The position numbers and the translations under genes were made by a program. Below are positions 1-64,000 of a DNA stretch of 64,000 bases, in pieces. The stretch is from Myxococcales bacterium (lineage in GTDB: Bacteria > Myxococcota > Myxococcia > Myxococcales > Anaeromyxobacteraceae), in assembly GCA_021806645.1 (NCBI GenBank), contig JAJZQX010000001.1, positions 62,001-126,000 of the forward strand, in the 5' to 3' direction. A model generated the notes under the pieces. It was given only the letters and a program-made list of their open reading frames with translations. It was not told where the DNA came from and searched no databases. Each line of letters opens with the position of its first letter. Within the stretch, counting starts at the first letter, position 1.

Positions 1-21
1 GCGTGCACACGGTTGCTCCGT

Positions 22-44
22 GAAGGCCGCTTGTCAAGGCCTTC
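22..44. repeat. Inverted repeat beyond the ampG-like stop
   Basis: GAAGGCC at 22-28 pairs with GGCCTTC at 38-44 across a 9-nt loop. It lies 58 bases beyond the stop of the minus-strand permease gene. It could be a terminator stem, but no T-run follows on either strand. Bases 1-102 otherwise show no gene I can defend. Confidence 0.3.
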
Positions 45-102
45 CTCCGGCCACGCTCCTCGAGGAGCTTGAAGAGGACGCCGGCCCGCGCCGGGCGCAG
101 GT

Positions 103-1455
103 TCAGGGCCCGCGCCCTGCGCCGGCGCCACCAGGAGCCGGCGACGCCACATCCGGCTGCCCGAACGGCGCGATCCGCTGCAGGAAGATGAAGCCGGGCA
201 CCGCCACCACGGTGGCGCAGAAGGTGAAGAAGACGGGATAGCCGAGCAGGTCTACGAGGTAGCCGGAGGGGATGCCGGCGGTCCAGCGCCCCACCGCGAA
301 GAGGCTGGAGAGGAGCGCGAACTGCGTGACCGCGTTCTTCTTGTCGCAGACGCGCAGGAGCAGCGCCCCCTGGGCCACCGAGGCCATCGACTTGGCGCCG
401 TATTCCCCGGCGATGCTGACGTAGGCCCAGACTCGGGTGGCGGCGTCGAGGGGCGGCAGGCCGGTGGCGCAGAGGTGGGCGTCTAGCGGCGCCGCGCGGC
501 TCACGGCGGCGGCGGCGTAGAGCAGGTTGGCCAGCGCCTGGGCGATGCCCAGCACCCAGAGCGCGCGTCCCACGCCCAGCTTCATGGTGAGCCCCACCGC
601 CGCGGCGCTCCCGGCGATGGAGGCGACGATGCCGATGGTCTTCACCGCCGCGCCCAGCTCGGCGTTGGAGAAGCAGAGGTCCTTCAAGAACGGGTTGACC
701 ATGGTCCCGGCCATGTTGTCCCCGAACTTGTAGAAGATCAGGAACAGCGCGATGGCGATGGCGTCGCCTCGGCGGAAGAAGGCGCCCAGGGGCTCGACCA
801 CCGCGGCGCGCAGCGAGGCGCGCGGCACCGGCGGTTGCTCGGGCTCGTCGCACCAGAAGACCAGCCCGACGCAGGCCACGAAGAGCACGCCGATCAGCAA
901 GAAGACCAGCGGCCAGCCGAGGACGTCCACCAGGCCGATGGCGACCGCCCCGGCCAGCAGCATCCCCACCCAGTAGTAGACCGAGCGGACGCCGGGGGCC
1001 GCGGCATGCTCCTCGGGGCGCAGGAACTCGACGGCGTAGGCGTCGTAGGCGATGTCCTGCGTGGCTCCGAGGAAGGCGATGGCCATTGCCAGCAGGCCGA
1101 GCGCCAGCGGAGCCGAGGCCAGCGGTGTCCCGGCCTCCCGGGCGGCCAGGGCCCGCCAGGCGAAGGCGGCCAGCGCGCCGAAGGCCAGCGCCAACCCGAG
1201 CTGCATGAGGATGATCCAGCTGCGGCGGCGGCCGGGCCAGGGGACCGCGAAGCGATCGACCAGCGGCGCCCAGAGGAACTTGAGCGTCCAGGGGAGCGAG
1301 GCGGCGGAGAGGAGGCCGATCTGGGTGCGGGAGATGCCGAGGTCGACCAGGAAGACCTGGAAGGTGTTGAAGATCCAGCCGAGCGGCATGCCGGACGGGA
1401 TGGAGAGCAGCCCCATCAACTGGAGCCGCTTGGTGAAGACGATGCGCTTGGCCAA
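103..1455 (-). CDS. AmpG-like MFS permease
   Basis: An inner-membrane transporter of the major facilitator superfamily, closest in pattern to AmpG (muropeptide permease). The first helix region reads GLLSIPSGMPLGWIF, followed by LGISRTQIGLLSAASLPWTL and a KFLWAPLVDRF motif after helix 2, which is the AmpG signature. About 12 hydrophobic segments fill the roughly 450 residues. The reading frame stays open to 1632, but those first residues are Pro/Arg-rich and unlike the family. I therefore place the start at a TTG (1455), giving MAKRIVFTKR; ATG at 1416 is a weaker alternative. No clear ribosome site supports either. The substrate could be a muropeptide or another solute, and no peptidoglycan-recycling genes adjoin it. 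Confidence 0.8.
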   Translation of the reverse strand: MAKRIVFTKRLQLMGLLSIPSGMPLGWIFNTFQVFLVDLGISRTQIGLLSAASLPWTLKFLWAPLVDRFAVPWPGRRRSWIILMQLGLALAFGALAAFAWRALAAREAGTPLASAPLALGLLAMAIAFLGATQDIAYDAYAVEFLRPEEHAAAPGVRSVYYWVGMLLAGAVAIGLVDVLGWPLVFLLIGVLFVACVGLVFWCDEPEQPPVPRASLRAAVVEPLGAFFRRGDAIAIALFLIFYKFGDNMAGTMVNPFLKDLCFSNAELGAAVKTIGIVASIAGSAAAVGLTMKLGVGRALWVLGIAQALANLLYAAAAVSRAAPLDAHLCATGLPPLDAATRVWAYVSIAGEYGAKSMASVAQGALLLRVCDKKNAVTQFALLSSLFAVGRWTAGIPSGYLVDLLGYPVFFTFCATVVAVPGFIFLQRIAPFGQPDVASPAPGGAGAGRGP

Positions 1456-1745
1456 GGTGGAGCGGAGCGTAGACGGGGGGCGGGGCCGCCACAAGTTCGG
1501 GGCGGGAGGGTCCGTACGGCGGGGCCGCGCGCTGTATGCGTTCGGTTGCCGCGTGCGGCGGTGGGGCGGCGGCTCGGTCGGGACGAGATCGAGGGGCGGA
1601 GCAGGAAGGCGAGCGTGTCGCGAGCCCGGCATGCTTCGAGGAGTTCGAGGGAGGGAGTCGTGGCGGAACGAGGGAGCGGCGGCGCCATCGCGCCACCCCC
1701 ACCCCTTGTCCCCCCTCTCCCCGCGAGGGTACCTTCCCCCGCACC
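1456..1745. other. Divergent intergenic region, ampG-like / moaB
   Basis: This stretch separates the minus-strand permease from moaB. The open frames across it are Pro/Arg-rich and look like composition artefacts. No convincing promoter, repeat or small gene is visible. Both genes must be transcribed outward from here. Confidence 0.4.
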
Positions 1746-2270
1746 ATGTCCCACCACCAGCACCGCGCCGAGGCGCCGGCCACCGTCCGCTTCGGCGTCA
1801 TCACCGCCTCCGACACCCGCGGCCCGGCCGAGGACGAGAGCGGCCGCTTCCTGCGCGAGGCCATCGCCAGCGCCGGCCATGGGCTGGCCCACTACGCGGT
1901 GGTGCGCGACGAGCCGGAGGCGATCCGCGCGGCGCTCACCGCGGCGGCGGCCGCCGGAGCCGAGGCGCTGGTGGTCAACGGCGGCACCGGCATCGCCAGC
2001 CGCGACCGGACCTACGAGGCGGTGGCCGGCCTCGTCGAGAAGCGGCTCGACGGCTTCGGCGAGCTCTTCCGCATGCTCTCCTTCGCCGAGATCGGCAGCG
2101 CCGCCATGCTCTCCCGCGCCATGGCGGGTACCTGGGGCGGGCGCATCGTCTTCTCCGTCCCCGGTTCGCTGGCCGCGGTCGAGCTGGCCTGGGCGCGGCT
2201 CATCGCCCCCGAGGTCGGCCACGTGCTCCGAGAGCTGAGGAAGGACGCCGCGCCGCCGCCGCACCGGTGA
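1746..2270 (+). CDS. moaB: MoaB/Mog-type molybdopterin protein
   Basis: A 174-residue MoCF-domain protein. Proteins of this family adenylylate molybdopterin or bind it during molybdenum cofactor synthesis in the cytoplasm. The sequence opens with RFGVITASDTRG. The family's GGTG motif is at residues 79-82, followed by the expected SRDRTYEAV. The C-terminal part has the usual FSVPGS turn. The length matches MoaB. ATG 1746 was chosen because translation upstream is low-complexity and the family begins about 15 residues before VITASD. The next gene starts 7 bases after the stop, so the two are probably cotranscribed. No other cofactor genes are nearby. Confidence 0.88.
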   Translation: MSHHQHRAEAPATVRFGVITASDTRGPAEDESGRFLREAIASAGHGLAHYAVVRDEPEAIRAALTAAAAAGAEALVVNGGTGIASRDRTYEAVAGLVEKRLDGFGELFRMLSFAEIGSAAMLSRAMAGTWGGRIVFSVPGSLAAVELAWARLIAPEVGHVLRELRKDAAPPPHR

Positions 2271-2277
2271 GGCGTCG

Positions 2278-3234
2278 ATGAAGCGCCGCGCCCCCTTCAC
2301 GCCCGCCGACGCCGCCGCGCTCCGGCCGCTGCTCGAGCGGCTCGACGCCACGCTCGACCGGGCCGCCCGACTCGCCGCCGATCCGGTCGAGCTGCCGCGC
2401 CGCTACGCCTCGCCCCACGACCAGGAGGTGAGCGGGCTGCTGGCCTCCTGCCTCGCCTACGGCCGCGCCGACCTCTTCAAGCCCATCCTGGTCCGGCTGC
2501 TGGACCAGCTGGGCGACTCGCCGGCCGCCGCGGTCGAGGACTTCGCCGCCGCGCCGTCGGTGGACGCCGTCGGCTGGTTCCGTTACCGCTTCAACCAGCC
2601 GGCGGATCTGGCCGCGCTCCTCTCCGCCATCGGCCACCTGCGCCGGGCCCACGGCTCGCTCGGCGCCCGCTTCGCCGCGCTCTTCGCCGCTTCCGGCGGT
2701 GGGCCGCCGGCCCTCCGCCCGGCGTTGGCCCGCTTCGCCGCCGAGCTGCGCGAGGCCCCGCCGGTGGCGGCGCTGCTCGAAGGCCGTGGCGGACGCGGCC
2801 TGCGCCACCTGCTCCCGGACGCCGCCGGGCCGGGCGCGGCCAAGCGCTGGAACCTCTTCCTGCGCTGGATGGTCCGCGGCCCCGACGCCATCGACCTGGG
2901 CGCCTGGCGTGGACTGCCGCGCTCCGCGCTGCTGGTGCCGCTCGACACCCACGTCCACCGCGTGGCGCGCCGGCTCGGGCTCACCGGCCGCGCCGACGCC
3001 GGCTGGCGCACCGCCGAGGAGATCACGGCGGGCCTGCGGCTGGTCGATCCGGACGACCCGGTCCGCTACGACTTCGCCCTCTGCCACCTGGGCATGAGCG
3101 GCGGCTGCCCGGCGCGACTCACGACGGCCCACTGCGCCGCCTGTCCGCTGGTCAGCGCCTGCCGGTGCGCCAGCGCGGCAGCGGGACCTCGGCGTCGGCC
3201 GGCACCGCGCACCGGTAGAGCTCGAAGGCGCTGA
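2278..3234 (+). CDS. TIGR02757 family protein
   Basis: A 318-residue member of the TIGR02757/DUF2400 family, whose function is not established. Recognisable blocks are the N-terminal YASPHDQEVSGLLASCLAYG and the central KRWNLFLRWMVRG, followed by LVPLDTHVHRVARRLGL. The C-terminal cysteines (C-x8-C-x2-C-x5-C) resemble the iron-sulphur loop of endonuclease III-type HhH-GPD proteins, so a nucleic-acid or Fe-S role is an inference. The last 25 or so residues are Arg/Pro-rich and overlap the convergent glycosyltransferase gene by 83 bases. The true function is unknown. Confidence 0.82.
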   Translation: MKRRAPFTPADAAALRPLLERLDATLDRAARLAADPVELPRRYASPHDQEVSGLLASCLAYGRADLFKPILVRLLDQLGDSPAAAVEDFAAAPSVDAVGWFRYRFNQPADLAALLSAIGHLRRAHGSLGARFAALFAASGGGPPALRPALARFAAELREAPPVAALLEGRGGRGLRHLLPDAAGPGAAKRWNLFLRWMVRGPDAIDLGAWRGLPRSALLVPLDTHVHRVARRLGLTGRADAGWRTAEEITAGLRLVDPDDPVRYDFALCHLGMSGGCPARLTTAHCAACPLVSACRCASAAAGPRRRPAPRTGRARRR

Positions 3235-4639
3235 CCAGCTCGTCGCCGCGCCGGGCCACCTCAGGCTCGAGCCGCTCGAGCGTGGCGCAGAGCTTCGCCT
3301 TGCCTTCGCAGGTGCGCCGCTCGCGCGGATCGATCACCAGCAGCAGCGAGTGCCCCTTCACCGCGGCCGGGTCGAGCCACTCGTCGAACTGGAGCCCGTT
3401 CTCGCCGAAGACGCCCGCCGACTGGGTCCGCGGCCGGCCCGGCAGGTAGAAGGCGAGCTCGGCGGCCGGCTTGTAGGTGCAGCCGACCACCAGCGGCTCG
3501 CCGCCCATGGCCCGCCGCTCGGCGTCGACGCGGGCCGCCAGCTGCTTCCACCCGGCGAACATCTCGTCGCGGGCCGGGAAGGGGAGCGCCGGCCAGAGCG
3601 GCATCAGGTGCATGTAGAGGCTGAAGATCGCCGCCAGCGCTCCCGCCGACCAGGTGAAGCGGCGCACCCAGGCCCGGTCCCAGCGTTCCAGCGCCAGCTC
3701 GGCGCCGGCCAGCAGCGCCGCCGGGTAGGCCGGCGCGCCCCAGTTCATCTTGACCCAGTGGAACGGGGAGATGACCAGCATGAGCAGGACCAGCGGCAGC
3801 GAGAAGATGGCGGCCACGCGCCAGCCCGGTTCGCGCCAGCGCCGCGCCGCCAGGAACGGCGCCGCCATGAGCGCCAGCCAGAGGAGCGGCGAGACGCTGA
3901 GCGCCTGCAGCCCGATGAAGCGGCCGACCAGCACCGGCGTGAACGCGAAGGTGCGGGTGCGCCCCTCCGACTGGAAGACGAAGCTGACGCCGTGCCGCTC
4001 GGCGTTCCAGAGGAGCACCGGCGAGAAGACCAGCGCGGCCAGGAGGAGGCCGAGCCACGGCCAGGGCGAGGCGATCAGCTTCCGGCCCCGCGGGTCGAGC
4101 AGCAGCGCCAGCCCGAGCTGTGGGACCAGCAGGAAGGCGGTGTACTTGCCCAGCGCCGCGAGGCCCGTGGCCAGGCCGGCCGCCAGCAGCCAGCGGCCGT
4201 CCTCCTCGTCGAGCGCCCGGACCGTGAAGTAGAGACAGGCCGCCCAGCCGGAGAGGAGCGGGGCGTCGGGCGTGATCACCACCTGGCCGAGCGAGGTTAG
4301 GGGGGAGAGCAGCGCGAAGACGGTGGCCAGGAGCGCGGCCCGCTCCGAGAAGAGCCGGCGCCCGGCGAGGAAGAGGAAGAACAGGAAGAGGCCCGAGTGG
4401 AGGGTCGCCGCCAGCCGGATGGCCCGCTCGTTGGCGCCGAAGAGGTCGGTGGCGGCGCGGATGGTCCAGGCGGCCAGCGGCGGGTGGTCGAAGTAGGAGA
4501 GGGCGAGCCTCCGGCTCCACGTCCAGTAATAGGCCTCCTGCGGCGAGAGGGCGACCAGGCCGGCGTAGGCGACGTGAAAGAGTAGCGAGCCGGCCACCAG
4601 CAGCATCGCGGCGCGGGCGGGGGTGAGGGCCTTGGGCAT
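3152..4639 (-). CDS. PMT/ArnT-like membrane glycosyltransferase
   Basis: A 495-residue integral membrane glycosyltransferase of the PMT_2 (GT39/GT83-like) fold. It uses polyprenyl-phosphate-linked sugars to modify lipids or proteins on the periplasmic side. The first loop contains the family's acidic motif and the hallmark DHPP (SYFDHPPLAAW), with a second acidic motif in VVITPDAPLL. About 11-12 hydrophobic helices follow, then a soluble C-terminal domain from about residue 370. ATG 4639 follows directly on the stop of the c-di-AMP synthase gene, so the two are probably one transcript. The acceptor cannot be told from sequence. Its 3' end overlaps the convergent TIGR02757 gene. Confidence 0.82.
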   Translation of the reverse strand: MPKALTPARAAMLLVAGSLLFHVAYAGLVALSPQEAYYWTWSRRLALSYFDHPPLAAWTIRAATDLFGANERAIRLAATLHSGLFLFFLFLAGRRLFSERAALLATVFALLSPLTSLGQVVITPDAPLLSGWAACLYFTVRALDEEDGRWLLAAGLATGLAALGKYTAFLLVPQLGLALLLDPRGRKLIASPWPWLGLLLAALVFSPVLLWNAERHGVSFVFQSEGRTRTFAFTPVLVGRFIGLQALSVSPLLWLALMAAPFLAARRWREPGWRVAAIFSLPLVLLMLVISPFHWVKMNWGAPAYPAALLAGAELALERWDRAWVRRFTWSAGALAAIFSLYMHLMPLWPALPFPARDEMFAGWKQLAARVDAERRAMGGEPLVVGCTYKPAAELAFYLPGRPRTQSAGVFGENGLQFDEWLDPAAVKGHSLLLVIDPRERRTCEGKAKLCATLERLEPEVARRGDELVSAFELYRCAVPADAEVPLPRWRTGRR

Positions 4640-5524
4640 CTAGACTCGACGGATGCGCTGGCGGAGTTCCAGGACGATCTCGCCGTCCCGGAAGAAGCGG
4701 ACCGCGCCGCTGGTCTGGGACACGGTGATGGCGACGGCCTCGGTGTCGCTGGTCATCGAGGCGGCGGCGGAGTGGCGAGCGCCGAGGCCGAGCGGAAGCG
4801 AGACGTCGTGGCTCATGGAGAGCAGGTAGCGGCCGGCGGCCAGCACCACGCCGTCCTCGCGGATGATGAAGGCGCCGTCGAGGGCGGCGAAGGTCTTGAT
4901 GGCCTCGCGGATGGGCGGATCGAGCGAGTTGCGGTCGGCCTCGCTGATCCCCTGGAACGGGTTGAGCGTCAGCTGCCGGCTCTTCTCCATCACCTGGGTG
5001 GAGTCACCCACCACGATGATGGTGCCGATGGCGTGCCCCTCGTACCCCTCGGCGCCGATCTCCATGGCGGTGTGGATGAGCCCCTCGATCACCTGCGTCG
5101 AGAAGCCCGAGGGGAGGCCGAGCGTGTCGACCCGGATCTTCTCCTCGGGGTCCTCCGAGCCGATGGTCACCTTGATCATGGTGTCGGCGGTCTTGTCCTC
5201 GCCGGGGCCGCAGCAGGCCAGCACGGTGTCGCCGTCGCGGACCAGGCCGGCAGACTGGGCCGCCACGATGGCCACCTTGATCTTCTCGACCCGGGTGTAG
5301 TCGTAGGGTGGGATCACCACCGCCAGGTACTTGCGGGCGCGGAGCTGGTGGGCCAGCCCGTCGCTGGTGACGGCGTAGACCAGCTTCTTCTTGATGGGGC
5401 GGCCGCGGATGTCGCTGGGCGAGAGCGGCTCGTCGGAGACCAGCAGCAGCCGGTCCACCTCGGAGCGGGTGGAGAGCGCCAGCGCCGACTTCAGGAACTC
5501 ACGGTCAAACCTGCCTTCCGACAT
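4640..5524 (-). CDS. DacZ-type diadenylate cyclase
   Basis: Predicted cytosolic enzyme making cyclic di-AMP from two ATP. The C-terminal part (about residues 170-285) is a DAC (DisA_N) domain with the DGA motif at 216-218. The second catalytic motif reads RHS at 250-252 where classical DisA enzymes have RHR. The N-terminal 150 residues resemble a pyruvate-kinase C-terminal-like domain (VYAVTSDGLAHQLRARKY, then VLACCGPGEDKTADTM). That architecture is known from archaeal DacZ/CdaZ enzymes rather than DisA, CdaA or CdaS. There is no membrane segment. It is the promoter-proximal gene of a pair with the glycosyltransferase. Activity is inferred, not shown. Confidence 0.82.
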   Translation of the reverse strand: MSEGRFDREFLKSALALSTRSEVDRLLLVSDEPLSPSDIRGRPIKKKLVYAVTSDGLAHQLRARKYLAVVIPPYDYTRVEKIKVAIVAAQSAGLVRDGDTVLACCGPGEDKTADTMIKVTIGSEDPEEKIRVDTLGLPSGFSTQVIEGLIHTAMEIGAEGYEGHAIGTIIVVGDSTQVMEKSRQLTLNPFQGISEADRNSLDPPIREAIKTFAALDGAFIIREDGVVLAAGRYLLSMSHDVSLPLGLGARHSAAASMTSDTEAVAITVSQTSGAVRFFRDGEIVLELRQRIRRV

Positions 5525-5588
5525 GGCGCCAGTATCGACGCGCCGGGAGGGTGAGTCAAAGCGCGTGTCGGCATCTCACCGGAGCGCC

Positions 5589-5617
5589 TTGACACGCCTG
5601 CCACCGGCGTCTAGGTT
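5589..5617 (+). promoter_or_regulatory. Predicted sigma-70 promoter of dksA-like gene
   Basis: A perfect -35 TTGACA at 5589-5594 is followed by a 17-base spacer and a weak -10 TAGGTT at 5612-5617. Transcription would begin near 5624, leaving a leader of about 40 bases before the TTG start at 5666. Confidence 0.5.
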
Positions 5618-5665
5618 CACGGGTCTTTCGAGGCTCCCTGAGGGGCCCGGGGTGGAGGAAATCGC

Positions 5666-6028
5666 TTGAACAAGAAGGATCTGAAGCGGTTCAAGACGAT
5701 GCTCGAGGAGTCGAGGCGTCAGCTGCTCGCGTCGGCCAAGAAGACGCTGACCGAAGAGGCCAGCTTCGACACCGACGACCTGCCCGACGAGATCGACCAG
5801 GCTTCCAGCGAGTACACGCAGTCGATGATCTTCCGGCTCCGCGATCGGGAGAAGTTCCTCCTCTCCAAGATCGACAAGGCGCTGGCCCGGGTCGAGACCG
5901 GCACCTTCGGCATCTGCGAGAAGTGCGAGGAGGAGATCTCGGCCAAGCGGCTCGAGGCTCGCCCGGTCACCACCCTCTGCATCCGCTGCAAGGAAGAGCA
6001 GGAGCAGAAGGAGAAGTCGTTCGGGTAG
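5666..6028 (+). CDS. DksA/TraR family zinc-finger regulator
   Basis: A 120-residue RNA polymerase secondary-channel regulator of the DksA/TraR family. These proteins act with ppGpp to retune transcription. The N-terminal half is a predicted coiled coil with the acidic tip region DTDDLPDEIDQASSEY. The C-terminal zinc finger has cysteines at 84, 87, 105 and 108 (GICEKCEEEI, then CIRCK). The start is a TTG preceded by a GGAGG site about 8 bases upstream; no better-placed ATG exists. It stands alone under its own predicted promoter. A Rel homologue about 4 kb away would supply the alarmone. Confidence 0.9.
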   Translation: MNKKDLKRFKTMLEESRRQLLASAKKTLTEEASFDTDDLPDEIDQASSEYTQSMIFRLRDREKFLLSKIDKALARVETGTFGICEKCEEEISAKRLEARPVTTLCIRCKEEQEQKEKSFG

Positions 6029-6052
6029 CGCCGGCGCCCGGACGGCGGACGC

Positions 6053-6943
6053 TCAGGCGTCCAGCCGGAAGAGCTGCGCTCCCAGCAACAGCTGGTCACC
6101 CGGCGCCAGCTCCGCCGATCCCACCACCTTGACGAAGCTGCCGTTGGAGCTGCCGAGGTCGGTGATGGTCACGAGGTCCGGCTCGACACGGATGACGGCG
6201 TGGCGTGCCGAGACGTAGCGGTCGCCGGGGAAGGTGACGTCGCCGGTCTCGCGACCCACGGTGTTCTCGCCCGGGCGCAGCGGGAAGATCTCCGCCACGC
6301 CGCCGCCGTCGAGCAGCTGGGCCAGCCGCAGCGTGGCGCCGGAATCGGCCGAACCCCAGGCCCGCCCCCCGTGCTCGTCTCCGCCGGGGGGGCGCGGCAG
6401 GGGCTCCAGCCGCACCAGCTGGCGGCCGATCCGGAGTTCCTCGCCGACCGAGACCCGGTGCGTCCCCCGGAGCCGCAGGTAGGTGCCGTTGACGCTTCCG
6501 AGGTCCTCGACCCGGACGTGCGGGCCCTGCCGGACGAAGCGGGCGTGACGGGGCGAGACGGTCGGGTCGTCGGCCAGCCGCAGCTCGCCCTCGGTCCGTC
6601 CGCAGAGGGTCTCGGCGCGGTTCAGCTCCAGCACCAGCCCGGGCAGGCCGTCGTGGCGGACGGCACAGAGCCGCGGCGCCGCCTCCAGCACCGTCACCTG
6701 CAGCGAGGTGCCCGAGGTGGTGGCGGGTTCCGGGACGCGGGGGGCGGCGGGCGGCGCGGCGGCGGCGAGACCGCAGTGGGCGCAGAACTTGAAGCCGGGC
6801 TGGAGCGCGGTGCCGCACCCGGCGCAGTGGCGGGTGGCGCGGCCCGCTCCATCGGGGCGCATGGCGTGGCCGCAGTCGAGGCAGTAGGCGAACGAAGCGT
6901 CGTTGTCCCGCCCGCAGCGGGGGCACTTCACCGGCCTGGCCAT
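6053..6943 (-). CDS. Zinc-ribbon protein with two FHA domains
   Basis: A 296-residue cytosolic adaptor predicted to bind phosphothreonine peptides. Two zinc ribbons open it (CPRCGRDNDASFAYCLDCG, then HCAGCGTALQ with FCAHCG). Two FHA domains follow, at about residues 105-170 and 215-290. Each keeps the core Gly-Arg, Ser-x-x-His and Asn-Gly residues (SPRHARF with SVNGTY; SARHAVI with SSNGSF). It is divergent from the Ser/Thr kinase gene, with about 60 bases between the starts. Kinase and FHA protein are therefore a likely signalling pair. The partner peptides are unknown. Confidence 0.85.
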   Translation of the reverse strand: MARPVKCPRCGRDNDASFAYCLDCGHAMRPDGAGRATRHCAGCGTALQPGFKFCAHCGLAAAAPPAAPRVPEPATTSGTSLQVTVLEAAPRLCAVRHDGLPGLVLELNRAETLCGRTEGELRLADDPTVSPRHARFVRQGPHVRVEDLGSVNGTYLRLRGTHRVSVGEELRIGRQLVRLEPLPRPPGGDEHGGRAWGSADSGATLRLAQLLDGGGVAEIFPLRPGENTVGRETGDVTFPGDRYVSARHAVIRVEPDLVTITDLGSSNGSFVKVVGSAELAPGDQLLLGAQLFRLDA

Positions 6944-7002
6944 CCCCGCATTTCGCCACGCCCGGGCCGATGGGTCAACGGAGCGGTGTAGAATGCCCGG
7001 TC

Positions 7003-8565
<1,563 letters not shown>

Positions 8566-8574
8566 CGGGCCGAC

Positions 8575-8874
8575 CTACTTCAGCTTCTCCTCGACCGAGC
8601 GCATCTTGCCGGCGATGCTGTGCGGCTTGTCCCGCCGGTCGTCGATCCGCAGCGAGGTGGAGACGCGCTGGGCCCCCTGGGTGAACGGGTGCTCGTGCAT
8701 GCGGCGCACCACCGCGAGGATCTCGTCGAGGTCGCCCTCGATGATGGTCCCCATGGCGGTGAGCTGGTGGTTGAGCGAGGTGCCGCGCAGGATCTTCTCC
8801 ACCCCGGCCACGAAGCGGGAGACGCTGGGCGTCCCGGTGCCGAGCGGCGTGATGGTGAGGAAGGCGATGGCCAT
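8575..8874 (-). CDS. MTH1187-family thiamine-binding protein
   Basis: A 99-residue protein of the MTH1187/YkoF-like (DUF77) family. Members form small ferredoxin-like oligomers and bind thiamine or related ligands. Family features are the N-terminal ITPLGTGTPSVSRFVAG strand-helix and the conserved AMGTIIEGDLDEIL and RVSTSLRIDDR segments. The length is typical. It lies 12 bases after the stop of the second FHA gene on the same strand and converges on the kinase gene with a 9-base gap. The thiamine synthesis genes thiS, thiG and thiE are far away at 51-54 kb, so a thiamine role rests on the family alone. Confidence 0.8.
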   Translation of the reverse strand: MAIAFLTITPLGTGTPSVSRFVAGVEKILRGTSLNHQLTAMGTIIEGDLDEILAVVRRMHEHPFTQGAQRVSTSLRIDDRRDKPHSIAGKMRSVEEKLK

Positions 8875-8886
8875 GGCGAGCCCGGG

Positions 8887-10035
8887 TCAGGCCACCGCGA
8901 CCCGGAGCACCTCGCGCCCGAGCCGCAACCAGTCGCCGTCGTGCAGTTCCCGCTCGGCGTGTGGTGGAACCCGGATGAAGGTGCCGTTGGAGGAGCCGAG
9001 ATCCTTGAGCCGGGCGCCACCGGCCGAGTCGACGACCAGCTCGGCGTGGGCCTGCGAGAGGAACGGGTCGTCGCCCAGGTTCACGGCGCAGCCCGAGCGG
9101 CCGATGGTGACCGAGCCGCCACCGCGGACGAAGACGCGGCCGGTGACGCCGCCCTCCAGCAGCTCCTCGATGACGACGGTCGGCGCGGGCGGGCGAGGCG
9201 CCCCGAGCCGCCGCGTGCCGTCGGGCGGCCCCGGGCCCGGCGTGGGCAACGAGCCGGCGAAGCGGAGCAGCCGGTCGCCGACGGCGAAGAGGTCGCCGTG
9301 GCGGAGCGGGACCGAGGGTCCCCGCAGGCGCAGGTAGGTGCCGCCAGGAGCCCCCTCGTCGCGCAGGTGGAGCGCGCCGCCCCGGTAGAAGAAGGTGGCG
9401 TGGAGCGGGGCGAGGCAGGGGTCGTCCGGGAAGATGACCGCGCCCTGTGTCCGGCCGGCGCCCACCACCTCCCTGTTGAGCTGGAAGCTGGCGCCGTCGA
9501 GCCCTTCGCCGCGCTCGAGTACCAGCGTGGCTCGCCCGGGGATGAGCGGTCCAGCCGCCGGGGCGGCTCGCGGGGGCGGCGCGTCGGCCGGCGGTGGGTG
9601 CGGCGGCCTGGCCGGCGCCGGCGGAATGGCGGCCCCGGGCGGCGGCTGCGAGGGGACGAGCGGGACGACGCGCGTCGGCGTGGTGGCCCCGCGCTGGAAG
9701 GCTCGAAGCACCGGCTGGCCGGGGGCCGGCGGCGGACCGGTGGGCGACGGCGAGGCCGGGCGCGGCGTGAGCGCGGCGGGGGTGAGGGCCGGACCGGGAG
9801 GCTGCGGCTCGGCCGCCGCGATGGGAATCGGCCTCGGCGTCACCTCCGGGGGCTCGCCAACGGCCGCGCCGCACGAGGCGCAAGCGCGCGCGCCCGGCTC
9901 GTTGTAGGCGTCACAGGCCCGGCAGACGATCCCGAGGATGCCGGTGAGCCGGCCGAGTTCCACGGCAGCGCCGCAGGAGGGGCAGGCGCTCATGGTGAGG
10001 TCGAGATCGCCGCCGCAGGACTTGCACTCGAGCAA
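8887..10035 (-). CDS. Zinc-ribbon protein with two FHA domains, long linker
   Basis: A 382-residue relative of the FHA protein at 6 kb. It starts with two zinc ribbons (LECKSCGGDLDL with CPSCGA; CRACDAYNEPGARACASCGA). A Pro/Ala-rich disordered linker runs over about residues 60-150. FHA domains follow at about 165-245 and 300-380; the second keeps SSNGTF. The first is degraded: a GRTQG loop is present, but APLHATF and GGTYLR replace the usual SxxH and NG. It may therefore not bind phosphothreonine. The start is a TTG at 10035 behind a GGAGGGG site. It is the first gene of a pair with the MTH1187 protein. Confidence 0.83.
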   Translation of the reverse strand: MLECKSCGGDLDLTMSACPSCGAAVELGRLTGILGIVCRACDAYNEPGARACASCGAAVGEPPEVTPRPIPIAAAEPQPPGPALTPAALTPRPASPSPTGPPPAPGQPVLRAFQRGATTPTRVVPLVPSQPPPGAAIPPAPARPPHPPPADAPPPRAAPAAGPLIPGRATLVLERGEGLDGASFQLNREVVGAGRTQGAVIFPDDPCLAPLHATFFYRGGALHLRDEGAPGGTYLRLRGPSVPLRHGDLFAVGDRLLRFAGSLPTPGPGPPDGTRRLGAPRPPAPTVVIEELLEGGVTGRVFVRGGGSVTIGRSGCAVNLGDDPFLSQAHAELVVDSAGGARLKDLGSSNGTFIRVPPHAERELHDGDWLRLGREVLRVAVA

Positions 10036-10113
10036 AGCGCCCCTCCGTCTGGGATTACTTACCCCGGGGCCGCCGGCGGCTCAACAGCGGCGCCGTCGAT
10101 TCCGGGCCCGACC

Positions 10114-10143
10114 TTGCCGGGTCGACGAGCGGGACGCTACTCT
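10114..10143 (+). promoter_or_regulatory. Possible promoter of rel
   Basis: TTGCCG at 10114-10119, an 18-base spacer and TACTCT at 10138-10143 form a weak sigma-70-like pair. The -10 element lies only about 8 bases from the TTG start at 10152. This would give an almost leaderless message unless translation begins slightly downstream. Confidence 0.3.
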
Positions 10144-10151
10144 GAAAGGCC

Positions 10152-12323
10152 TTGCTGCGCTTGAATGACATCCTCGACCGGGTGGCCACCTATCACCCGG
10201 ACCCCGACCTCGACCTGATCAAGAAGGCCTACGTCTACTCGGCCAAGGTCCACCAGGGGCAGCTGCGCAAGTCGGGCGAGCCCTACCTGGTCCATCCGCT
10301 CGAGGTGGCCGGGATCCTCGCCGAGCTGAAGCTCGACGAGGCCAGCGTCGTCACCGGGATGTTGCACGACACCATCGAGGACACCCTCGCCACCCGCGAC
10401 GAGATCGCCGGGCTGTTCGGCGCCGAGATCGCCGACCTCGTCGAGGGCGTCACCAAGCTCTCGAAGTTCAGCGCCGCCGACACCCGGGAGGAGAAGCAGG
10501 CCGAGAACTTCCGCAAGATGGTGGTGGCGATGGCGAAGGACATCCGGGTCCTGCTCGTCAAGCTGGCCGACCGGACGCACAACATGCGGACGCTCGACCA
10601 CATGAAGCCGGAGGCGCAGGAGCGGATCGCGCAGGAGACGCTCGACATCTACGCGCCGCTCGCCAACCGGCTCGGCATCCAGTGGGTCAAGACCGAGCTG
10701 GAGGAACTCTCGTTCAAGTACCTGCGCCCCTCCGAGCACGCCGATCTGTCGGGACGCATCGCCGCCATGGCCCGCGAGAAGGAGAAGTTCGTCGCCGAGG
10801 TGGTGGCGATCATCCAGGACAAGCTGGAGGGGCAGGGGCTGAAGCCGGACGTCTCCGGCCGGGTCAAGCACACCTACTCGGTCTGGCGGAAGATGCGGCA
10901 GCTCGACATCGACTTCGACCAGATCCAGGACGTCATCGGCTTCCGGGTCATCGTGGCCTCGGTGGCCGAGTGCTACGAGTCACTGGGCGTCATCCACTCC
11001 CTCTGGAAGCCGGTGCCGGGGCGCTTCAAGGACTACGTGGCCATCCCCAAGCCCAACGGATACCAGTCGCTCCACACCACGGTGGTGGGCCCGCGGGGCG
11101 AGCGGATCGAGGTGCAGATCCGGACCGTGGAGATGCACCGCATCGCCGAGGAGGGCGTGGCGGCCCACTGGGCCTACAAGGAGGCGGGGCGCGACGGCAG
11201 CGGCCAGCCGCTCTCGGCCAGGGACGCCGCCCAGTTCGGCTGGCTCCGCCAGCTGGTCGAGTTCCAGCGCGAGGTGGACGATCCGCGCGAGTTCCTGGAG
11301 ACCGTCAAGGTCGACCTCTTCTCCGACGAGGTCTTCGTCTTCACGCCCAAGGGGGCCATCCGGGCCCTGCCGCGCGGGGCCACGCCGGTGGACTTCGCCT
11401 TCACCATCCACTCGGAGATCGGGAGCCACTGCGTCGGCGCCAAGGTGAACGGCAAGCTGGTGCCGCTGCGCCACCAGCTCAAGAACGGCGACACCGTCGA
11501 GATCCTCACCTCGCCCCACGCCCACCCGTCGAAGGACTGGCTTGGCTTCGTCAAGACCAGCCGCGGACAGGCGCGCATCCGCCAGTACATCCGGCAGGAG
11601 GAGCAGCGCCGCTCCCTGGAGATCGGGCACGAGCTGGCCGAGAAGGAGCTGCGCAAGTACGGCCTCTCGCTCAACAAGCTGGAGAAGTCGGGCCAGCTGG
11701 CCAAGGCGGCGGCGCCGTTCGGCTACCGCAACGGTGACGACCTGCTGGCCGGCATCGGCTACGGCAAGGTCTCCACCCAGCAGCTGCTGGCGCAGCTGCT
11801 CCCGCAGGAGCAGCTGCAGGCGCCTCCGGGCCCGGAGGCGCCCGCCTCCCGGCTCAGCGAGCTCTTCCGCAAGGTGGCGCGCCGCTCCTCGTCGAGCGGC
11901 GTGCGGGTCAGCGGCGTGGACGACATGCTGGTGCGCTACGGGAAGTGCTGCAACCCCGTGCCCGGCGACGCCATCGTCGGCTTCATCACCCGCGGGCGCG
12001 GGGTCACGGTCCACACCGCCGGATGCGAAAAGGTCCTGGAGAGCTCGCCGGAGCGGCGCGTCGACGTGACCTGGGACGTCAAGGGCGACTTCAAGCGGCC
12101 GGTGGCGGTCCGGATCATCGCCAGCGATCGCCCCGGCCTGCTGGCCAAGATCTCCCGCGCCTTCGCCGAGGCCGACATCAACATCTCGCAGGCCACCGTC
12201 AAGACCAGCGGCGACCGCGCGGTGGTAGACCTGCAGGTCGAGATCGCCGGGGTCAAGGAGCTGACCGGCGTGCTGCGCGACGTCCAGCGGATCGACGGGG
12301 TTCACGCGGCCGACCGCGCCTAG
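10152..12323 (+). CDS. Bifunctional (p)ppGpp synthetase/hydrolase Rel
   Basis: A 723-residue long RSH enzyme that makes and degrades ppGpp. The N-terminal HD hydrolase domain is intact (YLVHPLEVAG and MLHDTIEDT, residues about 50-80), which argues for a bifunctional Rel/SpoT type. The synthetase domain (about 235-350) shows DYVAIPKPNGYQSLHTTV and EVQIRTVEMH. Then come TGS (about 390-450), the Cys-containing zinc-finger/RIS region (YGKCCNPVPGD) and a C-terminal ACT domain from about 650. The start is TTG, giving MLRLNDILDRV as in relatives; CTG 10155 or TTG 10161 are possible. ridA follows 21 bases downstream. Confidence 0.93.
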   Translation: MLRLNDILDRVATYHPDPDLDLIKKAYVYSAKVHQGQLRKSGEPYLVHPLEVAGILAELKLDEASVVTGMLHDTIEDTLATRDEIAGLFGAEIADLVEGVTKLSKFSAADTREEKQAENFRKMVVAMAKDIRVLLVKLADRTHNMRTLDHMKPEAQERIAQETLDIYAPLANRLGIQWVKTELEELSFKYLRPSEHADLSGRIAAMAREKEKFVAEVVAIIQDKLEGQGLKPDVSGRVKHTYSVWRKMRQLDIDFDQIQDVIGFRVIVASVAECYESLGVIHSLWKPVPGRFKDYVAIPKPNGYQSLHTTVVGPRGERIEVQIRTVEMHRIAEEGVAAHWAYKEAGRDGSGQPLSARDAAQFGWLRQLVEFQREVDDPREFLETVKVDLFSDEVFVFTPKGAIRALPRGATPVDFAFTIHSEIGSHCVGAKVNGKLVPLRHQLKNGDTVEILTSPHAHPSKDWLGFVKTSRGQARIRQYIRQEEQRRSLEIGHELAEKELRKYGLSLNKLEKSGQLAKAAAPFGYRNGDDLLAGIGYGKVSTQQLLAQLLPQEQLQAPPGPEAPASRLSELFRKVARRSSSSGVRVSGVDDMLVRYGKCCNPVPGDAIVGFITRGRGVTVHTAGCEKVLESSPERRVDVTWDVKGDFKRPVAVRIIASDRPGLLAKISRAFAEADINISQATVKTSGDRAVVDLQVEIAGVKELTGVLRDVQRIDGVHAADRA

Positions 12324-12344
12324 CGGGTCCAACCAGGAGGGCAC

Positions 12345-12728
12345 ATGCACGAGGTCATCTCCACCAGCGGCGCGCCCAAGGCGATCGGCCCTTACAGCCA
12401 GGCCATCGAGGTCCGCGCCGGGCGGCTGCTCTTCCTCTCCGGCCAGATCCCGCTCGACCCGGCCAGCGGCGAGCTCGTGAAGGGGACCGTCGAGGAGGAG
12501 ACTGCGCAGGTGATGCGCAACCTGGCGGCGGTCCTGGCGGCCGGTGGCGCCGGGTTCCAGCACGTGGTCAAGACCACCGTCTACCTCACCGACCTGGCGG
12601 ACTTCGCCAAGGTCAACGAGGTCTACGGCGCCCACTTCAAGAGCAGGCCGCCGGCCCGCGCCACCGTGCAGGTGGCCGCGTTGCCGCGCGGGGCACGGGT
12701 CGAGATCGAGGCCGTGGCGGCGGTCTAG
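12345..12728 (+). CDS. ridA: RidA family enamine/imine deaminase
   Basis: A 127-residue RidA (YjgF/YER057c/UK114) protein that hydrolyses reactive 2-aminoacrylate-type enamines released by PLP enzymes. Signature stretches are the N-terminal [13 protein letters not shown] and [14 protein letters not shown]. The arginine of the catalytic pocket falls in [21 protein letters not shown], close to the C-terminus. An AGGAGG ribosome site sits just before the ATG. It probably shares a transcript with rel. Downstream are the convergent lysine aminomutase genes, which are radical SAM/PLP enzymes. A functional link is possible but not shown. Confidence 0.93.
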
Positions 12729-12752
12729 CCGGGTCCCGCGCCGCGGGGAGCC

Positions 12753-13910
12753 TCACGGCTCGTCGTAGGTGAACTCCTTGCCGGCGAAGTTGCGCAGGAC
12801 CCAGCGCTTCCCCTCGTGGCGGACCACGTAGTCGGGGTTGACCGGGATCTTGCCGCCGCCGTTCGGGGCGTCGACCACGAAGTAGGGGACGGCCATGCCG
12901 CTGGTGTGGCCGCGCAGCGAGCGGATGATGCGCCGCCCGGTCTCGATGGGCGTGCGGAAGTGGCTGATGCCCCGGGCCAGGTCGCACTGGTAGATGTAGT
13001 AGGGGCGGATCCGCATCATCAGCAGCCTGTGGTTCAGCTCCTTCACGGTGCGCGGGTCGTCGTTGATGCCCTTGAGCAACACCATCTGGTTGCCGATGAC
13101 GCAGCCGCCGTCGGCCAGCCGGCGCGCGGCGTCGAAGGCCTCCCCGGTGCACTCCCTGGGGTGGTTGAAGTGGGTGTTGACGTAGACTGGCTGGTGCTTG
13201 CGGAGCATCTGCACCAGGTCGTCGGTGATCCGCTGCGGCAGCGTCACCAGGTTCCGCGTGCCGAGCCGGAAGATCTCGACGTGCGGGATGGCGCGCAATC
13301 GCCCGAGGATGTAGTCGAGCCGGTCGTCGGAGAGCGAGAGCGGGTCACCACCCGAGACCACCACGTCACGGATCTCGGTGTGGAGCTCGATGTAGGCGAG
13401 GCTCTCCTCGATCTGCTTCTTGGCTGCGGCGCTGGAGGGGTCGGCCACCTTGCGCTTGCGGGTGCAGTGGCGGCAGTACACCGGGCAGTTGTGCGTCGTG
13501 TAGAAGAGGACGCGATCCGGGTAGCGGTGGGTGATGCCGGGGACCGGCATGTCCCGCTCCTCGGCCAGCGGATCCTCGAGGTCGGCGGCGGTGAAGTTGA
13601 GCTCGCCCATGGTCGGCACCGACTGGAGCCGCACCGGGCAGGTGGGATCCTCCGGGTCCATGAGCGCGGCGTAGTAGGGGGTGATGCCCATGTGGAACTG
13701 GGCGTCGGCCTCGACGACGGCGCGCCGCTCGTCGTCGGTGAGCCGGACCACCTGGTCGAGCTGCTCCAGGGTGGTGACGCGCTCGCGCTGCTGCCAGTGC
13801 CAGTCGTTCCACTGCGAATCGGGGACTCCCTTCCAGATCGACCGCGGGGCGAAGGGGAAGCGGGAGCGGACGTGGTTGATCGATACCGCACCGCCGGGAA
13901 GGACATCCAT
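12753..13910 (-). CDS. Lysine 2,3-aminomutase (KamA family)
   Basis: A 385-residue radical SAM and PLP enzyme predicted to convert L-lysine to L-beta-lysine. The SAM cluster motif is CPVYCRHC. The PLP lysine is in DAPNGGGKIPV. Both substrate-binding aspartates of characterised lysine 2,3-aminomutase are kept (one in YQCDLARGISHFR, the other in DAPNGGGK). The C-terminus ends at FTYDEP and lacks the zinc-binding cysteines of the clostridial enzyme. ATG 13910 was taken; upstream frame to 13979 is possible. A divergent paralogue begins 168 bases away. No beta-lysine acetyltransferase gene adjoins it, so the fate of beta-lysine is unclear. Confidence 0.87.
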   Translation of the reverse strand: MDVLPGGAVSINHVRSRFPFAPRSIWKGVPDSQWNDWHWQQRERVTTLEQLDQVVRLTDDERRAVVEADAQFHMGITPYYAALMDPEDPTCPVRLQSVPTMGELNFTAADLEDPLAEERDMPVPGITHRYPDRVLFYTTHNCPVYCRHCTRKRKVADPSSAAAKKQIEESLAYIELHTEIRDVVVSGGDPLSLSDDRLDYILGRLRAIPHVEIFRLGTRNLVTLPQRITDDLVQMLRKHQPVYVNTHFNHPRECTGEAFDAARRLADGGCVIGNQMVLLKGINDDPRTVKELNHRLLMMRIRPYYIYQCDLARGISHFRTPIETGRRIIRSLRGHTSGMAVPYFVVDAPNGGGKIPVNPDYVVRHEGKRWVLRNFAGKEFTYDEP

Positions 13911-14077
13911 CGCGCACGCTCCTCGCCCGGGGACTGGGCCGGGCCACGTCGTTCCAGTCGACGGCGCGGAGTGTGCCACGTCGCCGGGTCGCGCGCGCGG
14001 CCCAAGATTGACTCGACGGGGCGTGGCCGATAGCTTCCGCGCCGCCGCCCCGGGAGTGCCGGGGCGCCCCCACCGCG

Positions 14078-15259
14078 ATGGACTGGCATGAGCGATTCCC
14101 CGGCGTGAGCGAGGCCGACTGGCGCGACTGGCGCTGGCAGCTGCGCCACGCCTTGCGTACCGGGGCCGAGCTGGACCGGCTGGTGAACCTCACCGAGGCC
14201 GAGCGACGGGGCCTGGCGCTGGGTGGCCTGCGTACCGCGGTCACGCCGTACTATGCGTCGCTGATGGACCCGTTCCACCCGGCCTGCCCGGTGCGCCGGC
14301 AGGCCATCCCGCTGGGCCAGGAGGGCGAGCCGGCCGCCGGCGACCGGCGCGATCCCACCGGCGAGGAGCCGCACCGGCCGGTGCGGGCGGTGGTGCGGAA
14401 GTACCCGGACCGCGCGCTGCTGCTGGTCACCGACACCTGCCCGGTCTACTGCCGGCACTGCACCCGCCGCCGCATCACCGGCGGTGAGGAGGGAGCCTTC
14501 GACCGCCCGGCGGTGGAGGAGGGGATCGCCTGGATTCGCGACCAGCCCGGGCTGCGCGAGGTGATCGTCTCGGGCGGTGACCCGGGCGTCCTCTCCGACG
14601 AACGGCTAGAGTCGATCCTCGGCCCGCTGCGCGCCATCCCGCACCTCGAGGTGCTCCGGCTCGCCACCCGAGCGCCGGTGGTCCTTCCCATGCGCATCGA
14701 CGACGCGCTGGTCCGGCTGCTCCGGCGCCACGCCCCGCTCTTCGTCATCACCCACTTCAACCACCCGAAGGAGCTGACACCCGAGGCGACCGAGGCCTGC
14801 GCGCGCCTCGTGGACGGCGGCGTGCCGGTGGAGAACCAGGCGGTGCTGCTGCGAGGGCTCAACTCGACGGCCCGCCTGCTCGGCGACCTCTTCACCGGGC
14901 TGCTGGCGCGGCGGGTTCGCAGCCTCTACCTGCACCAGGGGGACCTGGCGGACGGCACCGCCCACCTGCGCACGCCGCTGGCGGCCGGCGTCGGGATGCT
15001 GCGCGAGCTGCGGGGACGGGTGAGCGGGCTGGCGCTGCCGCACCTGGCGGTCGACCTCCCCGACGGCAGCGGCAAGGTGACGGTGGCGCCCAGCTACCTG
15101 GTGGGCGGCCCCGGCGAAGGGTTCGGGCAGGCGGTCGAGAACGGGGTGCGTGGCACCTGGCTGATGGGCCACGCCGGCGCGCCGGCCTTCTACCCGGAGC
15201 CGCCCCAGGCGGACTGCGCCTGCGCCTACGACCAGGCCTGGTACGGTGGGCTCACCTAG
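14078..15259 (+). CDS. Second KamA-family radical SAM aminomutase
   Basis: A 393-residue paralogue of the neighbouring KamA protein, transcribed in the opposite direction. The cluster cysteines are 121, 125 and 128 (CPVYCRHC). The PLP lysine lies in DLPDGSGKVTV. Substrate aspartates are present in LHQGDLADGTAHLR and in DLPDGSGK. The C-terminus has CACAYD, a partial match to the zinc cysteines of lysine aminomutase. It could be a second lysine 2,3-aminomutase or an EpmB-like enzyme acting in elongation factor P modification. Neither epmA nor efp is in the window. ATG 14078 gives MDWHERFPGVSEADWRDW, matching the family start. Confidence 0.83.
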   Translation: MDWHERFPGVSEADWRDWRWQLRHALRTGAELDRLVNLTEAERRGLALGGLRTAVTPYYASLMDPFHPACPVRRQAIPLGQEGEPAAGDRRDPTGEEPHRPVRAVVRKYPDRALLLVTDTCPVYCRHCTRRRITGGEEGAFDRPAVEEGIAWIRDQPGLREVIVSGGDPGVLSDERLESILGPLRAIPHLEVLRLATRAPVVLPMRIDDALVRLLRRHAPLFVITHFNHPKELTPEATEACARLVDGGVPVENQAVLLRGLNSTARLLGDLFTGLLARRVRSLYLHQGDLADGTAHLRTPLAAGVGMLRELRGRVSGLALPHLAVDLPDGSGKVTVAPSYLVGGPGEGFGQAVENGVRGTWLMGHAGAPAFYPEPPQADCACAYDQAWYGGLT

Positions 15260-15332
15260 GGCTCCGCTCGGGGTCGAGTGACCCGCTGTCCAGAAAGCAC
15301 CGCGTCGGGCCAGGCTGGGGTAGGCTTCACCC

Positions 15333-17348
15333 GTGCGATTCGCCTGCGAGAGATGCGGACGGCGATACATGAGCGCTGCGGAGCCGCAGCCGGGGCGCGT
15401 GTACCGCCATCACTGCAGCTGTGGCAACGAGATCCGCGTCGAGATCCCGGCGGCCGGGTCGACGACCACCTCGGCGCCGGCCCCGGTCACCCCGGCCAGG
15501 ACCTCGGGCACGGTCCCGTCTCCGGCCGCGACCACCAGGGTGCCGCTGGTGCCCGGCACCACCTCCACGTCGGTGCCGCGCCCGGCTTCGCCCGCGGCGT
15601 CGACCGTGGCCTCCAGGCCGAAGGCGCCGGCCGTCGGGACGACGCGGACCGGAACGTCCACCGCCGTCCCGCTGCCGCCGCCATCCCGCCCCGCGGCATG
15701 GGCCTCGACGACTTCAGCCCGCCCCGCGCCGGTTCTCGACGCCGCCAAGCCCGTGGCGCTGCCCCCTCCCGCCACGCGGGCGGCCGCGGGCAGGCCGGCC
15801 GAACCACGGGCGGCCGCGGCGAGGACCGGATCGGCCCCCGCCGTCCCATCCCATGCCACGCCCGCTCCGAAGGGCTGGGCCGCCATGGGGGACGGCACGA
15901 TGCCGAAGGACGGAACACCCGAGGTGCCGTCCCCACCGACGAAGCGGCCGGCACCGCCGACCGAGCCATGGGCTGCGCCGGTCACCGGGGCCGCGTCCGT
16001 CGAACCCGCTCGGCCGCCCTGGATGGAAGCGCCGGCACCCGCACCATCTCCGTCGCCCTCACCCAACCGGCAGCCGCCCAAGCTGACCCAGACGTCCGCT
16101 CCCCAGCCCCCTCTTCCCAGGGCTCCGGCACGGGAGCCGGCCTCGCCCGGCTCCGCCCCCGCGATCCCTTCGATGACTCCGAGGGCGCCGAGAACCGCGC
16201 AAGTTCCCGCCAGGGTCGAGCCGCGCCCAGCGCCCTCGCCGTCCGCCACGGTGGCGCGACCCGCGGCGAAGCCGCCCGTGGCAAGGGGGACCGTGGACAC
16301 GATCGACATCGATCTGCAGCTCACCGATCAGATCCGGCTCTTGCCGCTGGGTGCGGCCACGGAACCGCCGCCGGCAGCGGCGCCGGCGCCTGCGCCAGCG
16401 CCAGCCGCTGGGCGGCGGCACGGCCTCGCCTGGATGCTGGGCGGTGGCGTGGCGCTGGTCGGCCTGGTCGTCGCTGGCCTGTTCTTGCGGGGCGGGCGTT
16501 CGGACCGGCCCCCGGCGGCGACCGGGCGCACGGCCGAGGTGGCACCAGCCCAGGCGCCAGCCGTGGCGCCTGCCGCGGCACCTGCTGGAGCGCCTGTCGC
16601 CGCGCCGGTGCCGGCGGAGCCAACCCCGGTCGCCCCGGTCGCACCGACTACGGTCGCCGAACGCTCGGAGGCCGAGGTGGCCGCGGGCGAGCCTGGGCCC
16701 CGCGCCGCCACGCCCGCCGCCACGCCCGCCGCACCTCCTGCCAAGGCGAAGCCGGCCGAGCGAAGGGGGGCCAGGGCCGCCACCGCGGGCGGCGCGGCGG
16801 CCGCCGGGCATGGAAAGGCCGAGCCGCCGCCTCCTCCGGAGAAGGCGGCCACCCCTCCCGCCCGGGCCAAGCCGGCTCCCGCAAAGGCTCAGGCACCGGC
16901 CGCGCCGCCACCGGCCGCGCGCGCCACGCCTCCCGCCGCCAAGCCGGTGGCCCCGCCCGCCGGCGCCACCGCCGCCAAGGCGACCCCGCCGGCACCCGCC
17001 GCCGAACCTCCGGCCGCCACGCCCGGCGCCGGCGGCAAGACCCTGGCGCCGGCCACGGTCCAGCGCGCCATCGCCCGCCAGAAGCCGGCCTTCGACAAGT
17101 GCGTGGAGACCGCACTCGCCGGCCCTGGCGGCGACAAGCTGGCGGGCCGGAAGATCGGCCTGCTGGTCGCCGTCGGGAACGGCGGCCTGGTCGAGGCGTC
17201 CGAAGTGGAGGAGCCGGACATCGAGGGCTCGCCGCTGGGAGCCTGCCTGCGCCACGCGGCCGGACGGATGCTCTTCCCGCCCTTCGAGGGCGAGCCGGTG
17301 GCGTTCCGCATCCCGCTGCTGCTGGCCGCCGCCGCGCCGGGCCGCTAG
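15333..17348 (+). CDS. Zinc-ribbon, Pro/Ala-rich TonB-like membrane protein
   Basis: A 671-residue protein typical of myxobacteria. It starts with a cysteine motif (CERCGRRYMS, then HCSCGNEIRVEI). A long disordered Pro/Ala/Thr region of about 320 residues follows. One membrane helix (MLGGGVALVGLVVAGLFL, about residue 370) leads to a second Ala/Pro-rich spacer. The C-terminal domain of about 100 residues (TVQRAIARQKPAFDKCVETAL onward) resembles the AgmX/PglI C-terminal domain related to TonB-type periplasmic domains. A periplasm-spanning role is inferred; the exact function is unknown. The start is GTG 15333, which places the zinc motif at the terminus. Confidence 0.75.
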   Translation: MRFACERCGRRYMSAAEPQPGRVYRHHCSCGNEIRVEIPAAGSTTTSAPAPVTPARTSGTVPSPAATTRVPLVPGTTSTSVPRPASPAASTVASRPKAPAVGTTRTGTSTAVPLPPPSRPAAWASTTSARPAPVLDAAKPVALPPPATRAAAGRPAEPRAAAARTGSAPAVPSHATPAPKGWAAMGDGTMPKDGTPEVPSPPTKRPAPPTEPWAAPVTGAASVEPARPPWMEAPAPAPSPSPSPNRQPPKLTQTSAPQPPLPRAPAREPASPGSAPAIPSMTPRAPRTAQVPARVEPRPAPSPSATVARPAAKPPVARGTVDTIDIDLQLTDQIRLLPLGAATEPPPAAAPAPAPAPAAGRRHGLAWMLGGGVALVGLVVAGLFLRGGRSDRPPAATGRTAEVAPAQAPAVAPAAAPAGAPVAAPVPAEPTPVAPVAPTTVAERSEAEVAAGEPGPRAATPAATPAAPPAKAKPAERRGARAATAGGAAAAGHGKAEPPPPPEKAATPPARAKPAPAKAQAPAAPPPAARATPPAAKPVAPPAGATAAKATPPAPAAEPPAATPGAGGKTLAPATVQRAIARQKPAFDKCVETALAGPGGDKLAGRKIGLLVAVGNGGLVEASEVEEPDIEGSPLGACLRHAAGRMLFPPFEGEPVAFRIPLLLAAAAPGR

Positions 17349-17350
17349 CA

Positions 17351-17992
17351 CTAGACCGCGGGTGGTGGTCCGCCGGCGGCGCGGCGGCGCGACCTCAGCC
17401 ACTCGAAGACGCCCGGCAGGAGCGAGAGCACCACCACCACCACGATCACCTTCTCGATGTGCTGCACCAGCAGCGGGAAGCGGCTGCCCAGGCCGAAGCC
17501 GATGAGCGTCATCGAGGCGACCCAGGCCGTGGCGCCGATCACGTTGAAGGAGGCGAAGCGCCGGTAGCTCATGCCGCCGATGCCGGCCACCACCGGGACG
17601 AAGGTCCGGACCAGCGGCATGAAGCGGGCGAGGATGATCGCCTTGCCGCCGTGCCGCTCGTAGAACTCGCGGGCGGCCTGGATGTGCTCGGGCCGGAAGA
17701 AGCGGGAGCGCGGCCGGTTGAACAGGTGCGGCCCGGTGCGCCTGCCGATCCAGTAGGAGGTGGCGTCGCCGGCGATCGCCAGCGGGATGAGCAGCCCGTT
17801 GAGGGCCCAGATGCTCAGGTCGCCCTTGGCCGCGTAGAACCCCGCCATCACCAGCAGCGAGTCTCCGGGCAGGAAGAACACCATGGCGCCGGTCTCGAGG
17901 AAGACGATGGCGGCGAGCGCCGGATAACCACCCCAGGCGATGAGCTCGCCAGGGTTGCGGAGCAGGTCCAGGATCCACCGGAGGAGGGCCAC
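17351..17992 (-). CDS. DedA family membrane protein
   Basis: A 213-residue DedA/SNARE-associated (VTT domain) inner-membrane protein. The family includes lipid scramblases or transporters that recycle undecaprenyl phosphate. Signature stretches are FLETGAMVFFLPGDSLL, then SYWIGRRTG, and RFMPLVRTFVPVVAGIGGM with the membrane arginines. The frame extends far upstream, antisense to spoIID, but that part is not DedA-like. GTG 17992 gives MALLRWILDLLRNPGEL and the usual length. It is divergent from the SpoIID gene (about 100 bases apart) and converges on the TonB-like gene with a 2-base gap. Confidence 0.85.
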   Translation of the reverse strand: MALLRWILDLLRNPGELIAWGGYPALAAIVFLETGAMVFFLPGDSLLVMAGFYAAKGDLSIWALNGLLIPLAIAGDATSYWIGRRTGPHLFNRPRSRFFRPEHIQAAREFYERHGGKAIILARFMPLVRTFVPVVAGIGGMSYRRFASFNVIGATAWVASMTLIGFGLGSRFPLLVQHIEKVIVVVVVLSLLPGVFEWLRSRRRAAGGPPPAV

Positions 17993-18091
17993 GCGCTCGT
18001 ATACCCCGCCACCGCGCGCCGGGCCACCGGACGCCGCCGATGGACGCCCGCTGGACTGGAGCCCTCGCCGCCCCGAGAATTGGCCGTTCCC

Positions 18092-18958
18092 GTGCGCCAC
18101 CGCCTGCTCGCGCTCCTGCTGCTGACATCGCTCCCGGCCCGCGCCGAGGAGTTGATCCGCGTCGTGGTGGAGCGAACCGGTGCGTCCCCGCGGCTCGTCG
18201 AGGAGCTGCCGCTCGACGACTACGTGGCCGGCGTCGTCTCCGGGGAGATGCCAGCCAGCTTCCCGGCCGAGGCCCAGAAGGCGCAGGCGGTGGCGGCCCG
18301 ATCCTACGCGCTGGTGAAGAAGATCGAGGCCGATCGGGCTGGCCGGTCGTTCCACCTGGGCGCCAGCGCGCTCTCGCAGGTCTACGCCGGCGCCGCCCCC
18401 AATCCCGCGGCGCGAGCGGCCGCCGAAGCCACCCGCGGCGAGGTGCTGGTCCAGGGCCACGAGCCGGTCGAGGCCTTCTTCCACTCCGCCTGTGGCGGCC
18501 GGACCGAACGTGGTCTCGAAGCGCTCGGGCGCGACCTGCCCTACCTGGTCTCGGTCCCCTGCGGCCACTGCAACGACGCGCCCGGTGTCCGCTGGACGCT
18601 GTCCCGCGCCGGTGCCGAGCTCGGCAAGGCGCTGGGGTTCCCCGGCCCGGTGACGGCGCTCGAGGTGACGGCGCACACGCCGTCGGGGCGCGTGGCGCGC
18701 GTGGAGTTGCAGGTGGGCGGGCGGCGGCTCGGCCTCACCGCCGTCGATCTGCGGCAGCGGCTCGGCTGGAGCAAGCTGCCGTCGCTCGCCTTCGAGGTGA
18801 AGGCCAGGGGCGGGGTGTTCACCTTCACCGGCCGCGGGCAGGGGCACGGGGCCGGGCTCTGCCAGTGGGGCGCCGCGGGGATGGCCCGCGAGGGGAAGGG
18901 ATACCGCGACATCCTGCGCCACTACTATCCAGGAACCGAGCTGGCCAGGCTCTACTGA
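18092..18958 (+). CDS. SpoIID/LytB domain protein
   Basis: A 288-residue exported protein of the SpoIID/LytB family. SpoIID of Bacillus is a peptidoglycan lytic transglycosylase; this host is not expected to make Bacillus-type endospores, so a wall-remodelling role is more likely. A signal peptide is visible (RHRLLALLLLTSLPARA). The domain shows LPLDDYVAGVVSGEMP, AQAVAARSYAL with the catalytic-type Glu nearby, then HSACGGRTE, and near the end the RGQGHGAGLCQWGA block. GTG 18092 was chosen because it begins the signal peptide; TTG 18080 is possible. queA starts 20 bases after the stop. Confidence 0.85.
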   Translation: MRHRLLALLLLTSLPARAEELIRVVVERTGASPRLVEELPLDDYVAGVVSGEMPASFPAEAQKAQAVAARSYALVKKIEADRAGRSFHLGASALSQVYAGAAPNPAARAAAEATRGEVLVQGHEPVEAFFHSACGGRTERGLEALGRDLPYLVSVPCGHCNDAPGVRWTLSRAGAELGKALGFPGPVTALEVTAHTPSGRVARVELQVGGRRLGLTAVDLRQRLGWSKLPSLAFEVKARGGVFTFTGRGQGHGAGLCQWGAAGMAREGKGYRDILRHYYPGTELARLY

Positions 18959-18978
18959 GCTGCCGTGCTACACCCCGG

Positions 18979-21914
<2,936 letters not shown>

Positions 21915-21999
21915 CCCGGCCCCGGCCCCGAATGCCTTGCCCTCGGCGGGAGAATGCTGTTAGAAATCGGCGCCTTTTCACGCACCTACCGGAGCAGCC

Positions 22000-22347
22000 A
22001 TGCCTTCCGTTCTCCACGCCTTTTTCGCGCAGACCGCCGAGGGTCAGTCCCAGGGCCTGAGCAACATGCTGATCCCGCTCGTCCTCATGGGCGCGGTCTT
22101 CTACTTCCTGCTCATCCGCCCCCAGCAGAAGCAGGCCAAGGAGCACCAGAAGCTCCTGACCGCCCTCAAGCGGGGTGACGAGGTGATCACCCAGGGCGGC
22201 CTGATCGGCGCCGTGTTCCAGGTCGAGGACCGGACCGTCACCCTCGACGTCGGGGCCGGCACCAAGGTGCGCGTGCTCAAGGCGAACATCGTCGGCCCGT
22301 GGGTGGAGAAGCCGGTCGTCGCGGCCGCCAAGCCGGAGAAGAAGTAG
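22000..22347 (+). CDS. yajC: Preprotein translocase subunit YajC
   Basis: A 115-residue small inner-membrane protein of the SecDF-YajC complex that assists SecYEG export. One membrane helix is at about residues 25-45 (LIPLVLMGAVFYFLLIRPQQ), ending in the hallmark IRPQQK. The cytoplasmic domain follows (GDEVITQGGLIGAV). A GGAG site lies before ATG 22000. The secD start codon follows the stop codon directly, so translation of the two is likely coupled. Confidence 0.96.
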   Translation: MPSVLHAFFAQTAEGQSQGLSNMLIPLVLMGAVFYFLLIRPQQKQAKEHQKLLTALKRGDEVITQGGLIGAVFQVEDRTVTLDVGAGTKVRVLKANIVGPWVEKPVVAAAKPEKK

Positions 22348-24180
22348 ATGGAACGGACCTGGTTCAGCCGTGTCGCGCTGATCGCGGGCGTCGCGATCTG
22401 GTCGATCTGGCAGCTGGTCCCCAGCTTCTACTACTTCAAGCTCTCGCCCGACGACCGCAACGGCGAGGTCTACGACAAGTCGGTGCCCGGCTGGGCCCCC
22501 GACTCGAAGAAGCACCTCAACCTCGGCCTCGACCTGCAGGGCGGCATCCACCTCGCCATGGGCGTGGACGTGGACCGGGCCGTGAAGGCCAAGGTGGCGC
22601 GGCGCGCCGACGAGGTGGCCGAGCACCTGAAGGAGAAGGCCGTCCCGTTCACCTCGGTGGCCCCGGACGCCACCGGGATGCGCATCGTGGTGGCCACCAC
22701 CGCGGCGAGCGACGCCGAGAAGGCGACGCTCGACTACTACGGCGCCGAGCTCTACTCGCCTGGCGGCGCCGCCGACGGGCAGGTCCTCTTCGCCTTCAAG
22801 GACCAGGTGCTGCGCGAGTTCAAGTCCAAGGCCGTGGAGCAGGCCGAGAAGACCATCCGCAACCGGGTGGACAAGTGGGGCGTCAGCGAGCCGGACATCA
22901 AGCGCAAGGCCAACAACCAGATCCAGATCCAGCTGCCCGGCTTCAAGGATCCCGAGAAGGCCAAGGAGCTGCTCGGCCGCACCGCCCAGCTCGAGTTCAA
23001 GATCTGCGACGACGAGAACGCCGCGCTCGACGCGGTTCGCTCCCAGCTCCCGGCCTGCCCGGCGACCCGCGACGGCTTGACCTTCCCGCTCCCCGAGGGC
23101 GGCTGCTGGACGGTGGAGAGCGTCGAGCTCCCCGGCGGCGATTCCCGCCAGGCCACGCTGGTGGTGGCCAACAAGCGGACCGAGCTGGAGGCGGACATCG
23201 CCACCAAGCTCAACCCGCTCATCGAGGCCGGCAAGGACAGCATCGGCATCGGCGAGGTGACGGTCGGTCAGGACATGGTCCGGAACACCTACTACCGGAC
23301 CTACCTGCTCCGCTCCAAGACCGAGCTGACCGGCGACTACATCGCCGACGCCCGGGCGTCGGTGGACAACAGCTCGCCCGGCGGCGGCAAGCCGGTGGTG
23401 ACCTTCACCATGTCGCCGGACGGCGCCCGGCTGATGGAGAAGCTCACCACCGACAACCTCCACCGCCGCATGGCCACCGTGCTCGACGACAAGGTGGAGA
23501 CCGCGCCCTACATCCAGGGGCGCATCTCCACCAGCGGCCAGATCACGCTCGGCTCCGGGCGCAGCTACCAGGAGCAGTTCGAGGAGGCCAACTCCATCGC
23601 GCTGGTCTTGAAGGCGGGCGCGCTGCCGGCGCCGGTCACCATCTTCGAGGAGCGGACCGTGGGCGCCACGCTCGGGCCCGAGCTGGTGAAGGCGGGGACC
23701 ACGGCGGCGCTGGTCGGCCTGGCCCTGGTGCTGGTCTTCATGGCGCTCTACTACCGGGTCTCCGGCCTGGTGGCCGACGTGGCCCTGGTGCTCAACGGCC
23801 TGCTGGTGCTCGCCATCATGTCGATGATCGGCACCACCCTCACCCTCCCGGGCATCGCCGGCTTCGTGCTCACGCTGGGCATGGCGGTGGACGCCAACGT
23901 GCTCATCAACGAGCGCATCCGCGAGGAGATGCGCGCCGGCCGGACCGTCAAGCAGTCGGTCCAGCAGGGGTACGACCGGGTCTTCTGGACCATCGTCGAC
24001 TCGCACGTCACGGCGCTGGTCGCCGCCGTGGTGCTCATGCAGTACGGCTCGGGACCGGTCCGCGGCTTCGCGGTGACCCTCACCATCGGCCTCGTCGCCT
24101 CGCTGTTCACCTCCATCGTGGTCACCCGCGCCATCATGGAATTCCTGACGCGCCACGACACGGCGCGCCTCTCGGTGTAG
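22348..24180 (+). CDS. secD: Protein translocase subunit SecD
   Basis: A 610-residue RND-family membrane protein that uses the proton gradient to pull exported proteins through SecYEG. One helix at the N-terminus is followed by the large periplasmic domain, starting with the D1 motif LGLDLQGGIHL. Five helices follow from about residue 445, with the conserved GFVLTLGMAVDANVLI and a following NERIREE. The length matches SecD proteins. A two-cysteine insert region at about residues 215-255 (KICDDENAAL to GGCWTVE) has no counterpart I recognise. secF starts 5 bases after the stop. Confidence 0.96.
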   Translation: MERTWFSRVALIAGVAIWSIWQLVPSFYYFKLSPDDRNGEVYDKSVPGWAPDSKKHLNLGLDLQGGIHLAMGVDVDRAVKAKVARRADEVAEHLKEKAVPFTSVAPDATGMRIVVATTAASDAEKATLDYYGAELYSPGGAADGQVLFAFKDQVLREFKSKAVEQAEKTIRNRVDKWGVSEPDIKRKANNQIQIQLPGFKDPEKAKELLGRTAQLEFKICDDENAALDAVRSQLPACPATRDGLTFPLPEGGCWTVESVELPGGDSRQATLVVANKRTELEADIATKLNPLIEAGKDSIGIGEVTVGQDMVRNTYYRTYLLRSKTELTGDYIADARASVDNSSPGGGKPVVTFTMSPDGARLMEKLTTDNLHRRMATVLDDKVETAPYIQGRISTSGQITLGSGRSYQEQFEEANSIALVLKAGALPAPVTIFEERTVGATLGPELVKAGTTAALVGLALVLVFMALYYRVSGLVADVALVLNGLLVLAIMSMIGTTLTLPGIAGFVLTLGMAVDANVLINERIREEMRAGRTVKQSVQQGYDRVFWTIVDSHVTALVAAVVLMQYGSGPVRGFAVTLTIGLVASLFTSIVVTRAIMEFLTRHDTARLSV

Positions 24181-24184
24181 CGCG

Positions 24185-25360
24185 ATGCAATTCAAGACCT
24201 TCGACATCCTCCCGCACGGGACCACCTTCGACTTCGTCGGCAAGCGGCACATCGCCGTGGTGCTGTCGCTGATCGTGAACCTCACCGTCATCGTCTGGGC
24301 GCTGCCCGCCGTCCACGGCCTCAACTTCGGCGTGGACTTCGCCGGCGGCACCGAGATGGAGATCAAGTTCGCCTCCGCCGTGGACCCCGGCGCCATCCGC
24401 AAGAGCGTCGAGGAGCAGGGCTTCAAGGACGCCTCGGTCCAGACCTACGGCCCCGACTCCGAGCACACCTTCCTCATCCGCGTCGGCCGCATCGCCCTGA
24501 TGGGCGCAGAGGACGTCGAGCGGGTGGAGGCGGCGGTCAAGGCCAGGTTCCCGGTCAAGTCGGCCTCCTTCAACCCGGAGATCGGCGACAAGATCGACTT
24601 CCAGTTCGAGGGGCCGGTGGCCACCGCCGACCTGCAGGCCGCCGTCGAGTCGGCCGGGGTGCGGGTCCGCGAGGTCCGCGAGGAGGCCGGCCTTACCGCC
24701 GGCACCCGCTCCTTCGCGGTCATCACCCAGGGCATCCGCGAGAAGCTGGAGCACGAGCTCAACGTCCGCTTCGCCACGGCCAGGCCCGAGGTGCGGCGGG
24801 TCGAGTTCGTCGGACCGGCGGTGGGGCGCGAGCTCCGCAACCAGGGCTTCAAGGCCGTGCTCTACGCCATGGCGCTGATCGTGGTCTACGTGGGGCTGCG
24901 CTTCGACTTCCGCTTCAGCCCGGGCGTCATCATCGCCATCATCCACGACGCCATCGTGACGCTCGGCTACTTCGCCTTCAGCGGGCGCGAGTTCAACCTG
25001 ACCTCGATCGCCGTGATCCTGACGGTGGTCGGCTACTCGGTGAACGACACGGTGGTGGTCTACGACCGGATCCGTGAGAACAAGGCCAAGTACCAGGGGC
25101 GCCGCCTCGGCGACCTCGTCAACCTGGCCATCAACGAGACCCTGGGCCGGACCTTCCTCACCTCGTTCGCCACCGCCCTCTCGCTGGTGGGACTGCTGGT
25201 CTTCGGCGTCGGCACCATCTTCGACTTCGCCTTTGCCATGGTGCTCGGCATCGTCTCCGGCACCTACTCGACCTGGTTCATCGCCGCGCCGATGACCATC
25301 TGGCTCGAGGAGCGGGCGCTCCGGAAGAAGGCCGGTCCGGCGTCGGCCGCGGCGCGGTAA
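24185..25360 (+). CDS. secF: Protein translocase subunit SecF
   Basis: A 391-residue partner of SecD. Typical features are GVDFAGGTEMEIKF after the first helix and the conserved VGYSVNDTVVVYDRIREN in the helix 4/5 region. Six helices are expected. The periplasmic part (about residues 60-210) is longer than in many SecF proteins. It completes the yajC-secD-secF operon, with recJ starting about 53 bases downstream. Confidence 0.96.
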   Translation: MQFKTFDILPHGTTFDFVGKRHIAVVLSLIVNLTVIVWALPAVHGLNFGVDFAGGTEMEIKFASAVDPGAIRKSVEEQGFKDASVQTYGPDSEHTFLIRVGRIALMGAEDVERVEAAVKARFPVKSASFNPEIGDKIDFQFEGPVATADLQAAVESAGVRVREVREEAGLTAGTRSFAVITQGIREKLEHELNVRFATARPEVRRVEFVGPAVGRELRNQGFKAVLYAMALIVVYVGLRFDFRFSPGVIIAIIHDAIVTLGYFAFSGREFNLTSIAVILTVVGYSVNDTVVVYDRIRENKAKYQGRRLGDLVNLAINETLGRTFLTSFATALSLVGLLVFGVGTIFDFAFAMVLGIVSGTYSTWFIAAPMTIWLEERALRKKAGPASAAAR

Positions 25361-25412
25361 CCTTCTCCACCTCTCGGCCGGGCTGTCAGAGCGCGCTGTT
25401 ACTCACCGGGGC

Positions 25413-27128
25413 GTGGACGAGCGGCCGGGGAAGCGCTGGATCGAGGTGGGCGGGGAGGGTGCGGGCGCGGCCGAGCTGGCCGGCGCCCTCGGGCTCCACC
25501 CGCTGGCGGCCCGGGTGCTGGCCTCGCGCGGCCACGGCGATCCGGCCCAGGCTCGCGCCTTCCTCGACGCCCCGCTGGCCGGACTGCCCGACCCGTTCGG
25601 CATGAAGGGGATGCCGGCCGCCGTGGCCCGGCTCGCCACCGCGCTGGAGCGGGGCGAGCGGATCGCCACCTACGGCGACTACGACGTAGACGGGGTCACC
25701 TCCACCGTCCTGCTCTCGACCTTCCTGCGCGCCGCCGGCGGCGACGTGGTCACCTACACGCCGCACCGGCTGGTCGAGGGGTACGGGCTCAACACCGGCG
25801 CCGTCGAGAAGCTGGCGGCGCAGGGCGTGAAGCTGCTGGTGAGCCTCGACTGCGGCATCACCAGCGTGGACGAGGTGCGCGCCGCCTCGGCGCTCGGCGT
25901 GGAGACGGTGGTGGTGGACCACCACACCGTGCCGGTCGAGCTCCCGGCCGCCGTCGCCATCCTCAACCCCCACCAGCCCGGCTGCGGCTACCCGTCCAAG
26001 GAGCTCTCGGCGGTGGGCGTCACCTTCATGCTGCTCATGGCGCTCCGCAGGAGGCTGCGCGAGGCCGGCCGGTTCACCTCGGCGCGCCCCGAGCCGAACC
26101 TGCGCGCCGCCCTCGACCTGGTCGCGCTCGGCACCGTGGCCGACGTGGTGCCGCTCACCGGCGCCAACCGCATCCTGGTCCGCCACGGCCTCGCCGAGAT
26201 CGCCACCACCCGCCGCCCCGGCCTGCGCGCCCTGAAGCGGGTGGCCGGGGTGGCCGATGGGCCGGTCACCGCCGGGCAGATCGGCTTCCGGCTCGGGCCC
26301 CGCATCAACGCCGCCGGGCGGCTCGACGACGCCGGCCGCGGCGTGCGGCTCCTCTCCACCTCCGACGAGGCCGAGGCGAGCGCGCTGGCCGGTGAGCTCG
26401 ACCGCGAGAACCAGGCCCGCCAGGAGATCGAGCGGCGCATGCTGGCCGAGGCGCTCGACGACGCGGCCGCGGCGGTCCGGCGCGGCGCCCGGGGGCTGGT
26501 GCTGGCTCGCGAGGGCTGGCACCCCGGCGTGGTCGGCATCGTGGCGGCGCGGGTGGCCGAGCGGTTCCACCGGCCGGCCGTGCTCATCGGCCTCGACGGC
26601 GCCGAGGGGAAGGGGAGCGGCCGGTCGATCGAGGGGTTCCACCTCCACGACGCGCTGGCGGCCTGCACCGCCCACCTGCTCCGCTTCGGCGGCCACCGCC
26701 ATGCGGCCGGCGTCACCATCGCGGCCACCTCCGTCCAGCCTTTCCGCGCCGCGTTCGAGGCCCACGCCGCCGCCGCGCTCGCGCCGGAGGATCTCGTCCC
26801 CCGCTGCCGGATCGACGGCTGGGTGGCGGAAGGCGATCTGACGGTGCGGGCCGCCGAGGACCTGGAGCGGCTCGGGCCGTTCGGCGCCGGCCACCCGGAG
26901 CCGGTCTTCGCGCTCCGCTCCCGGGCCACCAAGGCGCGCACCGTCGGCGCCGGCGCGGCCCATCTCAAGCTCGGCTTCGGCGGGCTCGACGCCATCGGCT
27001 TCTCGATGGGGGACCGGGTCGGCCTCTGCCAGGGACCGGTCGAGGCGGCCTTCACCTTCGGCTTCGACGAGTGGGACGGCACCAGGCGGCTGCAGCTCAA
27101 GTTGAAGGACCTGCGGGTCGCCGGCTGA
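25413..27128 (+). CDS. recJ: Single-stranded-DNA exonuclease RecJ
   Basis: A 571-residue 5'-3' exonuclease of the DHH superfamily, acting in recombination and mismatch repair. Metal-binding motifs are GDYDVDGVTS (motif I), DCGITS and VVVDHHTVP (the DHH). The DHHA1 domain carries the GGHRHAAGVTI motif. The C-terminal OB-like domain ends at LKLKDLRVAG. The start is GTG 25413 (MDERPGKRW). It follows secF on the same strand, an arrangement common in this phylum. Confidence 0.95.
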   Translation: MDERPGKRWIEVGGEGAGAAELAGALGLHPLAARVLASRGHGDPAQARAFLDAPLAGLPDPFGMKGMPAAVARLATALERGERIATYGDYDVDGVTSTVLLSTFLRAAGGDVVTYTPHRLVEGYGLNTGAVEKLAAQGVKLLVSLDCGITSVDEVRAASALGVETVVVDHHTVPVELPAAVAILNPHQPGCGYPSKELSAVGVTFMLLMALRRRLREAGRFTSARPEPNLRAALDLVALGTVADVVPLTGANRILVRHGLAEIATTRRPGLRALKRVAGVADGPVTAGQIGFRLGPRINAAGRLDDAGRGVRLLSTSDEAEASALAGELDRENQARQEIERRMLAEALDDAAAAVRRGARGLVLAREGWHPGVVGIVAARVAERFHRPAVLIGLDGAEGKGSGRSIEGFHLHDALAACTAHLLRFGGHRHAAGVTIAATSVQPFRAAFEAHAAAALAPEDLVPRCRIDGWVAEGDLTVRAAEDLERLGPFGAGHPEPVFALRSRATKARTVGAGAAHLKLGFGGLDAIGFSMGDRVGLCQGPVEAAFTFGFDEWDGTRRLQLKLKDLRVAG

Positions 27129-27264
27129 GTTCGGGCCAGGCCGGACCGCGCCAGGTGGCGCACGCCGAGCCGGGCGGCCAGCGCTGCCTTCGGCCGGTTG
27201 CCCCGTCGACATCGCCCCCGCAACGTGGTGCGATCGACGTCACGGCGCTCACCCCGAACCCGGA

Positions 27265-27744
27265 ATGACCAAGCACCTCGCCTACCGGAAGCCGCACATC
27301 GTGACCTCGGTCGTCGCGGTCATCGTGGACGGCGCCGATCGGGTCGTGCTCACCCGTCGCTGCGTGCCACCGTTCCTGGACCAGTGGGTCATGCCGGGCG
27401 GCAAGATCGGGCTCGGCGAGCCGATGCGGTCCGCGCTGCGCCGGGAGGTGCGCGAGGAGGTCGGGATCGACGTCGTGGTCGGCGAACTGATCGACACCTT
27501 CGAGCACGTCACGCCGGGCGCCGACAACGATCACCACGTCATCCTCTACTTCCGGTGCGGGCCCAGCCGCGCCGAGCTCACGCCCAACCCCGCCGAGGTG
27601 GCCGAGGCGCTCTGGGTCCCGCGCGGAGAGCTTGCCGGCTACGCCATGCCGGAGGGGACCCGCCACGTCCTCGCCGGGCTCTTCCCCGAGCTGGGCGCCA
27701 CCGGCCCGGCGGGGCCGGAGCGGACCGGGTGGAGGCCGCCGTGA
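27265..27744 (+). CDS. Nudix hydrolase
   Basis: A 159-residue hydrolase of the Nudix superfamily, cleaving nucleoside diphosphates linked to another group. The Nudix box is intact: GGKIGLGEP, then RREVREEVGI. The N-terminus reads IVTSVVAVIVDGADRVVLTRR, which recalls ADP-ribose or mismatched-nucleotide pyrophosphatases, but substrate cannot be read from this. The TGA stop overlaps the GTG start of the next gene in a GTGA arrangement, so the two are translationally coupled. The 136 bases before it show nothing notable. Confidence 0.9.
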   Translation: MTKHLAYRKPHIVTSVVAVIVDGADRVVLTRRCVPPFLDQWVMPGGKIGLGEPMRSALRREVREEVGIDVVVGELIDTFEHVTPGADNDHHVILYFRCGPSRAELTPNPAEVAEALWVPRGELAGYAMPEGTRHVLAGLFPELGATGPAGPERTGWRPP

Positions 27745-28898
27745 TCCAGATCCACGAGGTCGAGGTGAACCTCGACTACGCTCTGGGGAGCCACATCCAC
27801 TGCCTGGTGGCGCAGATTCCGGTGCGGCTTCGCGCCACCGAGCGGGGGCCCGCCCTGCGGGACCGCGAGGCGCAGTGGCGCACCCTGGCCTCGGTGCTGG
27901 AGTCGGTGGCAGAGGGGGAGCGCTTCCAGAAGCTCCACTTCCTCGCCTTCCCGGAGGCCGCGCTGCCCGCCGCGCGGCTCGACGACGTGCTCGGCATCGT
28001 GGCGGAGCGCTTCCGGCCCAACACCGTGACCATGTTCGGGCTGGAGCACGTCTCGCTGCGCGCCTACCGCGACACCCTGGAACGCTTCGGCGAGGACAAC
28101 CGGCTGGCCATCCCCGCGGTCGAGCACGACCTGGCGGCCGGGGCGCTCCCCGACATCCCGGTGAACTGGTGCTGCGTGGTGGTGAAGGAGGCGAGCGGCC
28201 GGTTGCGGGTGTTCTTCGAGGCCAAGACCCACCCCTTCCGCGCCGAGGAGTTCCTGGACAAGTCCGGGGACCTGTACCGGGGCCGGCACTTCTGGTGGTT
28301 CCGCGCCCGGCCCGCCTTCTTCCACTTCATGGTGCTGGTCTGCCTCGACTACCTGTACCGGGACCTCTACGGCTCCAACATCCGGCAGATCGTCGAATAC
28401 GCCGACCAGCAGTACTTCGCCGCAAGGCGGACCCTGGACGCGCTCTTCGTGCTGCAGTGCAACCCCAAGCCCGAGCACCGCGCCTACCGGGACGTGGTCG
28501 CCGGGTTCTACGGCGAGTACCTCGAGGACACGCCCGGCGTGAGGGACACCGTCACCGTCTTCGCCAACAGCTCCGGCGAGAGCGAGCTCGGCGAGCCCTG
28601 CCCGGGCGGCTTCGGCGTCTCCTCGGTGGTGCTGGGGGCCAGGCACCGGCTGGCCCGGGTGGCGGCGCCGGAGTTCTCCACCGACGATTTCCACGGCACG
28701 CCGGCCTGCCGGCTCCGCTTCGGGACCGCCACGCGGCTCTACTACTTCAACCTGCCGCTCCACCACGACCTCGACCCGCGCACCAGCCACCAGCCGCTCA
28801 AGGTGCACGCAGTGCTCCGGCCCGAGGGCGGTGGCTGGGTCCAGGCCGTCGGCGCGCCGCTCATGGCCGAGCTCTCCGAGCGGAGCGGCCGCGGCTAG
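27741..28898 (+). CDS. Divergent nitrilase-superfamily-like protein
   Basis: A 385-residue protein I do not recognise by name. Its sequence order suggests the carbon-nitrogen hydrolase fold. A strand ending in LHFLAFPEAALP gives Glu72, AKTHPFRAEE gives Lys162, and FMVLVCLDYLYRDLYG gives Cys201. These match the Glu-Lys-Cys triad and its spacing in nitrilases and amidases. The C-terminal 120 residues form an extra part without a recognised domain. The start is GTG 27741, overlapping the Nudix stop. No signal peptide is visible. The substrate is unknown; coupling to a Nudix and a GalT-like gene suggests nucleotide or nucleotide-sugar work. The family call is inference. Confidence 0.6.
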   Translation: MIQIHEVEVNLDYALGSHIHCLVAQIPVRLRATERGPALRDREAQWRTLASVLESVAEGERFQKLHFLAFPEAALPAARLDDVLGIVAERFRPNTVTMFGLEHVSLRAYRDTLERFGEDNRLAIPAVEHDLAAGALPDIPVNWCCVVVKEASGRLRVFFEAKTHPFRAEEFLDKSGDLYRGRHFWWFRARPAFFHFMVLVCLDYLYRDLYGSNIRQIVEYADQQYFAARRTLDALFVLQCNPKPEHRAYRDVVAGFYGEYLEDTPGVRDTVTVFANSSGESELGEPCPGGFGVSSVVLGARHRLARVAAPEFSTDDFHGTPACRLRFGTATRLYYFNLPLHHDLDPRTSHQPLKVHAVLRPEGGGWVQAVGAPLMAELSERSGRG

Positions 28899-28983
28899 CC
28901 CGAACCCCCGCCGGCCCGTCGGCTCGCCCTCTTTCGCGAACTGAGAAGCCGTGCGAAGAAGTTGGTGCACCCTGGAGGCGTCG

Positions 28984-30021
28984 ATGGAACTGGTCGCGAT
29001 CACCGAGAAGGCAACCCTCATCGATCCGTCGGGCCAGCTCACCGAGCAGGCGATCGAGCACCGCACCGACCCGCTCACCGGGCAGGTCGCCTCCGTCAAC
29101 CTGGCGCTCGGCGAGAAGGCCCGGGCCTTCCTCGGGGTGGCCGACCTGGCGCTTCTCGAGGACCTGCAGGAGAAGAGCCGCGCCGGCTGCCCGTTCTGCG
29201 GCGCGCCTGAGAAGGGCACCCGCTACGACCCGGGCTTCGCGCCCGAGGGGCAGCTCCGCTTCGGCGGCGCGCTGGCCATGCCGAACCTCTTCTCGAAGTG
29301 CGCCCGCGACTCGGTGGTGGTCCTCGACGTGGCCAACCACGTGCTCCTTCCCTCCCGCATCGGCGCGCCGGCGCTGGGCAACGGGATCCGCGCCGCGGTG
29401 GAGCTGGTGCGGCGGGGCCGGGCCGCCGAGCCGCGCAACGTCCACCACCTGGTGGGCATGAACTTCCTGCCGCCCGGGGGCTCCAGCGTGCCCCACCCGC
29501 ACTTCCAGGTGCACGTGCGTGGCGTGCCGTACTCGGGCGTGGCGCGCCTGCTGGAGCGGAGCGCCGAGTGGCGCCGCCGGACCGGCCGTGACTTCTGGAG
29601 CACGCTGGTCGAGTCGGAGCGGGCGGCGGGGGTGCGCTACCTGGGGCGCGACGGTCCGGTCGAGTGGCTGGCGGCCTTCGCGCCGTCGCACCAGCGGGAG
29701 GTGTGGGGGATGGTCCCCGGGACCGGCAGCCTGGCCGAGCTCGACGAGGCCGGGGTGGACGGGCTGGCGGCCGGGCTCTCCAGGGTGTTCTCCTACTACG
29801 AGGAGGTCGGTGCCCACCCGTTCACGCTGGCCTTCCTCTCCAGCGCAGAGCCCGGGCGCGGCGGCGAGTACGCCCTGCAGGTCCGAGCCTGTTCGCGTCC
29901 GCCCTTGAAGCCGCTCTACGTCAACTACGAGACCTGGTTCGGGCCGATGTTCGCCGGCGACGAGGTGCACACCGAGGCCCCGGAGACCTACGCCGCGGCG
30001 CTCCGCGCCCGGTGGCGCTGA
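28984..30021 (+). CDS. GalT-like HIT-superfamily nucleotidyltransferase
   Basis: A 345-residue relative of galactose-1-phosphate uridylyltransferase. The active-site motif PHPHFQ (His171-Pro-His173, Gln175) has the GalT HPH-x-Q form, which marks transferases rather than HIT hydrolases. A CPFC pair at 69 and 72 could bind zinc. The adjoining part, SCVPHPH-like NFLPPGGSSVPHPH, is family-typical, but the rest diverges from true GalT. ATG 28984 was preferred over GTG 28951 because a GGAGG site lies just upstream. It probably shares a transcript with the Nudix and nitrilase-like genes. The substrate is unknown. Confidence 0.75.
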   Translation: MELVAITEKATLIDPSGQLTEQAIEHRTDPLTGQVASVNLALGEKARAFLGVADLALLEDLQEKSRAGCPFCGAPEKGTRYDPGFAPEGQLRFGGALAMPNLFSKCARDSVVVLDVANHVLLPSRIGAPALGNGIRAAVELVRRGRAAEPRNVHHLVGMNFLPPGGSSVPHPHFQVHVRGVPYSGVARLLERSAEWRRRTGRDFWSTLVESERAAGVRYLGRDGPVEWLAAFAPSHQREVWGMVPGTGSLAELDEAGVDGLAAGLSRVFSYYEEVGAHPFTLAFLSSAEPGRGGEYALQVRACSRPPLKPLYVNYETWFGPMFAGDEVHTEAPETYAAALRARWR

Positions 30022-30103
30022 AGAGCGGCGGGACGGGCGCACATGCGGTAGGATCCGGGTGACGGGGTGCGGTGCGGCGGCGCGTTGCGGGGAGGACGAC
30101 ACG

Positions 30104-30397
30104 ATGCGCGAGGCAAGCAGCGACGAGGGCGTGCGGGACCAGTCGATCGCCAGGGTGGCGCGCCGGGCCGAGGAGGCGCGCACGCTGGTCAAGGCCGCGA
30201 AGGACCTGGACGGCCTGTGCCGGGTCCTGAACACGCACGGGGCGTTCTTGCCGATGGCCGAGATGTTCGGCCTGCCGAAGTTCGGGAGCGCGCCGGCCGT
30301 CACCAGGGGGCTCTGGAGCTGGGACGACCGGCGGGCCATCCGGATGCAGACCGACGGGGACGGCTTCGAGGCCTTCGTCATCGGGCCCAGGCCGTAG
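30104..30397 (+). CDS. Small hypothetical protein
   Basis: A 97-residue soluble protein with no family I recognise. The N-terminal half is charged and helical (RVARRAEEARTLVKAAKDL). The second half has a compact segment around FLPMAEMFGLPKFG and WSWDDRRAIRM. A GGAGGAC ribosome site lies upstream of ATG 30104, and codon use matches its neighbours, which supports a real gene. It sits between the GalT-like gene and aspS and ends just before a GC-rich hairpin. No function is proposed. Confidence 0.6.
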   Translation: MREASSDEGVRDQSIARVARRAEEARTLVKAAKDLDGLCRVLNTHGAFLPMAEMFGLPKFGSAPAVTRGLWSWDDRRAIRMQTDGDGFEAFVIGPRP

Positions 30398-30404
30398 CCG
30401 GCGA

Positions 30405-30420
30405 GCGGCCTCCAGGCCGC
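30405..30420 (+). terminator. GC-rich hairpin, possible terminator
   Basis: GCGGCC at 30405-30410, TCCA loop, GGCCGC at 30415-30420, starting 8 bases after the stop of the small hypothetical gene. No T-run follows, so it may only slow polymerase. Its place before the aspS promoter fits a terminator. Confidence 0.4.
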
Positions 30421-30431
30421 GCGACCCGTCC

Positions 30432-30460
30432 TTGACCTCAAGCGTTTCGCGGTGTGAGAT
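30432..30460 (+). promoter_or_regulatory. Predicted aspS promoter
   Basis: TTGACC at 30432-30437, a 17-base spacer and TGAGAT at 30455-30460 form a moderate sigma-70-like promoter. The expected leader before GTG 30494 is about 27 bases. It follows directly on the hairpin at 30405. Confidence 0.4.
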
Positions 30461-30493
30461 GCCCCCCTTTCTCATCAGCCGGGGAGGCCCTTC

Positions 30494-32308
30494 GTGGCGC
30501 GCTTCATCACCGACCTCAAGCGGACGCACAGCTGTGGACAGCTCACCAGGGCCGAGGTCGGCTCCGAGGTCATCCTCTACGGATGGGTCAACCATCGTCG
30601 CGACCACGGCGGCGCGGTCTTCATCGACCTGCGCGATCGCGAGGGCGTCACCCAGGTGGTCTTCGAGGAGGACGTGCGCCCCGAGGTCCACGACCTGGCC
30701 GGCCAGCTCCGGCTCGAGTACTGCGTGGGCGTGCGCGGCACGGTGGTCTCGCGCGGGGGCAACGTCAACCCCCGGCTCAAGACCGGCGAGATCGAGGTCC
30801 ACGCCAGCGAGCTGGAGATCTTCAACCGCTCCGAGCCGCTCCCGTTCCAGATCGAGGACAAGCTCGACACCGCCGAGGAGAAGCGGCTGCTCTACCGCTT
30901 CCTCGACCTGCGCCGCGCCCCCATGCAGAAGACGCTGATGACCCGCGCCCGGGTCAACCACCTCACCCGCAACCACTTCACCGACCAGGGCTTCCTCGAG
31001 CTCGAGACCCCGTTCATGGTCAAGTACACGCCGGGCGGCGCGCGCAACTTCCTGGTCCCGTCGCGCCTCAACCCCGGCAAGTTCTACGCGCTGGCCGAGA
31101 GCCCGCAGCTCTTCAAGCAACTCTACATGATCGCCGGCTTCGACAAGTACTTCCAGATCGTCCGCTGCTTCCGCGACGAGGACCTGCGGGTGGACCGGCA
31201 GCCCGAGTTCACGCAGATCGACGTGGAGATGTCCTTCGTGAAGCAGGACGACGTCTTCGACGTCATCGAGGGGCTGATCGTGAAGCTCTGGAAGGAGGTG
31301 CTGGGGGTCGAGATCCCGCGCCCCTTCCAGCGCATGCCCTTCCACGAGTCGATGGACAGGTACGGCAACGACAAGCCCGACCTCCGCTTCGGCATGGAGC
31401 ACGTGGTGCTCACCGCGCTGGTGAAGGAGCACGGCGGCGGCGGCGTGCCGCTGCTCAAGGAGGCGGTGGAGGGCCAGGGGATCGTCAAGGCCATGAAGGT
31501 GCCGGCCTCGGCCAACCTCTCGCGCACCGAGATCGACAAGCTCGAGGAGTTCGTCAAGGGGATGGGTTCCAAGGGGCTGGCCCGCGCCAAGGTCGGCGAG
31601 GGGGGCGAGTGGACCCAGTCGCCCTTCGCCAAGACCATCACCCCCGGCCTGCGCGTCGCCGTCAACGCCGCCTGCGCGGCCGCGCCCGGCGACCTGCTCC
31701 TCTTCCAGTTCGGCAGGGAGTCGGTGGTCCAGACCGTCATGGCCAACCTGCGCCTCCACCTCGGCAAGCGGCTCGGCCTCATCCCCGAGTTCGGCTCGGG
31801 CGGGACCTGGCGGTTCCTCTGGGTGGTCAACCCGCCGCTCTTCGAGTTCGACGAGGAGTCGGGCCAGTGGGCCGCCGCGCACCACGCCTTCACCCGGCCG
31901 CACGACCAGTGCCTGCAGTACCTCGAGACCGACCCGGGCAAGGTGGACTGCCACCGGTACGACTGCGTCCTCAACGGCTTCGAGATCGGCGGCGGCTCGA
32001 TCCGGCTCCACGACCCGGAGGTGCAGGCCCGGGTCTTCAAGGCCATGGGGATCACCGACGAGGACGCCCGCAGCAAGTTCGGCTTCCTGCTCGACGCCCT
32101 CAAGATGGGCGCGCCGCCGCACGGCGGCATCGCCCTCGGCATGGACCGGTTGGTGATGCTGCTCACCGGGGCCGAGTCGCTGCGCGACGTGGTGGCCTGG
32201 CCCAAGACGCAGAAGGGGACCGATCTCATGACCGGCGCCCCCGGCGACGTGGACGCCCGGCAGCTTCGCGACCTCCACGTGAAGAGCACCGCCGAGCAGC
32301 CGAAGTAG
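30494..32308 (+). CDS. aspS: Aspartyl-tRNA synthetase
   Basis: A 604-residue bacterial-type class II aminoacyl-tRNA synthetase. The anticodon-binding OB domain is at about residues 20-110. Class II motif 2 is present (IVRCFRDEDLRVDRQPEFTQ) and motif 3 is GIALGMDRLVMLLTG. The bacterial insertion (GAD) domain is at about 285-420. In the OB domain the sequence is RRDHGGAVF: His38 stands where discriminating enzymes have Leu. That change is known from non-discriminating AspRS that also charge tRNA-Asn. The start is GTG 30494. The glp operon follows. Confidence 0.95.
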   Translation: MARFITDLKRTHSCGQLTRAEVGSEVILYGWVNHRRDHGGAVFIDLRDREGVTQVVFEEDVRPEVHDLAGQLRLEYCVGVRGTVVSRGGNVNPRLKTGEIEVHASELEIFNRSEPLPFQIEDKLDTAEEKRLLYRFLDLRRAPMQKTLMTRARVNHLTRNHFTDQGFLELETPFMVKYTPGGARNFLVPSRLNPGKFYALAESPQLFKQLYMIAGFDKYFQIVRCFRDEDLRVDRQPEFTQIDVEMSFVKQDDVFDVIEGLIVKLWKEVLGVEIPRPFQRMPFHESMDRYGNDKPDLRFGMEHVVLTALVKEHGGGGVPLLKEAVEGQGIVKAMKVPASANLSRTEIDKLEEFVKGMGSKGLARAKVGEGGEWTQSPFAKTITPGLRVAVNAACAAAPGDLLLFQFGRESVVQTVMANLRLHLGKRLGLIPEFGSGGTWRFLWVVNPPLFEFDEESGQWAAAHHAFTRPHDQCLQYLETDPGKVDCHRYDCVLNGFEIGGGSIRLHDPEVQARVFKAMGITDEDARSKFGFLLDALKMGAPPHGGIALGMDRLVMLLTGAESLRDVVAWPKTQKGTDLMTGAPGDVDARQLRDLHVKSTAEQPK

Positions 32309-32361
32309 CGGCGCGCCCCACCTGCGTCGTCGCGCGCCCGCCGCGGCGAGGTACGCTGCCG

Positions 32362-34008
32362 GTGGCCGGGGGATCCGTGGGCTACGACGTCATCGTACTG
32401 GGGGGCGGGGTGAACGGCCTGGGCACGGCGCGAGACTGCGCCATGCGCGGGCTCAAGGTGCTGCTCCTGGAGCGCGGCGACCTGGCCTCCGGCGCCTCGG
32501 GCGGCAGCTCTGGGCTGATCCACGGCGGGCCGCGCTACATGCTCTCGGGCCCCAAGGTGACCGAGCTGGCCTGCCGCGACTCCGGGTACATCCAGCGGCT
32601 GGCGCCGCACCTGGTCTTCCGCATCCCTTTCCTGCTCCCCTTCTCCTCGAAGCGCGAGCGCCAGGGCCTGGTCGAGCGGGCGGTGGCCTACGCCACCGAG
32701 GTCTTCTTCTCCACCTACGACGTCTACCAGCCGCTCAAGCGCGGGAAGCAATCGGTGCGGCTCAGCGCCGCCGAGCTCTACCGGCTGGAGCCCGGGCTGC
32801 GGCCGGGCCTGCACGGCGCCGTCACCTTCGACGAGTGGGGCATCGACGTGCTCCGGCTCTGCGTCCTCAACGCCCTCTCGGCCCGTGCCCACGGCGCCGA
32901 GGTGCGGACCTGGACCGAGGCGCGGGAGGTGGTGCGCGAGGGCGGGCGGGCGGTGGGGGTCCGCTGGCTCGATCGCGTCACCGGCCAGCGGGGCGAGGCG
33001 CGCGCGCCGCTGGTCTTCAACGCCACCGGCGCCTGGTCGCCGGCCTTCGCGCGGCGCCAGGGGACGACGGTGCGGATGCGGCCGGGGAAGGGGGTCCACC
33101 TGGTCATGGACCGGCGGCTCTCCGACTACGGCGTGGTCTGCAACGCCGTCGACGGCCGGTTGATGTTCGTCTACCCGCACGATCGGGAGAGCTGGATCGC
33201 CACAACCGACGACGACTTCTACGGAGATCCCGACGACGCCGAGGCGACCGCCGACGACGTGGCGTACCTGCTGGAGGGGGCCGCCTCGGTCTTCCCGGCG
33301 GTCCGCTCGGCGCGCCTTACCCGGGCCTTCTGGGCGCTGCGGACCACGCTCCACGCCTACGGGCCGAACGAGGACGCGCTCTCCCGCGACCACCAGCTCG
33401 TCGACCACGCCGCCGAGGGGGCGGCCGGCCTGCTCTCCTTCGTGGGCGGCAAGCTGGCCAGCTACCGGGCCCAGTCCGAGGAGGCGACCGACCGGATCCT
33501 GAGCGAGCTGGGGCGCCCGCCGGTCGCCTGCCGAACCCACCAGGAGCCGCTGCCAGGGGGCGAGGCCCCCGCCGACGCGGTGGCGCTGGCGGCCACCCAC
33601 GGCGTGGCGCTCCCGGTGGCGGCGCGGGTGGCCTACCGGCACGGCGCCAGGGCGGGCGAGGTGCTGCGGCTCTGCGCCGAGGACCCGCGGCTGCGGCTGG
33701 TGGTCTGCCGGGAGGAGGGGATCCTGGCCGCCGAGGTGGTCCACTGCGTGCGCCACGAGCTGGTCAGAAAGCTGGTGGACCTTCGGACCCGGCTCAGGCT
33801 GGCGGTGGGGGCCTGCGGCGGGCTCGACTGCGCCCGGGTGGCGGCGCAGCTCACCGGGCGGGAGCTGGGGTGGCAGGCGGAGCGGACCCGCGCCGAGCTG
33901 GCCGAGCTGCTGGAGGCCGGCTGGCGCGAGCGGCGCGCGGTGCTGGGCGGAGCCCAGCTGGCCAACGAGGAGCTGCTGCGGGGCGCGCACTGGGGGGTGG
34001 GCCGGTGA
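32362..34008 (+). CDS. glpA: Anaerobic glycerol-3-phosphate dehydrogenase subunit A
   Basis: A 548-residue FAD enzyme oxidising sn-glycerol-3-phosphate to dihydroxyacetone phosphate. The N-terminal dinucleotide fold is VIVLGGGVNGLGTARD, followed by SGGSSGLIHGGPRYM, a G3P dehydrogenase signature. The C-terminal domain (about 440-500) has VVCREEGILAAEVVHCVRHE and RLAVGACGGLDC, resembling the BFD-like [2Fe-2S] segment of GlpA, though its cysteines are fewer. The start could be GTG 32362 or GTG 32377. Its TGA overlaps the glpB GTG. With glpB and a short glpC-like gene it forms an operon behind aspS. Confidence 0.87.
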   Translation: MAGGSVGYDVIVLGGGVNGLGTARDCAMRGLKVLLLERGDLASGASGGSSGLIHGGPRYMLSGPKVTELACRDSGYIQRLAPHLVFRIPFLLPFSSKRERQGLVERAVAYATEVFFSTYDVYQPLKRGKQSVRLSAAELYRLEPGLRPGLHGAVTFDEWGIDVLRLCVLNALSARAHGAEVRTWTEAREVVREGGRAVGVRWLDRVTGQRGEARAPLVFNATGAWSPAFARRQGTTVRMRPGKGVHLVMDRRLSDYGVVCNAVDGRLMFVYPHDRESWIATTDDDFYGDPDDAEATADDVAYLLEGAASVFPAVRSARLTRAFWALRTTLHAYGPNEDALSRDHQLVDHAAEGAAGLLSFVGGKLASYRAQSEEATDRILSELGRPPVACRTHQEPLPGGEAPADAVALAATHGVALPVAARVAYRHGARAGEVLRLCAEDPRLRLVVCREEGILAAEVVHCVRHELVRKLVDLRTRLRLAVGACGGLDCARVAAQLTGRELGWQAERTRAELAELLEAGWRERRAVLGGAQLANEELLRGAHWGVGR

Positions 34009-35300
34009 CGCCGCGCCGCGTGGACGTGCTGGTGGTTGGCGGCGGGATGGCCGGCGCGGTGGCGGCGCTGGCGGCCAGGGCCCGCGGCGCCTCGGTGGTG
34101 CTGGTTCGGCGCTCGCCGGGCGCCACCGCGCTCTCGGGAGGCGCCTTCGGCGTGGCGCCGGACCTCGACGCGCTGCCCGGCGACCCGCTGCGCGGGCGCC
34201 GCTCGCCGCTCGAGTCGGCGCGCCGCCTGGCGGCCCGGCGTCCCAGCCACCCCTATGCCACGCTGGGCGTCCACGAGCTCGAGGAGGCGCTCGGCTTCGC
34301 GGCGGCGCAGCTCTCGGCGCTGGTCGAGCCGCCGGACGGGCGGCCACGCTTCCTGGTCCACGTCTCCGGCGCATTGGCCGAGTGCGCGATCTGCCTCCGC
34401 TCCCAGGCGGCCGGCGACCTGCGCCGGGCCCGCGGCCTGGTGGCGGTGGTCGGCTTCTCCGGCCACCTGGGCTTCGACGCCGGGCTGGTGGCCTCGGCGG
34501 TGACCCGGATGACGGCCGCGGGCGGGCACGGCGCGGTGGTGCTCGAGGCGGCCGCCTTCACCGGGCCTGGCGACGGGGCGCTGCGTCCGGTCGAGCTGGC
34601 GCGGGCGCTCGAGCCGCCGGGCGCGGCCGAGGCGCTGGGGGCGGCGATCCGCCAGGTGCTCCCGCGTGGCACCGCCCTGGCGCTGGTGGCTCCGGTGCTC
34701 GGGCTCGACCCGGCGGCGCGGGTTCACGATCGGGTCGTGGCCGCGGCCGGCGTGCCGGTGGCCGAGGTGCTGGCCGATCCGCCCTCGGTGCCGGGCCTCC
34801 GGCTCGACCAGGCGCTGCTGGCGAGGCTGGCCGGGGCGGGCGTCGAGGTGTTGACCGGCGGGGTGGGGCCGGGTGGATGGCCGGGGCGGGCGGTCCGGAT
34901 CGGCGAGACGCAGGTCGAGGCCCGGTCGTGGGTCCTGGCCACCGGCCGCTTCGTCGGGGGCGGCGTGGAGCGACGCGGCGGGATGGTGGAGCCGCTGCTC
35001 GGCCTGCCGGTGCTCGCCTCGGAGGCGGGGGCGGCGGGGATGGCGCTGGCCGGTCGGCCGCCGTCGCTGCTGACCTTCCGCAAGCGTTCCGTCGCGCAGC
35101 CGTTGCTGGCGGCCGGCGTGGCGGTGGACGCGGCGTGCCGGCCGCTCGACGAGACGGGGCGGCCCGTGGACGAGCGGCTCTTCGCCGCCGGGGCCATCAT
35201 CGGCGGGCACGAGCAGGCCGCCGACGGGACCGGCCTCGGCGTCGCCATCTTGAGCGGCTGGATCGCCGGCCGCGGCGCGGCCGGGCACCGAGGGGAGTGA
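34005..35300 (+). CDS. glpB: Anaerobic glycerol-3-phosphate dehydrogenase subunit B
   Basis: A 431-residue flavoprotein of the GlpB family. The N-terminal FAD/NAD-binding motif is VLVVGGGMAGAVAALAARARG. The C-terminal part has LFAAGAIIGGHEQAADGTGLG, the usual second flavin contact, and VGFSGHLGFDAGL in the middle is GlpB-like. It starts with GTG overlapping the glpA stop (GTGA). GlpB is thought to carry electrons between GlpA and the iron-sulphur subunit. The next gene starts 7 bases downstream. Confidence 0.87.
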   Translation: MTPRRVDVLVVGGGMAGAVAALAARARGASVVLVRRSPGATALSGGAFGVAPDLDALPGDPLRGRRSPLESARRLAARRPSHPYATLGVHELEEALGFAAAQLSALVEPPDGRPRFLVHVSGALAECAICLRSQAAGDLRRARGLVAVVGFSGHLGFDAGLVASAVTRMTAAGGHGAVVLEAAAFTGPGDGALRPVELARALEPPGAAEALGAAIRQVLPRGTALALVAPVLGLDPAARVHDRVVAAAGVPVAEVLADPPSVPGLRLDQALLARLAGAGVEVLTGGVGPGGWPGRAVRIGETQVEARSWVLATGRFVGGGVERRGGMVEPLLGLPVLASEAGAAGMALAGRPPSLLTFRKRSVAQPLLAAGVAVDAACRPLDETGRPVDERLFAAGAIIGGHEQAADGTGLGVAILSGWIAGRGAAGHRGE

Positions 35301-35307
35301 CCTGCCA

Positions 35308-35739
35308 ATGCCCAGCCTGCACGCCCTCGTCTACCTCGGCTGGAGAGCCGTCTTCGTCGAGCCGGTGAAGCGGCTCTTCCAGCGCGGTTCGGGACTGGAG
35401 CGCTTCCAGGCCGCCTTCGCCGCCGACCGGCTGGCGCCCACCGGCGTGGCCGACCGCGAGGTGGCGGGCCTGGCGGCGCGCTGCATCGGGTGCGGTCTCT
35501 GCGAGCCGGGCTGCCGGCTGGCGGCCGCCTCGCCGGCCCTGCGGGCGCTCGGGCTGCCGGCGGCCTTCCGGCTGGTGGGGCGCACCGGAGGCGATCTGGT
35601 GGCGGCGCGTGACCTGCTGGCGGCCTGCCGGGCCTGTAGCGGGTGCGAGTCGCTCTGCCCGACCGGCGTGCCGATCGGCCGAGTGGTGGCCAGCCTCTCC
35701 GCGAGGGCCGGATCGGCGACGACCGGATCTTCTCGTTAG
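35308..35739 (+). CDS. Short GlpC/HdrC-like iron-sulphur subunit
   Basis: A 143-residue protein with two complete [4Fe-4S] motifs, Cys59-62-65-69 (CIGCGLCEPGC) and Cys107-110-113-117 (CRACSGCESLCP). This is the N-terminal dicluster arrangement of GlpC and of HdrC. The usual GlpC is about 400 residues and continues with two CCG domains; these are absent here and do not appear downstream. The N-terminal 40 residues include an amphipathic stretch (HALVYLGWRAVFVEPVKRLF). Position after glpB indicates it takes electrons from GlpAB. It may hand them to the membrane or to a separate protein. Confidence 0.8.
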   Translation: MPSLHALVYLGWRAVFVEPVKRLFQRGSGLERFQAAFAADRLAPTGVADREVAGLAARCIGCGLCEPGCRLAAASPALRALGLPAAFRLVGRTGGDLVAARDLLAACRACSGCESLCPTGVPIGRVVASLSARAGSATTGSSR

Positions 35740-35800
35740 CGCGCCGCGTCACGCGCTGCTGCGGCATCCGGCCGCGGACGTGAGGTATCCTGCGTCTCAC

Positions 35801-36715
35801 TTGAAGCCGCTCCTCATCGTCAACCCGGCCTCCGCCAACGGCGCCACCGGGCGCAACCTCGACTCGATCGCCCGGCACGTCCGGGCCGCGCTCGGGGACT
35901 TCGAGACGCTCCTGACCCGCGCCGTGGGGGATGGCACCGCGCTGGGCCGGCAGGCCGTGGACGCCGGGCGGCGGCTGGTGGTGGCGGTCGGCGGCGACGG
36001 CACCGCCTCCGAGGTGGTGGACGGGCTGCTGAGCGGAGGCTACCTCGGCGAGTTCGGCTTCATCCCGCGCGGCACCGGGGGCGATTTCCGGCGTGGCCTG
36101 GGCATCCCCGCCGACGTCCCGGGCGCGGCCCGGCAGCTCATGGCGCCGGAGCGGAGGCAGGTCGATCTGGGCCGGATCGAGTTCACCGGGTTCGACGGCC
36201 GGCCGAGCGTCCGCCACTTCTGCAACGTGGCCAGCTGCGGTATCTCGGCCATCGTGGCGCGCAACGTGAACGAGGGGAGCAAGCTGCTGGGCGGGCGCAT
36301 CGCCTTCAAGCTGGCCTCGGCCCGCGCCCTCGTGGGCTGGAACGACCGGGCGATCCGCTGGCGCGTGGACGGTGGCCCGTGGGCGGAGGACTCGGTCACC
36401 GCCCTCTCCGTCTGCAACGCCCGCTTCTTCGGCGGAGGCATCATGGTGGCGCCCCGGGCCGACCCGGAAGACGGCCTCCTCGACATCACCATCTGGAAGG
36501 GCTTCTCGCTGATCGACTTCGTGCTGCAGCAGCCGAAGCTCTACGACGGCCGCCACGTGCAGCTCGCCAAGACCCGCGTGCTGCGCGGCCGCGACATCGA
36601 GCTCGAGCCGGTGGGGAGCGAGCCGGTCCTGCTCGAGGTGGACGGCGAGCAGCCGGGGATGCTCCCGGCCCGCTTCACCGTGCTGCCGAGGGCGCTGACG
36701 CTGCGGGCGGCCTGA
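35801..36715 (+). CDS. Diacylglycerol/sphingosine kinase-like lipid kinase
   Basis: A 304-residue DAGK-catalytic-domain protein, predicted to phosphorylate a lipid alcohol such as diacylglycerol. The nucleotide loop is VAVGGDGTASEVVDGL and the N-terminus is LLIVNPASANGATGR. The second motif FIPRGTGGDFRRGLG differs from the usual GTxNDFAR by a Gly-Asp pair. The C-terminal part reads FGGGIMVAPRADPEDGLLDI. TTG 35801 is taken as start because the fold begins there. It follows the glp genes by 61 bases and could draw on glycerolipid metabolism, but a shared transcript is not certain. Confidence 0.85.
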   Translation: MKPLLIVNPASANGATGRNLDSIARHVRAALGDFETLLTRAVGDGTALGRQAVDAGRRLVVAVGGDGTASEVVDGLLSGGYLGEFGFIPRGTGGDFRRGLGIPADVPGAARQLMAPERRQVDLGRIEFTGFDGRPSVRHFCNVASCGISAIVARNVNEGSKLLGGRIAFKLASARALVGWNDRAIRWRVDGGPWAEDSVTALSVCNARFFGGGIMVAPRADPEDGLLDITIWKGFSLIDFVLQQPKLYDGRHVQLAKTRVLRGRDIELEPVGSEPVLLEVDGEQPGMLPARFTVLPRALTLRAA

Positions 36716-36817
36716 CCGAGGCCGGCGCGGCCGCCGCGACCTCGCGCGGAAGACTCGTGGATCTCCCACGCCTTCAGGACCGCCCTTGCGTCCATCCTCG
36801 AGGGCGCGGCTCTCCGG

Positions 36818-37246
36818 TCAGACCTCGCCGAGCGTCGCCAGGAACTCGGCAGCGCTGACCACCAGGACGCCCGCGAAGCTGCCGACGGCGAGCACCGCCG
36901 TGTCGCCGCTCACGATGATCCGGGCGCCAGCGGCCAGTGCCGTTGCGAAGAGCACGTCGTCGTCGGGGTCCTCCCTGACGACGCGCACTTCGCCGAGCAG
37001 ATCGGCCGGCACCATGGTGGCGAGGGTCGCCAGCTTGGCGAGCACCTGTCGGGCCTGCGTCTCGCGCCCCTTCAGCCGCTTCTGGATGCGCGGCAGGTCG
37101 AGGATGCGGCGGCACTCGACGGCGATGGCCGGTGTCCACGCCAGCTCGTAGCGGAGCCCGGCCCCCCTTAGGACGGCCGCCGGCACACCGGCCCGGTTGA
37201 GGATGCCGCTCACCACCACGTTCGTGTCGATGACGGCGCGGGTCAC
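36818..37246 (-). CDS. PIN-domain toxin of a toxin-antitoxin pair
   Basis: A 142-residue PIN-domain ribonuclease of the TIGR00305-type putative toxins. The acidic residues are in place: Asp7 (VIDTN), Glu44 (AVECRRI), Asp95-97 (EDPDDDVLFATAL) and Asp115 (IVSGD). The start is GTG 37246, overlapping the stop of the upstream antitoxin in a GTGA arrangement. A small antitoxin followed by a PIN toxin is the usual VapBC order. RNA cleavage is the family's activity; the target is unknown. No partner elsewhere in the window resembles it. Confidence 0.87.
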   Translation of the reverse strand: MTRAVIDTNVVVSGILNRAGVPAAVLRGAGLRYELAWTPAIAVECRRILDLPRIQKRLKGRETQARQVLAKLATLATMVPADLLGEVRVVREDPDDDVLFATALAAGARIIVSGDTAVLAVGSFAGVLVVSAAEFLATLGEV

Positions 37247-37497
37247 CGGCGGCGGCTCCGCACCTCGCGCTTCGCCTCTGCGGCCAGCTCGGCCGCCTCC
37301 TCGTCGGTCATGTCACCGCCTGAGCTGGCCGCGTCGAGCAGCCGCGCCAGGTCTACGACCGCCTGCCGCTTGCGGGCCGCGGCGATCGCCAGGTCGCGCA
37401 GCCAGGCGGACACCGACCCGCCCGGCGCCATGCGCTTCAGCAGGTCCCGGTCGGCCCTGGTGACGCGGACCGGGATGATGACGTCCTTGGCAGCCAT
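37243..37497 (-). CDS. Ribbon-helix-helix antitoxin
   Basis: An 84-residue protein. The first 45 residues fit a ribbon-helix-helix DNA-binding fold: IIPVRVTRADRDLLKRMA as strand and helix 1, GGSVSAWLRDLAIAAARKR as helix 2. The C-terminal half is acidic and helical (MTDEEAAELAAEAKREV) and would wrap the toxin. ATG 37497 follows a predicted -10 element by only 7 bases. It is the first gene of the pair and likely represses its own promoter, which contains an inverted repeat. Confidence 0.75.
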   Translation of the reverse strand: MAAKDVIIPVRVTRADRDLLKRMAPGGSVSAWLRDLAIAAARKRQAVVDLARLLDAASSGGDMTDEEAAELAAEAKREVRSRRR

Positions 37498-37504
37498 GGG
37501 ATGA

Positions 37505-37534
37505 GTTATACAACGTATGTCGGTTCGCGAGCAA
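37505..37534 (-). promoter_or_regulatory. Predicted toxin-antitoxin promoter with operator
   Basis: On the minus strand TTGCTC (37534-37529), an 18-base spacer and TATAAC (37510-37505) precede the antitoxin ATG at 37497. Only 7 bases separate the -10 from the ATG, and no ribosome site fits in, so a leaderless message is likely. The arms ATAC and GTAT (37508-37511 and 37515-37518, 3-base spacer) overlap the -10 and could be the antitoxin operator. Confidence 0.45.
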
Positions 37535-37942
37535 ACCGGAGCGCAGCAGGGCGCCCGCGCCCGCGTGGCCACGGAGGCCATCGTCCACGTCCGCCTGGGG
37601 CGGCCTCGAGAAGGGGACCGCATGCAGTCAATTGCTAGCACGCGCGGTCACAACTGAACAGGCGTCGTACCGTTGACCCGAGTGGGACGGGCCGACGGTG
37701 CTGCTCTCGTCTCGGCGGATCAGCCGGTGCATCGCCGGGTCGTCGCTGATCAGCCGAGAGTCCGAGCCTCTCGTGGAACGCCCCGGGGTGCCGCGAGGTC
37801 CCTGGCTTCAAGGCCGACGGCGAAGTTTCCGACCTTGACGTGAGGCTTCCGAGGTATGGCTGCAAGTGGAGCCCGTGGCGTGCGGTGTTCCAGACCCGAA
37901 GGGTTGCTTGGATCATCGGACGGCCGCGGCGAGGAGGGGCGC
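37535..37942. other. Gene-free stretch before the broken lipoprotein gene
   Basis: About 400 bases between the toxin-antitoxin promoter and the lipoprotein start. No open frame has family features. It is locally less GC-rich around 37630-37680. TTGACC at 37673 and TTGACG at 37835 are possible -35 elements, but neither has a good -10 at the right distance. It may hold the lipoprotein promoter and decayed DNA. Confidence 0.35.
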
Positions 37943-38816
37943 ATGAGGATGCCGATGAACGGAGCGTCGGGGCGAAGGGGAGTCCGCGCCGGTTCATGGA
38001 CCGCGGCGTTGCTGACGGCCGCACTCCTCCCGGCCTGCGGAGGAAGCGACGAGCCGGTCCGCTCCATTCGAGGCCAGGTGGTCAACGAATCCGGCGCCGG
38101 CCTCGGGTGGCTGGAGGTTCGCGCCACGAGCCCCGGCGGCTGGAGCGCCCCGGCCCGGACGGCCGACGACGGGACCTTCACCCTCGAGGGGATCACCTCC
38201 ACCTACGACCTCGCGGTGGTGAACGCCGGCTCCGCGCTGGTGCTGGTCGGACTCACCCGCGCCGATCCGACCGTGACATGGCGATTCTCGTCGGGCGCGC
38301 CGTTCACTCGCCCCGCGGCCACCGTGAGCGGCCAGCTGACCGGCGACTGCGGCGGCACCTGCCCGCCCGCCGGACAGGGCGGGGCTTACCTGGGCTCCTT
38401 CTCCGTGACCGACGACTCCCCCATGGCCACCTGGTCCGGGGCGCTGCCGGGCGGGGTGGCCTCGTCGGTGCCCACGCCGGGGCCGGGGCCGGCCGCTCAC
38501 CGCCCCGGTCGCGGGCGGCGCCATCGGCCTCGGGACCCGCTTCAGCTGGACGCAGGCCGAGGGCGTCGCCGAGCTGCAGGTCGGCTCCAGCAGCGGCAAC
38601 GGCTTCCTCCGGCTGGTGACGGCACGTCGCGACGCCACCTGGCCGGAGCTCGCCCCGTTCTGGCAGTCGGCCTATCTTCCAGGCGCCGCGCTCCAGTGGC
38701 AGGTGACGGCGTCTGGAACGGCCGCCACGGTGGACGAGGTCGCAGCGCCGGCGGGCCGCGGTCGCAGGTCGAGCTGGTGGTCGATCTCGGCGGTCCGACC
38801 CGCCGCGGCGCGGTGA
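37943..38816 (+). pseudogene. Frameshifted lipoprotein gene
   Basis: A lipoprotein gene broken by one frameshift. ATG 37943 follows a GAGGAGGGG ribosome site. A lipoprotein signal ends at LLTAALLPACGG. The mature part has a carboxypeptidase-like beta-sandwich pattern (IRGQVVNESGAGLGWLEVRA, then TADDGTFTLEGI), a CGGTC pair, and runs to about 38490. The reading frame then shifts by one base within a GGGGCC repeat near 38478-38492. The sensible continuation (APVAGGAIGLGTRFSW to QWQVTASGTAATVDEV) is in the other frame and stops at 38816. The end looks ragged too. Either a real lesion or a sequencing error in a GC run is possible. Function unknown. Confidence 0.6.
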
Positions 38817-39052
38817 GCGGGGCGACGGGGCGGACGGGTGCGGCGCCCCGGGAAGATGGTGGCTTCGACGAGCGTGAAGCTCGGCCCCTTGCCCGACTCG
38901 AAGTGCTCCGGCTCGTGCTCGTGCAGGATCTGGTTCCGGTCGTGGTCGGGCACCCGGAAGGCCTCGACCAGGGCGGCGTGGATCCCGTCGAGGATGGCGC
39001 GCCGCTCTGCGGGCGGCCGGCCGCGCGCGACATGGACATGGACGATGGGCAT
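38672..39052 (-). pseudogene. 3'-truncated tautomerase family gene
   Basis: Begins as a member of the Tautomerase_2-type 4-oxalocrotonate tautomerase superfamily: MPIVHVHVARGRPPAERRAI with the catalytic Pro directly after the start, then ILHEHEPEHF and FTLVEATIFPGR. Homologues continue with a second helical half of about 55 residues. Here, after residue 70 (about 38843), the frame turns into Arg/Pro-rich sequence that is antisense to the broken lipoprotein gene. The gene therefore seems cut at its 3' end. The frame stays open to 38672. Whether the stub is stable or active is unknown. Confidence 0.6.
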
Positions 39053-39177
39053 GCGGAAAGAGTACACGGACCCGAGGCGAATCGGCGGGAGGTGGGGTGG
39101 TGGAAAGAGGGAGGAGTTGCTGGAGGTGACGGCCAAGGCCTGGGCGTCCTGAGAGGCGCGCGTCCTGGCCAAGGCTT

Positions 39178-39197
39178 GCGCCGGCTGAAGCCGGCGC
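39178..39197 (-). terminator. Strong hairpin at the helicase 3' end
   Basis: GCGCCGGC (39178-39185), loop TGAA, GCCGGCGC (39190-39197): a perfect 8-bp stem 3 bases beyond the helicase stop. No T-run follows on the minus strand, so it may be a terminator of GC-rich type or a copy of a dispersed palindromic repeat. A GGCCAAGGC direct repeat (39131-39139 and 39168-39176) lies just beyond it. Confidence 0.45.
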
Positions 39198-39200
39198 GAC

Positions 39201-41960
39201 CTACGTACACCTCCAGTACGCCGTCGCCACCAGGGTGCGCCGCTCCTTCGGCTCCGCCTTCCGCTTCAGCTCGGCCACGGCGCGGTCCCGCTCCGCGTAG
39301 CGCTGCGCCTCGGTGGCGCGCAGCTCGTCGAGCTTGCGCCGGTACTCGCGCTCGGCCCGCTCCAGCATCCCGCGCCGATCCCGCAGCGGCAGGTCGCCCT
39401 TGTCGTGGAGCGCCCCGCGGGCCCGCTGCCAGGCCTGCCGCACCGTCTCCACGGCGGCGCGCGCCGCCAGCAGCGTGTCCTCGACGCTCCGGTCCCAGCG
39501 CTCGCGCGACTCGTCGAAGGCGGCCCCGGAGCGCTCCTGCACCCCGCCGAGCAGCTGGTCGTGGAGCGCCGCCAGCGCCTCCTCCTGCGTCGAGCCGATC
39601 GAGACGGTGGCCCCGCGCGGCCCGCCGCGAGCCTCGGCGGCGGGGAGGCCGGCGAACTCCCCGGCCTCGTCGAGCGGCAGGGCGTTGAACCTCTCGCCGT
39701 CGTACCAGAGGACCAGGTGGACCACCCGCTCCTCCGAGACCAGGGCCTCGATGGAGAACTTGTAGGCGAACCACCAGCCCTCGCGCCCGGCCAGCTTGCC
39801 GAGCCGCGCCGGCAGCGCCCGCGACGGCAGCTCCAGCATGGCCACGGCGTCCTGCGGCCGCGCCTTCACCTTCTCGGCCGCCGCCTGCAGGAGCCTGGCC
39901 CGCCTGGTGCGCGAGCGGCCCGCTCCCGGCTCCGGCGCCAGCTCGGACGGACGGACCTCGCCCTCGTAGGCGGCGTCGAGCAGCGCGTCCTCCTCGGCGT
40001 CGCGCTTCGCCACCGCCTCCTTGGCGTCCTGCTCGGCCACGCGCAGCCGGCCCCGCACCTCGCCGTCGAAGCGCTCGAAGAGCAGGGTGCGCGCCGCGCT
40101 GTAGCGGGCGGTGATCCGGCCGTCCAGGTCGGCGCGCAGCGTGGTGAAGGCCTTGTCGATCTCGTCCGGCGAGCGGCACGACTGGTAGATGTCGAGCACC
40201 CGCTTCTCGAAGTCGATGCCGCTGCCCAGCGCGCCCAGGATCTCGTCGGAGGAGCCGAAGACCCCGTCGAAGAGCGCCAGCTTCTGCGAGAGCAGGTCGT
40301 AGAGCCGGGCGTCGGCGGCGTTGGCGCGGTTGAGGAAGTTGAGCACCAGCACGTCGCGCTGCTGGCCGTAGCGGTGGCACCGGCCGATGCGCTGCTCGAC
40401 GCGCTGCGGGTTCCAGGGCAGGTCGAAGTTGACCACCAGGTTGCAGAACTGGAGGTTGAGCCCCTCGGCGCCGGCCTCGGTCATGAGCAGGATCTGGGTC
40501 CGGTGGCGGAACTCCTCCACCAGCGCCGCCCGCTTCTCGGTGCCGGAGACGTCGCCGGAGAGGCAGGTGACCGAGTAGCCGCGCGACTCCAGCAGCCTGG
40601 CCAGGTAGTCCTGGGTGCGCCGGAACTCGGTGAAGACCACCGCCTTCTCCGGCCAGCCGCAGGCCTTGGAGACCGTGAAGCAGCGATCCAGGCCGCGCAC
40701 CAGCGCGTCGCCCTTGGCGTTCCTCTTGATGCTCCTGGCCAGCCGGGCGCAGTCTCGCAGCTCGTCGAGCTCGGCGGCCATCTGCCGGACCGCCACCGAT
40801 CCCTTCGGGCGCGCCGGCGCGGAGTCGTCGAACAGCTCCTCCACCTCGTCGTCGAAGCCGTCCAGCTCCAGGGCCAGGTCGGCCTGCAGGGAGCTCTCGG
40901 CCCCGGCCAGGCGCGCGTTGAGCGAGTCGGCCAGCCGCTCCAGCGTGCCGGCCAGCGCGAAGGAGGAGGAGGCCAGGATCTTCCGGTAGACCAGGACGAA
41001 GAGGGCGCGCCGCGCCATGGGGATGGCGTGGGTGTCCTCGCGCCGCAGGTAGTCGGAGACCCGGTCGTAGAGCGCCTGCTCCTCGTCGGAGGGGGCGAAG
41101 TCCTCCACGATGGATCGCCGCGCGGTGAACTTCACGTACTCGCGCACCTGGCGGCGCAGGGTGCGGATGACCACCGGGTCGAGGCGCGACTTCAGGTCGG
41201 CCGCCTTCTCGTCGGTCAGCTCGCCGGTGGCGTACTGGAGCCGGAAGGCGTCCTCGGTGCCGAGCAGCGCGTCGTCGATGAAGGAGGCCAGCCCGAGCAG
41301 CTCCATCAGATCGTTCTGGAGCGGCGTGGCGGTGAGCAGCAGCTTGGGGCACTTGCGCAGGCCGCGGCGCAGCGCCTGCCCGGTCCGGTGGTCCTTGCGG
41401 TAGGCGTTGCGGAGCCGGTGGGCCTCGTCGATGACGGCCACGTCCCAGGCCACCCGCTCCAGCTCGCTGGCGCGCATGGCGGCGAAGGGGTGGGAGGCGA
41501 TGACGATGCCGCCGGTGTCGAAGGGGTTGGTGCGCAGGCCGGCCTTCTCGGCGGCGCGGCAGCTGTCGCCGTCGACCACGTCGGCGTCGAGCCCGAACTT
41601 GTCGCGCAGCTCGTCGCGCCACTGGGCGCGCAGCGAGGCGGGGACCAGGATGACGGCGCGCGGCTTCCCCTCGGCGGCAAGCTGGGCCAGCACCAGCCCG
41701 GCCTCGACCGTCTTCCCGAGCCCGACCTCGTCGGCCAGCACCGCGCCGCCGGTGGCGAGCGAGGCCAGCGCGAAGGCGGCGGCCTCGATCTGGTGCGGGT
41801 TGAGGTCGACGGCGGAGTGGGCCAGCGCCGGCGCCAGGCGCGACGCGCCGGTGCCGGACCGGGCGGTCAGCGACTCGGCGGCGATTCGCTGGTGGAAACG
41901 GGTCAGCGCGGCGGGCTTCTCGCCCTTCACGCGCGACGCGACGACAGACCCCACGCCCAT
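39201..41960 (-). CDS. SNF2/RapA-like helicase
   Basis: A 919-residue superfamily 2 ATPase of the SNF2 type. Walker A is DEVGLGKT (residues 77-84), the DEAH box is VAVIDEAHRLRN, and LLLTATPLQND is motif III. The C-terminal helicase half shows VVFTEFRRTQDYL, LMTEAGAEGLNLQFC, and QRIGRCHRYGQQRDVLV (motif VI). A long C-terminal part (about residues 560-900) is partly coiled coil (RDRRGMLERAEREYRRKLDEL) and has no named domain. RapA-like chromatin or RNA polymerase recycling roles and antiphage roles are both known in this superfamily; neither can be chosen here. No methylase or nuclease adjoins it. ATG 41960 is taken. Confidence 0.85.
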   Translation of the reverse strand: MGVGSVVASRVKGEKPAALTRFHQRIAAESLTARSGTGASRLAPALAHSAVDLNPHQIEAAAFALASLATGGAVLADEVGLGKTVEAGLVLAQLAAEGKPRAVILVPASLRAQWRDELRDKFGLDADVVDGDSCRAAEKAGLRTNPFDTGGIVIASHPFAAMRASELERVAWDVAVIDEAHRLRNAYRKDHRTGQALRRGLRKCPKLLLTATPLQNDLMELLGLASFIDDALLGTEDAFRLQYATGELTDEKAADLKSRLDPVVIRTLRRQVREYVKFTARRSIVEDFAPSDEEQALYDRVSDYLRREDTHAIPMARRALFVLVYRKILASSSFALAGTLERLADSLNARLAGAESSLQADLALELDGFDDEVEELFDDSAPARPKGSVAVRQMAAELDELRDCARLARSIKRNAKGDALVRGLDRCFTVSKACGWPEKAVVFTEFRRTQDYLARLLESRGYSVTCLSGDVSGTEKRAALVEEFRHRTQILLMTEAGAEGLNLQFCNLVVNFDLPWNPQRVEQRIGRCHRYGQQRDVLVLNFLNRANAADARLYDLLSQKLALFDGVFGSSDEILGALGSGIDFEKRVLDIYQSCRSPDEIDKAFTTLRADLDGRITARYSAARTLLFERFDGEVRGRLRVAEQDAKEAVAKRDAEEDALLDAAYEGEVRPSELAPEPGAGRSRTRRARLLQAAAEKVKARPQDAVAMLELPSRALPARLGKLAGREGWWFAYKFSIEALVSEERVVHLVLWYDGERFNALPLDEAGEFAGLPAAEARGGPRGATVSIGSTQEEALAALHDQLLGGVQERSGAAFDESRERWDRSVEDTLLAARAAVETVRQAWQRARGALHDKGDLPLRDRRGMLERAEREYRRKLDELRATEAQRYAERDRAVAELKRKAEPKERRTLVATAYWRCT

Positions 41961-42037
41961 CCCGACGCCTCCCACCACCCTTGGGACGCACGCCGCGCCC
42001 CCGCCCACCACCCACTCCCCGGCCACCCGGGCGAGCC

Positions 42038-42111
42038 GGTATCTCGCGATACCAGGAGCTGCAATCTACCAGCTTGGGGATCGCGAAGGAATGGGGGAGG
42101 CGCGCGATACC
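42038..42111. promoter_or_regulatory. Palindromes in the helicase/MFS divergent region
   Basis: GGTATC-TCGC-GATACC (42038-42053) is an inverted repeat with 6-bp arms. The half CGCGATACC occurs again at 42103-42111, 58 bases away in the same orientation, and TCGCGA recurs at 42081-42086. These sites lie between the divergent helicase and MFS genes and could be regulator-binding sites. No regulator gene adjoins. Confidence 0.4.
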
Positions 42112-42178
42112 CCCGCCATGCCCGGCACCGTGGGCCCGGGTCCCGCACCGGGGCCGCCGACCTGCTAGAACCCACGCG

Positions 42179-43399
42179 GTGCCACGACCGATCTCCGAGC
42201 GAGCGCTGCTCTTCCTGGTCGGCGCCGTCCAGTTCGTCAACGTCCTCGACTTCATGATGGTGATGCCGCTCGGGCCCGACTTCGCCATCGGGCTCGGCAT
42301 CCCGGCCTCGCAGCTCGGCCTGGTCGGCGGCGCCTACACGGCGGCGGCGGCCGTCTCGGGGATCGTGGGGGCGACCTTCCTCGACCGCTTCGATCGGCGT
42401 CGCGCGCTGGCGGTGGCCATGCTCGGCCTGGTGGTGGCGACCGCGGCCGGGGGCCTGGCCACCGGCTTCTCGACCATGGTCGCGGCCCGCCTGGCGGCCG
42501 GGTTCTTCGGCGGGCCGGCCACCTCGCTGGCGCTCTCGATCGTGGCCGACGCGGTCCCGGCCGAGCGGCGGGGCCGGGCGCTCGGCGCGGTGATGGGGGC
42601 CTTCTCCGTCGCCTCCGTGCTCGGCGTGCCGGCCGGACTCGAGCTGGCCCACCTCGGGACCTGGCGAACCCCCTTCTTCGCGGTGTCGGCGCTCGGCCTG
42701 CTGGTCGCCGGCGGGGCGCTCCTGCTCATGCCGCCCATGACCGGCCACGTCGAGCGGGCCCGCTCGACGGGGGCGGAGCGGGGCTCGGTGCGGGCGCTGC
42801 TGCGGCAGCCGGTGGCCATCCTCGGCCTCGCGACCACGGCCACCTCGATGATGTCGGGCTTCGCCATCATCCCCAACATCGCCGCCCACCTGCAGTTCGA
42901 CCTCGGCTACCCGCGTGACCGGCTCGGTGTCCTCTACATGGTCGGCGGGTCGGTGGCCTTCGTGATGCTCCGGATCGCCGGGCGCTGGGTCGATCGCTTC
43001 GGCGCGGCGGCGGTGGCGGCGGGTGGCACGGCCATCTTCCTCGCCGTGCTCGCCCTCGGCTTCGCCTGGCCGCCGCCCTGGATTCCGATCGTGGTGCTCT
43101 TCGTCGCCTTCATGATGGGGAACTCGCTCCGCAACGTGGCCATGAACACGCTGACCTCGAAGGTGCCGGGGCCGGCGGAGCGGGCGCGCTTCATGTCGGT
43201 CCAGTCGGCCGTGCAGCACCTGGCCGCCGCGCTGGGCGCGGGGCTGTCGACCCGGCTCCTCACGGTCGAGCCGGGCGGGCGGCTGGGCGGGATGGTGGGG
43301 CTGAGCCTCTTCTCCGGTACCCTGGCCCTGGCCGTCCCCTTCCTGATGTGGGCGGTGCAGGTGCGGCTGGCCCGGAGGCTGGCCGCCACGGGGGCGTGA
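42179..43399 (+). CDS. MFS transporter, DHA1-like
   Basis: A 406-residue major facilitator permease with 12 hydrophobic segments. Helix 1 reads LLFLVGAVQFVNVLDFMMVM and is followed by PLGPDFA. The loop 2-3 motif is DRFDRRRAL. The GAVMGAFSVASVLGVPAGLELA helix 5 resembles motif C of drug/H+ antiporters, so efflux is the likely direction. GTG 42179 was taken since upstream translation is not membrane-like. It is divergent from the helicase gene and converges on the DUF58 gene with a 19-base gap. The substrate is unknown. Confidence 0.85.
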   Translation: MPRPISERALLFLVGAVQFVNVLDFMMVMPLGPDFAIGLGIPASQLGLVGGAYTAAAAVSGIVGATFLDRFDRRRALAVAMLGLVVATAAGGLATGFSTMVAARLAAGFFGGPATSLALSIVADAVPAERRGRALGAVMGAFSVASVLGVPAGLELAHLGTWRTPFFAVSALGLLVAGGALLLMPPMTGHVERARSTGAERGSVRALLRQPVAILGLATTATSMMSGFAIIPNIAAHLQFDLGYPRDRLGVLYMVGGSVAFVMLRIAGRWVDRFGAAAVAAGGTAIFLAVLALGFAWPPPWIPIVVLFVAFMMGNSLRNVAMNTLTSKVPGPAERARFMSVQSAVQHLAAALGAGLSTRLLTVEPGGRLGGMVGLSLFSGTLALAVPFLMWAVQVRLARRLAATGA

Positions 43400-43418
43400 G
43401 CGCAGGGCGGGCAAGCGT

Positions 43419-44768
43419 CTACAGCGCGCCACGCGCCTTGACGGCCGCGTACCTCGTCACCACCGCCGCCGACAGGCTTTCCGCCGAGGCGGCGATCACG
43501 GCGACCCCCGCCGCGGCCAGGCGCCTCGCCGCTCCGTCCCGCTCCTCGACGATCCGCTCCGCCGCGGCGCGGGCCAGCGCCGCCGGCTCCGTGGCGGGCC
43601 GGGCGGTCGCGACCTCGACCAGGTCGGCATCCGAGATGGCCGCCACGGCCACCACGTGGCGCCGCCTGAGCAGCTCGGCGCGGGAGAGGAGGAGCGCGGT
43701 GGTGTCCGGATCGGAGAGCTCGGTGAAGACCACCACCAGCGCCCGCCGCCGCTGGCGCGCCAGCAGCTCGTCGAAGGCGGCGCCGTAGTCGGCTTCGACG
43801 GGCCGGGCCTTCGCCAGGTAGAGGGCCCGGGCCAGCGGCCCGAGGCGGGTGGTCCCGGCTTCCGGCGGCACGACCCGTTCCACCTCGGCGCCGAAGAGGA
43901 TGGCCCCGATCCTGTCGCCACGCTCGGCAACCGATCGCGCCAGCGCCAGGGCCGCCTCGACGGCCCGGTCCAGCTTGGTCCGTCCGTCGCCAAGCCTGGC
44001 GCCCAGGTGGCGCCCGCAGTCGATCAACATCCAGACGGTCTGGTTCCGCTCCGGCTGCCACTCCCGGACCACCGGCCAGCCGCGCCTGGCGGTCGCCTTC
44101 CAGTCGATCGACCGGATGTCGTCACCGGCCAGGTAGTGGCGCAGCGCCGCGAACTCACGCCCCTCCACCCGGCCGGCTCGCGCGGCCCGGCCAGCGTCCG
44201 GCACCATGGCCATGACGCCGGCGTCCGGCACGGAGGCGGCGGCGACCGCCCTCGACTCCGGGTAGACGGCGACCTCCCGCGCCATCGGCAGTCGCACCGG
44301 TCGCCACGCCAGGCCGAGCGGACCGAGCACGCGGAGGTGGAGATCGCCAAAGGCATGCCGGCCACGGGAGCGCGGCGTCACCACGTACTCGACCACCGCC
44401 TCGCCGGTGTCCGGCACCAGCGCCCCCGGGATCGTGAGCAGGCGCCGGTGCCCGTCCGATTCGAACCCCGGGGGCGGCGCGTCGGCCAGCGCCAGCCGGA
44501 GCGACCGGGCAGCCCAGGAGCGGAGCCCAAGAGAAACCCGGTTGGGCACGAACGCCGTCAGCGGCACCCGCATCCGTCGCTCGGCCGAGACCAGCCGGTC
44601 GCCCGCCCCCCGCAACGCCCGCGCGTGATCGACCATCGCGAGCAGCAGCACCATGGCATCCCACGCCAGCATGGCCACCAGCCCGTCCCGGCCGCCGCCC
44701 AGCACCAGCGGCCAGGCCAGGCCCAGGGCCACGAGCCAGATCGCTCGGGTGGACGGGATGAACACCAC
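43419..44768 (-). CDS. DUF58 domain protein
   Basis: A 449-residue protein of the DUF58 family, usually found with MoxR ATPases. Two N-terminal membrane helices (STRAIWLVALGLAWPLVLGG and a second near LLLAMVD) are followed by a beta-rich region. The DUF58 core reads GREFAALRHYLAGDDIRSIDWKATAR, then a VWA-like fold (VWMLIDCGRHLGARLG, FTELSDPDTTALL). These proteins are thought to help MoxR in assembling envelope or metal-containing proteins. GTG 44768 is the likeliest start; GTG 44789 is an alternative. Here it is separated from moxR by an EamA transporter gene. Confidence 0.85.
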   Translation of the reverse strand: MVFIPSTRAIWLVALGLAWPLVLGGGRDGLVAMLAWDAMVLLLAMVDHARALRGAGDRLVSAERRMRVPLTAFVPNRVSLGLRSWAARSLRLALADAPPPGFESDGHRRLLTIPGALVPDTGEAVVEYVVTPRSRGRHAFGDLHLRVLGPLGLAWRPVRLPMAREVAVYPESRAVAAASVPDAGVMAMVPDAGRAARAGRVEGREFAALRHYLAGDDIRSIDWKATARRGWPVVREWQPERNQTVWMLIDCGRHLGARLGDGRTKLDRAVEAALALARSVAERGDRIGAILFGAEVERVVPPEAGTTRLGPLARALYLAKARPVEADYGAAFDELLARQRRRALVVVFTELSDPDTTALLLSRAELLRRRHVVAVAAISDADLVEVATARPATEPAALARAAAERIVEERDGAARRLAAAGVAVIAASAESLSAAVVTRYAAVKARGAL

Positions 44769-44797
44769 CGAAGCGTACCGCGCCGGCACGGCGCCAC

Positions 44798-45700
44798 CTA
44801 CGTCCGCGCCGAGGCCTTGACCGCGGCCACCACCGCCACGCCGGCCAGGATGAGCGCCAGAGCCACCAGCGCGCGCCAGCCGACCGGCTCGCCGGCGGCC
44901 GCGCCGATGGCGACGGCGACCGCCGGGTTGACGTAGGCGTAGCTGGTGGCGAGCGCCGGGCGGACCCGCCGGAGCAGGAAGTTGTAGGCGGTGAAGGCGA
45001 CCAATGAACCGAAGACGGTCAGGTAGAGCCAGGCCCCCACCGCCGGCCATCCGGGCGCCGAGACGACCTGCTCGCCGCTCGCCAGCCCGGCCGCCGTGAG
45101 CATGACGCCTCCGGCCAGCATCTCGGTGGCCGAGGCCATCAGCCCCGGGGGCATGGGCAGCCGCCGGCTCCAGATCGACCCGAGCGCCCAGCACCAGGTG
45201 GAGGCCACCACCAGGAAGGCCCCGAGCGGCGCGCCGCGCAGCTCGCCACCCGACTGCAGCACCGCCACGCCGGTTAGCCCGAGGAGGATCCCGGCCACCT
45301 CCCCGCCGGTTGGGCGCTCCCGCCAGGCGGCCGCCACCAGCACGGTCCAGAGCGGCAGCGACGAGACGATGACGGCGGTGACGCTCGACGAGACCCATTG
45401 CTCGGCCACGGTGACCAGGCCGTTGGCGGCGCAGAGCAAGGTCCCCACCAGCGCCCCGGCTCGCCACTCGCGCCACGGTGGACGCGGCGTGCCACGGGCC
45501 CGCAGCACCAGGTAGAGCGCCCCACCGGCCAGCACGAACCGGCTGCCGGCCATCAGCAGGGGCGGGAAGCCCACGATGGCGACCCGGATGGCGAAATAGG
45601 TGGAGCCCCAGATGAAGTAGAGGGCCACCAGCGCCAGCAGGACCAGGCCGGGGCGGGGCGAGGTGGCGTCGGACGCTGGTCCGGGAGGGGGAGCGGTCAT
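44798..45700 (-). CDS. EamA/DMT family transporter, YedA-like
   Basis: A 300-residue drug/metabolite transporter with ten hydrophobic helices in two EamA repeats. Helix 1 shows the LYFIWGSTYFAIRVAI pattern, and repeat 2 reads VASTWCWALGSIWSRR and later YAYVNPAVAVAIGA. The length is standard. It lies between the MoxR gene (28 bases upstream) and the DUF58 gene (about 29 bases downstream) on the same strand, so it is probably in the same transcript. Amino-acid or metabolite efflux is the common family role. No specificity can be read. Confidence 0.87.
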   Translation of the reverse strand: MTAPPPGPASDATSPRPGLVLLALVALYFIWGSTYFAIRVAIVGFPPLLMAGSRFVLAGGALYLVLRARGTPRPPWREWRAGALVGTLLCAANGLVTVAEQWVSSSVTAVIVSSLPLWTVLVAAAWRERPTGGEVAGILLGLTGVAVLQSGGELRGAPLGAFLVVASTWCWALGSIWSRRLPMPPGLMASATEMLAGGVMLTAAGLASGEQVVSAPGWPAVGAWLYLTVFGSLVAFTAYNFLLRRVRPALATSYAYVNPAVAVAIGAAAGEPVGWRALVALALILAGVAVVAAVKASART

Positions 45701-45728
45701 GGCGGGCGAACGGGCGATCCGCGCTGCG

Positions 45729-46703
45729 TCACCGCGGCACCGGAACCGTGTCGAGCAGCTCCGCCACCAGCTCGTCGGCGCCGGCCCCCTCCAGCTCGGC
45801 GTCGGGCCGCAAGACCAGCCGGTGGCGCAGCACCGGCGGCGCCGAGGCCTTCACGTCGTCGGGCGAGAGCCACTCCGCGCCCCGCAGCGCCGCGCGCGCG
45901 CGAGCCACCGCCAGCAGGGCCACGCCGGCGCGGGGTGAGCCGCCCAGCCGGACGCGGGAGAGCTGGCGGCTGCCGCGGACCAGCTGCGCCACGTAGTCGA
46001 GCAGCTCGGGGGCCACCGCCAGGCGGCGCGCCCGTTCCCGCAGCGCCATCAGCTCGCCGCGCGTCAGCACGGTCTCCACGCCGGCCGCCTGCAGGTCGTG
46101 CGCGTCGGAGCGGGCCGCGGCGCGGCGCAGGATCTCCACCTCCTCGGCCGCCTCCGGGTAGCCGACCCGGATCTTCATCATGAAGCGGTCGGTCTGGGCC
46201 TCGGGGAGCGGGTAGGTCCCCTCGTACTCCACCGGGTTCTGCGTCGCGATCACGAAGAAGTCGCGCCCCAGGTCGAGCCGCTCGCCGTCGAGCGTCACCT
46301 GCCGCTCCTCCATCGCCTCCAGCAGCGCCGACTGGGTCTTGGGGGGCGTGCGGTTGATCTCGTCGGCCAGCAGCACGTCGGTGAAGATCGGGCCGCGCCG
46401 CAGCTCGAAGGTGCCGGACTGGGCCCGGTAGACGCTGGTGCCCAGGATGTCGGCCGGCATGAGATCGGGCGTGAACTGCACCCGCCCGAACCGGAGGTCG
46501 AGCGTGCGGGCCAGGGCCTTGGCCAGGAGCGTCTTGGCCACGCCCGGCACGCCCTCCAGCAGGACGTGGCCACCGGCCACCAGCGCCGCCAGCAGCTGGC
46601 GCACCGGTTCGGCCTGGCCGACCACCGCCTTGGCGATCTCGGCCTCCACCCGCGCCACCGGAGGTCCGTTCGACTCGCTGCGCGCCTCGTCCACGTTCGG
46701 CAT
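45729..46703 (-). CDS. MoxR family AAA+ ATPase
   Basis: A 324-residue MoxR chaperone-like ATPase. Walker A is [14 protein letters not shown]; Walker B is [20 protein letters not shown]. Sensor 1 is [22 protein letters not shown] with the arginine finger nearby (TDRFM). The C-terminal lid domain follows. ATG 46703 was chosen because the family starts about 20 residues before IAKAVVGQ; the open frame to 46790 is not family-like. It stands downstream of the DUF4350 gene by 71 bases. Confidence 0.92.
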
Positions 46704-46774
46704 CCGGGCGAGTCTAGTCCCGCGGGGCGGAGATTCCGAGCCGGTTGTCGCGGAGCGATCCTGGCCCGCGGGCT

Positions 46775-47890
46775 TCAGCCGCCGCGCCACCGCCGCGCCG
46801 CCTCGACGTCGGCGGCGGCCTGGGAGACCTCCAGCAGGATCCCCCGGCCGCCCCGGGCCAGGGCCGCCTCGCCGCGCCGCAACGGCCCGGCCGCGGCCGG
46901 CGCGCTCTTCGCCAGCCGCCGCGCCGCCTCCTCGCCCGGAAGCCTGGCCGCCACGCCGGCCTCCTTCTCCAGCCTCCGCCGCAGGCGGCGCCAGGCGGCC
47001 GCCGCCAGCTCCGGCTCCGCCCCGGCGCGCCGGTAGAGGTCGGCCAGCGAGGCCAGGTACTCGCGAGTGGTCCGGCCAGCCCCCTCGGGCGGCGGGGGCC
47101 GGACGGCGCCGAGCCTGGGCCAGAGGGCGGCCGCCAGCAGCAGGACGACGAGCCCGAGCTGGAGCCCGATGACCAGCGGCGGGCCCGACCGGGCCACCAG
47201 CCCCGCCCCGGTGGGGCGCAGGAACCGCTCGTCGAAGACGATCGGCCCTCGCGCCGCCAGCCTCACCCAGAGTGCCAGGGCCTCGCCTTCGCCGATGTGG
47301 CGGTTGTCGAGCAGCTCGGGGCCGGCCAGCAGCAGCACCTCGCCGCGGCCGAGCGGGACGGTCACCGCCGCCGGCCGCTCCGCGTCTCCCAGCACGGCGC
47401 GGGCGCCCGGCCGGTCCGACGCCACGCCCGCGCCACCGGCACGGAGCGAGAGGCCGTCGAAGAGCGGGTGTGGGGTCGTCGAGCCTACGTCGCGCTCGCC
47501 GCCGCCGGGCAGGCGTCGAGCCGCCAGCCGGCGCGACAGGACGGGCTGCCGCGCCTCGCCGGCCTCGCCGAGCGCCCAGACCACCAGGCCGCCGGCCGAG
47601 GCGTGGTCGAGGACGGCGGTCACCTCGCCTTCGTCGAGCGCCAACGCCGGCGCGAGCAGGAGCCAGGCCTCCGTCGTGGCGGGCCGGTCGCCGCCGGCCA
47701 CCAGCCGGCGGTGCGGACGACCGGTCGCGTCGAGCCAGCGCGCCGCGGCCCCGACTCCGGCGCCCCCGGTGGACTCGGTGGAGGGGAGGCGAGCCAGCGC
47801 GGTGTCGCCCCGGGGCGGCGCCGACAGCACGGCGGCGATCAGGAACGCCACGCCGAGCGCGCCGGCCACGGCCAGCAGCCCGCGCTTCAC
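46775..47890 (-). CDS. DUF4350 domain membrane protein
   Basis: A 371-residue protein with an N-terminal membrane helix ([18 protein letters not shown]) and a DUF4350 domain ([21 protein letters not shown], about 45-215). A second helix ([21 protein letters not shown]) lies at about 255, ahead of a cytoplasmic Arg/Ala-rich tail. The GTG start at 47890 overlaps the stop of the DUF4129 gene by 4 bases. DUF4350 proteins are regularly found in MoxR/DUF58/DUF4129 operons. A role in an envelope assembly or proteolysis complex is inferred from this company only. Confidence 0.78.
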
Positions 47891-48528
47891 GGGGCCACCT
47901 CCAGCCTGCTCGCGTCGCCGCGGGCCACGGGGCCGGAGGCCAGGCGGGACGCCACCGTCAGCGCCGCGGCGGCCTCCTGCGAGCTCACCGGGCGCCGCCC
48001 GTAGACGGTCCGCTCGTGGAGCCGCGCCAGGCGGCCGAACCCCTCGTCGGCCACGCGCCCCGCCAGCTCGCTTCCGGTGAGCACCTCGGCCACCGAGGCC
48101 GGGAGCTGGCGGCGGACCGCTGCGATGGCCGCCAGGAAGGCGAGCCGCACCGCCTCCGGGGCGTCGCCGGCGGCCAGGGCCCGTTCGGCGTCGGCCACCG
48201 TGACCGTTCCACCCGCGGCCGCCGCCGCCGCGCCCACCGGCTCGCCGCGACGGCGTCCCGTCACGGCCGTGGCCCGGCGCCGGCGGGCCGAGCGCCAGAG
48301 CAGCAGCAGCGCCACCGCGACGGCGGCGAGGAAGACCGCCCGCCCCAGGCCGGCCCATCGCTCGGCCTCGGACGTGCCGAGCAGCTCGGTCAACCGCTCC
48401 CACCACCCGGCCAGCCACTGGCGGAGCGCGTCGCCGCGCCAGCGCTGGGCCTGGAACTCCGGCTGGGCCAGCACCTCGGCCAGGGCCGCGCGATCGGCCT
48501 CGCTGGCCAGCAGCCCGGCCGCGCTCAC
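47887..48528 (-). CDS. DUF4129 domain protein
   Basis: A 213-residue protein with one membrane helix ([15 protein letters not shown], about residue 70). A cytoplasmic DUF4129 domain follows: [38 protein letters not shown], and the [12 protein letters not shown] ending that marks the family. The region before the helix is short (about 65 residues), whereas transglutaminase-fused homologues are far longer. GTG 48528 overlaps the stop of the upstream membrane protein gene by 4 bases. Part of the same coupled run as DUF4350 and MoxR. Confidence 0.78.
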
Positions 48529-49511
48529 CGCACCGCCTCCGGCCTGGCCACCGCGGCCGCCACGCGCTGCGCCGCCTCCAGCCGCGCCGCCCAGGCGGCC
48601 AGGTCGAGCCCCTCGGTGCGGGCGCGCCGCTCGAAGTAGAAGACCACGGTGACGGCCAGTGAAAAGGGCTGGAGCGCCGCGCCGGCGGCCAGCTCGAAGA
48701 GCGTGAGCCCCAGCTCGACCGGCAGCGGCAGCGTCCCGGGCATGAAGGGGAGCGGTCCACCGCCGGCCAGGCTGCCGGCCACGGCCCGGGGCAGGCCGGC
48801 CAGCCCGTTGACCGCCAGCATCAGCACGAAGGTGGTGAGGAGCAGCAGCGAGGCGCGGACGCCCGGGCGCTCCAGCGGCGGCTGGCCGGGCCGCGGCGCC
48901 ATCAGCCGGATCGAGCGGCGCAGCGCGCCCAGCGGCCCGAGCCCCTCCACCGCCACCGCCACCGGCGCCAGGATGGTGCGGAGCAGCACCACCAGGAAGA
49001 GGACCAGCCCGCCGAGCCCCGCGCCCAGGGCCCCGGCGAGGGCCGTGGGGCCTGAGCGGGCGGCCAAGACCAGCAGCAGGCCCGGGATCATGCCGACCAC
49101 GATGGCGAGCACCAGGAGGAGCTGCTGCGCCAGGCCGGTGCCCGCGGCGGAGAGCAGCCGGCGCCCCCAGCTGGCGCCCGGGCCGGCCGGCTCCCCCACC
49201 GCCGGGCCCTCCGGCATCAGCGACGGGGCCAGGATCGCCGCGGCCGCCGTGGTGGCCACGCTCTGCAGCAGGAAGAGGACCACCAGGAGCGCGCCGGCCC
49301 AGGCCAGGGTGGCGGGGGCGCGCTCGGCCGCCAGCCGGGGGTCGGTGCTGGCCAGCAGGAACCCCGGGGTCCGCGCCGAGACCAGGCGCGCCAGGGCCAG
49401 CGCCGGGGCCTGCAGCAGCAGCATGGCCACGAAGAGCGGCCGGAAGTGGAGCCGCGCGGCGGCGATGGCCCGGTCGATCATCCCACCGATGCCGAGCGGG
49501 CCGATGGTCAC
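48525..49511 (-). CDS. Polytopic membrane protein of the MoxR cluster
   Basis: A 328-residue inner-membrane protein with about six to seven hydrophobic helices: [52 protein letters not shown], then [19 protein letters not shown] do not recognise a named family. The pattern (short Gly-rich start, [19 protein letters not shown], later [13 protein letters not shown]) recalls membrane proteins often placed beside DUF4129. GTG 49511 overlaps the stop of the DUF493 gene by 4 bases, so all four genes here are translationally chained. Function unknown. Confidence 0.7.
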
Positions 49512-49783
49512 AGCGCGTGGACGACGCGCGGGTCGCCGCGCAGGGCATCGTAGAGCGCCAGCCGCTGCGGCTCGCTGGCCAGCGTGACCACCACCGTCAC
49601 CGAGTGGTACTTGCCGCCCGAGCTGGCCCGCACCGTCACCTGCTCTGGCGGCGCGGCCCCCACCACCCGCTCCACCAGCCGGCGGGCGTACTCGGCGAAG
49701 TCGTCGGCGGCCAGCCCGATGATCTTGATCGGATACTCGACCGGGTACTGGAAGCGGGGTGGTTCGCCGCCGGGCTGACCCAT
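49508..49783 (-). CDS. DUF493/YbeD family protein
   Basis: A 91-residue ACT-like protein of the DUF493/YbeD family. It shows the family opening FQYPVEYPIKIIGLAADDF and the later SSGGKYHSVTVVVTLAS, then a terminal DPRVVHAL. YbeD is a regulatory-looking fold of uncertain role. ATG 49783 starts at the family boundary; upstream frame to 49897 is unlike it. It heads the minus-strand run down to DUF58. Confidence 0.85.
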   Translation of the reverse strand: MGQPGGEPPRFQYPVEYPIKIIGLAADDFAEYARRLVERVVGAAPPEQVTVRASSGGKYHSVTVVVTLASEPQRLALYDALRGDPRVVHAL

Positions 49784-50107
49784 GGCCCCAGCATAGCCGG
49801 GGCGCGCTCGAAGCAGGGTGAGACCCGGACCCCGGCATCGGTCCGTCGCGCCGCTCTCGGTCTCTTCTCGATTCCGGGCCGTGCGGGTCATGGCCACCCG
49901 GGGTCAGGCTGCGGCCGAAAGTCGCGCGCGCAATTCATGCGGCTGCTCGCAGCTGGAATCGCCTGGAATCCAAGGGGTTTGGCGTCGTGTACCCGCCTCG
50001 CCGGGGTAGTTCCCGCCTCCCGGCATGGTCCGCGCAAGTGCTCGGCCACGAAGGTGTCGGAGCGGTGAGGCGACGGATCGGCTGCGCGGGACAAGGGAGT
50101 GGAGACC
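49784..50107. other. Divergent intergenic region, DUF493 / Ig-like lipoprotein
   Basis: About 320 bases serving as the start region of two divergent units. It has no open frame with family features. I see no clear -35/-10 pair, tRNA or strong hairpin. It is slightly AT-richer around 49930-49985. Confidence 0.35.
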
Positions 50108-50143
50108 ATGACGACCATGACGACCACGACGACCATGACGAAG
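50108..50143. repeat. 9-bp tandem repeat at a translation start
   Basis: Four in-frame 9-base units (two ATGACGACC, one ACGACGACC and a last ATGACGAAG). Each ATG-bearing unit offers a start codon of the lipoprotein gene. Copy-number change would lengthen the n-region without breaking the frame. Confidence 0.75.
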
Positions 50144-51544
50144 CGGCTGCCGATCTTGCTGGGGATGATCCTGGCAGCGTGCGGCACGGAACGGAAGCCA
50201 TCCCCGACGCTGCTGGTCGAGCTCCAGGTGACGCCGCCGGTGGCCCGCATCGCCTCCGGCCTCGCACAGAAGCTCACCGCGACAGCGGTCTACGAGGATG
50301 GCCACACCCAGGACCTCTCCAGCCTGGTGGCCTGGAGCTCCACCGACACGGCCACCGCCTCCGTCGACGCCAGCGGCCTCGTGACCGGCGCCGCGGCCGG
50401 GAGCGTGCAGGTGGTCGCCTCGCTGCAGGGGAAGACCTCGGCCTCCAACGTCGCCGTTACGCAGGCCGCGCTCCTGTCGATGGAGGTGGTGCCCAGCCTC
50501 CTGAAGGTTCCGATTGGCGCCGAGGTCCGTGCGGTCGCGCAGGGGCACCTCTCCGACGGCTCGGTCGTGGACCTGACCTCCCAGGTGGATTGGTCCACGC
50601 CGGACGGCGCTCTCACGCTCCAGACCCCAGGCCTGGCCCTCGCCTCCGTCATGGGCCCGGCCCGGCTGTACGCCACGCTCCAGGAGATGCAGGCGTTCGT
50701 CGACCTCGAGGTGACGGACGCCGCGATCACGTCCCTCGCGGTGGCCGCGGCCCGCGACCTCTCGGCGCTCCCCAAGGGCGTCCGGGCGCCGCTCACCGTC
50801 CACGCCACCTTCACCGATGGCGCCCGGCTCGACGTCACCGCCGGCGCGACCTGGAGCACCAACGAGCTGGCCATCGCCCTGGTCGAGAGCGGCGCCGTGG
50901 TCGGCCTGGAGCCCGGCAGCGCCCAGCTGGAGGCCCGCTACCAGGGTGCCACCGCGTCGCTGGCCGTGACCGTGACGCCGGCCGAGCTGGTCGGGCTGAG
51001 CCTGACGCCGCCGGTGGCCACCGTGCCGCTCGGCACCTTCGTGCCCTTGCAGGCGCTCGGCACCTACACCGACGGCTCCGTGGGCGACCTGACCGGCCAG
51101 GCGACCTGGAGCTCCGCCGACCCGGCCGCGGTCCAGGTGTCCAACGTGGCCGGCGAGGCCGGGCATGCCTTCGGCCTGCTGCGCTATGCGCAGTCGGTGG
51201 TGACCGCCCAGGTGCCAGGCACCGGCCTCTCCGCCACCTCGCTGGTCGAGGTGGTCGCGCCGGTGGTGACGAGCTTCAGCATCGACCAGGCGGCCACGGT
51301 GAAGTCCCGGATCTTCCTGGCCGGGACGGACCTCCAGCTGTCGGCGACGGCCACCTTCACCGACGGCACCACCGCCGACGCGACCGCGCTGCTGCGGTGG
51401 GAGAGCTTCTCCCCGGCCGTCGCCCTGGCCGATCTGGCGGTACCTGGGCTGGTGCACGGGCTCTCGACCGGCACCGCCACCATCGTGGTCACGCTGCCCC
51501 ACAACCCGACGATCTGGATGTCGGTCGAGGTCTACGTCAGGTAG
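50108..51544 (+). CDS. Ig-like (BIG_2) repeat lipoprotein
   Basis: A 478-residue lipoprotein. The signal ends LPILLGMILAACG with the lipid-carrying Cys. About five bacterial Ig-like repeats follow, each about 85-90 residues, with the recurring pattern (V/T)DLTSQVxW-SSxxPAxAxVxxxGxVxGxxxGxAxVxA (for example AWSSTDTATASVDASGLVTG and TWSSADPAAVQVSNVAG). Such modules usually form extracellular stalks. Its start has four 9-base units (ATGACGACC type), so ATG is present three times (50108, 50117, 50135); ATG 50108 has the best ribosome-site distance. It stands alone; no partner is evident. Confidence 0.8.
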   Translation: MTTMTTTTTMTKRLPILLGMILAACGTERKPSPTLLVELQVTPPVARIASGLAQKLTATAVYEDGHTQDLSSLVAWSSTDTATASVDASGLVTGAAAGSVQVVASLQGKTSASNVAVTQAALLSMEVVPSLLKVPIGAEVRAVAQGHLSDGSVVDLTSQVDWSTPDGALTLQTPGLALASVMGPARLYATLQEMQAFVDLEVTDAAITSLAVAAARDLSALPKGVRAPLTVHATFTDGARLDVTAGATWSTNELAIALVESGAVVGLEPGSAQLEARYQGATASLAVTVTPAELVGLSLTPPVATVPLGTFVPLQALGTYTDGSVGDLTGQATWSSADPAAVQVSNVAGEAGHAFGLLRYAQSVVTAQVPGTGLSATSLVEVVAPVVTSFSIDQAATVKSRIFLAGTDLQLSATATFTDGTTADATALLRWESFSPAVALADLAVPGLVHGLSTGTATIVVTLPHNPTIWMSVEVYVR

Positions 51545-51588
51545 CCGTTTGACGCGCCACGCGGTGGGAGGGGAGAATCCCGCCCCTC

Positions 51589-51795
51589 ATGGCGATCCAG
51601 GTTCGGTTGAACGGTGAGCTGCGCGAGCTGCCCGACGGGCTGACGGTGGAGACGTTGCTGACCCACCTCGGCGTCAAGGCGACGCGCGTGGCGGTCGAGG
51701 TGAACGAGACGGTCGTGACAAAGGACCGGTACGTGGCGCACCGGCTCGGGGCGGGCGACTCGATCGAGCTCGTCGCCTTCGTGGGGGGAGGGTAG
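51589..51795 (+). CDS. thiS: Sulphur carrier protein ThiS
   Basis: A 68-residue ubiquitin-fold sulphur carrier for the thiazole half of thiamine. The opening [22 protein letters not shown] and the final FVGGG are typical; the terminal Gly-Gly is adenylylated and thiocarboxylated. thiG starts 2 bases after the stop. No thiF or thiO is adjacent. Confidence 0.92.
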
Positions 51796-51797
51796 CC

Positions 51798-52571
51798 GTG
51801 GCCGACACCTGGTCGATCGGGAAGCACACCTTCACCAGCCGGCTGCTGGTCGGCACCGGGAAGTTCCCCGACTTCCCCACCATGCAGCGGGCCCACCTGG
51901 CCTCCGGCGCGGAGGTGGTGACGGTCGCGGTGCGCCGGCTCGACCTCGCCGCCAAGGGCGAGGCCTCGCTGCTGGAGTGGATCCCCAAGCACATGACGCT
52001 GCTCCCCAACACCGCCGCCTGCTTCACCGCCGGCGAGGCGATCCGCACGGCGCGGCTCGGGCGCGAGCTGGGGATGGGCGATCTGGTCAAGCTGGAGGTG
52101 ATCGGGGACCCGCGCACCCTCTTCCCCGACGTGGTCGGCCTGGTGGAGGCGGCCAGGGTGCTGGTGAAGGAGGGCTTCACCGTCCTCCCCTACACCAACG
52201 ACGATCCGGTGACGGCCAGGCGGCTGGAGGACGCCGGCTGCGCGGCCATCATGCCGCTCGGCGCCCCCATCGGCTCCGGCCTCGGCATCCGCAACCCGTA
52301 CAACCTCCGGATCATCATGGAGGCGGCCTCCGTGCCGGTGCTGGTGGACGCCGGCGTGGGCACCGCCAGCGACGCCGCCATCGCCCTCGAGCTGGGCGCG
52401 GTCGCCGTGCTCATGAACAGCGCCATCGCGGGGGCCCGGGATCCGGTGATGATGGCCGCCGCCATGCGCGACGCGGTGACGGCGGGACGGCAGGCGTTCC
52501 TGGCCGGCCGCATTCCCATGAAGCTGCACGCGGCCGCCTCCTCGCCCATGAGCGGGCTGATCGGGAGTTGA
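51798..52571 (+). CDS. thiG: Thiazole synthase ThiG
   Basis: A 257-residue TIM-barrel enzyme making the thiazole phosphate from 1-deoxyxylulose-5-phosphate, ThiS thiocarboxylate and dehydroglycine. Features are [15 protein letters not shown] at the start, [16 protein letters not shown] carrying the active-site lysine, and [13 protein letters not shown]. The phosphate-binding [14 protein letters not shown] and [15 protein letters not shown] follow. It is coupled to thiS and starts at GTG 51798. The convergent PNPOx-like gene ends 7 bases away. Confidence 0.95.
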
Positions 52572-52578
52572 GCGCGCT

Positions 52579-53385
52579 TCACCCAGCCAGGCCGATCGGC
52601 TCCAGTTCGTCGGCGACGAAGCGGTAGACCTTCGACGGGCGCCCCCAGCCACCGCTGGCGAACCCGGCGTGGACCTTCTCCCACGCCACCGGGTGATCCA
52701 GCTGGCGCACCGGCTCGACCGTGCCGCGCAGCTGCCAGCCACCCGGATTCGCCAGGTCGAGCACCACGCGCGTCTCGCGGGGGTTGGTTCGCAGGTTCAT
52801 GGCCGTCTTGAGCGCCAGCCCGTCGCCGTGGAAGAGGGCCACCCGGCCGTCGCGGACCTCGTGGTGGAAGACGAAGCGAGGCGAGAGGTTGGCGGTCTCG
52901 GCCACCGCGACCAGCGCGAAGGGGAAGCCGGCGGCCACCTCGCCCACCTCGTCCATGGGGATCTCCTCGAAGAAGGAGAGCGTGTAGGGGCTGTGGTGGA
53001 CGGTGTAGATGCGGCGCCCGTTGAGCGTGAGGAGCCCCTCGTCGATGGTCAGCAGCGCGGCCTCGGGGTAGCCGTCGGAGAGCGGAAGCGTCTTCACCTG
53101 GAACCCGCGGTACTGCTCGAGCCGGGTGAGGAGGGCGGTGACGCACTCGCCCGGGCTCGGGCCGCGTGGGAGCGGCCCGATCAGGCGGACTCGCAGCTCG
53201 CCCGGGGTCTCGGTGGTCTCCACGCCACCGATCCGGTGGAGCGAGACCGAGGCGAAGGAGCCGGCCAGGCTGCTCGTCCCCATGAAGCAGAGGACCTTCT
53301 CGGCCTGCACCTGCGGGAACCGCGGCCCGTGGAGGCGGCGCTGAGTCTCGAGGAACTCGACGAAGCTCTCCAGCTGGCTCGACAC
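52579..53385 (-). CDS. PNPOx-like flavin-binding protein
   Basis: A 268-residue protein without a gene name. Its C-terminal half has the pattern of the pyridoxamine-phosphate oxidase-like split barrel: FHGDGLALKTAMNLRTNP, RVVLDLANPGGWQLRGTVEPV. The N-terminal part (SSQLESFVEFLETQRRLHG and VHHSPYTLSFF) is less clear. GTG 53385 was chosen: an AGGGGGCGGGGC site precedes it and the residues before it are unlike the rest. It lies antisense between thiG and thiE. Flavin or heme binding is a family expectation. A link to thiamine is unproven. Confidence 0.55.
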   Translation of the reverse strand: MSSQLESFVEFLETQRRLHGPRFPQVQAEKVLCFMGTSSLAGSFASVSLHRIGGVETTETPGELRVRLIGPLPRGPSPGECVTALLTRLEQYRGFQVKTLPLSDGYPEAALLTIDEGLLTLNGRRIYTVHHSPYTLSFFEEIPMDEVGEVAAGFPFALVAVAETANLSPRFVFHHEVRDGRVALFHGDGLALKTAMNLRTNPRETRVVLDLANPGGWQLRGTVEPVRQLDHPVAWEKVHAGFASGGWGRPSKVYRFVADELEPIGLAG

Positions 53386-53434
53386 GCCCCGCCCCCTGAC
53401 GCGAAGATGCTCGGAAGATGGTGGGACGTTAGCC

Positions 53435-54052
53435 ATGGGGTTCCCGGTTGTCCACCTGGTCACGGACGGCACGCTGGTGCCGGACGTGGGCGCACACCTC
53501 GATCGGGTGCTGGCCGGCCTCGCCCCGGGGCGGGTGGCCGTCCACCTGCGCGAGAAGTCGCTCACCGGCGCGGCCCTGTTCGCGCTGGCGTGCCAGCTGG
53601 CGGAGCGCTGCCACGCCCAAGGCCAGTTACTGCTCGTCAACGAGCGGGCCGACGTGGCGCTGGCCAGCGGCGCCGACGGGGTCCACCTGCCGGTGACCGC
53701 CATCGGCCCGGCCGCGGCGCGCCGGCTGCTCGGCCCCTCGGCGCTCATCGGTGTCTCCTGCCACTCGGCCGGCGAGGTGGCGAGCGCGGTGGCGGGCGGC
53801 GCCGACTACGCCACCTTCGGTCCGGTCTGGGCCACGCCGTCCAAGGCCCGGTTCGGCGCGCCGGTCGGGCTCGGGCGGCTGCGCGAGGCGAGCCGGCTAG
53901 GGCTCCCGCTGGTGGCGCTCGGCGGCGTGGAGCCGGCGCTGGCGCCGCAAGCGGTCGCGGCCGGTGCCGCCGGGGTGGCGGTCATCCGCGCCTGGCTCAC
54001 CGGGCCCGACCCGGCCGCCGCGGTCCGGGCCTTGCTCGCGGCCTTCGCTTGA
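53435..54052 (+). CDS. thiE: Thiamine-phosphate synthase
   Basis: A 205-residue TIM-barrel enzyme joining hydroxymethylpyrimidine pyrophosphate and thiazole phosphate. Markers are VHLVTDGTL at the start, QLLLVNERADVALASGADGVHLP, IGVSCHSAGEV, YATFGPVWATPSKARFG, and VALGGVEPALAPQAVAAGAAG with VAVIRAW at the phosphate site. ATG 53435 fits the family start, but no strong ribosome site is visible. A Crp/Fnr gene follows after 32 bases. Confidence 0.93.
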   Translation: MGFPVVHLVTDGTLVPDVGAHLDRVLAGLAPGRVAVHLREKSLTGAALFALACQLAERCHAQGQLLLVNERADVALASGADGVHLPVTAIGPAAARRLLGPSALIGVSCHSAGEVASAVAGGADYATFGPVWATPSKARFGAPVGLGRLREASRLGLPLVALGGVEPALAPQAVAAGAAGVAVIRAWLTGPDPAAAVRALLAAFA

Positions 54053-54084
54053 CCGGCCGCGCCACGCCTCCTACCTTTCGCACC

Positions 54085-54774
54085 ATGGCCGACTCCGATC
54101 GCGCGCCGCCGGGGTTGCTCCGCTCGGTCTCGATCTTCGCCGAGCTGGACGACGCCGCCGCGGCCGGGCTGGAGCGGCTGGCGCGGCGCCGCAGCTACGC
54201 CGAGGGGGAGGTGATCCTCTCCGAGGCGGATCGTGGCGACGCCCTCTACGTCCTGGTGCGCGGCAAGGTGAAGGTGGTGCTCTACGGCGAGTCGGGTCGG
54301 GAGGTGATCCTCTCCATCTTCAAGGAGCCGGGCGACTTCCTCGGCGAGATGAGCCTGCTCGACGACGAGCCGCGGTCGGCCACCGTGATGGCCGTGGCGC
54401 CGTCCACGCTGGTGGTCCTCTCCCGCGCCGACTTCCGGACCCACCTGGCCCGCCACCCGAAGGTGGCGATCCAGGTGATGACCGAGCTCTCGCGGCGGCT
54501 GCGGCGCGCCGACGCCGTCATCGGCGACCTGGCGCTGCTCGACGTGCTGGGGCGGCTGGCGGTGAGGCTGCGCGACCTGGCGCTGGCCGAGGGGGAGCCG
54601 ACCGCCGAGGGGCGGGTGCTGCGCCAGCGCCCCTCACAGGCCGAGATCGCCGCCATGATCGGCACCAGCCGGGAGACGGTGTCGCGAGCCCTCTCCGAGC
54701 TGGCGCGGCGGGGCGACGTGGTGCTGACCGGGAAGCGGCTGCTGGTGAGACACCGGCTCCTGCGGCGGGACTGA
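54085..54774 (+). CDS. Crp/Fnr family transcription regulator
   Basis: A 229-residue regulator. The cyclic-nucleotide-binding domain (about 15-130) has GDFLGEMSLLDDEPRSATV, with the Glu and Arg that contact a cyclic nucleotide in Crp, so cAMP- or cGMP-type binding is plausible. No Fnr-type N-terminal cysteine cluster is present. The helix-turn-helix is in PSQAEIAAMIGTSRETVSRA. It sits between thiE and queD on the same strand. Its targets are unknown. Confidence 0.9.
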   Translation: MADSDRAPPGLLRSVSIFAELDDAAAAGLERLARRRSYAEGEVILSEADRGDALYVLVRGKVKVVLYGESGREVILSIFKEPGDFLGEMSLLDDEPRSATVMAVAPSTLVVLSRADFRTHLARHPKVAIQVMTELSRRLRRADAVIGDLALLDVLGRLAVRLRDLALAEGEPTAEGRVLRQRPSQAEIAAMIGTSRETVSRALSELARRGDVVLTGKRLLVRHRLLRRD

Positions 54775-54812
54775 GTGCGCCGGGGCGGCGGTTCTGCTAT
54801 ATCGCCCGCGCC

Positions 54813-55205
54813 ATGGGCTCACCGGTGTTCGAGATCTCGAAGGACTACGTCTTCTCCGCGGCGCACCAGATCCGCTTCCACGGCGGCAAGTGCGAACGGC
54901 TGCACGGCCACAACTGGCGGATCCGCGTCTTCGTCCGGGCCGGGGAGCTGAACAGGATCGGCATGGTCATCGACTTCACCGACCTGCAGCGGCTGGTGGC
55001 CGAGATCGGCGCCCGCTTCGACCACCAGAACGTCAACGAGATTCCCCCCTTCGACCAGCTCAACACCACGGCCGAGCTGATCGCCAGGTTCTTCCACGAC
55101 GAGATGGCGGCGCGGCTGGCCGCCACCGAGGCCGGGCGGGTCACCGTCGCGCGCGTCGACGTCTGGGAGAACGAGGGCTCGCTGGCGAGCTATCGCGAGG
55201 GGTAG
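54813..55205 (+). CDS. queD: 6-carboxytetrahydropterin synthase QueD
   Basis: A 130-residue PTPS/QueD enzyme forming 6-carboxy-tetrahydropterin from dihydroneopterin triphosphate in queuosine synthesis. The zinc histidines are His18 (FSAAHQI), His31 and His33 (ERLHGHNW). Cys27 is the catalytic cysteine of the C-x3-HGH type that marks QueD rather than eukaryotic PTPS. The C-terminus has the WENEGSLASY motif. queA and tgt are 34 kb away in the window; queC and queE are not seen. Confidence 0.93.
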   Translation: MGSPVFEISKDYVFSAAHQIRFHGGKCERLHGHNWRIRVFVRAGELNRIGMVIDFTDLQRLVAEIGARFDHQNVNEIPPFDQLNTTAELIARFFHDEMAARLAATEAGRVTVARVDVWENEGSLASYREG

Positions 55206-55312
55206 ACGGACCAGTTCGCCGCCAAGGGCGGCGCGATCGAAGTGGAAGGCCATCTCTTGCAGGGCCCTTCAGGGCGTGACAACGTCCCTCTCGACTGGGA
55301 GGAGGGGGAAAC

Positions 55313-55816
55313 GTGGTTCGTCCCGCTGGGGAGCCGGAATCGGGCGAGACGCGCACGCTGATCGCGCGCGCCTTCACGCTGGTCGAGGACGTCGTCTACA
55401 TCGGCATCGGCGTGCTCCTCGCCTTCAGCGCGGCCATCCTGCTGGTGAACGGCGCCGTGGGCCTTTGGCGCGCCTCGCTGGATGGGGCGCCGCTCGCCGG
55501 GGTGATCAACCTCCTCGACCGGACACTGCTGGTGCTGATGCTGGTCGAGCTGCTCTACACGGTGCAGGTGTCGTTCCGGGAGCACGTGCTGTTGCCGGAG
55601 CCCTTCCTGGTCGTGGGGCTCATAGCCGCCACCCGGCGGATCCTGGTGGTGACCGCCGAGTTCTCGGTCACCGGCAAGGAAGGCGCCCCAGAGCATTTCC
55701 GCGACGGCATGCTGGAGATCGCGCTACTCACCCTGATGACGGTGGCCCTGGTGGCCTCGCTGCTGATGCTCCGGCGGGCGCGGGATCCGGCGAAGGAGGT
55801 GGCGTCGCGGTCGTAG
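55313..55816 (+). CDS. PsiE-like membrane protein
   Basis: A 167-residue inner-membrane protein with four hydrophobic segments: EDVVYIGIGVLLAFSAAILL, LDRTLLVLMLVELLYTV, LVVGLIAATRRILVVTAE and IALLTLMTVALVASLL. The middle block FREHVLLPEPFLVVGLIAA is typical of the phosphate-starvation-inducible PsiE family. A GGAGGAG site precedes GTG 55313. Its role is unknown, and no pho-type promoter box is evident in the 107 bases upstream. Confidence 0.72.
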   Translation: MVRPAGEPESGETRTLIARAFTLVEDVVYIGIGVLLAFSAAILLVNGAVGLWRASLDGAPLAGVINLLDRTLLVLMLVELLYTVQVSFREHVLLPEPFLVVGLIAATRRILVVTAEFSVTGKEGAPEHFRDGMLEIALLTLMTVALVASLLMLRRARDPAKEVASRS

Positions 55817-56095
55817 CCGGGGTCCCGGGGCCGCGGTCACCGCCCCCTCCTGCCTTGCAGCCGCGCGCACGCCTTACACGGCGCCGGAGGGGCGCGGAGA
55901 CGGCCGTCACGACCCAGGTGCGATTATGTTGGATCGGGCTTCCGGGGCCCGGCGCTGCTGCAACCACCGCGGGACCGCCCACGAACAGAGCGACGAACGC
56001 CGCCGCCTCCCTCGCCTCTCGCTAGGTTCGGCCCCAGTCCACCGCCGGGGCCTGCGCGATCGCCAGCTCCTTGGCCATCATCCGTGGTCTCCCAT
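55817..56095. other. Gene-free stretch after the PsiE-like gene
   Basis: No defensible open frame, hairpin or promoter. It precedes the regulator fragment at 56096 and may be decayed coding DNA. Confidence 0.35.
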
Positions 56096-56215
56096 TATCC
56101 GCGCACCGCCCGGCTGCGCCGAAACCTGTCCATCCAGGACGTCGCCGCCAGGATCGGCGCAGGCCGCCACGTCGTGGCGGACGCCGAGAAGGGGAAGCCT
56201 TCGACGGGCATCGCA
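56096..56215 (+). pseudogene. XRE-type regulator fragment
   Basis: A helix-turn-helix remnant within an ATG-started frame from 56084. RTARLRRNLSIQDVAARIG and then VVADAEKGKPSTGIA are the familiar XRE pattern of small HipB-like or related regulators. The 5' part (usually about ten more residues) is missing. After GIA the reading turns to Arg/Pro-rich sequence that does not resemble the usual continuation, so the gene ends abruptly. About 40 residues remain. The following 147 bases up to gdhA have no recognisable gene. Confidence 0.6.
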
Positions 56216-56362
56216 TCCCGGAAGCCTCGACCGGGAGTAGTGGCGCGAAGGCGAACTTCTCCGGGCCCGGCCCCGGCTTGCCCCCGGTGTGGTGGCCAGC
56301 GACAGCGCGCGTCGCGTCGAGGCCGCCGACCTTCCTCCCCACGCCCATGCCATCCAGGTCGG

Positions 56363-57781
<1,419 letters not shown>

Positions 57782-57832
57782 TCACCACCGCAAGGCGCGC
57801 CGGGCCCGATACGGGAATGAAAACAGCTGTCT

Positions 57833-57866
57833 AGGGGGCTCTCCGGCGGTTGCTCGCCAGCCCCCT
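57833..57866. repeat. Nested hairpin before the liv operon
   Basis: AGGGGGCT (57833-57840) pairs with AGCCCCCT (57859-57866). Inside lies a second stem, GGCG (57845-57848) with CGCC (57855-57858). It is a long, very stable hairpin with one asymmetric bulge. Neither flanking gene ends here, so it is not an ordinary terminator. Confidence 0.65.
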
Positions 57867-57881
57867 GGGACCCGCGGAGCG

Positions 57882-57910
57882 GCTTGGCGGCCGGCGACTT
57901 TTCGCCAAGC
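57882..57910. repeat. Second hairpin before the liv operon
   Basis: GCTTGGCG (57882-57889) pairs with CGCCAAGC (57903-57910) over a 13-base loop that includes a run of four T. Together with the hairpin 16 bases before it, this suggests a structured RNA or a palindromic repeat element. Confidence 0.6.
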
Positions 57911-58260
57911 TGGGCCAGGTGCGGCCGCTGAACCTGTAGACCCGAGTCACCGCAATCAAGAGACATTGCCGGGCTGGAACGGTGGGTTGGATGCCTTTCA
58001 CCCGGCGGTGGTGCTCCGGCTGGCGCTGGCCGCGCCGCCCCCCACCTTCGCCGCCCTGGAGCACGAGGCGGCGGAGCGCCGAGGGCCTCGGCGAGGCCGG
58101 GGCACGCGCCGGTGCGCCTGGCGTGCCCACACCATTCCGGGCCTCCCCCTTGCAGCGCGTCGGATCGCCGTGCCAACGTCTTCGATTCAGCGAGCCGAGC
58201 CCAGAGCCTGTAACTCCGAGTCAGCGGACCCAGCGACACCGACTTGAAGGGCGGGTCGAA

Positions 58261-59097
58261 TTGCCGATCCCGGTTCCACCGGTGGAAGGAGGCACGGAGC
58301 CCGCGCCGGCCCCGGGGGCCGGCGACGTCATCCTCTCCATCGAACGGCTCTCCCTGGCCTTCGGCGGCGTGCAGGCCCTCGCCGGCGTCGACCTCACCGT
58401 CCGGCGCGGCAGCATCGCCGCCATCATCGGGCCGAACGGCGCCGGGAAGACCAGCCTGCTCAACTGCATCGCCGGCTTCTACCGGCCCCAGCACGGCCGC
58501 ATCGTCTTCGAGGGTCGCGACGTGACCCGGGTGCCCGCCGCGCGCCGGCCGGCGCTCGGCCTGGCCCGGACCTTCCAGAACATCGCCCTCTTCGAGGGGA
58601 TGACCGTGCTCGACAACATCAAGCTCGGCGCCCACGCCCACCTCGAGACCGGGGTTTTCGGCGCACTGGCCTACGGCGCCGGGGCCCGCGCCGAGGAGGA
58701 GGCCCTCCGCGACGAGGTGGAGCGGGAGATCATCGACTTTCTCGAGATCGAGCACCTGCGCAACCGCTCGGTCGGCAGCCTCTCGTACGGCCTCCAGAAG
58801 CGGGTCGAGCTGGCCCGCGCCCTGGCCATGCGCCCGCGGCTGCTCCTGCTCGACGAGCCGATCGCGGGGATGAACGAGGAGGAGACGGAGGACATGGCCC
58901 GCTTCATCCTCGACATCCAGGAGGAGCGCGGCGTCACGGTGGTCCTCATCGAGCACGACATGGGGGTGGTGATGGACCTGTGCGACCGGGTCACGGTCCT
59001 CTCCTTCGGCGAGCGGATCGCCGACGGGACGCCGGCCGAGGTGCAGGCCGACCCGGACGTGGTGACGGCCTATCTCGGCACGGCCAGGGTGGGGTGA
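58261..59097 (+). CDS. livG: Branched-chain-type ABC transporter ATPase LivG
   Basis: A 278-residue ATP-binding subunit. Walker A is GPNGAGKTS, Q-loop region is ARTFQNIALF, the signature is SLSYGLQKRVELARAL (a Tyr-Gly variant of LSGGQ), and Walker B is LLLLDEPIAGMN. The IEHDMGVVMDLCDRV H-loop is LivG-like. The start is uncertain: TTG 58261 or GTG 58282; the domain itself begins at about residue 22. The TGA overlaps the livH GTG. It opens the operon livG-H-M-K-F plus an acyl-CoA synthetase. Confidence 0.9.
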   Translation: MPIPVPPVEGGTEPAPAPGAGDVILSIERLSLAFGGVQALAGVDLTVRRGSIAAIIGPNGAGKTSLLNCIAGFYRPQHGRIVFEGRDVTRVPAARRPALGLARTFQNIALFEGMTVLDNIKLGAHAHLETGVFGALAYGAGARAEEEALRDEVEREIIDFLEIEHLRNRSVGSLSYGLQKRVELARALAMRPRLLLLDEPIAGMNEEETEDMARFILDIQEERGVTVVLIEHDMGVVMDLCDRVTVLSFGERIADGTPAEVQADPDVVTAYLGTARVG

Positions 59098-59987
59098 CCG
59101 TGGACGAGTTCCTCCAGCTCGCCGTGAGCGGCGTGGTGACGGGCGGCATCTACGCCCTCATCGCCATCGGCTTCGTGGTCGTCTACAAGGCGACCGGCGT
59201 GATCAACTTCGCCACCGGCGAGCTGATGATGCTGGGCGCCTTCTTCGGCTGGACCGCCATGACCGTCCTCGAGCTCCCCTTCGCCGCGGCCCTGGTGGTC
59301 GCCGCGGCCGGGGCGGCGGGGGTCGGCGCGCTGGTCGAGCGGGTGGTGCTGCGGCCCATGCTGGGGCAGCGCCCCATCTCCGTCATCATGGTCACCATCG
59401 GCCTCAGCTCGGTCTTCAAGGGGCTGGCGCAGCTCCTCTGGGGCGGCGAGTACCGCTCCTTCCCGCCCATCTTCCCGCGCAAGCCGCTGGAGCTCGGGCC
59501 GGTCATCCTCCCCTCGCGCCAGGCCTGGCCGTTCCTGATCGCGCTGGCCGCCATCGTGGCGCTGGCCGCCTTCTTCCGGTTCACGCGCACCGGCACCGCC
59601 ATGCGCGCCACCGCCGACGACCAGGCCACCGCCTTCGGCATGGGGATCGACATCCGCCGCGTCTTCTCCCTCTCCTGGATCCTGGCGGCGGTCACCGCGG
59701 CCCTGGCCGGCGTGGTGGTCGGGGTCATCGGCGGCATCAGCCCGCAGCTCGGCGCGGTCGGCCTCCGCATCTTCCCCGTCGTCATCCTCGGCGGGCTCGA
59801 CTCGATCGGCGGCGCGCTGGTCGGCGGCATCGTCATGGGGGTGCTCGAGAACCTGGCCGGCGGGTACCTCGACCCCCTCTTCCCCGGCGCCGGGGTCAAG
59901 GAGGTGGCGCCCTTCATCGCCCTGGTCCTCATCCTCATGGTCCGGCCCTGGGGCCTCTTCGGCACGCGCGAGATCGAGAGGTTGTAG
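59094..59987 (+). CDS. livH: Branched-chain-type ABC permease LivH
   Basis: A 297-residue inner-membrane permease with eight or so helices. Features are GVVTGGIYALIAIGFVVVYKATGVINFA, a LivH hallmark in its first 30 residues, and later FRFTRTGTAMRATADDQATA, the cytoplasmic EAA-like loop that meets the ATPase. The C-terminus reads IFPVVILGGLDSIGGALVGG. GTG 59094 overlaps the livG stop (GTGA). livM follows after one base. Confidence 0.92.
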   Translation: MTVDEFLQLAVSGVVTGGIYALIAIGFVVVYKATGVINFATGELMMLGAFFGWTAMTVLELPFAAALVVAAAGAAGVGALVERVVLRPMLGQRPISVIMVTIGLSSVFKGLAQLLWGGEYRSFPPIFPRKPLELGPVILPSRQAWPFLIALAAIVALAAFFRFTRTGTAMRATADDQATAFGMGIDIRRVFSLSWILAAVTAALAGVVVGVIGGISPQLGAVGLRIFPVVILGGLDSIGGALVGGIVMGVLENLAGGYLDPLFPGAGVKEVAPFIALVLILMVRPWGLFGTREIERL

Positions 59988-59988
59988 C

Positions 59989-61032
59989 GTGCTGATCGGG
60001 AACTTCAAGGAGACCTACGCCGACGACGAGGCCCTGTTCCGGACCCCCGCCTCGCGCGCCGGCCTCGCCGTGCTGCTGGCCGCGGCGCTGGTCTTCCCGT
60101 TCGTGGCCAGCGACTACCTCCTCTACCTGGCCGACCTGGTCGGGATCTTCGCCATCGCCGCGCTCGGCCTGAACATCCTCACCGGCTACACCGGCCAGAT
60201 CTCGCTCGGCCATGCCGCCTTCGTCGGCGTGGGCGCCTACGCCACCGCCATCGCCGCGACGCGGCTGGGGCTGCCCTTCTGGCTCTCGGTGCCGGCCGGC
60301 GGGCTGGTCGCCTGCCTGGCCGGCGCCGTGGTCGGCCTGCCGTCGCTCCGCATCAAGGGGCTCTACCTGGCCATCGCCACCCTGGCCGCGCAGGTGATCT
60401 TCGAGTGGGTCTTCACCAACTGGACCGGTGTCACCGGGGGCATCCGCGGCCTCAACGTGGAGCCGGCCGGCCTCTTCGGGTTCGCCTTCGACTCCGACCG
60501 CCGCGTCTACTTCCTGGTCTTCGGCCTCTTGGCGCTGCTGGCCTACGGGGCCGCCAACCTCTTCCGGACCCGGGTCGGGCGTGCCTTCATCGCGGTGCGC
60601 GACCGGGACATCTCGGCCGAGCTGATGGGGATCGACCTGTTCCGGACCAAGATCATGGCCTTCATGATCTCCAGCTTCTACGCCGGGATCGCCGGGGGGC
60701 TCTGGGTCTACTTCGCCAGGGTGGTGACACCGGAGAGCTTCCCGCTCTCGCTCTCCATCCAGTTCCTCGCCATGATCATCGTCGGCGGCCTCGGCACCAT
60801 CAAGGGGACGCTCTTCGGCGCCGTCTTCGTCACGCTGGTCCCCGAGGGGCTCCGCGCCGTAACCCAGGCCGCCACCCGGCTCTCGCCCGACGCCATGTCC
60901 TGGCTGGCCCCCATGAAGGAGATCGTCTTCGGTGCCATGATCGTCGGGTTCCTGGTCTTCGAGCCCCACGGGCTGGCCGAGATCTGGAGCCGCGTCCGTC
61001 GTTTCTTCTGGCTGTGGCCGTTCCCGAAGTGA
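59989..61032 (+). CDS. livM: Branched-chain-type ABC permease LivM
   Basis: A 347-residue second permease. Typical are LNILTGYTGQISLGHAAFVGVGAY and LRIKGLYLAIATLAAQ. The coupling loop is RTRVGRAFIAVRDRDISAELMGID, and VGGLGTIKGTLFGAVF follows. About ten helices. The start is GTG 59989, one base after livH. The C-terminus ends in a short charged tail (WSRVRRFFWLWPFPK). Confidence 0.93.
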   Translation: MLIGNFKETYADDEALFRTPASRAGLAVLLAAALVFPFVASDYLLYLADLVGIFAIAALGLNILTGYTGQISLGHAAFVGVGAYATAIAATRLGLPFWLSVPAGGLVACLAGAVVGLPSLRIKGLYLAIATLAAQVIFEWVFTNWTGVTGGIRGLNVEPAGLFGFAFDSDRRVYFLVFGLLALLAYGAANLFRTRVGRAFIAVRDRDISAELMGIDLFRTKIMAFMISSFYAGIAGGLWVYFARVVTPESFPLSLSIQFLAMIIVGGLGTIKGTLFGAVFVTLVPEGLRAVTQAATRLSPDAMSWLAPMKEIVFGAMIVGFLVFEPHGLAEIWSRVRRFFWLWPFPK

Positions 61033-61055
61033 ACCCAGAAACAGGAGGTCAGCAC

Positions 61056-62228
61056 ATGACGAAGATCCTGAAGTCCACCCTGGCGGCGCTGCTGGCGGCG
61101 GCCGCGACCACCGCGCTGGCCCAGGCGGAGATCAAGATCGGCGCCTGCCAGCCGATCACCGGCCGCTTCGCCTTCGCCGGCGGCCAGCTCAACGCCGGAC
61201 TCGGCGACTACATCGCCTACGCCAACGAGCAGGGGTTGGTGAAGGGGAAGAAGCTCACCTACATCTTCGAGGACACCGGCTACGACACCGAGAAGGCGGT
61301 CGCCACCTTCAAGAAGATGATGGCCCAGCAGCACCCGGTCATCATGTACGGGGAGTCGACGGGGCAGGGGAAGGCCATCGCCCCGGAGCTGAACGCGAAG
61401 TACAAGGTCATGTACGGCTCCACCTCCTTCTCCAGCGAGCTGGCCGACCCCAAGACCCACCCGTACTCCTTCATCTCCGGGCCCACCTACTCCGACCAGT
61501 TCGGGATCCTCCTCCAGTACATCGCCAAGGGGGCGACCAAGGGGAAGCGGCCCAAGGTGGCCTTCTTCTACTCCGACACCGAGTTCGGCAAGGACCCCAT
61601 CGCCTGGGCCAAGAAGCGGGCCGGCGAGCTCGGCATCGACGTGGTGGCCGAGGTGGTGGCCAAGGTCGGGGCGGTAGACGTGACCACCGAGGTGCTCAAC
61701 CTCAAGAAGGCCCAGCCCGACTTCGTCATCTTCCAGGGCTTCGTCATGGCCCCCATCCCCGAGGTGATCCGGGCGGCGCGTGACCACGGCCTGAAGACCA
61801 CCTTCATGAGCACCTTCTGGTCGATGGACAAGGGGATCATCGAGAAGCTGGGCGAGGACGCCGAGGGGTACATGGGCGTGAACCCGTACGGCTACTACTA
61901 CGAGGACACGCCGGCCATGGCCGCCATGCGCAAGTACAACGAGCGGGTCCACCCGGCCGAGGCCAGGTACCGGCCCAACTCCTATATCCAGGGCTGGTTC
62001 ACCGGGATGGTCTTCGTCGAGGCGCTGCGCCGCACCGTGGCCGCCGGCAAGCCGGTCAACGGCGACAACCTGATGGCGGCGCTATCGACCATCAAGGACT
62101 GGGACACCGGCGGGATCACCGGGAAGGTGACCTTCGTGAACAACAAGGCGGCGGTCGGGCGCGTCTACCGGGCCAACGTCGCCAAGGGCATCTTCGAGCC
62201 GGCCAGCGACTGGATCTACCTCAAGTGA
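61056..62228 (+). CDS. livK: Branched-chain-type ABC substrate-binding protein
   Basis: A 390-residue periplasmic binding protein of the LivK type. The signal peptide is KSTLAALLAAAATTALA, cut before QAEIKIG. The mature part reads IGACQPITGRFAFAGGQLNAG, then DTGYDTEKAVATFKKMM and VIMYGESTGQGKAIAPE. A strong AGGAGGT site precedes ATG 61056. The ligand is not evident. Because an acyl-CoA synthetase ends the operon, an organic acid is at least as likely as a branched-chain amino acid. Confidence 0.9.
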   Translation: MTKILKSTLAALLAAAATTALAQAEIKIGACQPITGRFAFAGGQLNAGLGDYIAYANEQGLVKGKKLTYIFEDTGYDTEKAVATFKKMMAQQHPVIMYGESTGQGKAIAPELNAKYKVMYGSTSFSSELADPKTHPYSFISGPTYSDQFGILLQYIAKGATKGKRPKVAFFYSDTEFGKDPIAWAKKRAGELGIDVVAEVVAKVGAVDVTTEVLNLKKAQPDFVIFQGFVMAPIPEVIRAARDHGLKTTFMSTFWSMDKGIIEKLGEDAEGYMGVNPYGYYYEDTPAMAAMRKYNERVHPAEARYRPNSYIQGWFTGMVFVEALRRTVAAGKPVNGDNLMAALSTIKDWDTGGITGKVTFVNNKAAVGRVYRANVAKGIFEPASDWIYLK

Positions 62229-63034
62229 CCGATCCGGCGCCGCTCCTCACCGTCAACAACCTGGAGGTGGTCTACCACCAGACCGTCCAGGTCCTGAAGG
62301 GGCTCTCCCTCCAGGTGCCCGAGGGGCGCATCGTCGCGCTGCTCGGGTCGAACGGCGCCGGCAAGACCACCACCCTGAAGGCCATCTCCGGCCTGCTCCC
62401 GCTGGAGGACGGCGCCATCGAGGCGGGCGCCGTCCTCTACCGCGGGCAGAGCCTGGCCGGCCTGCTCCCGCACCAGATCGCCCGCCGCGGCCTCTTCCAG
62501 GTGCGGGAGGGGCGCCACGTCTTCGAGGATCTCACGGTGGAGGAGAACCTGGCCTGCGCCACCTACGCCCGGCGCGGGCGCGGCGGCTCCGCCGACGACT
62601 TCGAGCGGGTCTACCGCTACTTCCCGCGGCTGCGCGAGCGCCGCAAGCAGCTGGGCGGCTACCTCTCCGGCGGCGAGCAGCAGATGCTCGCCATCGGCCG
62701 GGCCCTGGTGGCGAGCCCCGATCTCATGCTCCTCGACGAGCCGTCGCTCGGCCTCTCGCCCCTGCTGGTCGAGGAGATCTTCGGGATCGTGCAGGCCATC
62801 AACCGGGAGGAGGGGACCACCATCCTGCTGGTCGAGCAGAACGCCCACATGGCGCTCGAGGTGGCCAGCCACGCCTACATCATGGAGAACGGCAAGGTGG
62901 TCCTCGACGGCCCGGTGGAGCAGCTGAAGCGGGACCGCGACGTGCAGGAGTTCTACCTGGGGCGGCGCGGCGGGCAGCGGAAGAGCTACCGGGAGGTGAA
63001 GCACTACAAGCGGAGGAAGCGGTGGCTCTCCTGA
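62225..63034 (+). CDS. livF: Branched-chain-type ABC transporter ATPase LivF
   Basis: A 269-residue second ATPase. Walker A is GSNGAGKTTT, the LivF-type Q-loop region reads GLFQVREGRHVFEDLTVEENL, and the signature is YLSGGEQQMLAIGRAL. Walker B is LMLLDEPSLGLSP. The C-terminus is longer and more basic than usual (YREVKHYKRRKRWLS). GTG 62225 overlaps the livK stop by 4 bases. Its last 13 bases overlap the next gene, whose GTG is at 63022. Confidence 0.92.
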   Translation: MTDPAPLLTVNNLEVVYHQTVQVLKGLSLQVPEGRIVALLGSNGAGKTTTLKAISGLLPLEDGAIEAGAVLYRGQSLAGLLPHQIARRGLFQVREGRHVFEDLTVEENLACATYARRGRGGSADDFERVYRYFPRLRERRKQLGGYLSGGEQQMLAIGRALVASPDLMLLDEPSLGLSPLLVEEIFGIVQAINREEGTTILLVEQNAHMALEVASHAYIMENGKVVLDGPVEQLKRDRDVQEFYLGRRGGQRKSYREVKHYKRRKRWLS

Positions 63035-64000
63035 CCGACACGCTCCCCAAGCTCCTCGCCGAGCGGGGGCGAGCAGCGCCGGGCCGGGTCGCGCTGCGCG
63101 AGAAGGAGTTCGGCGTCTGGCAGCGCGTGGACTGGCGCGGCTACCTGGGCCACGTCCGCAGGGCCTGCCTCGGCCTGGTGGCGCTGGGGATGAAGCCCGG
63201 GGACAAGGTCGCCATCCTGTCGGAGAACCGCCGGGAGTGGGTCTTCGCGGAGCTGGCGGCGATGAGCGGCTCGGCGGTGGGCGTCGGCGTATACCCGACC
63301 AGTCCGGCCAAGGAGGTCGGGTACGTCATCGCCCACTCCGAGGCCCGCTTCGTGGTCTGCGAGGACCAGGAGCAGGTGGACAAGATCCTCGAGGTGTCGG
63401 CGGAACTCCCTCACCTGGAGCGGATCGTCGTCGCCGACGTGCGCGGCCTGCGGCGTTACACCGACCCGCGCATCCTCTCCTTCGAGGCGCTGCAGCGGCT
63501 CGGCGAGGAGCGGGAGGCGGCCGAGCCGGGCCTCTTCGACGCCCTGGTTGCCGCCACCGACCCGGACGGCGTCGCCTTCCTCATCTACACCTCGGGGACC
63601 ACCGGCTTCCCCAAGGGGGCCATGATCACCCACCGGAACATCCTCGGCCAGGCGCGGGCCGCCGCCGAGGCGACCGGGATCCGCGCCGGCGACGAGGTGG
63701 TCTCCTACCTGCCGCTCTGCCACGTCGCCGAGCAGATCCTCTCGGTCTTCCTGCCGCTCCAGCTCGGGATGACGGTCAATTTCGCCGAGAGCGTCCGGAC
63801 CATCCAGGAGGACCTGCGCGAGATCGCCCCGTCGGTCTTCCTCGGCGTGCCGCGGATCTGGGAGAAGCTCCAGTCGTCGATCCTGGTGAAGCTGCAGGAG
63901 GCGCCGCGCTGGCGCCGCTGGCTCTTCGAGCGTGCGCTCCAGCACGGCCGGCGCTGCGCGGAGGAGGAGCTGGCGGGTCGTGGCCTGGGGCCCGGCGCGC
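63022..64000 (+). CDS. AMP-binding acyl-CoA synthetase, cut by window edge
   Basis: The first 326 residues of an adenylate-forming enzyme that activates a carboxylic acid to its CoA thioester. The frame is open to the right edge. Motifs: LALG-type LVALGMKPGDKVAILSENRREWVFAELA, then the P-loop YTSGTTGFPKGAMITH. SYLPLCHVAEQIL and the FLGVPRIWEKL region resemble long-chain fatty acyl-CoA synthetases (FadD15 type). The C-terminal domain is outside the window. GTG 63022 has a CGGAGGAAG site and overlaps livF by 13 bases. The operon link suggests that it traps the imported acid. Confidence 0.88.
   Translation, partial: MALLTDTLPKLLAERGRAAPGRVALREKEFGVWQRVDWRGYLGHVRRACLGLVALGMKPGDKVAILSENRREWVFAELAAMSGSAVGVGVYPTSPAKEVGYVIAHSEARFVVCEDQEQVDKILEVSAELPHLERIVVADVRGLRRYTDPRILSFEALQRLGEEREAAEPGLFDALVAATDPDGVAFLIYTSGTTGFPKGAMITHRNILGQARAAAEATGIRAGDEVVSYLPLCHVAEQILSVFLPLQLGMTVNFAESVRTIQEDLREIAPSVFLGVPRIWEKLQSSILVKLQEAPRWRRWLFERALQHGRRCAEEELAGRGLGPGA

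Follow-up and report, generated by a model that had tools for sequence, protein, structure and literature searches.

Three genes adjoin on one strand of a myxobacterial genome, and the question they raise is whether they form one pathway, a smaller functional unit, or merely neighbours. The 64,000-nucleotide stretch of DNA analysed here (the window) belongs to genome G000 (Myxococcota, Anaeromyxobacteraceae; 4.14 Mb in 33 contigs). In it, recJ on one side and a 97-aa ORF and aspS on the other flank genes for a Nudix hydrolase, a nitrilase-like protein (nit) and a GalT-like protein; the downstream gene is one that we take to be aspS from our own reading of the sequence. An earlier note had located these three ORFs, and ORF reading of the window confirmed their places. 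The features are as follows.

27265–27744, plus strand: Nudix hydrolase gene, MutT/RppH-like, 159 aa (PF00293, E 2.1e-20; model most similar to BdRppH and MutT2)
27400–27468, plus strand: Nudix box, residues 46–68, a complete GX5EX7REUXEEXGU box
27741–27744, plus strand: GTGA overlap of the Nudix stop codon and the nit start codon (direct reading)
27741–28898, plus strand: nit, predicted stand-alone nitrilase-superfamily hydrolase, 385 aa, GTG start (structure, Foldseek and the PADLOC LmuA model)
27954–27956, plus strand: codon of the predicted catalytic Glu72 (invariant in 54/54 relatives)
28224–28226, plus strand: codon of the predicted catalytic Lys162 (invariant in 54/54 relatives)
28341–28343, plus strand: codon of the predicted nucleophile Cys201 (invariant in 54/54 relatives)
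28984–30021, plus strand: GalT-like (HPHFQ) gene, judged to lie outside the module, its start set at ATG 28984 (profile match to GalT 6k5z, E 1.6e-4)

The overlap between the first two genes is as previously described, with bases 27741–27744 common to both. We read the locus as a module of two genes instead of three: a Nudix hydrolase of the MutT/RppH type that appears translationally coupled to a nitrilase-fold hydrolase, an identification of enzymes and module to which we assign a probability of about 0.9. Two further observations in the window may be recorded. The 97-aa ORF (30104–30397), in the interval between the GalT-like gene and aspS, had no Pfam or NCBIfam match, and at 36818–37497 two short minus-strand ORFs resemble, by eye only, a PIN-domain toxin and its antitoxin.

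The proposal that Nudix, nitrilase and GalT-like enzymes constitute one nucleotide-sugar pathway draws on the fact that the three genes adjoin in this one genome. The HPH-x-Q motif reported for the third ORF is indeed present as HPHFQ, and HPHFQ or HPHLQ occurs in all four aligned GalT-like members. Their profile matched GalT 6k5z (E 1.6e-4), none of the four matched a Pfam family, and the likeness to GalT is thus a weak one. A GalT-like gene (E<=1e-3) was found in 11 of the 24 family genomes, in varying neighbourhoods. Nine family genomes other than the window's own, and leaving out G007, which is without nit, hold both nit and the GalT-like gene, and in 9/9 the two lie on separate contigs, which by itself is weak evidence given that most of these genomes are drafts. 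Of the 14 nit genomes in the family besides the window's own, five gave no GalT-like match and nine gave a match on another contig. Nor did the flanks read at the other nit loci show a GalT-like gene. Since the gene is found on other contigs and is absent from these flanks, the trio is best regarded as a local accident, a common pathway of the three enzymes is highly improbable, and the trio with the GalT-like gene was rejected. Of the gene order whose conservation was at issue in the earlier note, the three-gene arrangement was not conserved, while the order of Nudix and nit is kept far outside Myxococcota.

The nitrilase assignment of the second protein was upheld by its predicted structure. 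The AlphaFold2 model (13 sequences; pLDDT 75.9, pTM 0.84) has pLDDT <50 at residues 202–207, directly past Cys201. A Foldseek search of the PDB with this model gave seven matches at E<=1e-3, all of them amidases or formamidases of the nitrilase superfamily, and the next-best match had E 0.05. Structural alignment with VIA-align related the model to nitrilase 4 (6i00; Z 14.5, 219 residues, 3.4 A), NAD+ synthetase (Z 14.2, 247 residues, 4.1 A) and cyanide dihydratase (Z 14.1, 222 residues, 3.5 A). The Glu72-Lys162-Cys201 order proposed as a catalytic triad proved invariant in the alignments of 17/17 members and 54/54 relatives, which argues that it is not a chance reading; altogether 73 residues are invariant across the 54 sequences, including E169, E170, N241-P-K-P244 and H246.

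Sequence profiles gave a different picture. None of the 17 members matched Pfam CN_hydrolase (PF00795) even at E<=10, so that of the two signs of a nitrilase considered in the earlier note the Pfam match failed to appear and the fold in a predicted structure was found. Other Pfam matches among the 17 members were limited to three chance-level families in one member each (best E 0.12), and NCBIfam gave lnt (apolipoprotein N-acyltransferase) alone, in 3/17 members with best E 0.015. PDB searches by single sequence or profile returned no match for nit, and PHROGs none for the four proteins searched. The protein shares its predicted fold and Glu-Lys-Cys order with the Geobacillus pallidus amidase 4gyl, the aliphatic amidase 2uxy and the formamidases 2e2k and 5g3p, but differs from these in having no detectable sequence-family match and in its conserved NPKPxH, HPF and GFYGEYL blocks, which mark a separate family. 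The failure of the PF00795 profile is put down to the divergence of the family and is outweighed by fold and triad: on model and alignment, nit is a predicted nitrilase-superfamily hydrolase with the alpha-beta-beta-alpha fold and a Glu-Lys-Cys triad.

The folds nearest to the predicted Nudix fold in Foldseek, BdRppH and MutT2, bind NTP-type ligands. The likeness is one of nearest solved folds, whereas sequence identity is 26–29% only and the Nudix protein belongs to an orthologue group of its own, linked to nit. A proline stands 16 residues past the Nudix box in 37 of 42 rows, and five deep-branch rows are without it. In a passage on Nudix enzymes this proline is given as a trait of ADP-ribose pyrophosphatases (PMC6856373). 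The Nudix protein may be such an enzyme, with the five deep-branch rows and the RppH/MutT-like nearest folds as reasons for caution; the hints at a substrate are accordingly mixed. Of the 42 Nudix-nit gene pairs measured, 20 overlap.

How the pair is distributed was analysed by genome searches covering two phyla. Of 60 genomes searched around the window, its own among them, 15 contain nit, and these all belong to one family; a profile search of the window's phylum likewise gave 15/195. A Nudix orthologue (E<=1e-25) is present in six of the 24 family genomes, beside nit in each of the six, and nine of the 15 nit genomes have nit without Nudix. Beyond Nudix, no conserved neighbour of nit was seen in this family, where nit sits away from arg genes. 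In the window's own genome, ArgG belongs to another type (28% identity); its gene is on a different contig, and the 12 kb read there contained neither argH nor nit.

The principal home of the pair was found elsewhere. In genome G195, a MAG titled Deltaproteobacteria that is absent from the genome set of the window's phylum, one strand carries argB, argD, argF, argG, nudix, nit and argH in this order (locus L006), with one unnamed ORF separating argB and argD; argG and argH were named by Pfam, and argB, argD and argF are presumed from our own reading. A profile search of the phylum of G195 found nit in 13/395 genomes, one of which, G495, gave a 40-bit partial match only. Within the order to which G195 belongs, nit is present in 88 of 141 genomes, and its locus was obtained for all 88. 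The order argG-nudix-nit-argH was found in 69 of these, which have a common ancestor and are therefore not independent counts. In three more, nudix-nit-argH is seen and the sequence on the argG side runs out at a contig end or close to one; two show argF-argG-nudix-nit without argH in view, and four have nit-argH without a Nudix match, one at a contig edge. The remaining ten hold nudix-nit with no arg gene in view (two with short flanks, and L242 with a short downstream flank), the two genes being together in all ten. Thus argG and/or argH stand beside the unit in 78/88 genomes, and Nudix adjoins nit in 84/88, which bears out, in another order, the coupling of the two genes first noticed in the window. 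Two loci were left out of the arg-locus counts, the partial L098 and L099, a second nit copy in G502 (L099:1495-2619). This copy is 46% identical, has no Nudix match and lies alongside a transposase-like ORF; G502 also carries an argG-linked Nudix-nit pair.

Relatives without the pair served as a control. An argG of this type was obtained from 17 of 20 genomes of the same order that have no nit; argH followed argG directly in 11 of the 17 (of the other six loci, two are interrupted by masked bases or the end of a contig), and neither Nudix nor nit was in view in any of the 17. As the full order is kept in 69/88 genomes and relatives lacking the pair mostly have argG next to argH, the Nudix-nit pair, judged on gene order, behaves as a cassette with the arginine operon as its main home and with other places in the family of the window. 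The tree of nit, drawn from 37 rows that are a chosen subset of the 54 and with its root unknown, unites the rows from Anaeromyxobacteraceae in a single starred group (99/97), groups the six rows with an adjacent Nudix together as well (96/92), and has argG-linked rows on both sides of the drawn root. This topology fits, but does not prove, an argG-linked ancestor, a single move to the family of the window and a subsequent loss of Nudix.

In Geobacter sulfurreducens, two genes that we take to be GSU0154 and GSU0155 presumably lie in the same place, between argG and argH. Literature searches found no paper tying argG or argH to Nudix in Geobacter or treating GSU0154/GSU0155, none on a nitrilase and Nudix in the context of arginine biosynthesis or its gene neighbourhood, and none joining metabolite repair, nitrilase, Nudix and deaminated glutathione.

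What the pair does in this operon may be approached through its chemistry. In a small metabolite, Cys201 would attack a C-N bond of the amide or ureido kind, or one like it, and the covalent intermediate so formed would be opened by water; the Nudix enzyme would cleave a nucleoside-phosphate compound from the same metabolic corner. The role so described would be house-cleaning, or damage control, in the chemistry surrounding arginine, citrulline or argininosuccinate. ArgG acts via adenylylated citrulline, releasing AMP and pyrophosphate, and the Nudix and nitrilase superfamilies both supply metabolite-repair enzymes. Damage control is favoured because both superfamilies supply such enzymes and because the pair is placed beside the gene for ArgG, an enzyme that forms an adenylylated intermediate. 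Counting against it, the window's family has nine nit genomes of 15 without Nudix, and arg genes are not nearby. The shared ancestry of the 69 genomes, the other type of ArgG in the window's genome and the mixed hints at a Nudix substrate also weaken the case. As the pair lies away from arg genes in the lineage of the window, its function cannot depend on co-transcription with them. The whole reading, a Nudix-nit pair in metabolite damage control around arginine chemistry, is tentative and is given a probability of about 0.4. A nucleotide-linked substrate or a repair role, which the earlier note had suggested for the three genes together, is possible for the pair.

The same surroundings could be read more directly, with nit as a ureido or citrulline hydrolase (N-carbamoyl hydrolase) trimming citrulline or carbamoylated amino acids and the Nudix enzyme as an unrelated house-cleaner. 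The location of nit between argG, whose product uses citrulline, and argH speaks for this, as does the use of the same triad by nitrilase-superfamily carbamylases. Yet hydrolysis of citrulline would work against arginine synthesis, and a mere passenger would not explain a Nudix gene that adjoins nit in 84/88 genomes and is present in 10/10 relocated cases. We therefore consider a ureido hydrolase with an unrelated neighbour distinctly unlikely.

Common descent might also account for the location without any functional tie to arginine, if the pair was simply inherited there after a single entry into the arg operon. That the pair is elsewhere in 10/88 genomes and in the window's family too, and that argG and argH adjoin in relatives without it, agrees with such hitch-hiking. 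The arrangement persists, however, where ArgG proteins have diverged to about 75% identity, also in the five deeper-branching loci outside the order (L093-L097), which have the same argG-nudix-nit-argH order and ArgG 73–76% identical to that of L006. On balance, hitch-hiking seems rather unlikely, although it is the least improbable of the alternatives weighed here, and damage control around arginine chemistry is retained as the preferred reading.

The nitrilase is in addition related to effector domains of phage defence. The PADLOC LmuA model PDLC03850 matched 17/17 nit members (best E 2.1e-24), and the RT_UG5-nitrilase model PDLC03780 matched 2/17, weakly (best E 4.8e-4). The match of the window's nit to PDLC03850 (E 4e-19) takes in residues 4–299 of the protein and covers model positions 4–303 of 604, about half, and with the match ending at 303 and a protein of 385 aa the C-terminal half of LmuA is absent. 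Among the neighbours of nit in the window (recJ, Nudix, the GalT-like gene, the 97-aa ORF and the aspS-like gene) there is no SMC-like LmuB. As a member of Lamassu, nit was rejected on account of the missing LmuA C-terminal half and LmuB neighbour.

A separate LmuA match occurs in two genomes of the window's family, G020 and G015. The former has a Lamassu-type locus (L076:1399-6551) with an LmuA of 569 aa, a 194-aa ORF and an SMC protein of 977 aa that matches LmuB (E 3.2e-39); the latter also has a Lamassu-type locus (L075/L151), genes having been read in L076 alone. In the phylum of G195, PDLC03850 matched 14/395 genomes, namely 12 nit genomes, G495 and G237. G495 encodes a 240-aa LmuA-like nitrilase ORF (L148:5905-6627; 212 bits to PDLC03850) with HsdR-like and Fic-like genes either side and no LmuB seen on the contig. 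The G237 protein (L190:2539-4299) is 586 aa long and nitrilase-like in its N-terminal half (FPE...K...C); it is possibly a further stand-alone architecture, with no SMC gene among the ORFs listed.

One may ask, then, whether nit is itself a defence or toxic enzyme, a stand-alone effector domain of the Lamassu (LmuA) or RT-nitrilase kind with Nudix as its partner or antidote. Matches to the LmuA model in all 17 members and to the RT_UG5-nitrilase model in two are in line with this, as is the genuine Lamassu locus in the same family, where the PE, K, C and NPKP positions of L076 LmuA coincide with those of nit in the alignment. C-N hydrolases are listed among LmuA N-terminal effector domains in a passage of a review (PMC10586767). 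The likeness to LmuA is confined to the N-terminal nitrilase domain, however; nit stands alone, covers half of the 604-position model only, is paired with Nudix, is without an LmuB neighbour in the window and lies mostly in a metabolic operon, its main home being biosynthetic. Scored directly, the nit profile gave L076 LmuA just 9.4 bits with filters off and no match under default filters. From the RT-nitrilase (DRT) proteins, nit differs in having no reverse transcriptase domain. Furthermore, 72,556 plasmids held no match to nit, the L006 nit or L076 LmuA, and no nit relative was found in viral contigs. A defence or toxic role is accordingly distinctly unlikely. Our literature search found no paper joining Lamassu and LmuA with a nitrilase, Lamassu with an amidase effector, or ABC-3C with a nitrilase.

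One may speculate instead that the Lamassu and RT-nitrilase effector domains arose from, or alongside, a housekeeping relative, namely the argG-nudix-nit-argH module, with nit taking an amide or amine off a nucleotide-linked metabolite and Nudix clearing the remains. We regard this as unlikely, if slightly less so than a defence role; if true, the substrate of nit would show what the Lamassu and RT-nitrilase effectors destroy.

The true unit, of more interest than the trio, is a Nudix-nitrilase cassette of the arginine operon that has gone unannotated and has relatives among the effector domains of phage defence. Because the LmuA model PDLC03850 matches this arginine-operon protein, false Lamassu calls would result where LmuB is not required, and LmuA-only Lamassu counts would be inflated in these bacteria. 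In a 2026 report on the phage-defence protein DRT1, its nitrilase is a cysteine enzyme whose target is posed as a question, with ATP, GTP or NAD+ guessed (PMC13275509). As a stand-alone protein with a Nudix partner and a defined operon, nit may be a tractable test of that question. The finding also points to an enzyme pair, so far unannotated, within one of the best-known biosynthetic operons.
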